From Novipirellula herctigrandis (lineage in GTDB: Bacteria; Planctomycetota; Planctomycetia; Pirellulales; Pirellulaceae), in the NCBI GenBank assembly GCA_007859835.1, contig SJPJ01000001.1, positions 5,935,526-5,979,315 of the forward strand: a stretch of DNA of 43,790 bases, read 5' to 3'. This document shows positions 1 through 43,790 of the stretch, piece after piece. The first letter of the stretch is position 1. Each line of letters begins with the position of its first letter. The notes beneath the pieces are model-generated. The model had not been told where the DNA came from. It saw nothing but the letters and a program-made list of their open reading frames with translations, and did not search any database. The translations under genes were made by a program, and so were the position numbers.

Positions 1-370
1 CTTGACGACGGATAAGAATCCGGGCGATGGCAGTCGGGCTTCTTGGGCTCGTGGTTACCACTGGGCCGACGGAGTTCAGCAACATTCCGGGATGAACACC
101 ATCCTTCCGCCCAATAGTCCATGTACTGCACGCGTTAGCGGCGACGATTCATGGGGGATGTATCCACCAAGTTCGCGGCACCAAGGTGGTGTCCATGTCT
201 TGATGGCTGATGGCGCAGTGAAGTTCATTACCGATTCGATCGAGGCTGGTAATTCACGTGCGCAAACCGTTTACCTCGGTGCTGGCAACGCGGGTATCAA
301 GAGCCCTTTCGGCTTGTGGGGTGCATTGGGCACGCGAGCGAGCAAAGAAACCGAATCATTGGAAGACTAG
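1..370 (+). CDS. DUF1559 family protein, C-terminal fragment (5' end outside window)
   Basis: Only the last ~122 residues are visible; the reading frame is open to the left edge, so this is a window truncation and not a broken gene. The fragment has the ending typical of planctomycete DUF1559 proteins: the segment HQGGVHVLMADGAVKFI matches the C-terminal 'H-x9-DG' signature, and HWADGVQQHSGMNTI precedes it. Family members begin with a type IV prepilin-like cleavage/methylation helix and are exported as pseudopilin-like surface proteins; that part cannot be seen here. A small lipoprotein gene follows on the same strand. The family call is firm; the cellular role is unknown. Confidence 0.85.
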   Translation, partial: LTTDKNPGDGSRASWARGYHWADGVQQHSGMNTILPPNSPCTARVSGDDSWGMYPPSSRHQGGVHVLMADGAVKFITDSIEAGNSRAQTVYLGAGNAGIKSPFGLWGALGTRASKETESLED

Positions 371-415
371 TTTCGCTTGAGCGACGCTTTTGAAATCTAA
401 GATTCAAATCATTCC

Positions 416-452
416 ACCCGGTTGTACATCTCGTGCAATCGGGTTCCGTTTA
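416..452 (+). terminator. possible terminator after DUF1559 gene
   Basis: The arms 416-427 and 433-444 (acccggttgtac / gtgcaatcgggt) pair over 12 positions with two G-U pairs around a 5-nt loop. They are followed by a loosely T-rich stretch. It is 46 bases after the stop codon. The T-tract is weak, so this may be a partial terminator or a processing hairpin. Confidence 0.4.
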
Positions 453-497
453 TTCCTGTTTACAAAGTTTTACACTTCAACAAAGTAAAGTAACAAG

Positions 498-698
498 ATG
501 AAAAGAAATTTCACCCGTCCAGCATCAGCCAAGTTGGTTGCACTGGTGGCTTTGGCTTGCTGTCCCCTATTGGCATGTCAAGTTGGTTGCAGCGACAAAG
601 GCGAGAACACCGTTATTGAACAACCAGCTGAAGCGGCAGCGGCTATGGATGAGTACGAAGCCAACCAAGACGCGGGTTATGATAACTACGGGAACTAG
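498..698 (+). CDS. small secreted lipoprotein, unknown function (66 aa)
   Basis: The product has a basic N-terminus, a hydrophobic stretch (residues ~13-26) and a lipobox LLAC with Cys27, so it is probably a lipoprotein processed by signal peptidase II. Other cysteines nearby (C21, C22, C31) make the exact anchor uncertain. The mature part is short, acidic and rich in Ala, Asn and Tyr, with no recognisable domain. It sits 127 bases after the DUF1559 gene on the same strand; in planctomycetes small lipoprotein genes often follow DUF1559 genes, so the two may work together, which is inference. A good hairpin terminator lies ~100 bases downstream. Confidence 0.7.
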   Translation: MKRNFTRPASAKLVALVALACCPLLACQVGCSDKGENTVIEQPAEAAAAMDEYEANQDAGYDNYGN

Positions 699-754
699 CC
701 TGTCTTCGGATGCGGCCAGTCGCAAGATCGGTTCGGCCGCTTCGTTTGAACGCC

Positions 755-778
755 TGCTAACAGGTGCCGGCTTGTTAG
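755..778 (+). other. hairpin downstream of the small lipoprotein gene
   Basis: The arms gctaaca and tgttagc pair around a GC-rich loop. No T-tract follows directly. It lies just before the better terminator at 796-825 and may stabilise the mRNA 3' end. Confidence 0.35.
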
Positions 779-795
779 CTCCATGCCGTTAGCGT

Positions 796-825
796 TAGTT
801 GTCCCTGTAAAGGGCAACTATTTTC
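796..825 (+). terminator. rho-independent terminator of the small lipoprotein gene
   Basis: The stem gttg-t-ccct (798-806, one bulged T) pairs with agggcaac (811-818) around the loop gtaa, followed by tattttct. Position and T-tract fit termination on the + strand. The convergent pyruvate kinase gene ends about 130 bases further on. Confidence 0.6.
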
Positions 826-954
826 TGTGCAGCTGCGCCAGCCCAGAGCTGGCGGTAAAGGATCGGTTTCGCACTTGAGCATTCCAAGCGATGGTTGTTC
901 AACGGGCCGATCCATTTTTTTCTCGCACGATTGGCGAAAGTCTTACCGTCCTTC

Positions 955-2388
955 CTATTCGACGGTGTGCACGATCAGCATGTTTTGTGCTTTTTTGACC
1001 ACGCCGGTGCCGGTGACAAAGACGATTTGGTCCCCTGTCTTGATGTCCGAATGCGTTCTGCCCCAGCGGCACATCTGGTCAATGAACTCGGGAGTATGAT
1101 CTAGCTCGGCCGACTTGATCGGTTTGATCCCCCAGAACAGCGTTAGTCGGCGTAATGTGGCATCGGAGTCACTCACGCCCAAGGTTGGCACCCGACTACG
1201 ACTTTTGCTCTTAATCCAAGCTGTATCACCGCTTCGTGTTGAAATCACGATCAATTTTGCGTCAATGGACTCGGCGATATTTGTTGCGGCATGAGTGACC
1301 GCGGTGGTGATGGGGTGTACTCGTGTGTTCGGATAGCGACCAGCGATGTTCTCTTTTAACATTTCACGTTCGGTGCACAGCAAAATGCGGTTCATCATTT
1401 CAACTGACTTCACGGGATAGTTGCCGATCGCCGTTTCGCCGCTTAGCATGCAAGCATCGGTTCCATCAAGAATCGCATTTGCCACGTCACTCGCTTCGGC
1501 TCGCGTTGGTCGACTGCTGGTATGCATCGACTCGAGCATTTGCGTTGCAACAATGACAGGCTTCATTTTTTCTTGGCACGTCGCGATGATCCGTTTCTGA
1601 GCGACGGGTGTTTCGGCGACGTCGATTTCGACCCCCAAATCACCACGAGCAACCATGATGCCGTCGGACGCATCTACAATCGCATCGAGTTGTTCGAGTG
1701 CCTCGGGTTTTTCGATCTTGGCGATGACAAGTGCCGTTGAATCGTAGCTGGCCAATAGGTTTTTCAGTGACTGAACATCTTCGGGTTTGCGAACAAAGGA
1801 AAGGCTTATGAAGTCGATTCCTTTTTGTGCCGCCCATATTGCGTTGTCGACATCGGTCCGTCGCATGGCCGAAACGGACAGCTTAACGCCTGGCAAATTG
1901 ATCCCTTGTCGGCTGCGCACCGTCCCGCTTGCGGTGACTCGGCACTCGGCGCGGTCCGCGGCCACTTTTTCAACCTTAAGTGCAACCGTTCCATCGGCCA
2001 GCATCACACGGTCACCGGTGCTCAGCTCATCAATCAGTTTTGCATACGTGCTGGTCATTTCGTGATCGTTTTGTGGTTCATCGCCTCGAACGAACGTGAT
2101 CGTCGCTCCGATCTCGCAATTTAACGGATCGGAAATCAGTTGCCCCAGGCGAATTTTTGGACCGGCTAAATCGAGCAAAATGCCTGGTTTGAATCCGACT
2201 TGTTCGGCCGCTTGCCGAATGTTGTTGACAACTTCTTCATGCTGGTTGCGGTCACCATGGGCCGTATTGATGCGAAACACGTCTGCGCCGGCTTCAATCA
2301 ATTCAATTAGTTTTTCAACGCTATTACAGGCCGGTCCCACGGTAGCGACAATTTTTGTAGAAGCTTCTTCAATTCGGGGTCGGGACAT
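955..2388 (-). CDS. pyk: pyruvate kinase
   Basis: Catalyses phosphoenolpyruvate + ADP to pyruvate + ATP, the last step of glycolysis, in the cytoplasm. At 477 aa it has the usual length. Visible motifs: N-terminal STKIVATVGPACNS; VFRINTAHG, where MNxSHG is usual; the active-site segment VIAKIEKPEALE with the catalytic Lys; the metal/phosphate site IMVARGDLGVEI; and MLSGETAIGNYP. The C-terminal allosteric-type domain (from about residue 345) includes VISTRSGDTA and ends with a GTGVV loop. The ATG at 2388 fits the conserved N-terminus. It is alone on its strand here, but a ROK sugar kinase and phosphoglycerate mutase lie within 4 kb on the same strand. Confidence 0.96.
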   Translation of the reverse strand: MSRPRIEEASTKIVATVGPACNSVEKLIELIEAGADVFRINTAHGDRNQHEEVVNNIRQAAEQVGFKPGILLDLAGPKIRLGQLISDPLNCEIGATITFVRGDEPQNDHEMTSTYAKLIDELSTGDRVMLADGTVALKVEKVAADRAECRVTASGTVRSRQGINLPGVKLSVSAMRRTDVDNAIWAAQKGIDFISLSFVRKPEDVQSLKNLLASYDSTALVIAKIEKPEALEQLDAIVDASDGIMVARGDLGVEIDVAETPVAQKRIIATCQEKMKPVIVATQMLESMHTSSRPTRAEASDVANAILDGTDACMLSGETAIGNYPVKSVEMMNRILLCTEREMLKENIAGRYPNTRVHPITTAVTHAATNIAESIDAKLIVISTRSGDTAWIKSKSRSRVPTLGVSDSDATLRRLTLFWGIKPIKSAELDHTPEFIDQMCRWGRTHSDIKTGDQIVFVTGTGVVKKAQNMLIVHTVE

Positions 2389-2593
2389 CGAGTGATTCCT
2401 GGGCGGATAAGGTTTGTTTTTCGGTCAATCTATCGCTTTATCGTGATCATAAGTAGGCGGGGGCAATTTGCTCACGGGCCCTCAATTTTCTCACCGGCCT
2501 TCAATCTTGTATTGTCCAACTAGAATCTCCGGGCGCCTTGGTTTATTCTCCTTTTCATCAGATTCATTTAACCCGATTGGATTACCTGTTCCC

Positions 2594-3412
2594 GTGCCCT
2601 CATCTCCGCCTAGCCCCGTCGCGATCATCACCGGAGGCTCATCGGGCCTAGGAAAAGCCATCGCCGAAACTTTTCTAGCCGCGGGTTTCGCAATCGTGAT
2701 TGTGGGGCGAAACCAAGCACGGCTTGAGCTGGCAAGGGAAGAGTTGGCAACCCGTGGATCAGCGGTCATCGTCGTCGCGGATGTCTCTACCGAAGCGGGA
2801 GCAGCGAAAATAAACGCAGCCGCACAGCAGCATTTTGGGCGACTTGATGTGCTGATCAACTGTGTTGGTGCTAGCGATCGTGGACTGGCCGAAAATTTGA
2901 GTACCGATCGGCTCGATGAACTGGTCAAGCAAAACGTCCACACTGCCCTGCTCTGCTCCGATGCTGCTTTGCCACTGCTTGAGATATCCGGTGGCGTCAT
3001 CGTCAATATTGGCTCGCTTGCAGCAAAAGTTGGGGCTCGTTATTTGGGTGGTTATTGCATTGCAAAACATGCACTGGCAGGCCTGACCCAGCAAATGCGG
3101 TTGGAGCTAAAGCCACGAGGGGTCCATGTTGCGTTGGTCAACCCTGGGCCAATCCAGCGAAGCGACGCTGGATCGCGTTATCAATCCCAGATCGACGACA
3201 ATGTGCCCTCGCAAGCAGCTCGCCCGGGCGGCGGCACGAAGTTAAAAGGTCTGCCACCTGAGAAGGTCGCCGCCGCAGTTCTGCGTTGTGTCACACATCG
3301 TTGCCCCGACGTTGTGCTGCCTGGCTATCTTCGCATCCTAATCGCAGTTGGTCACTTGTCACCGCGACTTGGTGATTGGTTGTTGCTGAAATTTTCCTCG
3401 TCGAAGGAATAG
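2594..3412 (+). CDS. short-chain dehydrogenase/reductase (SDR)
   Basis: A classical NAD(P)-dependent SDR of ~272 aa. It has the nucleotide-binding TGGSSGLG motif close to the N-terminus, the NCVGA segment in place of NNAG, the catalytic Ser in IVNIGSLAAK, and Tyr/Lys in GGYCIAKHA, followed by VNPGPIQ. A GTG at 2594 is chosen because the preceding in-frame residues (open back to a TTG at 2468) do not look like SDR sequence; the start is not certain. The C-terminal ~60 residues, which include a hydrophobic stretch with LPGYLRILIAVGHLSPRL, could be membrane-associated. The stop lies 7 bases before the end of the convergent ROK kinase gene. The substrate cannot be told. Confidence 0.85.
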   Translation: MPSSPPSPVAIITGGSSGLGKAIAETFLAAGFAIVIVGRNQARLELAREELATRGSAVIVVADVSTEAGAAKINAAAQQHFGRLDVLINCVGASDRGLAENLSTDRLDELVKQNVHTALLCSDAALPLLEISGGVIVNIGSLAAKVGARYLGGYCIAKHALAGLTQQMRLELKPRGVHVALVNPGPIQRSDAGSRYQSQIDDNVPSQAARPGGGTKLKGLPPEKVAAAVLRCVTHRCPDVVLPGYLRILIAVGHLSPRLGDWLLLKFSSSKE

Positions 3413-3418
3413 TCAGCT

Positions 3419-4405
3419 TCATTTTGCTTTGGGCAATTTGTGTTTGGCCCACGCGGCAGCGCCCATAGCGCCAGCGTCGTCGCCTAGCTTGGCCGCAACG
3501 ATCTCGAAGACATCTTTGTAAACCGACATGACGTTTTCTTTTGCCGTCTTGCGAACGGTTCCAACAATTAAATCCTCCATTGCTTCCACTAAGCCACCCC
3601 CGAGAACGATCTTGTCAGGAGCGAGCAGGTGGACGACGTTGGCTACGGATATTCCGATGCTGCAGGCGGCTTCTTCGACAAGTTTCTTGATAAGTTTATC
3701 GCCCTTTGCGATCGCTTCCTTTAGTGCACCGCTACGGATCTCGCTCAGATCCGTTCCTGCGATTTCGAGCAAATTCGGTGCGTCACCGCGGTAGGCTGCC
3801 TTTGCTGCTTCGGCCGCAATGGTCAAGCGACTCGCTTCGGCTTCGAGGGTCCCTGAGATCGCTGAACCACTGGCGCGAGTGTCGCCAGAGACGCGAGTGT
3901 GGCCGATTTCCATGCAGCTAAACCGAGCGCCTTGCAGAATTTGGCCTTCGTAGACACACCCTCCTCCGACGCCCGTTCCTGGGAAAATGCCGACGACACA
4001 GCGAGCGTTCTTCGCGGCACCAAATTGATACTCACCATAGACGCCTGCATCGACATCGTTCATCACGACAACGCCGCAATCAAAACGCTTCTTTAAAAAG
4101 TCGCCAAGGTCAACATTGTCCCAGCCGAGATTGGGGGTCATTACGATTCGACCTTTTGCCAAATCGATTGGCCCAGGGCATCCAACGCCAATGCCGGCAA
4201 TATCGCTTTTGGCGATGTCGTTTTCGTCGAGCAAGCGGTCGATCGTGGTCGCGATCCGCTCGATTCCGCTATCGGAACCATCGCGACCTCTCGTTTTGCG
4301 CCGGCGCCGACCGACTACCTTCCAATTCTCGTCGTATGCGATCGCCAGCATTTTGGTGCCGCCGAGGTCAAAGCCAATCCAAACCGGTTTTGTGTCGGAT
4401 GCCAT
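3419..4405 (-). CDS. ROK family sugar kinase (glucokinase-like)
   Basis: Probably phosphorylates glucose or a related sugar with ATP. Visible: phosphate-1 motif IGFDLGGTKMLA near the start, the ROK segment GIGVGCPGPIDLAKGRI, the catalytic Asp in VVMNDVDAGVYGE, FPGTGVGGGCVYEG, and the C-terminal VVHLLAPDKIVLGGGL. The ATG at 4405 places the ATP motif ~10 residues from the N-terminus as expected; an in-frame TTG at 4468 would add an atypical hydrophobic leader. Oddity: the region after EIGHTRVSGD has Ala/Ser where most bacterial ROK proteins have the zinc-binding cysteines (CxCGxxGCxE), so this may be a zinc-free variant. The neighbour gpmI, 75 bases upstream on the same strand, supports a glycolytic role. 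Confidence 0.9.
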   Translation of the reverse strand: MASDTKPVWIGFDLGGTKMLAIAYDENWKVVGRRRRKTRGRDGSDSGIERIATTIDRLLDENDIAKSDIAGIGVGCPGPIDLAKGRIVMTPNLGWDNVDLGDFLKKRFDCGVVVMNDVDAGVYGEYQFGAAKNARCVVGIFPGTGVGGGCVYEGQILQGARFSCMEIGHTRVSGDTRASGSAISGTLEAEASRLTIAAEAAKAAYRGDAPNLLEIAGTDLSEIRSGALKEAIAKGDKLIKKLVEEAACSIGISVANVVHLLAPDKIVLGGGLVEAMEDLIVGTVRKTAKENVMSVYKDVFEIVAAKLGDDAGAMGAAAWAKHKLPKAK

Positions 4406-4479
4406 CGTCTGTGTGCCAGAAAAAAGGAAGTAAGTCAGGAAGCGAATCGTTGAAAGCGAATCCCACAAGTACGATCACG

Positions 4480-6096
4480 CTAGGAAACGCCATCTACCTT
4501 AAGTAAAGGCTCGCCGGTCATCTCTTTGGGAATTGGCAAGCCCATCAGCTCTAGCAGCGTTGGCGCGATGTCAGCTAACCGACCACCTTCGTTTAGCTTT
4601 TTACCTTCTAAACCAGGCTCAACCACAATCAACGGAACCGTGTAGGTCGTATGTGCCGTATGAGGGCCGCCGGTGACCGGATCAATCATTTGTTCGCAAT
4701 TGCCGTGGTCCGCCGTGACAACCAATGATCCGCCTTTGGCAAGCGTCGCTTCGACGACTTGTCCGACGCAGCTATCAACCGTCTCCACCGCCTTGATTGC
4801 CGCTTCCAAGACACCGGTGTGACCGACCATGTCACCGTTGGCATAGTTGACGATCAATAAATCGGCTTCACCCGATTCAATTTCCTTTAGCACCTTATCC
4901 GTGATCTCGTGCGCCGACATTTCAGGCGCCTGATCATACGTGGACACGGTGCGCGTCGAGGGTGCCATTTCGCGATCTTCATGGCTAAACGGGTCGTCGC
5001 GGTAGTCGTTAAAGAAGAACGTCACATGCGGATATTTTTCCGTTTCGGCACATCGGAATTGAGTCAATCCTAGCGAAGCGACATATTCACCAAGGATATT
5101 TGGCATCTTCGCTCGCTTCTCAAAAATCACATGAACCGGCAAACCCGATTCGTACCCCGTCATCGTGGCGAAGTACAGGTCGTTAATTTGCTTACCACGG
5201 TCGAATCCGCCGCCATCGATCTTCTTCCAAGCTTCGTCGTCAAACACGAACGCCTTGGTAATTTCGCGAGTCCGGTCACCGCGATAGTTAAAAAAGATTA
5301 CCGCGTCGCCATCTTCGACCATCGTCGGCTTGCCGTTATGAAGGATCGATGTGGGAACGATGAATTCGTCGCCCGTTCGATTCGAATCGGTTGGATGGTC
5401 ATAGTAACCTTGGATCGCTTCGGCAGCTGAATTCGCTGTCTTCTCGGACCCTTGGGTCATCGTTTTGTAACAAGCTTCGACACGTTCCCATCGCAAGTCA
5501 CGATCCATTGCATAAAAACGACCCATCACCGTAGCGACATAGCCGACCTCTTTTTCCTTCATGGCCGCTTCCATTTTCGCGACATACGCCAACCCACCCC
5601 TCGGCGAAGTATCACGTCCGTCGGTGATCGCATGAACGGCGAACTGGTCCGATTTCAAGCCGTGCCGTTTCACCAAATCAACGATCGCGATCGCATGGTC
5701 TAAGTCACTATGGACGCGGCCGTCTGACATCAAGCCGAGTAGATGCAGTTTGCCACCTGATTTCTTGACGTGCTCAATCGATTCAAGCAATACTTTGTTT
5801 TCAAAGAACGATTCATCGCGAATTGCGCGGGTGATTCGCATCACTTCCTGATCCACAATCCGCCCTGCCCCGATGTTTTGATGGCCGACCTCGCTGTTCC
5901 CCATCACTCCGGCGGGCAATCCGACATCTTCGCCCGAGGTGGCGATAAGAACATTAGGGTACTTTTCCATCAGCGAATCGGCGATGGGCGTCTTCCCAAG
6001 GTGCACAGCGTTACAATGGTCCCACTTTTTATCAGGATTCTTGCCCCATCCATCGCGGATGATCAATACAACTGGCTTGCGGCGAATGCTGGTCAA
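4480..6096 (-). CDS. gpmI: 2,3-bisphosphoglycerate-independent phosphoglycerate mutase
   Basis: Interconverts 3- and 2-phosphoglycerate using two metal ions and a phosphoserine intermediate. At 538 aa it has the normal length for the alkaline-phosphatase-superfamily enzyme. Motifs: PVVLIIRDGWG at the N-terminus; the phosphorylated Ser in VMGNSEVGHQNIGAGR; HAITDGRDTSPR; FNYRGDRTREIT; and the C-terminal metal ligands in VVTADHGNCEQM and GPHTAHTT. The start is TTG at 6096: the conserved N-terminus begins only a few residues later and no ATG fits. The ROK kinase gene follows after 75 bases and may be co-transcribed. Confidence 0.96.
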   Translation of the reverse strand: MTSIRRKPVVLIIRDGWGKNPDKKWDHCNAVHLGKTPIADSLMEKYPNVLIATSGEDVGLPAGVMGNSEVGHQNIGAGRIVDQEVMRITRAIRDESFFENKVLLESIEHVKKSGGKLHLLGLMSDGRVHSDLDHAIAIVDLVKRHGLKSDQFAVHAITDGRDTSPRGGLAYVAKMEAAMKEKEVGYVATVMGRFYAMDRDLRWERVEACYKTMTQGSEKTANSAAEAIQGYYDHPTDSNRTGDEFIVPTSILHNGKPTMVEDGDAVIFFNYRGDRTREITKAFVFDDEAWKKIDGGGFDRGKQINDLYFATMTGYESGLPVHVIFEKRAKMPNILGEYVASLGLTQFRCAETEKYPHVTFFFNDYRDDPFSHEDREMAPSTRTVSTYDQAPEMSAHEITDKVLKEIESGEADLLIVNYANGDMVGHTGVLEAAIKAVETVDSCVGQVVEATLAKGGSLVVTADHGNCEQMIDPVTGGPHTAHTTYTVPLIVVEPGLEGKKLNEGGRLADIAPTLLELMGLPIPKEMTGEPLLKVDGVS

Positions 6097-6561
6097 GGTT
6101 CTTTCTCTCTACTCGAATGGTGTTTGCGAGATTCATTTCAAGTCACCGTTTTAACGGACAATGGCTGATTTCGGAACGGCCCTCGAAATTGATCGGGGTA
6201 CGGTTCCTGCCAAATCCGGTCCCGCCAAATCGAGTCCCCTCGTTACCTGCGGAATACGTAGGATTTCCTGCAAAAAGATAAGTTTCGATGGGGGATTCGT
6301 TAGACGCGATGGCGCGCTGGCGACTTGCCAGTCCGTCTATTTTGGGCCAAAGCCGCCGCTTCGCAACGACCCGCTGCAATAGAATTTGCTTATGGATCAG
6401 ATTCGTTTCCGAACGCCGATTGTCGCTGCAAATTTAGCCTTTCGCTTTGCTGGCCCCCCGTGCCTTTGGCTCAAACTCCAAGAAATGTCAGCGTGGTCGA
6501 GGCATCGGAATTCGCTCGTGGTGTTGAAGAGTCGGCCGATGGCGAGTCAGTCAAAAAGATA
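6097..6561. other. intergenic region without a convincing gene
   Basis: These 465 bases lie between the start of gpmI and the end of the DUF4832 gene. A + strand frame at 6325-6576 is open but lacks a ribosome-binding site and overlaps the DUF4832 3' end. The promoter of gpmI should lie in the left part; no clear -35/-10 pair was seen. Confidence 0.4.
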
Positions 6562-7962
6562 TCAATCGATTCGTAGGGAGCCGATCGTTGCCCACGGTTT
6601 GCGGTCGATACCCTGCGATTGGTTTGCAAACCGTAGCGAGATGCCGCCGTTGAAGTTCGAGGGGACGCTAATGGCAACGGCATAGTGGCCCGGTGGTACG
6701 TTTCGCAAATCAATCGTCGCGTTTCGAAACGCCGGTTCCTCAGCACTAGGCAAGATTCCCGTCAACTTCCACGTCGTCGACCAATGCTTCACCAATTTGC
6801 CGCCCGGCTTTTCAATGAGTCCAATATTGACCTGCCAATCGTCGCGATAGAAAGGCGCAACGCCTCGATTGCGAATGCGAATTGCAACGAGCGTTTTGGC
6901 TCGCTTCGTTGCATCAATCTTTGCCGACTCGATATGGAATTCGTAGCCCATACGCTGAACCTGTTTGACTGCATTTTCATAACGATCCTGAGACGCTTTT
7001 TTGCGGAACATGCCTGTGTCCATTAACCAAGTGGCATGTGTTTCGTCTACGCATAGCTCGAACGATTGGTCTTGAGGAACACACGACGGCGTATCAAACA
7101 CGCATCCCCAAACCTCGGGCCGGATCTCACCTCCGATCGGATGTTGTTTCCATACGTTCGTCAATTTGGCACGTGTTAACTGTGCCATGAAATAGTAGTC
7201 GTGTTTTGTTTGTTCCGTGACACGAGTGGAGTAGGCAAACGAATCGTCGTGGTATCCAAAGGGATAAGACTTCGTGGGTGCATAGCGTTCATCATTTTCG
7301 CCCATTGGGTAACGCAATAAAATGGGCGTCTTTTTAAACGCAATGGCGTATGCCTGCATCACTTCGGTTTGCACTTCTTTGTTCGCCCAAAGCTCATAGC
7401 GAGGATGCGTATGCCATTCACCCCATGTCCCCAGCAGTCCCGCCGTAACGTAGGCCAACCGCGGATCGCCATCATACTTCTTTCCGAAAGCGGCGATGAA
7501 ATTGCCCAATGCCTTGCGAAGATTTGCATCGGAGTAGTCCGGCGTTTCGATCTTCTTCGGTGGGAATGGTTGAGTGTTCGTGTTCAAATACCGCTCGACC
7601 TTCAATCCGCCATCAATCAAGAACTTGGGGATCACGTTTTCATGTCCTGGATACTCCAAATAAACACGTACAATCGCGTGCTTGCCTCGCCCACTGACTT
7701 CTTCAAGAAGCGATTCCAATGTCCCCCAGCGGAACTCGTTCTCGCCGATCATGAATTCGGATAATGGAAAATACTTGAATTCCATACTATGCGGAAACCG
7801 ACCCGCCGCCGGTCGCGAATAGGGCACCAATCCTTTGAGCGGGTTGTCCGCTGGGGCGGGACGATAGGCAAGTGGCGCGAAGCCCTCTTCGGCTTGACAG
7901 GTTGGCCAAAGCGACGAAATTCCTAGACACAAAACAGTCGCCGCAGCGATCATGAAACGCAT
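6562..7962 (-). CDS. secreted DUF4832 (DUF4874-type) protein, putative glycan-active
   Basis: 466 aa with a signal peptide (hydrophobic stretch ~residues 5-22, cleavage after TCQA). The mature N-terminus has the pattern NPLKGLVPYSRP, then an (alpha/beta)8-like part with HAIVRVYLEYPG and LGTWGEWHT, characteristic of DUF4832 family proteins, which resemble glycoside-hydrolase TIM barrels. The C-terminal ~100 residues contain VAIRIRNRGVAPFYRDDW and NVPPGHYAVAI, looking like a beta-sandwich. Residues such as E in GTWGEWH could be catalytic, but no activity is established from sequence. A sulfatase gene lies 38 bases upstream on the same strand, so the pair may act on a sulfated polysaccharide outside the cytoplasm. 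Confidence 0.8.
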   Translation of the reverse strand: MRFMIAAATVLCLGISSLWPTCQAEEGFAPLAYRPAPADNPLKGLVPYSRPAAGRFPHSMEFKYFPLSEFMIGENEFRWGTLESLLEEVSGRGKHAIVRVYLEYPGHENVIPKFLIDGGLKVERYLNTNTQPFPPKKIETPDYSDANLRKALGNFIAAFGKKYDGDPRLAYVTAGLLGTWGEWHTHPRYELWANKEVQTEVMQAYAIAFKKTPILLRYPMGENDERYAPTKSYPFGYHDDSFAYSTRVTEQTKHDYYFMAQLTRAKLTNVWKQHPIGGEIRPEVWGCVFDTPSCVPQDQSFELCVDETHATWLMDTGMFRKKASQDRYENAVKQVQRMGYEFHIESAKIDATKRAKTLVAIRIRNRGVAPFYRDDWQVNIGLIEKPGGKLVKHWSTTWKLTGILPSAEEPAFRNATIDLRNVPPGHYAVAISVPSNFNGGISLRFANQSQGIDRKPWATIGSLRID

Positions 7963-8000
7963 TGTATTGCCTTGTTGCTGGTGAACTTTGTAAGATTGCG

Positions 8001-9434
8001 TTATTGGAGATTCACTTCTCTGGCCGCGTTTAATTCGGATTCAAGATGCTTTCGCGTCTCGGCGTAGGCGGGATCCTCACTCACATCTTGATTTTGCTCG
8101 GGGTCTTTTCTTAAGTCGAAAAGTCCCACTCCTAGCAGATTTCCTTTGCCACCCTTCGCACGCATTTCCATGTAGCTGAAGTCGTGTGTGCGAATGGCAT
8201 CGCCTCCGCCATGCCGGGTGATTACAGCCTGCTTGTGTGCGGCGCCGACGTCTTTTAAAAGTGGCGTCATGCTCATGCCCTGTAAATGACTTGGTTTCGA
8301 CAGGCCTGCCAAGTCGCAAAGTGTCGGGTAAATGTCGACATATTCCACAAGTTCCTTGCAGACTCGGTTGCCTTTGGCGTTTGGTGCAACGATTAGCAAC
8401 GGGGTGCGAATTGCAACTTCAAAGTTCGTGTGTTTGCACCAAAATCCATGTTCGCCCAATTGCCATCCGTGATCCCCCCAAAGCACGATGATCGTGTTGT
8501 CGGCAATGCCGAGCGTTTCCAGTTCGTCCATTAACCGGCCGATTTGTACATCAATGAAACTGACGCTGGCATGGTAGCCACGGATCAAATTTCGCGCCAC
8601 TTCGTCGCTGACAGGGCCTTTCTTTGGGATGCCGCGATAGGACCGCATTTCCCCCCACGTGTATCGAAACGAATTCGATAACTGTTTGGGGAAGAACATG
8701 TTGTTGGGAAGCTCTACTTCGGATTCCGGATACAGGTCCCAATATTTTTTCGGTACGTTGAACGGCAAATGAGGCCTGTAAAAGCCACAAGCAAGAAAGA
8801 ATGGCTTGTCGATTTTGGAGAGTCGTCGTAGGTCGTCGATCGACTTATCACAGATTTGGTGATCAGCGTACTTTTCATCCGCTACGTCGGCTGATTCGTA
8901 AGCAGGTCCACGCTCGGCACCTTTTTCGGATCCCGGTCGGTTTTCTTGGAGCGCCCACCAAAGACTGCTAGTCGGCTGCCGCCAAGCCGCTTCGCTCCAA
9001 GCATTCTTGTCGTCGTCTTGGTGATGGTAAACCTTTCCATTGCTAAGCGTATGATAGCCATTCTGTTTGAACAGCATGGGGATCGAAGGAACATCCGGTG
9101 CATCCACCGCTGCTCGTGTCAAATAGTTGACGAATCGATATGGATTCGGACGAAGCCCTTTCATCAAACTTGCACGCGACGCACCACACACCGCGATGTT
9201 GCAATATGCGTGATCGAACTGAACCCCTTTCTTTGCCAACCGATTCAAATTCGGCGTGATCATCTTGTCATCGCCGTAACAGTTCAATTCGGGACGCAAA
9301 TCGTCAACCGCAATGAATAGGACATTCGGATGATCACCGCCACGCGCCGACGTGGTGAACCAAACACACGTGACGACCACAAGAGCACAAAATTGATATC
9401 GATGAAACAAAGACGCGAGAAAATGGGCATTCAT
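8001..9434 (-). CDS. secreted sulfatase (iduronate-2-sulfatase-like, cysteine type)
   Basis: Hydrolyses sulfate esters, here probably on polysaccharides; 477 aa with a signal peptide (hydrophobic segment ~16-30, cleavage near SARGGD). The N-terminal metal motif is VLFIAVDDLRPELNCYG. The formylglycine site reads CGASRAS, i.e. C-x-A-x-R instead of the common C-x-P-x-R. Further motifs are GKVYHHQDDD, FFLACGFYRPHLPF, and IIVLWGDHGWQLGEHG followed by KHTNFE with the active-site Lys/His. The order matches iduronate-2-sulfatase-type planctomycete sulfatases, but the natural substrate cannot be read from sequence. The DUF4832 gene follows after 38 bases. A radical-SAM or FGE-type maturase would be needed; none is in the window. 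Confidence 0.92.
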   Translation of the reverse strand: MNAHFLASLFHRYQFCALVVVTCVWFTTSARGGDHPNVLFIAVDDLRPELNCYGDDKMITPNLNRLAKKGVQFDHAYCNIAVCGASRASLMKGLRPNPYRFVNYLTRAAVDAPDVPSIPMLFKQNGYHTLSNGKVYHHQDDDKNAWSEAAWRQPTSSLWWALQENRPGSEKGAERGPAYESADVADEKYADHQICDKSIDDLRRLSKIDKPFFLACGFYRPHLPFNVPKKYWDLYPESEVELPNNMFFPKQLSNSFRYTWGEMRSYRGIPKKGPVSDEVARNLIRGYHASVSFIDVQIGRLMDELETLGIADNTIIVLWGDHGWQLGEHGFWCKHTNFEVAIRTPLLIVAPNAKGNRVCKELVEYVDIYPTLCDLAGLSKPSHLQGMSMTPLLKDVGAAHKQAVITRHGGGDAIRTHDFSYMEMRAKGGKGNLLGVGLFDLRKDPEQNQDVSEDPAYAETRKHLESELNAAREVNLQ

Positions 9435-9736
9435 GCTGAGGTTGGTTTCCTAAGAGGCAAAGTGAAAGGCAAGCAGGCTTTTCATTGTATCATAGCGGCC
9501 TAAGGATTCGTGATTCGCCCGCACCAACGACTCGTGCGTTTGGCTAAATACACAGAGAATTTTGGAGTGCCGGATGACGGATAGCCGCCGGCTAGCAATC
9601 GACCGATTGCTGCGAAAGCATTTTCACAACGCGATCGATTTTGTGTGACCGCGAAAATACATGGAAGGGGCATCTGTGACTATAATCGAGCCCTCTCTGT
9701 GTCCCCCGTTTTCTCCGCAGTAAGGATTCACTAACG
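9435..9736. other. divergent promoter region
   Basis: 302 bases separate the divergent sulfatase (-) and TIM-barrel (+) genes, so both promoters must lie here. The best -10 box for the + strand is at 9681-9686. On the minus strand a TACAAT lies at 9489-9484, about 50 bases from the sulfatase start, without a clear -35. Confidence 0.45.
9681..9686 (+). promoter_or_regulatory. candidate -10 box (TATAAT) of the TIM-barrel gene
   Basis: A perfect TATAAT 50 bases upstream of the ATG at 9737. No good -35 hexamer is visible at 17-18 bases, so an activator may be needed. The assignment is by motif and position only. Confidence 0.4.
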
Positions 9737-10723
9737 ATGTCTGCAAACCCATACTCCCTTAGCCGCCGCCACTTTCTTCAATCATCGGCAGCAATTGTCG
9801 CCGCAACGGGTTTAATGGGCCCAAGTCTTGGTGCGGAAGATCAAAGCGATCCTCCATTCAAGATTTCTTTGGCGGAATGGTCGCTTCACCGAAGTTTGCG
9901 TGATCCATCAAAAAACTTAACGAACATGGATTTCCCTCGTGTTTCGAAGGAAGAGTTCGGTATCGACGCGGTCGAATATGTTAACCAATTCTTCAAGGAC
10001 AAGGCCGAGGACAACGACTACTTAACCGAATTGAAAAGTCGCTGCAGCGATCTCGGAGTCAAGAGCGTTCTGATCATGATTGATGGCGAAGGACGATTAG
10101 GGGATCCTGATGATGCGAAACGGAAACGAGCAGTTGAAAATCATTTTAAATGGGTCGAAGCGGCGAAGTTCCTCGGTTGTCACAGTATCCGCGTGAACGC
10201 AGGCAGTAGCGGCAGCTACGAAGAACAACAAAAGCTTGCAGCGGATGGGCTTCGCCAATTGAGCGAGTTTGCTGCACCGAAGGGTATGAACGTGATTGTG
10301 GAAAATCACGGAGGGCTTAGCAGTAACGGCAAATGGTTGAGCGACACGATCAAGATGGTTGATTTGGAAAATTGCGGCACGCTCCCTGACTTTGGAAATT
10401 TCTTTATCAATCGCAATCCTGTGGAGTGGTTCGACAATTACGAAGGTGTTGACCTAATGATGCCGTATGCAAAAGCCGTCAGTGCAAAGACACACGATTT
10501 TGTCGGTGGCAATACAGTCGTCCATATGGAAAAAAATGGAAAGACCTACGAGACCGATTATGAGAAAATGATGAGCATCGTTGTTGGTCATGGCTACAAC
10601 GGCTACGTCGGTATCGAATACGAAGGCGGCGAAGACGAATACGTGGGCATTCGCAAGAGCAAAGAACTACTTGAGCGTGTTGCAGCCAAGCTAAGCGAAA
10701 CCGCCGCGACCACAACGGGCTAA
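9737..10723 (+). CDS. Tat-exported TIM-barrel protein (sugar phosphate isomerase/epimerase family)
   Basis: 328 aa with a twin-arginine leader: [17 protein letters not shown], with cleavage near SLGAED. The mature part belongs to the xylose-isomerase-like TIM-barrel group (AP_endonuc_2): [62 protein letters not shown] and YVGIEYEGG. Conserved Glu, His and Asp residues in these segments are likely metal ligands. Such exported members are very common in Rhodopirellula-type genomes and are presumed to act on sugars or cyclitols, but substrates are mostly unknown. Divergently transcribed from the sulfatase/DUF4832 pair, which suggests a shared carbohydrate context. Confidence 0.87.
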
Positions 10724-11151
10724 TCCACTAAGGCAACGCGAACGCCTCCCTTGTCTCCTGAAAAGACGCTGGCCTTGTCTCCTGAAAAGACGCTGGCCTT
10801 GTCTCCTGGAAAGACGCTGGCCAGGGAGGTTACTGGCATCATGGAAGCTTGATACACCGAGGTCCATTCTGGTTTGCAAGATGGACCTTGCGAAGCTTCT
10901 GTTTATACTGGGCACTTTCCCCTTGATCGTCTTCGCATTTCGTCCACTACACTCGAATAGCTCTCAGTTAGACGTAGGCCAGTAAGTTCAATGTAGGCCA
11001 GGACCTGTCCGGGCCTGCGATGGTTCCACGTCCATTTTGAAAATGTTCTAAAATCGAGTCTGGACGGAGTGCGAGGGCGATTTGGGAAAGGCCCAGTCTT
11101 TTTTTGGCGGGCTGAGAAACCTCGACTTTCTTTCGATGTAGAGCGGAAACA
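10724..11151. other. intergenic region with tandem repeats
   Basis: 428 bases with no convincing gene. It holds a three-copy 24-bp array at 10749-10820 and, around 10972-11010, two copies of a gtaggccag word near 'ggacctgtccgggcctg'. A minus-strand open frame (10691-10915) is only a translation of the repeat. Confidence 0.5.
10749..10820. repeat. tandem repeat, 3 x 24 bp
   Basis: Three head-to-tail copies of a 24-bp unit starting ccttgtctcctgaaaagacg; only the third has one change (ctgaaaag to ctggaaag). The array is flanked by cctccc (10745-10750) and gggagg (10824-10829), so the whole block could form the loop of a stem. It starts 25 bases after the TIM-barrel stop codon. Confidence 0.9.
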
Positions 11152-11826
11152 ATGAACCTGCGTGCCAATCCTGAAAGCAAATTCCTGCTTAAATACTTGC
11201 TCGTGGGAATCGCCTGTCTCTGTTTTGTGGCACTCTCGATCTACGATGGATTTGTCAAATTTCCTAACATGCTACCACGCGCTCAGGCATGGGAAGCACT
11301 CGAGGCGGAGCTCGAAACGGATGAGAAATTAGCGAAATCGGGTTGGCGGAAACGCTGGGGCGACATTGCCAACGAGAATGGATGGAGCGAAGCCAATTTG
11401 ACCAGCGAAGAGACAGTCGGCGCAGTGACGCAAAAGATTTGGTTGCAGTATTTCTTTATCGTTGTCGGTTCCCTAATCGGAGTGCCCAGTCTCGTTCGGT
11501 ATTTCCGCACCAAGAATAGTTGGATCGAGACGACCGAGGACAGTCTACGTTCGAGTTTTGGCGACGAAGTCAGAATCTCCCAAATTGAAAAGTTCGACAA
11601 AAAGAAATGGGAAAACAAGGGGATCGGCGTCCTGCATTACCGATCAGATGATGGCAAGGCAAAGAGGTTCATCATTGATGATCTCAAGTACGAGCGAGAG
11701 CCGACTGACGCAATGGTCTGTTGGATTGAATCTCTCATCTCGCCCGAGATGATTGTCAATGGAGACCCTGAGCCAATCCCAGAGAAAATCTCTGAGCCAA
11801 GCCCTGGAGACACGGATTCAGTGTAG
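11152..11826 (+). CDS. hypothetical membrane protein with two TM segments
   Basis: 224 aa, not recognised. Two hydrophobic segments are seen at about residues 13-31 (KYLLVGIACLCFVALSIYDG) and 99-116 (LQYFFIVVGSLIGVPSLV), separated by an acidic, helix-rich stretch. The C-terminal ~100 residues (SWIETTEDSLRSSFGDEV, FDKKKWENKGIGVLHYRSDD) look like a small soluble beta-rich domain, resembling PH-like bacterial domains, but this is a guess. The very C-terminus is Pro/Glu-rich. The ATG at 11152 fits the start of the first TM helix. It converges on the aceF gene. No functional link can be proposed. Confidence 0.65.
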   Translation: MNLRANPESKFLLKYLLVGIACLCFVALSIYDGFVKFPNMLPRAQAWEALEAELETDEKLAKSGWRKRWGDIANENGWSEANLTSEETVGAVTQKIWLQYFFIVVGSLIGVPSLVRYFRTKNSWIETTEDSLRSSFGDEVRISQIEKFDKKKWENKGIGVLHYRSDDGKAKRFIIDDLKYEREPTDAMVCWIESLISPEMIVNGDPEPIPEKISEPSPGDTDSV

Positions 11827-11864
11827 TGGGATTATCGTAGGCCAGGTTGTGGCCTACATCGGTC

Positions 11865-11912
11865 CTGTGAATTTACATTGCTGTGAATTTGCATTGCCGT
11901 GAATTTACAATG
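11865..11912. repeat. tandem repeat, 3 x 16 bp, overlapping the end of aceF
   Basis: Three 16-bp units of the form ctgtgaatttacattg (copies at 11865, 11881 and 11897, one or two differences each). The third copy includes the aceF stop codon (11905-11907) and the last Leu codon, so the repeat has spread to, or begun in, the gene end. Confidence 0.85.
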
Positions 11913-13344
11913 CCAACAGTAGTCGGCTGGGGGCTTCGAGGTAGCCGATGACATCGTTGAGGAATCTGGCGGCGGTTCCTCCGTCAACCAATCGATGGTC
12001 GTACGACAAGCTGAGTGGCATCATCAATCGCGGTCGGATCGAATCGTCTGGCATCACGACGGGCAATTTTCGACTGCGCCCGACCAGCAAAATTGCCACT
12101 TCCGGGACATTCACGATCGGCGTGGAATAGGTTCCACCAATCGCTCCGAGGTTGCTGATGGTAAACGTACCGCCACGCAAATCGCTTACAGCGAATTGAC
12201 CACCACGGACCTTGCCCGACATTTCTGCAAGCGAACGCGTTATCTCGGGAACACCCATTCGGTCAGCGTTATGCATGACGGGAACGACGAGACCGCGTTC
12301 GGTGTCAACGGCGATTCCAACGTTGACGTATTCCTTGTAGAGAATCTGTTCGTTCTCTTGGTCGATTGCAGCATTGATCGTCGGGTGATGACGCAGTGCG
12401 GTGGCAACGGCTTTGATCAAGAACGGCATCGAAGTTAGCTTCAACCCTTGGGCTGCGTAGTCATCTTTGCTGGATTTTCGGAGTTGCTCGAGGTCCGTAA
12501 TGTCGGCATCGTCAAAATTGGTCACGCGTGGTACCGATGACCAGCTAGCGTGCATTTGTTTGGAAATCGTTTTTCGCATACGGTCCATTCGCTCGACACG
12601 AATCGTACCGAAATCATCGGCTGTCGAGGCACCGGAGCTGACCGCTGGGGGCCCTGTTGAAATGGCGGTGTTGGCGGACCCGCCATTTTGTGCTGCTCCT
12701 TGGTTCGCACGAACGACCGCCAAGACATCTTCGCGAGTGATCCGCCCGTTTTCACCGGTACCGCGAACGGAGCTGAGGTCGACCGAAACTTCGCGAGCGA
12801 ACCGGCGAATGGCTGGTCCGGCGGCGATGGACTCACCACCGACGGCGGGCGGTTGTGGCGCCGCAGTCACTTCGGCGCTCGCAACGACAGGTGTCACCGA
12901 GGCTGGTGGGGCTTCGCTGGCTGCCGGAGCTTTAGCAGCGGGTTGTGGCGGTTCAGCTGCGGGAGCCTCGGCTGCGGGAGCCTGGCTGGCGGGTGCCTCG
13001 GCTGCGGGTGCCTGCGGTGTGGGTGCTTGGGGAGCTTCCGCGACCGGTTCCGGTATTGCTTCTTTGGCTGGAGCTGGTTCTGGCTCCGGCGTCGATTCGG
13101 CTCCGCTGGCAGCTTCGACTTCCAAAATCACGCCGCCGATGGCGACCGTGTCCCCTTCATTGACCAAAATTTTGGTCACTTTCCCACCGACGGATGCCGG
13201 GACTGGCACGGTTGCTTTGTCGGTCTCCATTTCAACGACGTCTTGGCCTTCGGTGATGACATCACCAACGGATACAAATACTTCGAGAACGTCACCCGAT
13301 TCGATGCCGTCGCCTAATTCAGGTAGCTTTACTTCAGTAGCCAT
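11905..13344 (-). CDS. aceF: pyruvate dehydrogenase E2, dihydrolipoamide acetyltransferase
   Basis: Core of the pyruvate dehydrogenase complex; transfers the acetyl group from lipoyl-lysine to CoA. 479 aa with one lipoyl domain (residues ~1-77; lipoylated Lys in VEMETDKATVPVP), an Ala/Pro-rich flexible linker (~80-160), a peripheral-subunit-binding domain (~170-210: AGPAIRRFAREVSVDLSSV, GTGENGRITREDVL) and the catalytic domain with the active-site motif SYDHRLVDGG near the C-terminus. E. coli AceF has three lipoyl domains; one is seen here. It lies 136 bases downstream of aceE, so the two are probably one operon. No E3 (lpd) gene is in the window. The 3' end overlaps a small tandem repeat. 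Confidence 0.95.
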   Translation of the reverse strand: MATEVKLPELGDGIESGDVLEVFVSVGDVITEGQDVVEMETDKATVPVPASVGGKVTKILVNEGDTVAIGGVILEVEAASGAESTPEPEPAPAKEAIPEPVAEAPQAPTPQAPAAEAPASQAPAAEAPAAEPPQPAAKAPAASEAPPASVTPVVASAEVTAAPQPPAVGGESIAAGPAIRRFAREVSVDLSSVRGTGENGRITREDVLAVVRANQGAAQNGGSANTAISTGPPAVSSGASTADDFGTIRVERMDRMRKTISKQMHASWSSVPRVTNFDDADITDLEQLRKSSKDDYAAQGLKLTSMPFLIKAVATALRHHPTINAAIDQENEQILYKEYVNVGIAVDTERGLVVPVMHNADRMGVPEITRSLAEMSGKVRGGQFAVSDLRGGTFTISNLGAIGGTYSTPIVNVPEVAILLVGRSRKLPVVMPDDSIRPRLMMPLSLSYDHRLVDGGTAARFLNDVIGYLEAPSRLLLAL

Positions 13345-13404
13345 ATCAATCAGTTTTCAGTTTACAGTGTTCAGTTTGCAGTAAGGATGATTTGCTTTGC
13401 TTGT

Positions 13405-13430
13405 CTGGCGAACGTCGCTACGCTCGCCAG
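13405..13430 (-). other. inverted repeat in the aceE-aceF spacer
   Basis: The arms ctggcga (13405-13411) and tcgccag (13424-13430) can form a 7-bp stem with a 12-nt loop between aceE and aceF. The inner word cgtcgctacgct recurs at the aceE stop codon (around 13470). It could adjust the relative expression of E1 and E2 by processing or partial termination, or be a dispersed REP-like element. Confidence 0.35.
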
Positions 13431-13480
13431 ATCGCGGTTTTTGCTCGGTTCGGTATACCGTGGTTCCGACGTCGCTACGC

Positions 13481-16213
13481 TTAGGCGAAGTACGGGTTTG
13501 GCTTGTCGGGGTCGACGCCGAGATCTTTGATCGCGTCGGCCACTTCGGCGGGCGTGAATAAACCGGCTTTGCTAAGCCGACTGAGTGTTGCGATCGTGAT
13601 CGATTCCTTGTCGACTTCGAAGTGGCGACGAAGCGATTCGCGAGTGTCACTTCGCCCCATTCCGTCGGTTCCCAAGACATAGTAGTCACCGGGGATCCAC
13701 GGCTGTAATTGTTCACCAAGTGCTCGCACATAATCGCTCGACGAAATGAATGGGCCTTCGACTCCTTCAAGCACTTCTTCCAAGTAACTCTGGCGTGGCG
13801 TTTCGGTTGGGTGAAGCATATTCCAACGACTGCAGTCGGCAGCCTCGCGGCGCAATTGAGTGTAGCTGGTGACGCTCCAAACATCACTTGCGATGTTGTA
13901 CTTCTCGGCAAGTAGCTCTTGGGCCCGTATGACGCAGTTCAAAATCGCACCGCTGCCGAACAGTTGCACTCGCGCCTTTGGCTTCTCGACTTCGCGGCTG
14001 TGGTATTTGTACATTCCCTTGATGATGCCTTCTTCGCAGCCAGCGGGCATTTCGGGATGGTCATACGCTTCGTTTTCCGAAGTGATGTAGTAGATGCATT
14101 GTTCGCCATCTTGGTACATCCGCTTCAGGCCTTCCATGATGATGACGACCGCTTCGTATGCGAATGCTGGGTCATAGGCGCGAACCGTAGGGAAAGCGAT
14201 TGCGTTGAGTAGGCTGTGCCCGTCTTGGTGTTGGAGTCCTTCGCCATTGAGCGTCGTACGCCCAGCGGTACCGCCGATCAAAAAGCCTTTTGCTCGCATG
14301 TCGGCGGCGGCCCAAATGAGGTCACCGATACGTTGGAAACCGAACATGCTGTAGTAGATATAGACTGGAATCATGTTGATCCCATGAGCACTGTAGGCGG
14401 TTCCGGCGGCGTTGAAGCTTGCCATCGAGCCTGCTTCGGTGATGCCCTCTTCGAGGATTTGTCCGTCGCGAGCTTCTTTGTAGTAGGTGATCTGCTCGGA
14501 ATCGACGGGTTCGTAAAGTTGTCCTGCATGAGCGTAGATGCCGAATTGACGGAACATCCCTTCCATGCCAAACGTTCGCGATTCGTCGGGAACGATTGGG
14601 ACGATGTGCTTTCCGATTTTTTTGTCACGACATAGAGCGATCAGCGTTTGGACGACGGCAAACGTCGTACTGATATTCTTGTTCTCCACCTTTTTGATGA
14701 CTTTGCGATAGTCATCCAGTGTGGGAACTTCGACCGTGGGATGCTGTTCCGGTCGACTTGGAACCGGGCCGCCAAGTTTCGCTCGGCGTTCCTGCATGTA
14801 CTTGATTTCTTGGCTGTTAGCCGGTGGGCGATAGAACGGTGCTTTGCCGACTTCCTCGTCGCTGATCGGAATACCGAAACGCGTGCGGAATTCAAGCAGT
14901 TCCTCTTCGTTCATTTTCTTTTGGTTATGAGCAACATTGCGACCTTCGCCGGCTTCGCCAAGTCCGTACCCTTTGACCGTTTTTGCCAAGATAACCGTTG
15001 GCCTGCCGTTCTTCAGTTCCGTCGCCATTTGATAGGCCGCGAAAACTTTTTCGGGGTCGTGGCCACCACGACGCATCTTTTCAAGTCTTTCATCGCTATA
15101 GTTTTCAACCAATTTCAGCAGTTCAGGATATTTCCCGAAGAAATGTTCGCGGATGTAGCTGCCGGGCATGCCGGTATATTTTTGGTATTGCCCGTCGACA
15201 ACTTCGTTCATTCGTTTGACGAGTAACCCCGAAGTGTCTTTGGCGAGCAGTTGATCCCAATCATTTCCCCAAACGACCTTGATGACGTTCCAACCGGCAC
15301 CACGGAAGATCGATTCGAGTTCTTGGATGATCTTGCCATTGCCGCGGACGGGACCATCGAGTCGTTGCAGGTTGCAGTTGACGACGAAAATCAGGTTGTC
15401 AAGTTTTTCACGCGAAGCCAAACCGATCGCACCGAGTGTTTCGGGTTCGTCACATTCGCCGTCACCGAGGAAGGCCCAAACTTTTTGGCCGGCTGTGTCC
15501 TTCAGTCCACGGTCACGAAGGTATTCGTTAAAGCGAGCTTGATAGATCGCCATGATCGGTCCGAGTCCCATCGAGACCGTCGGGTATTCCCAGAATCCGG
15601 GCATCAGCCAAGGGTGCGGGTAACTACTGAGTCCACCACCGGGCGCGAGTTCGCGACGGAAATTTTCTAGGTGCGATTCATCGATACGGCCTTCGAGGTA
15701 CGCGCGACTGTACATCCCCGGTGCCGTGTGGCCTTGGAAATAGATTGTATCGCCCGAGTAACCGTCTTCGCCGCGACCTTTGAAAAAGTGGTTGAATGCG
15801 ATTTCGTACAAAGTCGCGCCCGAAGCGAACGAACTAATGTGACCGCCGACACCTCCTTCGCGTTTGTTGGCACGCACCACCATCGCCATCGCGTTCCAGC
15901 GGACGATCGACTTGATCCGTCGTTCGAGTTCTCGATTGCCGGGGAATGCAGGTTGGTCGCTGACCGGAATCGTGTTCACGTATGGGGTGCTGGTGTCCTC
16001 GGATGACTGAATGCCTTTCTCAGCAGCTCGGTCGCGGAGTTGTTCGAGCAGGAAACGAACACGCTCGGCACCTTTACTTTTAAGGACATAATCGAGTGAT
16101 GAAAGCCATTCTTGGGTTTCGGTAACGTCAATGTCGAACTCTGCCTCGTGAGCTTCAAGTTCTCCAAGGAGTTGCTGGACTTCTTCTTGTGCGACCGTTT
16201 TGGAATCCGACAT
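13481..16213 (-). CDS. aceE: pyruvate dehydrogenase E1, homodimeric type
   Basis: Thiamine-diphosphate-dependent decarboxylation of pyruvate and reductive acetylation of E2. At 910 aa it has the length of the single-chain (E. coli type) E1. Visible: RRIKSIVRWNAMAMVVRANK, GGHISSFASGATLYE, YFQGHTAPGMYSRAYLEGR, the TPP/Mg motif from GDGECDEPE to VVNCNLQRLDGPVRGNGK, KTVKGYGLGEAGEGRN, and PDESRTFGMEGMFRQFGIY in the pyrimidine domain. The ATG at 16213 gives the usual N-terminal length. aceF follows on the same strand. Upstream, at 16359-16374, is a perfect palindrome that may be an operator for this operon. Confidence 0.97.
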   Translation of the reverse strand: MSDSKTVAQEEVQQLLGELEAHEAEFDIDVTETQEWLSSLDYVLKSKGAERVRFLLEQLRDRAAEKGIQSSEDTSTPYVNTIPVSDQPAFPGNRELERRIKSIVRWNAMAMVVRANKREGGVGGHISSFASGATLYEIAFNHFFKGRGEDGYSGDTIYFQGHTAPGMYSRAYLEGRIDESHLENFRRELAPGGGLSSYPHPWLMPGFWEYPTVSMGLGPIMAIYQARFNEYLRDRGLKDTAGQKVWAFLGDGECDEPETLGAIGLASREKLDNLIFVVNCNLQRLDGPVRGNGKIIQELESIFRGAGWNVIKVVWGNDWDQLLAKDTSGLLVKRMNEVVDGQYQKYTGMPGSYIREHFFGKYPELLKLVENYSDERLEKMRRGGHDPEKVFAAYQMATELKNGRPTVILAKTVKGYGLGEAGEGRNVAHNQKKMNEEELLEFRTRFGIPISDEEVGKAPFYRPPANSQEIKYMQERRAKLGGPVPSRPEQHPTVEVPTLDDYRKVIKKVENKNISTTFAVVQTLIALCRDKKIGKHIVPIVPDESRTFGMEGMFRQFGIYAHAGQLYEPVDSEQITYYKEARDGQILEEGITEAGSMASFNAAGTAYSAHGINMIPVYIYYSMFGFQRIGDLIWAAADMRAKGFLIGGTAGRTTLNGEGLQHQDGHSLLNAIAFPTVRAYDPAFAYEAVVIIMEGLKRMYQDGEQCIYYITSENEAYDHPEMPAGCEEGIIKGMYKYHSREVEKPKARVQLFGSGAILNCVIRAQELLAEKYNIASDVWSVTSYTQLRREAADCSRWNMLHPTETPRQSYLEEVLEGVEGPFISSSDYVRALGEQLQPWIPGDYYVLGTDGMGRSDTRESLRRHFEVDKESITIATLSRLSKAGLFTPAEVADAIKDLGVDPDKPNPYFA

Positions 16214-16353
16214 ATTCTATTTTTTCTCTTCTGTGGTCTTATTTTTCTATTGCGTACGGCTAAGTTGACAGCGGGGATGACCAACCGATAGATGGCAAAA
16301 CGCCCAAAATCGTGGCGGCGGTCGCCTGTGGCCGAATCATCTTTTATTTATCG

Positions 16354-16379
16354 AATCAGTCTACAATTGTAGACGGATT
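16354..16379. promoter_or_regulatory. candidate operator palindrome (BlaI/MecI/CopY-type TACAnnTGTA)
   Basis: The core GTCTACAATTGTAGAC (16359-16374) is a perfect 16-bp palindrome, and the flanking aatc/gatt extend it to 26 bp with a single mismatched pair. It contains TACAATTGTA, matching the TACAnnTGTA half-site pattern known for BlaI/MecI/CopY winged-helix repressors. It lies 146 bases upstream of aceE and 339 bases from the divergent SDR gene. No such repressor gene is in the window, so the regulator would act in trans. Confidence 0.55.
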
Positions 16380-16636
16380 AAAAGCCGCTGATTAGCTGGT
16401 TTTCGGCTTCGGGGACAAGTCCAACGGCTATTGGCCGAGAATTGTACCGTAGGAATCGCTTACGGCGAACCGGCACCTGAAAAACGGTGGTGCCAATCGC
16501 AACAATGTCGGTTTTTGCGAGGTAAACGGCTGTCGAGGCGAACTGTTGTAGCCTTGCTCACCATTGTGTGGGTAGGTTCCACCGCCTAGCAAGGGTAGCT
16601 AGGCTTCGTTTTCGCGGTAGGCTTCCGCACACGCGC

Positions 16637-16680
16637 CGCTACGGGCGTCTAAACGGGTGACGCTACGGGCGTCTAAACGG
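16637..16680. repeat. direct repeat, 24-bp period, 1.8 copies
   Basis: The word cgctacgggcgtctaaacgg occurs at 16637 and again exactly 24 bases later at 16661. It ends 32 bases before the start codon of the second SDR gene and so lies in its 5' leader or promoter. Confidence 0.85.
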
Positions 16681-16712
16681 CAAAGCATGCAAAACGAAGG
16701 GAAACAACATTC

Positions 16713-17510
16713 GTGAACCAGCTCGCATTTCAACAAACCCATGCGGTCGTGACCGGCGCATCGAGTGGCATTGGGCGGGCGATCGCGACCTCGCTTGCTC
16801 GCAAAGGTGTCGAGCGAATGGTAATCCACTATTGCAAGAACGCCGACGGTGCCCAAGCGACCGCCAAGGCGTGCGCAGAGCACGGCGCGGCGACCGTCGT
16901 CATACCTTGTAATTTGACCAGCTCGGAATCGATTCAAGCGTTCGCATCCGCTTGTTTCGTGGAACTTGGTGAGGTCCATACGTGGGTCAACAACGCAGGA
17001 GCCGATGTGTTAACCGGCGCAGGTGCCTCGCTAAGTTTTGACGAGAAACTAAAACGACTGATGCAGGTCGACGTGCTCGGCACGATCGAGCTATCCCGCT
17101 TGGTTGCCGAACGCTTAATGAAACAACCGTCCGCAAGGCCGTCGTCGATGACTTTTATCGGATGGGACCAAGCCAGCGAAGGGATGGAGGGGGATGCGGG
17201 ACAGATGTTTGGTCCGGTAAAGACGGCCGTGACTGCGTACGCAAAAAGTCTAGCTCAATCCGTCGCTCCGAAGCTTCGTGTCAACACGATTGCCCCAGGA
17301 TGGATTCGAACTTCGTGGGGGGAATCCACCGATCCGTATTGGAACCGCCGAGCAAAAGAACAGTCACTGATGTATCGGTGGGGGACACCCGACGATGTCG
17401 CTTTGGCGGTGCTGTTTGCATCGGACCCGGCCAATACGTTTTTCACGGGCCAATTGGTCAGAGTCAATGGCGGCTGGAATCGGCGATCGCCAAGGAGTGA
17501 AAAGGAGTGA
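16713..17510 (+). CDS. SDR-fold protein with altered catalytic residues
   Basis: 265 aa, clearly of the short-chain dehydrogenase fold: cofactor motif VVTGASSGIGRAIA, WVNNAGADV, and the C-terminal NTIAPGWIRTSWGE and ffTGQLVRVNGG as in FabG-like proteins. In the position of the catalytic YxxxK the sequence is FGPVKTAVTAYAK, so Tyr is replaced by Phe, and the Ser-containing strand reads MTFIGWDQASEG without the usual N-x-S-S. The protein may bind cofactor but not be a typical oxidoreductase. The start is GTG at 16713 with AAGGGAAA upstream. The last codons are part of a 10-bp direct repeat (aaggagtgaa twice) that includes the stop codon. Confidence 0.85.
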   Translation: MNQLAFQQTHAVVTGASSGIGRAIATSLARKGVERMVIHYCKNADGAQATAKACAEHGAATVVIPCNLTSSESIQAFASACFVELGEVHTWVNNAGADVLTGAGASLSFDEKLKRLMQVDVLGTIELSRLVAERLMKQPSARPSSMTFIGWDQASEGMEGDAGQMFGPVKTAVTAYAKSLAQSVAPKLRVNTIAPGWIRTSWGESTDPYWNRRAKEQSLMYRWGTPDDVALAVLFASDPANTFFTGQLVRVNGGWNRRSPRSEKE

Positions 17511-17511
17511 A
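17492..17511. repeat. 10-bp direct repeat across the SDR stop codon
   Basis: aaggagtgaa occurs twice in tandem and the second copy holds the stop codon TGA (17508-17510). In the first copy the same TGA triplet is out of frame. Confidence 0.8.
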
Positions 17512-17530
17512 AGAGGATTCAGCGTCCAGA

Positions 17531-17569
17531 GAAACTCAGTGTTGTGGGAAACTCAGTGTTGTGGGAAAC
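17531..17569. repeat. tandem repeat, 2.3 x 17 bp
   Basis: The unit gaaactcagtgttgtgg occurs at 17531 and 17548, followed by a partial gaaac. It lies just before the terminator at 17574-17601. Confidence 0.85.
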
Positions 17570-17573
17570 AAAA

Positions 17574-17601
17574 AAAGGCTAACCGTTTCCGGTTAGCCTT
17601 T
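17574..17601. terminator. bidirectional rho-independent terminator
   Basis: The perfect 12-bp stem aaaggctaaccg / cggttagccttt has the loop tttc. It is preceded by an A-run and followed by tttgattg, so it can serve both converging genes: the second SDR (+) and the lipoprotein gene (-). Confidence 0.8.
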
Positions 17602-17636
17602 GATTGATTCGCAGATCATGACGCTTCGCGTACCGA

Positions 17637-18236
17637 TTACAAGTTCGGTGTCGTGTAAGGTTCGACGTCGCCGACCATGTGGAAGTGGTTGTGGTCAATG
17701 TAGACCACTTCGATCGCTTCGCGGTCATGAAGCGTGTGTGGCACAGGATAGCCAATCGTCGTCTTTTCGTCGAAGTAGATCGTGCACTTGTAGTGAGCGT
17801 GGTGCAGTTGTGCGGGGCCAATCAATGGATAAAAGCGTGGTGGATCGATGTAGTCAGCGATCTTTTCCTTGATGATTCGCACATCGTTACGCTGAGTTTC
17901 CCAGATCAAAGGAATCCCCCCTTGAACCGGACGAGCCGATTCGAGTGCATGGATCACTTCATCGTCGCTAGGTGGGTCCAATGCCACAGCAGGACCGCCT
18001 GAGGTTGTTGGACCAAGGATTGGAACGCGATCGTAACGTTCTTTCTTCCAAAAATCCTCTTCCGCCTTGTGTTGGAAGTAAGGGCTTACGGGGATTGGCC
18101 AACCGAGAAAGCCCAGATTGACGTTCGAGCCGACGCCGTAGCAGCCGCTCGATCCGATCGCAAGTAATGCCATCGTACAAAACGCAAGCCGTCCAGCAAT
18201 CGTGGTGCGTTTGTCAGTTGAAATGGGAGTCATCAT
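17637..18236 (-). CDS. planctomycete lipoprotein, unknown function
   Basis: About 199 aa. The start is placed at the ATG at 18236, preceded by GGAAGG at a spacing of 8; the frame is open further upstream to 18500, but that part lacks features. The leader has a basic N-region, the hydrophobic stretch LAFCTMALLAIGSSGC and a lipobox GSSGC, so it is probably a lipid-anchored exported protein. The mature part is rich in Pro, Tyr and His, including GWPIPVSPYFQHKAEEDFW, VPILGPTTSGGPA, PLIGPAQLHHAHYKCTIYF and VVYIDHNHFHMVG near the C-terminus. The His/Asp-rich end could bind metal, which is speculation. No family recognised; it shares a terminator with the convergent SDR gene. Confidence 0.75.
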   Translation of the reverse strand: MMTPISTDKRTTIAGRLAFCTMALLAIGSSGCYGVGSNVNLGFLGWPIPVSPYFQHKAEEDFWKKERYDRVPILGPTTSGGPAVALDPPSDDEVIHALESARPVQGGIPLIWETQRNDVRIIKEKIADYIDPPRFYPLIGPAQLHHAHYKCTIYFDEKTTIGYPVPHTLHDREAIEVVYIDHNHFHMVGDVEPYTTPNL

Positions 18237-18504
18237 CCGAGCAACCTTCCGTGGTTTCATTGTCGTAGGCGATCTTTCGTGGATCCGCTCGCAAGTCACC
18301 TGGGCTGGCGAGCTTTTGGTGTCGGCCGTCATTCGGCTTTGGATCTTTGAATCGCACGATCGTAAAAGCGCGTTCTGCGTACATCTAGTATCGTGATAAC
18401 TTAGGAGGATCTTGCGGGTAATTCCGAAAGTTCCGAAATTTTGCTGACTGTTATTCACTGGCCGCCTGCTGCAGCCGTGCCGGGGCGAGAGCATTTTCAC
18501 AATT

Positions 18505-18566
18505 GATGTGGGTTCACCATATGACGTGGGATCACCATATTACGTGAAATTACGTGAAATTACGCG
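18505..18566. repeat. adjacent direct repeats: 2 x 18 bp then 2.6 x 10 bp
   Basis: gatgtgggttcaccatat and gacgtgggatcaccatat stand head to tail (18505-18540). They run straight into tacgtgaaat repeated at 18541 and 18551 with a partial third copy. Two different periods are thus nested next to each other. Confidence 0.8.
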
Positions 18567-18650
18567 GGATTATCGAAGCCAGGATCGGTCCTGGTGCCGC
18601 AACGCCATGACAGGTCCGGGCCCTCATCAAAATGGGAAATCTTCTAATTG

Positions 18651-18697
18651 GCCCGTGCTTATTGGCCCGTGCTTATTGGCCCGTGCTTATTGGCCCG
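18651..18697. repeat. tandem repeat, 3.3 x 14 bp
   Basis: The unit gcccgtgcttattg is repeated perfectly at 18651, 18665 and 18679 and followed by a partial gcccg. Confidence 0.92.
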
Positions 18698-18863
18698 AAG
18701 CATACGAAACGTGCATCGCAGCACGCTTTCGATGCGAGAACGCGTAGCGTTTTTTGAAATCAGCAGTTACGACGCGTTTTCCGCATTGGATCAATGATAG
18801 CAGTGTCGGATTTGGGTTTAGCGATGCCTTTGTGTATTCGGCAATGGTTGTGTGGCGCAGCAA

Positions 18864-18900
18864 AAACCCGCGATTGGAAGACCCCAATCGCGGGTTATAT
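18864..18900 (-). terminator. terminator of the BON-domain gene
   Basis: The 13-bp perfect stem aacccgcgattgg (18865-18877) / ccaatcgcgggtt (18884-18896) has a 6-nt loop. On the minus strand it is followed by TTTTG, 34 bases after the BON gene stop. A + strand T-rich tail (atattta) is also present. Confidence 0.75.
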
Positions 18901-18933
18901 TTATTAGCGATCTACGATGCAGTGATCGGATCC

Positions 18934-20154
18934 CTATTTGTCAGTGAAGTCCAAGAACCACCAACCATCGTCCCATTCCAGGCTTACCTTACGCCATCCC
19001 AAAGGAACTTGTGGGTAAGGATAAAATGGGCCAATGTAAGGCCATGCCGATGGGCTGTATTGCTGTGGATAAGTCAATGCAGCGTAGTTTGGCGAAGCTG
19101 AGTAGCCTGGCCAAGCATAGTTCGGCAAGTTAGGCGAGTCGTAGCGAGGTGCTCCGCCGCCACTGTACGGTGCCATTGGCACGGGGGTTCCCATCATAGG
19201 AGCTCCCGTAGCGTAGCCCGCTGGGTTGGCTTGAACTTGGTGTTGTTGGTTCATGCGGTAAGGTGCCGCCATGGTGTTGGCTCCAGCTTGAGCCGATGCC
19301 ATTTGGGCTGGGGTTCCAGCATATTGGGGTGCTGGATCGCGAAGTTCCGCCGCGGGGGCCGGGGCCAACGTTGCGGTGCTTGGAACTTGGATCGAATCAT
19401 GAACACCGTTGACGCCGGAAACCGACGAGGCAATGTCCAAAATCGCGTCGCGTTGTGCTGCTGATGCCGCACGACCCTTCAGATGAAGAACGCCCGAGTT
19501 ACTTGAGACGTCGACGCCAAAGCCGCGGAGTTGGCCCGATTGTTGGGCTTTGCCGAGTGCTTCGACGACTGACGAAACGAGATTTTCGTCTGAATGAACG
19601 ATTGGTGAAGTGTTCAGATCCACAGCAGCCGTTGGTCGGACTTCGCCCGGCATGACTTGCTGTGATTCAAGCTTCGGCATGGTCGCTTGAGCAACATGTG
19701 CCTTCTTCGCCACCAGTTCATTTTCGATGGTTGCCGCTTGGGCAGCCAATGCTCGGCTCAACGAGAATTCCGATTCCGCTTTTTGCGGTTTCACGGGTTC
19801 TGGTTTTACAACCGCAACCGATTTTGTTGGACGAACGACTTTCGTGTCTTCCGCGACAGGTTGTGTCGTCGGTGTGACAGTGACTTCGTCGATGACTTCG
19901 CTGATGCCTTCGAGACCCTCGGCGGTCTTCAGGACCAAGTCTTTTTGACTCGGCTGAGAGACATTGCCGCGGAATAGCACCACGCCCTTGTCAACTTTCA
20001 TGTCGAGCGTGAAATCCTTCAACGCTCCTGCATCTCGGTTGACTTTCAACCGTGTGATAATTTGCTCTGCGATTTCTCGGTCGCCGCCCCAGACCTGCAT
20101 CGGCCCAAGAGCAGCGATCGCGGCAATCGCTAATCCGAAATACTTGCGTCGCAT
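18934..20154 (-). CDS. exported protein with two BON domains and a Pro/Tyr-rich tail
   Basis: 406 aa. It has a signal peptide (residues 1-~24, ending MQVWGG) and the first BON domain at ~25-92 (EQIITRLKVNRDAGALKDFT, VVLFRGNVSQPSQKDLV). A spacer rich in Val/Lys/Pro follows, then a second BON domain around 190-256 (GFGVDVSSNSGVLHLKGRAA, QRDAILDIASSVSGV). The ~140-residue tail is rich in Ala, Pro, Tyr, Met and Gln and ends in the well-ordered-looking WRKVSLEWDDGWWFLDFTDK. BON domains bind phospholipid or act in envelope stress proteins such as OsmY, so a periplasmic or envelope role is likely. The start is strongly supported: GGGAGG lies 8 bases upstream of the ATG at 20154. A good terminator follows. 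Confidence 0.88.
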   Translation of the reverse strand: MRRKYFGLAIAAIAALGPMQVWGGDREIAEQIITRLKVNRDAGALKDFTLDMKVDKGVVLFRGNVSQPSQKDLVLKTAEGLEGISEVIDEVTVTPTTQPVAEDTKVVRPTKSVAVVKPEPVKPQKAESEFSLSRALAAQAATIENELVAKKAHVAQATMPKLESQQVMPGEVRPTAAVDLNTSPIVHSDENLVSSVVEALGKAQQSGQLRGFGVDVSSNSGVLHLKGRAASAAQRDAILDIASSVSGVNGVHDSIQVPSTATLAPAPAAELRDPAPQYAGTPAQMASAQAGANTMAAPYRMNQQHQVQANPAGYATGAPMMGTPVPMAPYSGGGAPRYDSPNLPNYAWPGYSASPNYAALTYPQQYSPSAWPYIGPFYPYPQVPLGWRKVSLEWDDGWWFLDFTDK

Positions 20155-20509
20155 GGAAATGCCTCCCTACAGTCGTGAATCGCTCCGATGCTTGAAAACG
20201 GTCGAAGGCCCAGCCGCACGCTGCGACATGGATGTCACCATGAGGGGCAACTGATCCTGCGACCGACCACAAAAGACCGGTGATGTTGGTTGTTTCGGTC
20301 ATCCGGGGGCTATCAAGGTAGGTTTTTTCTAATTTTGTCGCCAAATAGGATTATTCAGTCCCCTTAGCGCATGAAACTGTTCGTTCCACACGGGAAACTG
20401 GCGGTTCCACGGCGAGGGAGCTGTGGCGAAGCCCTTCGGTAGAGATAAATCGCATCGCGCGACTAGGAAAAGGGCGATCCGATTTGGGCAAAGGACGCGG
20501 ATTGTCGAA
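20155..20509. other. intergenic region upstream of the BON gene
   Basis: 355 bases between two minus-strand genes. It should hold the BON-gene promoter and the end of the DUF4254 transcript. No repeat array, strong hairpin or believable gene was seen. Confidence 0.4.
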
Positions 20510-21118
20510 CTACTTTGACTTATAGATCGCAGGATTGAGCGATGCGTCGTTGTACATTTTCATTTGACGATACGTCTTATGCTGTTTCCGACCCGCAAAG
20601 ATATCGTCCAGCAATTCTTGCAGCGAATTCGACAAGTCACCGTGCTGTTGTTCGCACAGGGCAATTCGCTCGGCGACCTTTCGCTTATGCTCGGCGTCGG
20701 CGTCCTCACGCTCGAGCTGCTCGCCGTAGTGAAACAGTCTCAGCGACATGATCGACAATCGATCGATTGCACTGCCAGGCGTTTCGGTGTTGATTGGCTT
20801 GCTTTGAGCGAGGGCAATGCCTGCGTCACAGAGCATTTCTGTAATCGCGTCGTCGAGTTTTTCGATCATATCGTTGCGAGCTTGATTGAGTCGATCGATT
20901 GCTCGTTTGACATTCGCGATTTCGGAATCCGTTGCGGAGGGACTACGAGCGGTGTCTTCTTCGTGCCACAAGCGAAAGTTGTGTTCGTGTTGTTGGCACA
21001 CTTGGGCCTCGAAACCCGAGTAAGTGTTTTCGATTGGTTCGCTGTGCCAACGCTTGACCGTTTCGATTTGTAGCTTGGTAAGCTGCGACACGTTTGGGGC
21101 GACGGGCGTACTTGACAT
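20510..21118 (-). CDS. DUF4254 domain protein
   Basis: About 202 aa. The ATG at 21118 is chosen because AAGGATGG lies 8 bases upstream and the preceding in-frame residues (open to 21154) look non-coding. The sequence is nearly all helical and charged. Features seen: VCQQHEHNFRLWHEEDTAR near residue 40-60 (the conserved HxxNFxLWHxED pattern of DUF4254), NVKRAIDRLNQARNDMIEKL, SAIDRLSIMSLRLFHYGEQ and the basic C-terminus YRQMKMYNDASLNPAIYKS. The family is known in Bacteroidetes and planctomycetes, sometimes near cell-envelope genes, but its function is not established. It follows ilvC on the same strand after ~130 bases containing a hairpin (gaccgca/tgcggtc). Confidence 0.8.
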   Translation of the reverse strand: MSSTPVAPNVSQLTKLQIETVKRWHSEPIENTYSGFEAQVCQQHEHNFRLWHEEDTARSPSATDSEIANVKRAIDRLNQARNDMIEKLDDAITEMLCDAGIALAQSKPINTETPGSAIDRLSIMSLRLFHYGEQLEREDADAEHKRKVAERIALCEQQHGDLSNSLQELLDDIFAGRKQHKTYRQMKMYNDASLNPAIYKSK

Positions 21119-21251
21119 CGAAGAACCATCCTTTTTAGAAGTGGCCGACCGCAACGTGAACGCGTGCGGTCGCTGGCCGTGAACCGCAAGCTTTCGCGTT
21201 GCGGCTGAAAATGTGAGGCATGGGAAGTCTATACGACTTTCCCTCTGCCGA

Positions 21252-22256
<1,005 letters not shown>

Positions 22257-22340
22257 AATGGGGAAGCAGTCTTTCGCTTTTATTGAGGTGATAGAAATGT
22301 GTTTCAGTATGGAAATGGTTTATTGGGCCGAGTCGAAGTG

Positions 22341-22883
22341 CTAGGCCGAGGCAGTCTTGCCTGCTAATTGGTCGATTCTCGGCATACGGCTTTCGCTGCG
22401 GACCATCGCGATTCGCCCCGTACGGCACAATTCGGTGATGCCGTAGGGCCGCATGCGTTCGATGAATGCTTGGACCTTATTCTCGCGACCGCTGATTTCA
22501 ACCATGATTTCTTCCGGTCCAACATCGACGATCTTGCCACGAAAGATGTCGACCAATTCGCGGATTTCGCTGCGAACCGGTCCAGCCGGGGCCTGCACTT
22601 TCAACAGCAGCAGATCGCGTTCAACAAAATCACGGCTACTGACGTCTAAGACGCGAACGACCGTGACGATCTTCTCGAGCTGTTTTCCGACTTGATCCAA
22701 GACGTGTGCATCGCCCACGACGACAAACGTCATTCGGGAAAGATTGGGGTCTTCGGTTTCACCGACTGCCAGCGAATCAATATTGAATCCGCGGGACGCA
22801 AGCATGCCGGAAATGTGCGCCAAAACGCCGGGCACGTTTTGAACGAGCGCACAAAGAACATGCCGCTGGTTGGGGTTGCTCAT
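22341..22883 (-). CDS. ilvN: acetolactate synthase small (regulatory) subunit
   Basis: Regulatory subunit of acetohydroxyacid synthase; confers feedback control by valine through its N-terminal ACT domain. 180 aa, a normal length. The ACT domain reads HVLCALVQNVPGVLAHISGM, then ASRGFNIDSLAVGETEDP and LSRMTFVVVGD; the C-terminal domain includes DFVERDLLLLKVQAP, VDIFRGKIVDVGPEEIMVEI and IERMRPYGITELCRTGRIAM. Either the ATG at 22883 or the GTG directly before it at 22886 could start translation. The large subunit gene (ilvB) is not adjacent in the window. ilvC follows directly. Confidence 0.95.
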   Translation of the reverse strand: MSNPNQRHVLCALVQNVPGVLAHISGMLASRGFNIDSLAVGETEDPNLSRMTFVVVGDAHVLDQVGKQLEKIVTVVRVLDVSSRDFVERDLLLLKVQAPAGPVRSEIRELVDIFRGKIVDVGPEEIMVEISGRENKVQAFIERMRPYGITELCRTGRIAMVRSESRMPRIDQLAGKTASA

Positions 22884-22892
22884 CACAATCGA

Positions 22893-22931
22893 GGACTATG
22901 GGGCTAGGACTATGGGGGCTAGGACTATGGG
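22893..22931. repeat. tandem repeat, 2.7 x 14-15 bp
   Basis: The unit ggactatgggg(g)cta occurs at 22893, 22907 and partly at 22922, differing by one G. It is about 10 bases upstream of the ilvN start codon, so it lies in its 5' leader or promoter. Confidence 0.85.
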
Positions 22932-23032
22932 TAAAAGGGCTTGGGCCGAAAAGGCAAGCCACGCATGATAATTTTCGGGTCATACCCCAACAAGGCCCGC
23001 AAGGGGCCGCTTCCCGCTTCGCTGCGGTTTTT

Positions 23033-23065
23033 CCGCTGAAAAGCCGCTGAAAAGCCGCTGTAAAG
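23033..23065. repeat. tandem repeat, 3 x 11 bp
   Basis: ccgctgaaaag is repeated at 23033, 23044 and, with one change, 23055. Confidence 0.85.
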
Positions 23066-23311
23066 CGCCCGTTTTCAGCCTGTTTTTCTGGCAGTTGACT
23101 TCTCCTCCGACCGCTTTGACCACGTTATCGTCGTTCTATTTGGGATAATCGCTATCGAACCGACACCGATTGAGACGCATTGGTTCTGGCCAGAAGTGTT
23201 CATTTGATAAGCCTTTTTTGGCGAGCTAGGTTCACTGGACGCCGGTATTCATCTGCAAACGCCGTCGAACATCCTTTGCTACTTTTCACACCACTAACGG
23301 CCTAATCCCAA

Positions 23312-24652
23312 ATGCACGACCTTATCGAGCGGATCGAATCGAATGTCCGCGGTTATGCCCGGCTTTTCCCCGCCATTTTTGATACGGCGGTTGGATCGAC
23401 GCTCTCGGATACCAAGGGACGGTCCTACATTGATTTCTTTTGCGGCGCAGGATCACTCAATTACGGCCACAATAACCGCTACGCAAAAGCGGCTTTGATA
23501 GATTACATCCACCGCGATGGTGTGCAACATTCACTTGATACGGTGACTGCGGCCAAAGTTGCGTTTCTTGAGGCATTCGATCAGTTGATTCTTCGACCTC
23601 GGGGTCTCGATTATCGCATCCAATTCACAGGTCCGACGGGAACGAACGCCGTTGAAGCCGCGATCAAGTTGGCGCGTAAGCAGACGAAGCGATCGCACGT
23701 CGTTGCGTTTACTAACGCCTATCACGGTCACTCGCTCGGCTCTTTGTCTTTAACCGGGAACCAATACTTTCACTCCGAGTTCTACGGTTCACACAATAAC
23801 GTGACCCATTTACCTTTCGATGGCTATTTGGGTCCCCAAGATACGTCGCTCCAGCTCAAAAAGATGCTTGAAGACCGCAGCAGCGGATTACCGATGCCAG
23901 CGGCCGTCATTCTGGAAACCGTTCAAGGCGAAGGGGGTATCAACGTCGCAAGCGACTCGTGGCTGCGCCGAATCGCATCCCTATGTGAGCAGCACGATAT
24001 CCGGCTGATTGTTGATGACATCCAAGTGGGCAACGGCCGCACTGGAAGATTCTTTAGCTTCGAACAAGCTGGCATTAGGCCGGATTTCGTTTGTCTCTCC
24101 AAATCAATCGGTGGTGGCTTGCCGATGTCATTGGTCCTGATTCGTCCGGAGCTTGACAATTGGCAACCGGGTGAACACACCGGTACATTTCGAGGCAACA
24201 ACTTAGCGTTCGTCGCTGCGGCGGGCGTGTTAAAGCATTGGGAAGACGTTAGCTTCGAGAACCAGATCGCTTCGCGAGGCGAATTGGTCTTCCAGCGGTT
24301 GCGAGGAATCTGTGATCGGTACCGTGATGCTGATTTCCGACTCCGTGGACGTGGATTGATTTGGGGGCTCGATGTGCGAAGCGGTGATTTGTCAAGCAAG
24401 ATCATTCGTGGTGCATTTGACAAAGGACTGCTAATCGAATCATCGGGAAATCAGGATCAAGTGCTGAAAATCATGCCCGCTTTGACAATTGAATTGCCGC
24501 TGCTTGATGAAGGAATGGCGATTCTCGAAAAGGCTATCGACGATTGTATGGCCGAAGGCACTTCCGGTGTGGTCCAGCAAGTGTCTCCTGCGGTTGTCTT
24601 TCCCGATCTTTCCATGGCGTTAGGATCGTGTTCCATGGAAGGACAGAATTAG
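23312..24652 (+). CDS. EctB-type diaminobutyrate--2-oxoglutarate aminotransferase
   Basis: A PLP-dependent class III aminotransferase, 446 aa, close to EctB/PvdH length. These enzymes make L-2,4-diaminobutyrate from aspartate semialdehyde with glutamate as donor. The EctB-like signature is strong: FCGAGSLNYGHNN, QFTGPTGTNAVEAAIKLARK, TNAYHGHSLGSLSLTGN, LETVQGEGGINVAS, LIVDDIQVGNGRTGRFFSFE with the PLP-ring Asp, the PLP Lys264 in CLSKSIGGGLPMS, and GEHTGTFRGNNLAFVAAAG. Neither ectA nor ectC is nearby, so it does not belong to an ectoine operon. The next gene starts 3 bases after the stop and encodes an adenylation-carrier protein with a Dab-like pocket, so the product is probably used as its substrate. 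Confidence 0.9.
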   Translation: MHDLIERIESNVRGYARLFPAIFDTAVGSTLSDTKGRSYIDFFCGAGSLNYGHNNRYAKAALIDYIHRDGVQHSLDTVTAAKVAFLEAFDQLILRPRGLDYRIQFTGPTGTNAVEAAIKLARKQTKRSHVVAFTNAYHGHSLGSLSLTGNQYFHSEFYGSHNNVTHLPFDGYLGPQDTSLQLKKMLEDRSSGLPMPAAVILETVQGEGGINVASDSWLRRIASLCEQHDIRLIVDDIQVGNGRTGRFFSFEQAGIRPDFVCLSKSIGGGLPMSLVLIRPELDNWQPGEHTGTFRGNNLAFVAAAGVLKHWEDVSFENQIASRGELVFQRLRGICDRYRDADFRLRGRGLIWGLDVRSGDLSSKIIRGAFDKGLLIESSGNQDQVLKIMPALTIELPLLDEGMAILEKAIDDCMAEGTSGVVQQVSPAVVFPDLSMALGSCSMEGQN

Positions 24653-24655
24653 ACG

Positions 24656-27277
24656 ATGAATCCATCTGGTCTGACCGAGACGTCGGAAGCTCTCATTAGT
24701 ATGCCAGAGCTTTGTTCACAACAACGACGTCGCACACCCAAGAACATTGCGATCCATTCGGAAGATGGCACGTGGACTTACGGCGAACTTGACGAAGCAG
24801 CGAATCGTTTTGCGGCCAAGTTGCATACGGCTGGCACTTGCCATGGATCCCATGTTGGTCTTTGTGTCGATCGGTCCGCCGAAGCGATCGCGGCGATGCT
24901 TGGCATTATGAAAACCGGAGCCGCGTTTGTTCCACTGGACCCTGAATATCCAGTCGATCGACTTGGCTATATGGTCGAGGATGCAACGATTCGTGTTGTC
25001 ATCGGACACTCGCACTATCGCCACTTGTTTGAAGGAAACGACGTCATTTGGCTCGATTGCGAAACGCATTTAGAATCGGCACCAACCGAATTCGCCACCG
25101 CTGAAATCGCTCCTAGTGATCTCGCCTATATTATGTATACATCCGGTTCTACCGGTAAACCCAAAGGGGTACAGATTCAACACTCGGCGTTCGCTGCCTA
25201 TTGTTTCGCCGACATCGAGTGTTACGAGCTGACCGAAGACGACCGCACTCTTCAATTCTCGACGCTTTGCTTTGACATTGCGATCGAAGAGATTTTCCCA
25301 CCGCTGTTGACCGGTGGGGCCGTCGTCATTCGACCACGCGATCGAGCCAACGACAGCAACGAATTGTCATCGATCATTCGTCGTTTCGGCGTCACTGCGG
25401 TTCACTTAGCGACCGCCTATTGGCATTCGTGGGTTGACTTGATGGTCGCTTCCGATGATCCGATTCCAGAGTCAATTCGTTTGATGATTGCGACAGGCGA
25501 AAAGGTTTCCGTGGAGCACTATCGGCGATGGCAGAAGTTGTGCCAACAAGAGGTCCTTTGGTGCAACGCCTATGGCCCAACGGAAACCACCGTTACGGCG
25601 ACGGTGTTCATTCCCGATCATACCTTTGATGCACCCAATATGCCGATTGGTAAACCACTACGGCGATACACGGCGTACATTCTTGATGACAAGGGGAACT
25701 CCGTCGAACAGGGCGAAACCGGACATCTTTTCATTGGCGGGCCTGCGTTAGCACTTGGCTATCTGAATCGCCCGGAGTTAACCGAGGCTGCCTTCGTCGA
25801 GATGTCGATCGATGGAAAAAGTATGCGTCTCTATCGCACGGGGGACCTCGCTCGTTGGCTTCCAGACGGCAATATTGATTTCGCCGGCCGCGTCGATCAC
25901 CAAATTAAACTTGGGTCGTACCGAATTGAACCGGGCGAAATTGAGGCGATCCTTGACCAAGCACCTTGTGTACAGAGTTCGTTAGTCACCTTTGATGAAG
26001 TCGATAATAAGAAATTTTTGGTCGCCTATGTTGCTCGTGGTCAACAAACCATAACCGCCAAAGAGCTTAGCGAATTTCTGCGTGGATCTCTGCCGAACTA
26101 CATGATTCCGACACGGTATGTTTTTCTGGAATCGTTCCCGAAAACGATCAATGGCAAAATCGATCGCAAGGCGTTACCCGCGGCAAGTGAAGGCTTGGCT
26201 GCGACTGACGACAACTACGTGCCGGCGCGAAACGATCTGGAACGACGGTTGGTCGAACTGTGGCAAATCGTATTGAACGTACCCGAGATTGGCGTTCACG
26301 ACGACTTTTTTCTGCTCGGCGGCAGTTCGTTGCTAGTCACCCAGGTCGTTGCGCGACTCACAGCCGAAATGGATATTGAGTTGCCCGTTCGTGATTTCTT
26401 TGCCAATCCAACCATTGCAACCTTGGCGACACATTTGCAGCGATTACTGGGGCAAGCTACCCCTTCGACGTACGACGCCGATGTTCGTGCCTTACGAGAT
26501 CGGTTGCCATTGGTCGAAGCTAGTTTCTTCCCAAGTGACGGCCACAACCTATATGCGATTCACTATCGACCTCGCCAAAATATTCGCAATCAAGCCGTCG
26601 TTATGTGTCACGCGGTCGGGCACGAATACACACGAGGGTATCGAAACCTGCAGCAACTTGCCGTTCATTTGTGCAGTCTTGGCTACGATGTATTGCGTTT
26701 CGATTACGCGGGAACCGGAAACTCCCAAGGCGACTGTGGCGATTTAACCGTCGAGTCGATCCGGCGAAACATCCTTGACGCGAAGTGTTTCATTGCCAAA
26801 CAATCCGAAACCGATCACGTCTCGGCAATAGGCCTCCGGCTCGGGGCAACGGTTTTGACAACCTTACCGGATTTGACGTTCGAGAAAACTGTTGCTTGGG
26901 ATCCTGTCTTCGATGGTAGCACGATGCTAGGAATGTTCGACCAATTCCACGACCAACAGTTGGCCGGGATGACACGTTTCAATGTCTCTCGCCGTGCCAG
27001 CGAGATTGATCAGAGCTACGGCCATCGAATGACGAGTGTAAAACGACAAAGTTTGTCGTCGCTACACATCGGTGATTTGTGCGAAGCTTGTTCGTTGGTT
27101 GTAACGGAAGGCTCGTTTGCGTCGTTCGAAGAAAGCCAATGGTTGGCTGAACAACGATCTGTCCGTCAAGTGTCGGATTCGATCTACTGGGATGACGAAC
27201 AATACACCGAAAGTGCGTTTTCGTCTCCGGAGAGTTTTGCTGCGATCGTTGCCCTGCTTTCGAAGGACTCGGTTTAA
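24656..27277 (+). CDS. NRPS-like protein: adenylation - carrier - alpha/beta hydrolase domain
   Basis: 873 aa. The adenylation domain (~15-510) shows TYGELDEAAN, MKTGAAFVPLDPEYP, YIMYTSGSTGKPKG, LCFDIAIEE, NAYGPTETT, LYRTGDLARWLPDG and the catalytic Lys501 in TINGKIDRK. D207 marks alpha-amino-acid activation. Pocket residues aligned by eye to PheA read D-I-E-H-I-T-A-V-T-K, close to the Dab code. The carrier domain (~525-600) has LLGGSSLL with Ser558 for phosphopantetheine. The C-terminal part (~615-873) is an alpha/beta hydrolase fold: VVMCHAVGHEYTRGY, LRFDYAGTGNSQGD, but the nucleophile elbow reads GLRLG, with Arg where Ser is usual. No condensation, thioesterase or reductase domain. It shares one base with the next gene (TAATG). 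Probably loads diaminobutyrate onto the carrier; what follows is unknown. Confidence 0.9.
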   Translation: MNPSGLTETSEALISMPELCSQQRRRTPKNIAIHSEDGTWTYGELDEAANRFAAKLHTAGTCHGSHVGLCVDRSAEAIAAMLGIMKTGAAFVPLDPEYPVDRLGYMVEDATIRVVIGHSHYRHLFEGNDVIWLDCETHLESAPTEFATAEIAPSDLAYIMYTSGSTGKPKGVQIQHSAFAAYCFADIECYELTEDDRTLQFSTLCFDIAIEEIFPPLLTGGAVVIRPRDRANDSNELSSIIRRFGVTAVHLATAYWHSWVDLMVASDDPIPESIRLMIATGEKVSVEHYRRWQKLCQQEVLWCNAYGPTETTVTATVFIPDHTFDAPNMPIGKPLRRYTAYILDDKGNSVEQGETGHLFIGGPALALGYLNRPELTEAAFVEMSIDGKSMRLYRTGDLARWLPDGNIDFAGRVDHQIKLGSYRIEPGEIEAILDQAPCVQSSLVTFDEVDNKKFLVAYVARGQQTITAKELSEFLRGSLPNYMIPTRYVFLESFPKTINGKIDRKALPAASEGLAATDDNYVPARNDLERRLVELWQIVLNVPEIGVHDDFFLLGGSSLLVTQVVARLTAEMDIELPVRDFFANPTIATLATHLQRLLGQATPSTYDADVRALRDRLPLVEASFFPSDGHNLYAIHYRPRQNIRNQAVVMCHAVGHEYTRGYRNLQQLAVHLCSLGYDVLRFDYAGTGNSQGDCGDLTVESIRRNILDAKCFIAKQSETDHVSAIGLRLGATVLTTLPDLTFEKTVAWDPVFDGSTMLGMFDQFHDQQLAGMTRFNVSRRASEIDQSYGHRMTSVKRQSLSSLHIGDLCEACSLVVTEGSFASFEESQWLAEQRSVRQVSDSIYWDDEQYTESAFSSPESFAAIVALLSKDSV

Positions 27278-28128
27278 TGGAACAAGCAATCGTCATGGGC
27301 CACTACGAGCACCTGCTCGGCATTTGGTCAGCCCCCGCGTCATGCAATGGAAACACAGCCGTGATCATGGTCACCGCCGGAATGTTGCATCACGCAGGAC
27401 CGTTTCGACTGCATGTCGATCTCGCACGCGGTCTCTCGGCCAAAGGCATTCCATCCCTCCGTTTTGATCTCTCCGGAATCGGAGAGAGTTTTGGTGTTGG
27501 CGTTGGCGGGCGATCGCTCGACCGAGCGGCAGACGAGATCGGACAAGCGATCGATTGGCTTGCTGCTCACCACGGCATCACCAACGTTATCTTGTTTGGA
27601 CTCTGCAGCGGTGCCGATGATGCGATTGCTGTCGCGATGAATGATCCTCGTATCGTTGGCGTCATCGCGATGGATGGATGTGGCTACCGAACGCCCAAGT
27701 ACTATTGGCATCGGTTCAAACAGCACTACCTTCCTCGCATGCTCAAACCAACGAAATGGCATAGCATGGTTCGTCGGCGATTCCATCGAAACCACACGCC
27801 AACGTCGTTAACGCCTGGGGACGATATCCGCGAATTCCCAACCCGCGATGTAGCCGAAAGCGAAATCGCTTCACTGATCGAACAAGGCACGTGGTTGCAT
27901 TTTGTCTACACAAGCGGCGTCGGTGATTACTACAACCACTCAGCACAATTCGCCGAAATGTTTCCTCGCTTGAAGGAATCATCGAGCGTTTCCACTCGCT
28001 TCTTCCCCGAGATGGATCATGTCGCATTTTTGTGTGAAGATCGAGAAACATTGGTCGATCATGTCACCAAGGAAATTGCGGCCAAGATCGTCCGGACTGA
28101 AGAACCGGTGGTGTTACAGCCAAGCTAG
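27277..28128 (+). CDS. alpha/beta hydrolase with Cys nucleophile elbow, operon partner of the NRPS-like protein
   Basis: 283 aa. Alpha/beta hydrolase fold: VIMVTAGMLHHAGPFRLHV, then LRFDLSGIGESFG, then the elbow ILFGLCSGADDA, where Cys110 stands in the nucleophile position (G-x-C-x-G), and a likely catalytic His248 in FFPEMDHVAFLCEDR. A Cys nucleophile recalls dienelactone hydrolases and the 'hydrolase 1' proteins accompanying exosortase-A loci. A helical, basic cap (YYWHRFKQHYLPRMLKP) is inserted after the elbow. The start ATG overlaps the stop of the preceding gene by one base, indicating translational coupling. It could act as a thioesterase or transferase that moves the carrier-bound amino acid; this is inference. 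Confidence 0.85.
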   Translation: MEQAIVMGHYEHLLGIWSAPASCNGNTAVIMVTAGMLHHAGPFRLHVDLARGLSAKGIPSLRFDLSGIGESFGVGVGGRSLDRAADEIGQAIDWLAAHHGITNVILFGLCSGADDAIAVAMNDPRIVGVIAMDGCGYRTPKYYWHRFKQHYLPRMLKPTKWHSMVRRRFHRNHTPTSLTPGDDIREFPTRDVAESEIASLIEQGTWLHFVYTSGVGDYYNHSAQFAEMFPRLKESSSVSTRFFPEMDHVAFLCEDRETLVDHVTKEIAAKIVRTEEPVVLQPS

Positions 28129-28212
28129 CAGTGGTTAAGGGAAAGCTAAATGCAGAGACGTCTTGCACTGCGTCAACGCAGTTTCTCGATCGCTTGCTTC
28201 ATAACACGAGCT

Positions 28213-29691
28213 TCATAATACGGGGCTGAACAAGCGGGCAATTGCCGTTCCGACTCGGGATAGCCACGGTCGAAGCGGTTTCTCCGACGCGTTGCTGAGC
28301 GTCGATTCGGAGAAATCGGCCTCAAGCATCCTGTTGACTTGGTCGACGAACTTGCGATCTTCGATTGCGACCATCAATTCAAAGTTCAAATAGAGCGATC
28401 GGTTGTCAAGATTGGTCGAACCGATCATCGCTAAGTTGTCGTCAACGAGGACGCACTTCTGATGCATCATTCCTTCGTTGTAGCGATAAACGGGAATGCC
28501 TAGCTCTCCAAGTTCCCGTTCATAGTAGAATCCAGCCAAGTAGACCGGCCACTGATCGGCAACCGACGTAATCAAAAAACGAACATCGACGCCGCGTGCT
28601 CTAGCCATCGCCAGAGCGACCATCGAAGAATCATCGGGAACCAAATAAGGGGTCGCAATCCACACTCGCTCGCGAGCCTCACCGACCGCAGCAGCGAACA
28701 TCATGGTCGCTCGCGGACGCATGTCGGCTGGTCCCGTAGCGCAAACCGCTGCGACTCCACCTGTCTCGATGGATCGTTCACCACGATCCGGCGCCACGCT
28801 CCAGTCGGCTTCCGGTAAGTCAATGCGAGCGGCCCAATAATAGTCGCCCGCAAAAACGGCTTGTATCTTTCGTGCAGCATCGCCTTGAATCAATATCGCA
28901 GTGTCTCGCCAACGCGTTACCCAACTTGCCGTACCAATGTACTCGTTACCTACATTGAGCCCGCCGACCATTGCCCGCTTGCCATCAATGACAATCAGTT
29001 TTCGATGATTGCGAAAATTGATCTGAAAACGATTAGCGAAACCTTGGCGAGTATTGAACGCTCGCACGTCGACACCTGCTTTGGTCAAGCGGCTTAGATA
29101 CCGATTGGGCAAACGCAAACAACCAACTTCATCGTAAAGCAATCGCACCTTCACCCCTACTGCGGCGCGCTCGATCAAGGCGTCCGCGAATCGGCTTCCT
29201 ATTTCGTCATCGCGGATGATGTAGAAAGCGACATAGACGTATTGAGATGCACTTCGAATTTGTGATTCGAGTTCGTCAAAAAATGCGTGGCCATCGATTA
29301 ACAGTTCGAATTGGTTACCGTACGCAATCGGGGTGTCGAGAACATCCGAAACTTGCTCGATTGGGGAGCAAAGCGTGGTCGACCGGATATCCGTGGCTGT
29401 GACCAGTTCCCGACGAATTGCGGTCACGGATTGTTGGTGCCGCTGCCCAATGTCTCGAATCGCTTCGCGGTAACCTTCAAAACGATGCCTCGCAAAAATC
29501 CAATACAACGGAAGTGCAAAGAACGGCAGCGTAATCAGGCCCACGACCCAAGCGACAACGGCTTGCGAGGATCGTACGTGACGCAGTGCGTGAAATGCCG
29601 ACCAGATCGCGAATAGCTGCAAAATGAAAATCGCGACCGAGACGACCGTTAGCGTTGGCCAATGCGTTAGAAAATCCAAGATGGCATCCAT
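28213..29691 (-). CDS. cls: cardiolipin synthase (phospholipase D family)
   Basis: Joins two phosphatidylglycerol molecules to cardiolipin and glycerol at the membrane. 492 aa with two N-terminal membrane segments (~13-35 and ~43-66: VVAWVVGLITLPFFALPLYW), the usual Cls layout. Both HKD motifs are present: NHRKLIVIDGKRAMVGGLN and MHQKCVLVDDNLAMIGSTN. Other family segments are YVYVAFYIIRDDEIG and WIATPYLVPDDSSM. Start ATG at 29691. It converges on the diaminobutyrate operon; only 84 bases separate the stops. The lipid-transport operon starts divergently 310 bases upstream. Confidence 0.94.
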   Translation of the reverse strand: MDAILDFLTHWPTLTVVSVAIFILQLFAIWSAFHALRHVRSSQAVVAWVVGLITLPFFALPLYWIFARHRFEGYREAIRDIGQRHQQSVTAIRRELVTATDIRSTTLCSPIEQVSDVLDTPIAYGNQFELLIDGHAFFDELESQIRSASQYVYVAFYIIRDDEIGSRFADALIERAAVGVKVRLLYDEVGCLRLPNRYLSRLTKAGVDVRAFNTRQGFANRFQINFRNHRKLIVIDGKRAMVGGLNVGNEYIGTASWVTRWRDTAILIQGDAARKIQAVFAGDYYWAARIDLPEADWSVAPDRGERSIETGGVAAVCATGPADMRPRATMMFAAAVGEARERVWIATPYLVPDDSSMVALAMARARGVDVRFLITSVADQWPVYLAGFYYERELGELGIPVYRYNEGMMHQKCVLVDDNLAMIGSTNLDNRSLYLNFELMVAIEDRKFVDQVNRMLEADFSESTLSNASEKPLRPWLSRVGTAIARLFSPVL

Positions 29692-30000
29692 TCTTACTAG
29701 GATAACTCACCGCTGTGCTCTATGGAGCAATCGCCAAGGCGACCGGCAACGGGTTAAGCAATTTCATTGACATTTGTTCGCTCTCAGCGTTGGCTCACTC
29801 GTTTGCTTCGCATTGCCTTCTGAATCGTAAAGAAAAGAGGCCAATGACTGGTTTTTGCCTTGCCAGCAAAGCACGTCCCTTTTTTTTTACTAATCCCTAC
29901 ACTCAACCTAGCCGATACCATCGTCATGGTGTGTGCGTCGTTGCGCGGATGGCTCGATGGCAATCCAGTGACATCTTTTTTGTAAGGAAATCGAGAAAAC
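29692..30000. other. divergent promoter region of cls and the mla operon
   Basis: 309 bases. It contains a run of nine T (about 29880-29890) but no clear promoter pair and no coding frame with support. Confidence 0.4.
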
Positions 30001-30861
30001 GTGTCTGACGGTTCAAACGCATTTGGACGATCGCATGCCGGTGGACCGCTCACACGGTGGGTTACCGATTGGGGGTCTGCTGTCGTTGACGGCGTCACGA
30101 TGGTGGGCGATATCTCGCTATTTGCTTGGCAAATGTTCCGGTGGCTATTCACGCGGTTGCCGCGGCGCGGAACGATTTTGGTGAATTTTTACCAAGTCGG
30201 AGTGCTCAGTCTTCCTGTTGTGGCGCTAACGGGAACCTTCATTGGTATGGTTTTGGCTGTGAATAGCTATTACCAGTTTCACGCCATTGGTCTGGAGAAT
30301 CGTCTTGGCGTGGTCATCAATACTTCGCTCGTAAGGGAATTGGGGCCGGTTCTGGCGGCAACCATGTTGGCGGGGCGGGTAGGTAGTGCGATGGCGGCTG
30401 TGTTGGGCACGATGCGAGTGACCGAACAGATCGACGCGTTGACGACCATGGGAGCCGATCCGATTCACTATTTGGTCGTCCCTCGGTTTTTAGCCTGTAT
30501 CCTGTTGATTCCCGCACTGACGATCATGGCTGATTTTATGGGCATCGTCGGAGGCTATTTTTACAGTGTTGTGATTCTTGGCATTGATCATGCTGCGTAC
30601 TTGAACCACTCGCGTGACGGCGTCGTCGGATTTGACTTGTTCAGCGGCATTTTTAAGAGCTTTTTCTTCGGCGGTGTCATTGCGATTGTCAGTTGTTACC
30701 GTGGATTCCACTGCGAAGCGGGTGCCGAAGGCGTCGGCAAAGCGGCCACGGCAGCCTTCGTTTATTCGTTCGTCCTGATCTTGGCGATCGATTTGTTCAT
30801 GAATATTGTGCTCGATGCGGTTTACTTCAAATTCTATTCCGATGGGACCTCACTCCTATGA
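30001..30861 (+). CDS. mlaE: MlaE-like ABC transporter permease
   Basis: Membrane subunit of an MCE-type lipid transporter that moves phospholipids between inner and outer membranes. 286 aa with five to six hydrophobic helices. Family segments: TFIGMVLAVNSYYQF, LVRELGPVLAATMLAGRVGS, AAVLGTMRVTEQIDALTTMG, PIHYLVVPRFLACILLIP and CYRGFHCEAGAEGVGKA near the C-terminus. The start is GTG at 30001 (AAGGAAA ~10 bases upstream). The stop overlaps the ATG of the ATPase gene (ATGA), followed by the MCE gene, giving the order permease-ATPase-MCE. Confidence 0.92.
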   Translation: MSDGSNAFGRSHAGGPLTRWVTDWGSAVVDGVTMVGDISLFAWQMFRWLFTRLPRRGTILVNFYQVGVLSLPVVALTGTFIGMVLAVNSYYQFHAIGLENRLGVVINTSLVRELGPVLAATMLAGRVGSAMAAVLGTMRVTEQIDALTTMGADPIHYLVVPRFLACILLIPALTIMADFMGIVGGYFYSVVILGIDHAAYLNHSRDGVVGFDLFSGIFKSFFFGGVIAIVSCYRGFHCEAGAEGVGKAATAAFVYSFVLILAIDLFMNIVLDAVYFKFYSDGTSLL

Positions 30862-31706
30862 GCACTGCCATGCTTGAACCCGACCACCAGATCGTTGAAC
30901 CCGACGCAGAAGAACTGATTCGCTGTGACAACATCGGTGTAACGTTTGAACATCAAACCATTTTGCAGGACATCGACGTTTCGATCTTACGTGGTCAAAC
31001 GATCGCGGTGATTGGGGAAAGCGGTTGTGGAAAGACCGTTTTCATGAAAACGATTGTTGGCTTGGTCGCTCCGACGACGGGTTGGGTCAGTTTCGATGGA
31101 CGGCGTTTAAGTGATATGAGCTTGGTCGAATTGACGCAAACCAGAAAGCGATTCGGATTCGTTTTTCAGAACGCAGCATTGTTCGATAGTATGTCGATTT
31201 TCGAGAACATTGCTTTCCCGCTACGTCAAAACGAAACGGTTTCCGATGGTGACGTCCGTGATCGAGTGATGCAATTGCTTTCGGAAGTCGGGCTGCCCTC
31301 GGAAGTCGCCCGCAAATATCCCGCAGAACTTTCCGGAGGAATGCGAAAGCGTGTTGGGTTAGCACGAGCGCTGATCTTGCGTCCTGAATTGGTCGTATAC
31401 GACGAACCGACGACGGGGCTCGATCCCATTATGAGCGATGTGATTAACGAACTGATTTTAGAAACTCGCCGTCGTTATCCGGTCACCAGTATTGTCGTGA
31501 CGCACGACATGCACACCGCACGGAAAGTGGCCGACCGAGTATTGATGTTTTTCCCGCGAAATCGGCTTGCGCCGCAAGAATCGCAAATTCTCTTTGATGG
31601 GTCGCCAAGCGATTTAGAGCATGCCGAAGATCGGCGGGTTCGACAATTTGTACGAGGAGAAGCAGGTGAACGATTGAGGGAAATTTCACTTGAGTCCGAG
31701 GACTAA
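30858..31706 (+). CDS. mlaF: MlaF-like ABC transporter ATPase
   Basis: Energises the MCE lipid transporter. About 282 aa from the ATG at 30858, which overlaps the permease stop by ATGA; the frame is open further upstream, but that part is out-of-frame permease sequence. Motifs: Walker A IGESGCGKTVFMKTI, Q-loop FGFVFQNAALFDSMSIFENI (typical of MlaF), signature LSGGMRKRVGLARAL, Walker B LVVYDEPTTGLDPIMSD and the H-loop VVTHDMHTARKVADR. The C-terminus ends with an acidic stretch. Confidence 0.95.
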   Translation: MSTAMLEPDHQIVEPDAEELIRCDNIGVTFEHQTILQDIDVSILRGQTIAVIGESGCGKTVFMKTIVGLVAPTTGWVSFDGRRLSDMSLVELTQTRKRFGFVFQNAALFDSMSIFENIAFPLRQNETVSDGDVRDRVMQLLSEVGLPSEVARKYPAELSGGMRKRVGLARALILRPELVVYDEPTTGLDPIMSDVINELILETRRRYPVTSIVVTHDMHTARKVADRVLMFFPRNRLAPQESQILFDGSPSDLEHAEDRRVRQFVRGEAGERLREISLESED

Positions 31707-31762
31707 GAGTCACTTACGCGTCAAACAACGGCTGTTCGGCTTTCAGTCACTGAGAAGAATTC

Positions 31763-32986
31763 ATGGATGATAATAAACTTCGATTCGGCGTCGGCGTACT
31801 CGTTATTTCAGCGATCGGTATCGGGATCATTTTGACATTTTTGTTCGGAGCATTCCCGGATGTTTTGAGCAAAGACTACACGCTGTCTGTCAAATTCCCT
31901 TCCGCCGAAGGTGTGAGCGCTAACACGCCTGTGCTGCGAGACGGCGTTCGCATCGGTCGGGTTGAAGACATTTCGCTGTTGCCCGCAGGAGGCGTGCTCG
32001 TCAGTCTGTCGATGGATAGCGAACAAGAAGTCGCCCATCGCTACGTTCCTACGATTGGCAATAGCTCGTTGGTCACAGGGGATTCGACGATTGAGTTTGT
32101 TCGTGCCGATGAGCGAAAACTTAGCGAAATTTTCCCACAAGATCGCACGATTATTGATGTGCCGTATGGCGACGGCGATTACCTCGACTATGGTCAAAAA
32201 ACTAAGAACCCGTACTCGGTGCTGTTCAATATGGAAGACCAGATGTTGCAGACGCTTGAGTCAATCCGAACGGCCGGTGATTCGATCTCGCGAGCCGGTT
32301 CGAGCGTCGACGAATTGGCGTCTCAAGTCCAAGGGACCGTTGGTGATGCCGATACGAAAGTCAACCAAGTTGCTGAGGAAGCGGTCGCTGCATTGGAGCA
32401 ATTCCAAGGAGCGATGCGCGACGTGCGAGCGATCGTCGGAAACCCGGCCCTCAAAGAAGGGTTAGAGGATTCGATTGCTCTTCTACCGAAACTGCTTAAC
32501 GATGCACAAAAGACACTCGAAAGCACTCAGCAGACCTTCGAAGGACTGCAACGTGTCAGCAATCGTTTTGAAAAAGTTGGCGTCGCGGCTGAAGACACGG
32601 TACGAAGCGCCAAGAGCACCGTTGACAGTCTTGATCGTACGGTAAAAAACGTCGAAAAATTCACCGAACCCCTCGCCGACCGGGGCGGCGAATTGGTCGA
32701 ACAAGTGTTGACGAGTTTAGCCAGTGTTGATCGAACCTTGGCCCAAGTGGAAACCTTTGGAAAGACACTCAATAACAGTGACGGATCGTTTCGGCGGTTC
32801 CTCGAAGACGACGAAATCTACTGGGACGTTCGTCGTACGATTGAAAACATTGAGGAAGCGTCGGCCAAAATCCGCCCCATCATCGACGATGTCCGTATTT
32901 TCAGTGACAAAATCGCTCGCGACCCGCGCGAACTTGGTGTCCGAGGAGCCTTGTCGAAACGACCATCCGGCGTCGGTTTTAAGTAG
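31763..32986 (+). CDS. mlaD: MlaD-like MCE-domain protein
   Basis: Periplasmic substrate-binding component of the lipid transporter. 407 aa: one N-terminal membrane anchor (~residues 9-30, GVGVLVISAIGIGIILTFLF), the MCE domain at ~37-115 (YTLSVKFPSAEGVSANTPV, LRDGVRIGRVEDISLLP, GNSSLVTGDSTIEFV), then ~230 residues of predicted coiled coil rich in Thr, Val, Glu and Ser (repeated segments such as STVDSLDRTVKNVEKFTEP), and a basic C-terminus with FLEDDEIYWDVRRTIENIEE. E. coli MlaD is much shorter (183 aa); the helical extension is like that of longer MCE proteins forming needle or bridge structures. 56 bases after the ATPase gene. Confidence 0.92.
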   Translation: MDDNKLRFGVGVLVISAIGIGIILTFLFGAFPDVLSKDYTLSVKFPSAEGVSANTPVLRDGVRIGRVEDISLLPAGGVLVSLSMDSEQEVAHRYVPTIGNSSLVTGDSTIEFVRADERKLSEIFPQDRTIIDVPYGDGDYLDYGQKTKNPYSVLFNMEDQMLQTLESIRTAGDSISRAGSSVDELASQVQGTVGDADTKVNQVAEEAVAALEQFQGAMRDVRAIVGNPALKEGLEDSIALLPKLLNDAQKTLESTQQTFEGLQRVSNRFEKVGVAAEDTVRSAKSTVDSLDRTVKNVEKFTEPLADRGGELVEQVLTSLASVDRTLAQVETFGKTLNNSDGSFRRFLEDDEIYWDVRRTIENIEEASAKIRPIIDDVRIFSDKIARDPRELGVRGALSKRPSGVGFK

Positions 32987-33150
32987 ATCCGATCCTCTGG
33001 CCAACCACGTCTAAAGCAGAGACGCGGGATTTCATTGTCGACCGAGATACAAGGAATTTGCATTCCAATCGATGGGGTGTTTCCCATTCCACGCGACTCT
33101 GCTGCTTCGGTTAGCAAAACGGAAGTCGAATCACGCGATGATAGAAAAAG

Positions 33151-33223
33151 TGAGAGTGCAGGGACTCGAACCCTGGACCAACGGATTAAAAGTCCGTTGC
33201 TCTACCGACTGAGCTACACTCTC
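33151..33223 (-). tRNA. tRNA-Lys (anticodon TTT)
   Basis: A full cloverleaf can be read on the minus strand. The acceptor stem GAGAGTG (33223-33217) pairs with CACTCTC (33158-33152), with discriminator A at 33151. The D-arm is GCTCAGTCGGTAGAGC. The anticodon stem ACGGA/TCCGT carries loop CTTTTAA with TTT at 33190-33188. The T-loop is GGTTCGAGTCC. 73 nt; CCA is not encoded. Confidence 0.96.
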
Positions 33224-33252
33224 GGGTTTTGTTTTGCGTCTTTGGGTGACCG

Positions 33253-33282
33253 AAAAAAACAACCCGACGCAACAGGGTTGTT
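33253..33282 (-). terminator. rho-independent terminator after tRNA-Ser
   Basis: On the minus strand the stem AACAACCC / GGGTTGTT (33282-33275 with 33265-33258) is followed by a run of T (complement of the A-run 33253-33259). It lies 62 bases past the tRNA-Ser 3' end and just before the tRNA-Lys gene, so the two tRNAs may be separate transcripts. Confidence 0.7.
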
Positions 33283-33343
33283 GCCCGGGTTTTGGCTTTT
33301 TCACCCGTGGACGGGTGTTCGAGCTTCTCAGGCTGTTTTCAAG

Positions 33344-33432
33344 CGGAGCGGACAGGATTCGAACCTGCGGAACCAATTTCTCGGTTCACCGATTTAGCAA
33401 ACCGGCGCTTTCGACCACTCAGCCACCGCTCC
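33344..33432 (-). tRNA. tRNA-Ser (anticodon GCT)
   Basis: Read on the minus strand. The acceptor GGAGCGG (33432-33426) pairs with CCGCTCC (33351-33345), with discriminator G at 33344. The anticodon stem CCGGT/ATCGG carries loop TTGCTAA with anticodon GCT. The long variable arm typical of class II tRNA is present (GAACCGAGAAATTGGTTC), as is T-loop GGTTCGAATCC. 89 nt; CCA is not encoded. Confidence 0.96.
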
Positions 33433-33661
33433 TCTACGCATTTCTTCGGCTACCCTTTTTACTGGGCAACGCAGATTGTGCTGAATTCGCTCCGAAAACG
33501 CAACCCTCGGTGAAACCTTTTTCGGATCAGTCCAAATTGGGGCTTTATGAGTAGAATTCGTACTGTATCAATCACGCTTGCCATTTTGATTCACGACACT
33601 AGGTTGATGACACGGGGTCGACGATTCAAGGTTCGCCTTTTTTTTAGAGCCCAACCGCTGC

Positions 33662-34654
33662 ATGTTTTGCCAAATCACCCGAAAAGCGATGGCGACTGAG
33701 TTCGTTATCATGTTGCCGTCCGGGGCGGAATCGGTCGATGCGGCGGTCGAAGCGGCCGATTTGGTCGAAAAAATCGAATTGGATTTGAGCGTTTATCGGC
33801 CCGACAGTGAAATTTGTAAGGTCAATCGACTCGCCGCTGACCAACCCGTGGTCGTTTCGAACCCCACTTTTTCTCTCTTAGAACGTGCCATTGGATTGAG
33901 CGAAAGGACGGGGGGAGCGTTCGATATCACCGCAGGCCCCTTGATCGAAGCTTGGGGATTCACCAAGCGAAGCGGGCAAAAACCGAGCTCGGATGAAGTG
34001 AACGAGGCTCTTTCGCGTGTTGGTTATCGCCATTTGATGCTCGATCGCGATGCGCTTTCGGTCCGTTTCGCGGTCCCCTCGATGGCGATCAATTTGGGGG
34101 CGATCGGCAAGGGAGACGCTTTGGATCGGATGGCGGCTCATTTGAAAGCGAGAGGAGTCAACGATTTTCTGATTCACGGAGGAAACAGCAGTGTCATCGC
34201 ATCGGGGGACCAAGACCCAGGCAGTTCGATGGGATGGGCAATCGGATTGGCTCACCCCACAAAACCACAGCGACGGTTAGTCGGGCTGTGGCTAAAGGAT
34301 GCGGCACTAGCGACCAGTGGATCGGGAAAACAGTTTTTTCATCACCAAGGCCGCCGCTATGGCCATGTCATCGATCCCCGCACGGGCTATCCCGCGGGCG
34401 ATTTGCTGTCATTGACTATCGCGATCGACAACGCGACCGACGCGGACGCAATCGCGACTGCATTGTTTGTGTCAGGCGGTAAGGAAGTTCGCGACCATCA
34501 CGAGCGAGCCCCTTTTCCATTTGCCATTATGACGCGGGCTCGTGGTCAACAAGATGCAGTGAACATCGAAACACTCGGAGAGCCGCAATGGATTGAGCCG
34601 CCCAAGGGTGAATTGGACCAAACAGAGAAGCCGATCGTCTATCGAGGGGAGTAA
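33662..34654 (+). CDS. apbE: ApbE-like FAD:protein FMN transferase
   Basis: Attaches FMN covalently to Thr/Ser of target flavoproteins (for example Nqr/Rnf subunits) with FAD as donor. 330 aa. Motifs: KAMATEFVIML at the N-terminus, SVYRPDSEICKVNRLA, GGAFDITAGPLIEAWGF, MAINLGAIGKGDALDRMA, FLIHGGNSSVIASG, ALATSGSGKQFFHHQGRRYG with HVIDPRTGYP, and the metal-site DATDADAIATALFVSG-type segment (NATDADAIATALFV). No signal peptide or lipobox precedes the first motif, and no upstream start codon extends the frame, so this copy appears cytoplasmic, unlike the lipoprotein ApbE of proteobacteria. No partner flavoprotein is in the window. Confidence 0.92.
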   Translation: MFCQITRKAMATEFVIMLPSGAESVDAAVEAADLVEKIELDLSVYRPDSEICKVNRLAADQPVVVSNPTFSLLERAIGLSERTGGAFDITAGPLIEAWGFTKRSGQKPSSDEVNEALSRVGYRHLMLDRDALSVRFAVPSMAINLGAIGKGDALDRMAAHLKARGVNDFLIHGGNSSVIASGDQDPGSSMGWAIGLAHPTKPQRRLVGLWLKDAALATSGSGKQFFHHQGRRYGHVIDPRTGYPAGDLLSLTIAIDNATDADAIATALFVSGGKEVRDHHERAPFPFAIMTRARGQQDAVNIETLGEPQWIEPPKGELDQTEKPIVYRGE

Positions 34655-34837
34655 GTAACAGTGCTTATAGACCAACAGCATCATGATCACAGTGTGATCC
34701 GAAGCAAACAGTGCGATCCAGAACAATCCGCGACGGCAAATTTCATCTTTCAGGGTGCTGACTAAATGTGCTACCGTCTTCATGAACAACCATTACGGTG
34801 ATTCCTTTTTCGTTAACAGGTCGAATCTTTCCATCTC

Positions 34838-35380
34838 ATGATTGGCGAATACCGCGTAAGCCGATGCACTCGGCATTGTCATTCGTTAAACCGTCCGCTG
34901 GCTGAAGGCGAATGGTTCTATTCGGTCGTTTTGGAATCGGACGACGATTTCCTTCGTCAAGATTTTTCTGCCGAAAGCTGGCAAGGGCCTCCGGAGGGGA
35001 CTGTCGGGTGGTGGAAGAGCCGGATGCCACGAGCGGATGAAAAGAAGTTGGTTTTAGCGCCCACCGAAGTGCTAATCGATTTGCTACGGCAAATGGAAGC
35101 GTTCACGGAGAAGGCAAAGACACGCTATTTGTTGGCGTTGATGCTGATGCGGAAACGGTTGGTTCGTCCTTGTGAAAAAACGAAGGACGACGAAGGCGAT
35201 GAGGCCAAGTCGGACAAAGAAGTCATGCGAATTGAAGTGCTTGCCGATGGGTCGACGATGGATGTGACGATCACGGAAATCACACGATCGGAATCGGAAT
35301 CACTACGAGAAGAATTGAACGAGTTACTTTACTGTGAATGCGAAGCGGTTGCGGACGATGAAGACGAGAATTTAGGGTAG
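34838..35380 (+). CDS. hypothetical protein with an N-terminal Cys/His motif
   Basis: 180 aa. The N-terminus has Cys10, His13 and Cys14 in SRCTRHCHSLNRPLAEGEWF, followed by YSVVLESDDDFLRQDF, WQGPPEGTVGWWKSRMPRA, and a helical segment VLIDLLRQMEAF with YLLALMLMRKRLVR. The C-terminal third is acidic. From memory, similar proteins (Cys pair, 'GEGFYS', 'GTIGWWK..', then 'ALLL.RRR') occur widely in planctomycetes with no assigned function. The incomplete Cys/His set may be a zinc-ribbon remnant. It is followed after 156 bases by an exported LolA/LolB-like protein on the same strand; this neighbour pair may be functional. Confidence 0.7.
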   Translation: MIGEYRVSRCTRHCHSLNRPLAEGEWFYSVVLESDDDFLRQDFSAESWQGPPEGTVGWWKSRMPRADEKKLVLAPTEVLIDLLRQMEAFTEKAKTRYLLALMLMRKRLVRPCEKTKDDEGDEAKSDKEVMRIEVLADGSTMDVTITEITRSESESLREELNELLYCECEAVADDEDENLG

Positions 35381-35536
35381 CTATCGTGACCAGCTAGTTG
35401 AATTTCCAACGAGTAGAGTTAAGCGAGCAAATCCACGCTTTAGCGTGACTTGCTACGGGCGGCTGGCAAATGCCGCCTCAGAATGAAAACGCAAAATTAT
35501 ACTTACAACGAAACTTTGGCAGGAGGCCAAACGCGG

Positions 35537-36469
35537 ATGCGATCATTGCTGTGGATTGGAGTCCTGGTTGTCTGTTTCGTCTCTGGTGGAGCGACCTGTG
35601 CTCGGCATGAAGCGCCGATGCCTTTTCCGCCTCCGCCGTCTGTTCTCACCGATGCGCCGTCCATTGCGGAGTTGTCGGCGGTGGTCAACCGGACTGGCTC
35701 GGTTCAGCAATTGTCCACCAATACGGCAACTGTAGAAGTGTTGACCATGCCTAGCGTGCCGCGTTTGAGTGCAACCGTGAACTTGCAACGCGAGCGGCGC
35801 TTCCGAATGCGAGCCTCGTTACCAATTATGCTCGGAGCGGGAATGGACATGGGTAGCAATGACGAAGTTTTCTGGTTCGAAGTCCCTGAGGGGATGTCCA
35901 AGGTCCTCTACTATGCTGACCACGATCAATACAAACAGCAACTCAACCGTGCGGTCTTGCCCGTCGATCCGACATGGATCATGGACGCCTTGGGGTTGGT
36001 TCAACTTGATCCAGCGACCGTTGTTGCGGGGCCTGTCCTTCGCGACGATGGCAAACTTGAAGTTCGCTCCATCATGCAAATGCCCGATGGAATCTATCAA
36101 AAGGTGTGCTTCTTTGAAAAATCGGCTGGCTACGTTACGGATCAATTTTTGTATGCGCCCGACAACCGCTTAATCGCCAAGAGCAGCGCTACGAATCATC
36201 GGTACTATGACGAGCAACAATGTGCGTTACCGCATCGTGTGGAGATTAGCTTGACGCCAGCAGTTGGACCTCCGTTAGCGATGAAAATCGACATCGGTTC
36301 GTATACGGTCAATCAACTATTGACCGACGATCCGACCCTCTTTGTGATGCCGCAAACGGCTTCTCAAGCAGTTGACTTGACAACACTTTCGGCAAATGTT
36401 GCGCCACCGGTCGGTGCGTACACCGCGGAAAATAGCATCGCGACGCCGTTGCGCGGAACGATGCGGTAA
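35537..36469 (+). CDS. exported LolA/LolB-like (DUF4292-like) protein
   Basis: About 310 aa from the ATG at 35537, preceded by AGGAGG 10 bases upstream; in-frame ATGs at 35450 and 35483 give leaders without features. The signal sequence is RSLLWIGVLVVCFVSGGATC, with a possible but atypical lipobox Cys, and a Pro-rich spacer (MPFPPPPSV) follows. The rest is a predicted beta-rich fold: repeated strands such as LSATVNLQRERRFRMRAS, EVFWFEVPEGMSKVLYY, VCFFEKSAGYVTDQFLY and RVEISLTPAVGPPLAMKIDI. This pattern resembles lipoprotein-localisation (LolA/LolB) or DUF4292 proteins that handle lipids in the periplasm. The fold assignment is tentative. Confidence 0.6.
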   Translation: MRSLLWIGVLVVCFVSGGATCARHEAPMPFPPPPSVLTDAPSIAELSAVVNRTGSVQQLSTNTATVEVLTMPSVPRLSATVNLQRERRFRMRASLPIMLGAGMDMGSNDEVFWFEVPEGMSKVLYYADHDQYKQQLNRAVLPVDPTWIMDALGLVQLDPATVVAGPVLRDDGKLEVRSIMQMPDGIYQKVCFFEKSAGYVTDQFLYAPDNRLIAKSSATNHRYYDEQQCALPHRVEISLTPAVGPPLAMKIDIGSYTVNQLLTDDPTLFVMPQTASQAVDLTTLSANVAPPVGAYTAENSIATPLRGTMR

Positions 36470-36573
36470 CGGTGGTCAGCGGTAGCCATTTTCAATGGGA
36501 CTCGCGGCAACAAGGCTTAAGCCGGTGCCGTTCGTCACAGTGCCCGTAAGGAGGCACCGTATTTGCAAGGCGG

Positions 36574-37008
36574 TTACGGATTCTGCCTCGGTGCCACTGC
36601 CGGCAATGTCACAGCGGCCGATAAGGTCGAATTGCCTAGGAACCACTGAATTCCCAGTCCGACTTGATTGTAAGGGACGGAAACCGTCACTGTCACCGGA
36701 TCGAGGTCGGCAAGGATTTCCTCTTTCGTTTCCGGAGCAAACTCGATTGTATAGCCTTCGATTCCCGCTTCATCGAGTGACAAGTTGGCCATGTCGATTG
36801 CGTCTTGCTGCGTCATGTCGTCGAGCGAGTAGATTCGGCATCCGTTCATCGACGCTTCTTGCAACGCATGCTGAACCGTGAACGCTCGAGCCACTTCAAT
36901 GGAAACCATCAGAAGCATCACAACGGGCGGCAGGATGACCGCAAACTCGACGGCAGCGATCGCGCGACGAAGAAGCTTGTTTCGTGGCCATTTTCGTTGA
37001 AAAGCCAT
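36574..37008 (-). CDS. TadE-like pilus assembly protein (third in set)
   Basis: About 144 aa from the ATG at 37008, 7 bases after the stop of the VWA gene; an upstream in-frame start (37059) would overlap it. The N-terminal membrane segment reads AIAAVEFAVILPPVVMLLM, with the Glu at +5-like position of TadE pseudopilins, followed by IEVARAFTVQHALQEASMNG. The C-terminal part is a small soluble domain (VTVTVSVPYNQVGLGI). TadE/TadF proteins are minor pseudopilins of Flp/Tad pili. Two more Tad-type genes are directly upstream. Confidence 0.85.
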   Translation of the reverse strand: MAFQRKWPRNKLLRRAIAAVEFAVILPPVVMLLMVSIEVARAFTVQHALQEASMNGCRIYSLDDMTQQDAIDMANLSLDEAGIEGYTIEFAPETKEEILADLDPVTVTVSVPYNQVGLGIQWFLGNSTLSAAVTLPAVAPRQNP

Positions 37009-37015
37009 AGCGAGC

Positions 37016-38200
37016 CTATTGGACAAGAGTCGTGCGTTTGATTTCGTTTGCGATGTCACGAAAGGCCTTCGTCAGTTCGTCGGACAATTCGGCATCAACT
37101 CCGCGAGCATCAAAGTGTTTCCCACCTGTCGTCGTCGCAATCGCGGTCATCACGTCCACATCCGCCTCATCACCGAGGCTGATTGTATGGATTTCGATCC
37201 CCAACGATTCGGCATATTCAGCCATCGAGATTGCGTAGCAAGAAGCATCCGTTTCGGGTCGGTTTGCGTATCCGTCACTCATTAGTACCATGATCCCACG
37301 GGCATCATCGCGTATATTCGCATCCAAGTAGTGGGCCCCATCGCGGATGGATGCCCCTGTCGGCGTTGCGCCGTTGTACTTATCCGTCTGCAACGAACTT
37401 GAACTCAGTACGCTGTCGCGGAGGTAGTCAAAATCGTCGCTCAATTCGCCTTCGAGCACTCCGGCGAAGTCGGTCGAAGCTTCTTCGGGATTAGGGAATA
37501 GGCATGCCGGAGTCGCCGTGTACACGGTGCCGCTATGTCCTGCGGCAATGGGGTCATAGATTCCAATGATCGCGCCGTAGCCCATCACGCCGATTCGATC
37601 GTCGTTGGAAGAGTTTTCGATCACGGTGACAAACTGAGGAGACGCGTTTCGAAGAGCCTCGATTCGACCTTGCGAACCCATCGATTTTGATAAGTCGAGA
37701 ACCATCATGATGTCGAGTGGTTCGCTTGGCGCCGACGCAATCGCTTGACGCGGAATCGCAAGACTAGTTTGCCCAAAAATCTGGGCAAAGAAAAATTGTT
37801 CGCCTGATTGCGTTGCATGAACACTGATGGCAAAAGGATGGGGTGTCGAGGCGACAAAGACGCCTTCGTCTGCATCCCATTCACCCGCCTCGACAGCAAT
37901 CGCCTCGTCGGGCACACTCCCCAAGAAACCGACATCGTTAAGTTGGATGAACTTGGCTGCGGCATCCTTTGCCGCTTGGATATCGCTTGGATCTTTTTTG
38001 AGCTGTAAGCCACCCGCCAGCGCACCGGCGTCAACGGCCGATTGCATTTGGCTGCGGACCAATTGCATCCGATTCAAATCCACCGCAAAGGCAGCTATGC
38101 CCAACAGAATTGCCATGAAAAATGCAAACAGGACGATCGTTCCGCCGTGACGTTGTTTCGAAACGGAGGTCGAAAAAGGGCAAGTTTGGAAAGTTGTCAT
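37016..38200 (-). CDS. TadG-like protein with von Willebrand factor A domain
   Basis: 394 aa. The N-terminal Tad/TadG domain with a membrane segment (~22-40: GTIVLFAFFMAILLGIAAFA) is followed by VDLNRMQLVRSQMQSAVDAG, the hallmark of TadG N-termini. A VWA domain (~165-394) has the MIDAS motif MMVLDLSKSMGSQGR, with other metal-site residues in GATPTGASIRDG and VLMSDGYANRPETD. Likely anchored in the envelope and involved in Tad pilus function or adhesion. Its ATG overlaps the stop of the upstream TadE gene (ATGA), and another TadE gene follows after 7 bases, so the three form one operon. Confidence 0.88.
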   Translation of the reverse strand: MTTFQTCPFSTSVSKQRHGGTIVLFAFFMAILLGIAAFAVDLNRMQLVRSQMQSAVDAGALAGGLQLKKDPSDIQAAKDAAAKFIQLNDVGFLGSVPDEAIAVEAGEWDADEGVFVASTPHPFAISVHATQSGEQFFFAQIFGQTSLAIPRQAIASAPSEPLDIMMVLDLSKSMGSQGRIEALRNASPQFVTVIENSSNDDRIGVMGYGAIIGIYDPIAAGHSGTVYTATPACLFPNPEEASTDFAGVLEGELSDDFDYLRDSVLSSSSLQTDKYNGATPTGASIRDGAHYLDANIRDDARGIMVLMSDGYANRPETDASCYAISMAEYAESLGIEIHTISLGDEADVDVMTAIATTTGGKHFDARGVDAELSDELTKAFRDIANEIKRTTLVQ

Positions 38201-38670
38201 TTTTCAAGATCACCTTCTCGCGGCAAAATACAAGACGCTGTATAGGAGTAACCGGACAGAAAATGGGACATCGGGAGCCAGCTCATATCGGAAAAATCTG
38301 CCGAGATCCGAACCGTTACAGGGCTCCACTGGATTGCCGAGTCCAAGTCCATTGGTTCAATTTGAGTCGTAAAGGTCTCAATGCCAGCGGAATGAACCAG
38401 TTGGTCGATTTCGGATTCAACATCCTCCGAGGAGCTGTTTTTGAGAACCGCGATACGGCACCCACACCTAGCAGCCTCCTCTAGCACCTGAACTGCCATC
38501 ATTCCACGCCCGAATTCGACCGACGCAATCAGCAACACGAACATCGGGATCGCAACGATGGCGAACTCGACGACCGTGGCACCAAGACGTGACCGCACCT
38601 TTGAAGTGGGCCGCGCCGATGACTGGGATGTCGATGCTGGGGACGATATGCGTGAAGAAAAACGGGGCAT
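38197..38670 (-). CDS. TadE-like pilus assembly protein (first in set)
   Basis: About 157 aa from the ATG at 38670 (start uncertain; ATG at 38736 or TTG at 38781 are possible in the same frame). A Ser/Arg-rich N-terminus precedes the membrane segment GATVVEFAIVAIPMFVLLIA, which carries the TadE glutamate, then SVEFGRGMMAVQVLEEAARC and the soluble domain ending SYTASCILPREGD. Shares its stop codon region with the start of the VWA gene (ATGA overlap). A membrane-bound C39-like peptidase gene is upstream on the same strand. Confidence 0.85.
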   Translation of the reverse strand: MPRFSSRISSPASTSQSSARPTSKVRSRLGATVVEFAIVAIPMFVLLIASVEFGRGMMAVQVLEEAARCGCRIAVLKNSSSEDVESEIDQLVHSAGIETFTTQIEPMDLDSAIQWSPVTVRISADFSDMSWLPMSHFLSGYSYTASCILPREGDLEK

Positions 38671-38872
38671 GGGGTTCGGTTTAATCAGCGTGGGGACGTC
38701 GACTGCCGATGAATCGGCCAATCTCAACCGGCACATGTCGCCAAAGTGGTAACGTTCGCCGTACTGAAACGAATAAGCCAAGAAAAAAGAGTGAGCACAC
38801 GTTAGCCCTGGGGCAGATCGACGCAGGTGTGATTAAACGGATACTACAGGCCGATTGGATCGATTGTGCGGG

Positions 38873-39727
38873 CTATGGACCAAACCGAATCGCGTCGCCG
38901 TGCCACAGTACTTCTAGATTTTCTCGCGTCCAAAGTTCTCGTCCCACCGAGGGATCACCGATAACAAAGTGCCCTTGCGGTGTCCGCCCTAGCGCGACGA
39001 CGGTGTGTCCCAACCCAGGAATCCAGCCCCATTGGTCAGCGTACAGGGAAAGGTCGACACCAAATTCGGGAAGCTTGACCATGATCAACACAGGCCAATC
39101 GTCGTCGGACTCCAATTGATCGAGAGTCATTGAGACCGCTTGGACGTCGCGACCGTTTTGATTCGCCATTAGTTTGACGCCGCGATAGAGCCCCAGCGTT
39201 GGCGTGCCGCTTGAGTCCGTCAAGCATAGTGGAATGAGATCTTGCTCGGTCGCTTCGATGCCACCAGCACGCAAGAAGGTTGACGCCGCGGCGGGGCTGC
39301 AAGTTGCCCAAGACGTTTGTAGAGTGATTCCTTGGGCCAATTGGTGCCCGGCTGGCGTCGCTGGCCGAAGCCAAATTCCCAGGAATGGCCAAAGGCCCGC
39401 CAACACAGCGGCCAGGCCCAATAGCAACGATAGCCCGACACGACGCCAAAGCGGCGTTTGGGGTAGCCGAAACACCCAGCCGGCTGCAGCGGCAGCCAAC
39501 AGCGGCGTCCAGTTTGACCATTCGATCACCGCCGAGTTTTCGATCCATCGTGCCCAAAAAAGTCGGCCTGCCGCGTAGAACAAGAACGCGAACATTGCTG
39601 AAACGACGAGGGTAATCGCCAAAATTGGCTTCTGGCCTTCCTGCGGATAAAACCTCCCTCCGCAAACCAATCCAACCACAAGCGATAAACTAAGGATCGT
39701 TGCGGTGGCTATGCCGAGGTCGTCCAT
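38873..39727 (-). CDS. membrane protein with C39-like cysteine peptidase domain
   Basis: 284 aa. Four hydrophobic segments at ~5-24, 34-53, 72-87 and 97-120 form an N-terminal membrane part. A C39-type domain (~130-284) follows with Gln137 and catalytic Cys143 in LQTSWATCSPAAASTFLRA, His241 in IPGLGHTVVALGR and Asp258 in HFVIGDPSVG. C39 peptidases cleave leader peptides, often after GG, in ABC exporters; here there is no ATPase domain. It lies 200 bases upstream of the TadE-TadG-TadE genes on the same strand and may belong to the same transcript. A role in maturing an exported or pilus-associated peptide is inference. Confidence 0.82.
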   Translation of the reverse strand: MDDLGIATATILSLSLVVGLVCGGRFYPQEGQKPILAITLVVSAMFAFLFYAAGRLFWARWIENSAVIEWSNWTPLLAAAAAGWVFRLPQTPLWRRVGLSLLLGLAAVLAGLWPFLGIWLRPATPAGHQLAQGITLQTSWATCSPAAASTFLRAGGIEATEQDLIPLCLTDSSGTPTLGLYRGVKLMANQNGRDVQAVSMTLDQLESDDDWPVLIMVKLPEFGVDLSLYADQWGWIPGLGHTVVALGRTPQGHFVIGDPSVGRELWTRENLEVLWHGDAIRFGP

Positions 39728-39910
39728 AAAGTGATTTCAACGAGGTGGTGACGATTGGGGAGATGACAATTGCGATCGTAACGCGGCAATTCGGGCAACG
39801 CAATTTGCTTCCTAGATATTTTGCGCACCATTCCATCTACGCATGCAGTCTCGAAGTGGTGCTGTTCGGCTTGACCAAGTGATGTATCCTGAGGCTCCGC
39901 TGAATATCTT

Positions 39911-41323
39911 TTGACTCAAAATGAGATAACCTCGATCGCTACCAACGAGCCACGATCCACTCCCCATCCATCGGAAGATCACGAAGATGGAAACACCAAT
40001 GGTCGTCCAGCCAAAACTCGCTATCGGTGGATTCCGCAAATCGCCGCCGAGGAACGGGCTTGTGTCGCGTGGGCGTTTGCGTGGTTTTTCTTTATCTTAC
40101 TGAGCTATTTCACGGTGCGACCCATTCGTGAAACGATGGGGATCGAAGGGGGCACCGAACAGTTGCCCCATCTTTTCATGATTACGTTCCTAGCAACCTT
40201 GGCGGCAGTTCCGATCTATTCGGCGCTGGTTGCAAAGCTTCCCCGACGTTGGCTCGTTCGAGTGGTCTACCACTTTTTTGCTATCTGTTTGATCCTGTTT
40301 TGGATCTTCATGCAATGGGAATCGGAATCGGTCCGCATGTGGACCGCTCGCGTATTTTTTGTCTGGGTCAACGTGTTCGCCTTGTTTGCGACCAGCGTTT
40401 TTTGGAGCGTGCTGGCTGATTTATTTTCCAGCAATCAAGCAAAGCGGCTTTTCGGGCTAGTCGCTGCGGGTGGCACAACCGGTGCAATTGCTGGATCGCT
40501 GGTCACGACGTTGATCGCACCGCATCTATCGACCAGCAGTCTACTTTTGATGCCAGCACTGTTGCTCGAAGTGGGCTTGGGGTGCGCTTGGCGATTGGAG
40601 CGAAATTCGGCAAAGTTGGCCATGACTGGAACGCTGCAATCGAAACCGGTGCAAAATCAAGCAACCGGCGGAGGCGTTTTTACCGGTGTTGGCGCAGTCC
40701 TTCGCTCGCCATACTTGGCAGCGATTTGCCTGTTTCTTTTTTTGGTGCAACTCCTGGGAACCCAGCTGTACCTTCAACAAGCGAACATTGTAAACGACGC
40801 GATAAAGGATACCGCCTCACGGATTCAATTGTTTGCATCTCTTGACCTGGGCGTCCAGCTACTAACGCTCTTTGTGCAAACGGCTCTAGCGGGAGCAATC
40901 CTGCGACGGTTGGGAATCAGTTTTGCTCTAGCGATCTTACCGGTTGTGTACGGAATCGGCTTCATCCTATTAGCAACCGCACCATCCCTTTCCGTTATGG
41001 TGGCCTTGGTGATTGCATCGCGTGCGAGTGGTTACGGGATTACGGTTCCTGCACGCGAGGTTCTTTTTACGGTGGTAAGTCGCGAGCAAAAATACAAATC
41101 GAAGAACTTCATTGATACCGTCGTCCTCCGTGGCGGAGACGCCATCGCGGGGCAAGTCTTTCGTGGTTTGCAGGCGGTTGGCGTTACCATGACGGCCATC
41201 AATTGGTATGCAATTCCGCTGACGGCAGTTTGGTTCGTCACCGCATGGCGACTCGGCAAACGTCAGGAAACGCTCGCAGCAACCCAAACGCTCGCAATAC
41301 CCCAAGCAAGGGTTTCCCGATGA
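39911..41323 (+). CDS. MFS-type transporter related to nucleotide (NTT/Npt-like) carriers
   Basis: 470 aa with about 12 hydrophobic segments after a ~45-residue hydrophilic N-terminus. The first segment is WAFAWFFFILLSYFTVRPIR followed by ETMGIEGGTEQLPHLF, as in proteins annotated as Npt1/Npt2-type nucleotide transporters; further segments include VFWSVLADLFSSNQAKRLFG, AAGGTTGAIAGSLV and a late loop VVSREQKYKSKNFIDTVVLR with RGGDAIAGQVFRGL. Actual substrate unknown; free-living bacteria with such proteins do not normally import ATP. The start is TTG at 39911; no better in-frame start exists. The stop overlaps the start of the isomerase-like gene by ATGA, so the two are co-translated. Confidence 0.82.
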   Translation: MTQNEITSIATNEPRSTPHPSEDHEDGNTNGRPAKTRYRWIPQIAAEERACVAWAFAWFFFILLSYFTVRPIRETMGIEGGTEQLPHLFMITFLATLAAVPIYSALVAKLPRRWLVRVVYHFFAICLILFWIFMQWESESVRMWTARVFFVWVNVFALFATSVFWSVLADLFSSNQAKRLFGLVAAGGTTGAIAGSLVTTLIAPHLSTSSLLLMPALLLEVGLGCAWRLERNSAKLAMTGTLQSKPVQNQATGGGVFTGVGAVLRSPYLAAICLFLFLVQLLGTQLYLQQANIVNDAIKDTASRIQLFASLDLGVQLLTLFVQTALAGAILRRLGISFALAILPVVYGIGFILLATAPSLSVMVALVIASRASGYGITVPAREVLFTVVSREQKYKSKNFIDTVVLRGGDAIAGQVFRGLQAVGVTMTAINWYAIPLTAVWFVTAWRLGKRQETLAATQTLAIPQARVSR

Positions 41324-42645
41324 GCTTTCTTGACCTAGATATTTCCAATTCCCTTGAATGCGAATACGGCGTTGAGCCGCAAATGCTTGAATCGGTTCGT
41401 GGTTCGGCCGAATCCATTCGTGACGCTATTGCGGTTGCGAATCCATTTCCATGCGACGGGAAGGTGGAAAATGAATCGAACCAAGGCCAATATGAGGATT
41501 TGCGATTCTTTCGATTGCCTGAAACGGAACTAGCCGATTACGTCGCCCGCCGCGAAGGGTCGCTGCTTGGCCGGATTTTTAAAATCGCTAATACGATTCA
41601 TGAAAAGATCGATGCGGTTGTCGTGCTCGGTTGCAATCGCGTGGTCGACGGACCGCACGGCATCATGCAGGCGTCTTGCGAACCGTTTCATAACGAGCTT
41701 TCGCGTGCTGAACGAGGCAGTCGACCGAGGATGTATTTTGGCGGAGGCGACTTTGACAACGATGTCAACGCCGCGCTTCAGCGTCGGTTGGTCTTCGGGG
41801 GCTACGTTGACACGCCGCCCGAAGAACGTTGGGCGGTTGTGATGATTGGGAACAATCACGACACGATGGGCCATTCAAAGATTGCATTTCATCAAACGTT
41901 GGGCACGCTTGAAAAGAGTCTTGCGGGCGGCGCCACGCTTGCCGACTATGTGATCCCAATTGCTAAGAAAGGCGATCCTCTTGGGGATCTTGCTCGATCG
42001 CTCGGCTGCGAAGATGTGTACGAAATCTTGGATGGGCTCACCGATGGTTTCGCGGTGTTGTCTTCCGTTTCGCTTATGCCTGCTGCTTTACTTGGGCTCG
42101 ACTGTATGAGACTGCTTGAGGGTGCCGCCGCGATGAACGAGCATTTCCTCAGTGCTCCCTTTGCTGAAAACCATGTCCTTCGGTATGCAGCGATTCATCA
42201 CTTGCTCGCCCAGCACCGCGGTATGCGACACCGGGCAACGAATACTTGGTCTCATGCACTCGGGGCGATTGGTACCTGGTACCAGAATTTGGTGGAAAGT
42301 CATCTATCGCCTGTAATGGAAATGACCCCGTTAGCATGGACTCATCGCTGCGACGTGCCGCCAAATCGATCAGTCGCCTTGGTTCAGTGGGTCGTCGATA
42401 CGCCGCGAATGGACCCCGTGCCGACGGTATTTGATGGGAAAACGCCGACGGTATTTGATGGGAAAACATTGCCAAATTTGACCAATGAATCGATCGAAAC
42501 GGCAATCGAGGCGGCGCGATTTGCGAAGTGCCCGTCGATGACGTTATCGTTGCCACACTTGGATTCGCACACGATTGGCCAATTGCTGCAGATGTTGATG
42601 CTCTCCACCGTGATCGAGGCCAGATTACACGCTGAGTCGACCTGA
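41320..42645 (+). CDS. divergent phosphoglucose-isomerase-like protein
   Basis: About 441 aa from the ATG at 41320 (ATGA overlap with the transporter); the frame is open further upstream. The SIS-fold layout of PGI is recognisable: IDAVVVLGCNRVVDGPHGIM, RMYFGGGDFDNDVNAAL, WAVVMIGNNHDTMGHSKIAF, FAVLSSVSLMPAALLGLDCM and a late WYQNLVESHLSPV. However, where active PGIs have the phosphate-binding SKSGTTxET, this protein has a GNNHDT-containing stretch, and the GGR(F/Y)S motif is DGFAVLS without the Arg. It may be a pseudo-enzyme or have another substrate. An 8-residue tandem duplication (PTVFDGKT twice, 42421-42468) is encoded near the C-terminus. Confidence 0.72.
   Translation: MSFLDLDISNSLECEYGVEPQMLESVRGSAESIRDAIAVANPFPCDGKVENESNQGQYEDLRFFRLPETELADYVARREGSLLGRIFKIANTIHEKIDAVVVLGCNRVVDGPHGIMQASCEPFHNELSRAERGSRPRMYFGGGDFDNDVNAALQRRLVFGGYVDTPPEERWAVVMIGNNHDTMGHSKIAFHQTLGTLEKSLAGGATLADYVIPIAKKGDPLGDLARSLGCEDVYEILDGLTDGFAVLSSVSLMPAALLGLDCMRLLEGAAAMNEHFLSAPFAENHVLRYAAIHHLLAQHRGMRHRATNTWSHALGAIGTWYQNLVESHLSPVMEMTPLAWTHRCDVPPNRSVALVQWVVDTPRMDPVPTVFDGKTPTVFDGKTLPNLTNESIETAIEAARFAKCPSMTLSLPHLDSHTIGQLLQMLMLSTVIEARLHAEST
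42421..42468 (+). repeat. in-frame 24-bp tandem duplication in the PGI-like gene
   Basis: Two copies of a 24-bp unit (starting ccgacggtatttgatgggaa) differ only at the last base. They encode PTVFDGKT twice without breaking the frame, suggesting a recent slippage or duplication event in a surface loop. Confidence 0.92.
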
Positions 42646-42678
42646 CGCATTGGTGACCTCGATCGGGGCCAAAATGGC

Positions 42679-42741
42679 GCCAATTTTGATGAGGGATGGG
42701 CCAATTTTGATGGGGGATGGGCCAGTTTTGATGGGGGATGG
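42679..42741. repeat. tandem repeat, 3 x 21 bp
   Basis: Three units beginning gccaattttgatg and ending ggatgg at 42679, 42700 and 42721, with one difference each in copies 1 and 3. The array lies between the PGI-like gene and trpA, ~35 bases after the stop and ~145 bases before trpA. Confidence 0.9.
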
Positions 42742-42887
42742 GAAGGGGATTGCGGTTAAGGGTAGGATGATCCCTCCGAGATTGTGAATCTACCAATGTT
42801 GCCTTACGGGCGGCCAGAGAGCGTCCTGGAACGCACTTTGGTATCGCAGAAGACAACTCTATTTCCCTCTCCTAACCTACGAAGCCA

Positions 42888-43691
42888 ATGTCCGCGATTG
42901 ATCAACTATTTTCCGAACTTCGCCAAAGTAAGAAAAAGGCGTTGATGCCGTTTGTCACTGCCGGCGATCCCAATATTGAAACGACTGAGGCGATTCTGCG
43001 GGCACTCGGCGATGCGGGGGCGGACCTTTGCGAGCTAGGGATTCCCTACAGTGACCCGGTCGCCGATGGGCCTGTGATTCAATCCTCGTACCAACGTGCA
43101 TTGGAAAGCGGTTTCAAACTGCAACAGGTTTTTGACCTGGGCAAACGACTCACCGGCGATGCCATGTTGCCGCGAGTAACAATGGTGAGCTATTCCATTA
43201 TCCACCGAATTGGGATGGAGACCTACATAAAGAAGGCAGTCGAAGCAGGGTATTCGGGGGCGATTGTGCCCGACCTACTTGTCGAAGAATCGGCCGAGTT
43301 TGCCAAATTGTGTAAGGCATCGGATTTCAGCTTGATTCAACTTGTGACTCCGACGACCCCCCGAGAACGCCAGGTTCGGATCGCCGAGTCATCCACGGGG
43401 TTTCTGTATTACGTCTCGGTCACAGGAATCACGGGTGAACGCACAGCGCTGCCGACCGACTTGGTCGACAACGTTTCATGGCTGCGGGGCCAAACCGATT
43501 TGCCAATTTGTATTGGTTTTGGAATCAGCAGCCCCGACACGGCTGCCCAATTGGCTCCGGTTGCCGATGGATTGATTGTCGGCTCGGCGATCGTCCGGCG
43601 AATCGCGTCGGCTAGCGGTAAGGAAAATGTGGTTAGAAGTGTGACGGAGTTTGTCGGGCAGCTTCGCAAGGCAATCGACGACGCTACGTGA
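42888..43691 (+). CDS. trpA: tryptophan synthase alpha subunit
   Basis: Cleaves indole-3-glycerol phosphate to indole and glyceraldehyde 3-phosphate; works with TrpB. 267 aa, the usual length. Signature: FVTAGDPNIETT, the catalytic Glu in ADLCELGIPYSDPVADGPVI followed by QSSYQRAL, YSGAIVPDLLVEESAEF with the second catalytic Asp, LIQLVTPTTP, GFLYYVSVTGITGER with the conserved loop, and PICIGFGISSPDTA with VADGLIVGSAIV. ATG at 42888. trpB is not adjacent in the window. The preceding array at 42679-42741 is in its upstream region. Confidence 0.96.
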   Translation: MSAIDQLFSELRQSKKKALMPFVTAGDPNIETTEAILRALGDAGADLCELGIPYSDPVADGPVIQSSYQRALESGFKLQQVFDLGKRLTGDAMLPRVTMVSYSIIHRIGMETYIKKAVEAGYSGAIVPDLLVEESAEFAKLCKASDFSLIQLVTPTTPRERQVRIAESSTGFLYYVSVTGITGERTALPTDLVDNVSWLRGQTDLPICIGFGISSPDTAAQLAPVADGLIVGSAIVRRIASASGKENVVRSVTEFVGQLRKAIDDAT

Positions 43692-43722
43692 TCTATTGGG
43701 TGCATGGCCCGCAAAAATAGTA

Positions 43723-43790
43723 GCCCGTTGTATTGCGGTGGCCCGTTGTATTGCGGTGGCCCGTTGTATTGCGGTGGCCCGTTGTATTGC
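43723..43790. repeat. tandem repeat, 18-bp unit, at least 3.8 copies (cut by window end)
   Basis: gcccgttgtattgcggtg is repeated perfectly at 43723, 43741 and 43759; a fourth copy starts at 43777 and is cut off. It begins 31 bases after the trpA stop. The array may be longer beyond the window. Confidence 0.93.

What the first reader, a model, noticed from the sequence alone, without database searches (positions are those of the whole stretch)
23312..28128. Compact diaminobutyrate-activating NRPS-like operon without condensation or release domains
Seen: an EctB-type aminotransferase (PLP Lys264, DDIQVGNGRTG), 3 bases later an adenylation-carrier-hydrolase protein, and with a 1-base overlap a second hydrolase. 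Known: EctB/PvdH enzymes make 2,4-diaminobutyrate; adenylation-carrier proteins load amino acids as thioesters. Inference: the operon makes and loads diaminobutyrate, then passes it on with the two hydrolases, perhaps to decorate a polysaccharide, lipid or small molecule. I know of no described pathway with exactly this gene set.
Basis: partly seen in the sequence, partly recalled or inferred. Interest (0 to 1): 0.82.

Follow-up and report, generated by a model that had tools for sequence, protein, structure and literature searches.

The report
Diaminobutyrate-loading operon with paired hydrolases
A three-gene cassette that recurs in one family of Planctomycetes bacteria looks built to make the unusual amino acid diaminobutyrate, load it onto a carrier arm and hand it to a matched pair of enzymes, one apparently dead and one with a reactive cysteine, for a product that is still unknown.

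Summary
23312-28128 encodes an EctB-family diaminobutyrate (Dab) transaminase, an adenylation-carrier-hydrolase protein and a second hydrolase. It is a conserved unit: 28 of 199 sampled Pirellulaceae genomes carry the long protein; of 27 relatives fetched, 27 have the second hydrolase behind it and the 26 with upstream DNA have the transaminase in front; in 4, genes 2 and 3 are fused. These transaminases form one clade apart from ectoine-type ones; none of the 28 genomes has a strong ectoine-synthase match. The adenylation pocket code DIEH[IVL]TAV[TS]K is nearly invariant and carries a glutamate that binds the side-chain amine in a solved relative. New here: the hydrolases are a matched pair, the first with Arg at the nucleophile position, the second with Cys and His. 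Such pairs recur outside the family beside NRPSs, an aminoacyl-carrier ligase or exopolysaccharide genes. Best reading: a cassette that makes, loads and transfers Dab to an unknown acceptor; Dab lactam is the main rival. Nothing was assayed, and no structure could be predicted (server busy).

The parts
23312..24652 (+). EctB-type L-2,4-diaminobutyrate transaminase (446 aa), PLP Lys264 at 24101-24103
   Evidence: (TIGR02407 618.9 bits, cut-off 552.2)
24656..27277 (+). adenylation-carrier-pseudohydrolase protein (873 aa)
24719..26158 (+). amino-acid adenylation domain; pocket code DIEHITAVTK, Glu211 at code position 3
   Evidence: (TIGR01733 417.3 bits, cut-off 317.4)
26243..26437 (+). carrier (PP-binding) domain, LGGSS with Ser558 as presumed phosphopantetheine site
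26489..27274 (+). alpha/beta-hydrolase domain of 'hydrolase 2' type (Hyd2); Arg728 at the nucleophile elbow (GLRLGA, codon 26837-26839), no invariant His: presumed pseudoenzyme
   Evidence: (TIGR03101 69.5 bits, below cut-off 202.75)
27277..28128 (+). alpha/beta hydrolase of 'hydrolase 1' type (Hyd1, 283 aa); Cys110 elbow (GLCSGADD, codon 27604-27606), Asp133, His248 (codon 28018-28020)
   Evidence: (TIGR03100 77.4 bits, below cut-off 168.45)

Best explanation
A stand-alone Dab-transfer cassette. EctB turns aspartate semialdehyde into Dab. The adenylation domain activates Dab with ATP and loads it as a thioester on the carrier domain. The fused Arg-elbow pseudohydrolase (Hyd2) holds the carrier and presents it to the separate Cys-elbow hydrolase (Hyd1). 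Hyd1 takes the aminoacyl group as a Cys thioester and passes it to an acceptor nucleophile outside the cassette, most likely a glycan or another common cell component. Shown by sequence: the genes, domains, residues and conservation. Inferred: Dab as substrate, division of labour in the pair, transfer rather than hydrolysis, the acceptor.
For: Gene identities and cut-offs. Conserved three-gene order in 27 relatives (26 with upstream DNA), with no other gene family in more than 7 of 28 loci. Genes 2 and 3 form one open frame in 4 of 27. EctBs of this kind make one clade, SH-aLRT 99, apart from the others; 22 of 24 EctB matches of the other kind but 0 of 28 of this kind have a strong EctC beside them. 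Strong EctC occurs in 27 of 199 genomes, in none of the 28 with the cassette, expected 3.8, p 0.012 without correction for relatedness. Pocket code constant apart from I/V/L and T/S; the Glu at code position 3 binds the side-chain amine in PosA (passages of PMC10522769). In G020 another EctB without linked EctC lies about 2 kb from an NRPS frame whose pocket reads DIEDISAV-K. A PPTase-type gene follows the cassette in 3 of 27 loci, two of them of one genus (one tested by Pfam, the others by BLAST cluster). Hyd1 Cys and His: 27 of 27 aligned family members plus L047 read by eye, and 24 of 24 outside. Hyd2 Arg: 28 of 28 in the family and 28 of 30 outside, the other two Gly (one misassigned Hyd1 removed). 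Control: 13 other Hydrolase_4 ORFs of the own genome gave 10 Ser, 1 Asp and 2 unread elbows, none Arg or Cys. Relatives of the pair lie beside aminoacyl-carrier machinery (five Azospirillum loci, close kin, with an amino acid--[acyl-carrier-protein] ligase, tested by NCBIfam in one; Variovorax NRPS, PPTase and polysaccharide genes; Planctomycetota NRPS frames or C-T) or beside exopolysaccharide genes (Cupriavidus, Burkholderia, Rhizobium).
Against: No acceptor gene is shared beside the Pirellulaceae cassettes, which fits a self-contained product at least as well. Both hydrolases score far below the exosortase-model cut-offs. Some outside pairs show no carrier gene nearby: Caballeronia L148 within 9 kb of annotation, and none among the few neighbours tested of L125, L127, L129, L136. 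Five of the 30 outside loci gave a Hyd2 but no Hyd1. Sorting into Hyd1 and Hyd2 used profiles built from the family, whose elbow residue counts a little in the score. Dab specificity rests on a code read from motif anchors plus the gene neighbour: PosA's paper lists Phe at code position 2 for poly-Dap/poly-Dab synthetases, here it is Ile, and His and Val of the code do not touch the substrate there; other Dab codes look different. G108 keeps the EctB without the long protein. One cassette genome, G065, has a weak match just over the Pfam cut-off for ectoine synthase (27.1 against 27 bits; strong ones 88-199). No structure model was obtained.
Confidence: 0.45

Rival explanations
1. The cassette is self-sufficient and makes a small cyclic product: Hyd1 (with Hyd2) releases Dab by attack of its own gamma-amine on the thioester, giving 3-aminopyrrolidin-2-one, perhaps a solute or signal comparable to ectoine.
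For: Only three genes are conserved together; cysteine thioesterases that close small lactam or lactone rings are known (SulM with Dap, ObiF; passages of PMC11298585 and PMC6668435); none of the 28 cassette genomes has a strong ectoine-synthase match.
Against: Relatives of the hydrolase pair lie in exopolysaccharide clusters; two hydrolase domains seem much for a reaction that a Dab thioester should undergo almost by itself (chemical reasoning, not tested).
Confidence: 0.2
2. The long protein and Hyd1 load and shuttle Dab to a carrier domain of another NRPS, as SyrC and CmaE do, for a peptide made elsewhere in the genome.
For: An A-T protein plus a separate aminoacyltransferase is the pattern of CmaA/CmaE (passage of PMC8748450; the alpha/beta-hydrolase fold and Cys of CmaE/SyrC are recalled); the own genome has another large NRPS frame; in Planctomycetota such pairs also lie beside NRPS or C-T frames (L126, L135, L138, L140).
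Against: The maps (about -6 to +8 kb, contig ends permitting) show no second ORF of the A-T cluster beside the cassette; whether all cassette genomes hold an NRPS lacking its own A domain was not tested.
Confidence: 0.15
3. Hyd1 is only an editing (type II) thioesterase that clears wrongly loaded carriers; the true product step is unknown.
For: Hyd1 is a small alpha/beta hydrolase with Cys-His-Asp candidates; type II thioesterases are such proteins (known families).
Against: Pairing with a nucleophile-less partner and one open frame with the A-T protein in 4 of 27 relatives suggest a main-path role.
Confidence: 0.1
4. The aminotransferase is simply a leftover or duplicated ectoine gene next to an unrelated NRPS-like gene.
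For: It passes the EctB equivalog cut-off.
Against: Linked in 26 of 26 relatives with upstream DNA; separate clade; EctC beside 0 of the 28.
Confidence: 0.03

Closest known systems
ectABC ectoine operon (EctB, TIGR02407)
   Same: Same Dab transaminase family, score over the cut-off.
   Different: EctC beside 0 of 28, against 22 of 24 for the other EctBs; separate clade. A 2026 survey of Planctomycetota ectoine genes (PMC13342039; abstract, outline and passages seen) searched by EctC; the passages seen do not mention such EctBs.
Exosortase A-associated hydrolases 2 and 1 (TIGR03101, TIGR03100) with ligase TIGR03098
   Same: Best NCBIfam model of each hydrolase, in 2-then-1 order here and in the six other pairs tested whole; a Planctomycetota locus (L131) joins a carrier, a TIGR03098-like ligase (448 against 592 bits) and a fused pair.
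   Different: Scores below the curated cut-offs; here the pair follows an amino-acid A-T protein and a transaminase; exosortase linkage and the elbows of true exosortase-locus proteins were not tested.
SyrB1/SyrC and CmaA/CmaE aminoacyl shuttles
   Same: A-T protein plus a separate aminoacyltransferase (CmaE described in a passage of PMC8748450; fold and Cys recalled).
   Different: No Arg-elbow partner described there as far as I recall; sequence relation not tested.
Cysteine thioesterases ObiF and SulM
   Same: Catalytic Cys in a thioesterase acting on carrier-bound substrate; GxCxG in ObiF (passages).
   Different: Here the domain fused behind the carrier is the nucleophile-less one, and the Cys enzyme is a separate protein in 24 of 28 loci.
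Amino acid--[acyl-carrier-protein] ligase operons (NF005479) of Azospirillum
   Same: Carrier-bound amino acid machinery in an operon-like row with a fused Hyd2-Hyd1 protein.
   Different: Activation by a ligase with weak serine--tRNA ligase similarity, plus DUF1839, an acyl-CoA dehydrogenase-like and a GH2 protein.
Cationic homopoly(amino acid) synthetases (PosA and relatives)
   Same: Pocket code shares D, E, H, V and a hydroxyl residue (passages of PMC10522769).
   Different: Code positions 2 and 5 differ; no condensation family in the Pfam scan.

Membership tests
EctB (TIGR02407) | score over curated equivalog cut-off, PLP lysine | tested here: met
   618.9 against 552.2 bits; Lys264 invariant in 27 aligned
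ectABC ectoine pathway | linked EctC, ectoine synthase in the genome | tested here: not met
   EctC beside 0 of 28 EctBs of this kind; no strong EctC in the 28 cassette genomes; G065 has one match at 27.1 bits, cut-off 27
NRPS-type adenylation-carrier protein (TIGR01733 + PF00550) | domain scores over cut-offs, carrier serine | tested here: met
   417.3 against 317.4; PP-binding 58.9 against 20.8; Ser557/Ser558 invariant
Diamino-acid-activating A domain | acidic pocket residue for the side-chain amine; measured substrate | tested here: inconclusive
   Glu211 at code position 3 in 28 of 28, but also in 3 of 10 other A-type domains read; PosA precedent; no assay
Exosortase A hydrolase 2 (TIGR03101) | score over curated cut-off | tested here: not met
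   69.5 against 202.75 bits, but best model of the library
Exosortase A hydrolase 1 (TIGR03100) | score over curated cut-off | tested here: not met
   77.4 against 168.45 bits, but best model
Exosortase A system | exosortase and PEP-CTERM genes in the locus | not tested
   no exosortase search was run
Catalytic alpha/beta hydrolase (Hyd2) | Ser/Cys/Asp nucleophile and catalytic His | tested here: not met
   Arg at the elbow in 28 of 28, no invariant His in the Hyd2 part
Catalytic alpha/beta hydrolase (Hyd1) | nucleophile, His and acid | tested here: met
   Cys110, His248, Asp133 invariant in the 27 aligned and present in L047; that Asp133 is the acid is inferred, no structure
SyrC/CmaE aminoacyltransferases | sequence kinship and transfer between carriers | not tested
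   reference sequences were not compared

The most novel reading that the evidence does not exclude
The Arg-elbow pseudohydrolase and Cys-elbow hydrolase form one two-part machine, an unrecognised class of carrier-to-acceptor (amino)acyltransferase that serves NRPS lines, tRNA-synthetase-like ligases, acyl ligases and exopolysaccharide clusters alike; the Pirellulaceae cassette is its minimal free-standing form, dedicated to diaminobutyrate.
Probability: 0.35. Interest if true: 0.8.

Novelty: new variant of a known kind. Interest (0 to 1): 0.62.

Why it matters
If right, it gives a function to hydrolase pairs whose best NCBI models are hypothetical exosortase-associated proteins, links several ways of charging carrier proteins to one off-loading unit, and adds a use of diaminobutyrate in Planctomycetes besides ectoine. 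The smallest form is three proteins plus a PPTase, so the chemistry can be rebuilt in a tube.

Tried and rejected
Guess that the large neighbouring ORFs in nine loci (F4 in six, F23 in three) are efflux pumps: rejected for F4 and its companion F8, whose tested members are PSD1/PSCyt and DUF1501 proteins; the F23 member tested had no Pfam match. Guess that L047 is a fused gene or lacks the second hydrolase: rejected, it has an intact separate Hyd1; my first notebook entry wrongly lists it among the fusions. Idea that ectoine and cassette genomes exclude each other: only weak support (p 0.012, relatedness ignored); G017 holds both EctB types but no strong EctC. A code DLEHNTTVSK for diaminopropionate, recalled from memory, was not found in the library and is not used as evidence. 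Literature searches around the gene set and its parts showed no description of it in the listings and passages seen; they cover only the open library. The PEP-CTERM founding paper (PMC1569441) has none of the six terms I looked for, 'hydrolase' among them, in its held text. Promoter/terminator scan and Rfam gave nothing bearing on the cassette. Longest-ORF gene calls were wrong for the GC-rich plasmids, so annotated coordinates or codon-composition calls were used there; no gene caller was available.
Full report
Observation. Three genes lie head to tail on the + strand at 23312-24652, 24656-27277 and 27277-28128, with 3 bases between the first two and a 1-base overlap of the last two. Gene 1 passes the cut-off of the EctB equivalog model (TIGR02407, 618.9 against 552.2 bits). 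Gene 2 has AMP-binding, AMP-binding_C and PP-binding domains and a C-terminal alpha/beta-hydrolase domain (Hydrolase_4 at 23.3 bits, under its cut-off of 27); gene 3 is a second alpha/beta hydrolase (30.2 bits). By eye from the translations, ilvC/ilvN-like genes lie upstream and a cardiolipin-synthase-like gene downstream, all on the other strand, so the unit stands alone.

Conservation. Of 199 Pirellulaceae genomes sampled, 28 including the own one hold a long relative of gene 2 (49-66% identity; in G138 it is cut by a contig end); only up to four candidates per genome were scored, so this is a lower bound. I fetched the loci of all 27 others. All 27 have the gene-3 relative behind; 26 have the EctB in front (in L066 cut by the contig start), and the 27th (L067) starts inside gene 2. 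In 4 of 27 (L042, L043, L044, L066) genes 2 and 3 are one open frame. No further gene family is shared by more than 7 of 28 loci, and the flanks shared most widely belong to six loci of one genus. A PPTase-type gene follows in 3 of 27 (cluster F26, two of one genus; one tested by Pfam). In a class-wide sample of 397 genomes (two candidates scored each, E up to 1e-140), 6 had a long relative, all Pirellulaceae.

Not ectoine. In the same family sample 51 of 199 genomes have a strong EctB match, 52 places in all. Twenty-eight are of the cassette kind (59% identity and more, plus G127, cut by a contig end, at 55%); this includes the lone one of G108. The other 24 lie at 49-55%. Held against the ectoine-synthase places, 22 of these 24 have a strong EctC within about half a kilobase (not G020 and the second EctB of G017), and 0 of the 28 do. 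A tree of 43 rows (27 cassette, 15 of the 24 others, the lone one) puts the cassette EctBs and the lone one in one clade at 99, apart from the others, with one long-branch row, L119 (quick method, SH-aLRT only). Strong EctC matches (over 88 bits) occur in 27 of 199 genomes and in none of the 28 with the long protein. A further 20 genomes had only matches of 31 bits or less, among them the cassette genomes G017 (23.5) and G065 (27.1, just over the Pfam cut-off of 27). The chance of zero overlap is 0.012 if genomes were independent, which they are not. Pfam confirmed two EctC and two EctA-type neighbours of the other EctBs, the only four tested. G108 is an exception: cassette-type EctB without gene 2 or 3 on a 4.7-kb contig, and a diverged Hyd2/Hyd1 pair at the end of another contig. 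G037, of the window's genus, showed no EctB of this strength and neither hydrolase.

Substrate. The ten pocket positions were placed by motif anchors recalled from GrsA numbering, not by structure. They read DIEHITAVTK, and across 28 rows vary only I/V/L at position 5 and T/S at position 9; L067 shows the last eight only. Ten other A-type domains read in the same way gave other strings; three of them (in L036, L119, L140) also have Glu at position 3. L119 (DIEDISAV-K, one position unread) is telling: it is an NRPS frame in G020 about 2 kb from an EctB that also lacks a linked EctC. In the ornithine-activating PosA structure the position-3 Glu binds the side-chain amine, and that code shares D, E, H, V and a hydroxyl residue with ours; but His and Val do not touch the substrate there, and position 2, said to set chain length, is Met in PosA, Phe in poly-Dap/poly-Dab synthetases and Ile here (passages of PMC10522769). 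With EctB next door, Dab is the likeliest substrate; Orn is not excluded.

The hydrolase pair. Taken alone, the domain in gene 2 has TIGR03101 (exosortase A hydrolase 2) as best NCBIfam model and gene 3 has TIGR03100 (hydrolase 1), both below cut-off. The elbow of the first has Arg at the nucleophile position in 28 of 28 (G-x-R in 25, A-x-R in 3) and it has no invariant His; the elbow of the second is GLCSGADD with an invariant His and Asp133 in the 27 aligned, and L047 has all three. Searching the phylum with TIGR03101 gave 35 of 392 genomes, none over the cut-off; I fetched 20 of these loci, which with 10 plasmid records makes an outside set of 30 loci. All 30 gave a Hyd2 and 25 a Hyd1 (24 called, one misassigned to Hyd2); L124, L128, L129, L132 and L133 gave Hyd2 only. 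Of the 24 called Hyd1, 24 keep Cys and His. Of the 30 Hyd2, 28 have Arg and 2 (L133, L147) Gly; their GHE-type Glu is kept in 30 of 30. Hyd1/Hyd2 were told apart by profiles built from the cassette family, and five Azospirillum loci are close kin. The acid differs: Asp133 in the family against mostly Asn outside (17 of 24), where an Asp often sits in a later GD motif; a moved acid is discussed for ObiF and SulM (passages). As control, 13 other Hydrolase_4 ORFs of the own genome gave 10 Ser, 1 Asp and 2 unread elbows. Profile searches of PDB sequences place both domains among alpha/beta hydrolases (best E about 1e-28), with no close solved relative by sequence.

Where else the pair lives. Azospirillum: five loci looked at, each annotated with carrier protein, acyl-CoA dehydrogenase-like, amino acid--[acyl-carrier-protein] ligase, DUF1839, GH2 and a hydrolase gene of fused-pair length; in one, the ligase scores 522 against a cut-off of 357 and the fused pair matches both hydrolase models. 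Variovorax: NRPS, PPTase, Hyd2, Hyd1, then polysaccharide export genes. Cupriavidus, Burkholderia arboris and Rhizobium: polysaccharide-type genes close by. Caballeronia: nothing carrier-like annotated within 9 kb. These are 10 of the 35 distinct plasmid records hit. Planctomycetota: NRPS frames in L126 (with a PKS), L138 and L140, C-T-Hyd2 in L135, carrier plus TIGR03098-like ligase in L131, a glycosyltransferase nearest to PEP-CTERM-type models in L123; the few neighbours tested of L125, L127, L129 and L136 hold no carrier. The remaining loci were not looked at gene by gene.

Mechanism. What is shown is presence and conservation. The rest is inference: Dab made by EctB, activated and loaded, taken over by Cys110 of Hyd1 with Hyd2 as carrier- or acceptor-binding partner, and passed on. 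Precedents for enzymes that shuttle or cyclise carrier-bound amino acids are CmaE/SyrC, ObiF and SulM (passages). Glycan-linked relatives point to a glycan-type acceptor; the lack of a shared acceptor gene beside the cassette points to a common acceptor or to intramolecular lactam formation. I put 0.45 on transfer, 0.20 on lactam, 0.15 on a shuttle to another NRPS, 0.10 on editing only.

Novelty. Each part belongs to a known superfamily. The combination, the Arg/Cys pairing and its spread over several charging systems were not described in the listings and passages I saw (open library only). A survey of ectoine genes in the phylum (PMC13342039; abstract, outline, passages) did not treat these EctBs in the passages seen.

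Noticed in passing
L119:3-7383 (G020): Another EctB without linked EctC, about 2 kb from an NRPS frame whose A-domain code (DIEDISAV-K) resembles the cassette's: a second possible EctB-NRPS partnership.
   Followed up: partly
L131:7540-12332: Planctomycetota operon with carrier protein, TIGR03098-like ligase, an ATP-pyrophosphatase-like protein and a fused Hyd2-Hyd1: resembles the exosortase A ligase-hydrolase set.
   Followed up: partly
L139:7846-10749: 968-aa protein with about 370 N-terminal residues without Pfam match in front of a fused Hyd2-Hyd1.
   Followed up: no
L143, L149, L150, L151, L152: Azospirillum plasmid gene row: carrier, acyl-CoA dehydrogenase-like, aminoacyl-carrier ligase, DUF1839, GH2, hydrolase pair; product unknown to me.
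   Followed up: partly
G000:C1:4438281-4442690 (locus L004): Own genome: a 2098-aa frame holding both a class-III aminotransferase-like stretch and an adenylation domain.
   Followed up: no
window 22892-22931 and 23033-23066: Short tandem repeats in the intergenic stretch upstream of the cassette.
   Followed up: no
window 43723-43790: Perfect 18-base tandem repeat running to the window end.
   Followed up: no
window 33151-33223 and 33344-33432: Two tRNA matches on the minus strand.
   Followed up: no
L170:7477-9332: G108 has a free-standing Hyd2 (GLRLGA) and Hyd1 (GLCSGS) pair at a contig end, upstream gene cut off.
   Followed up: partly
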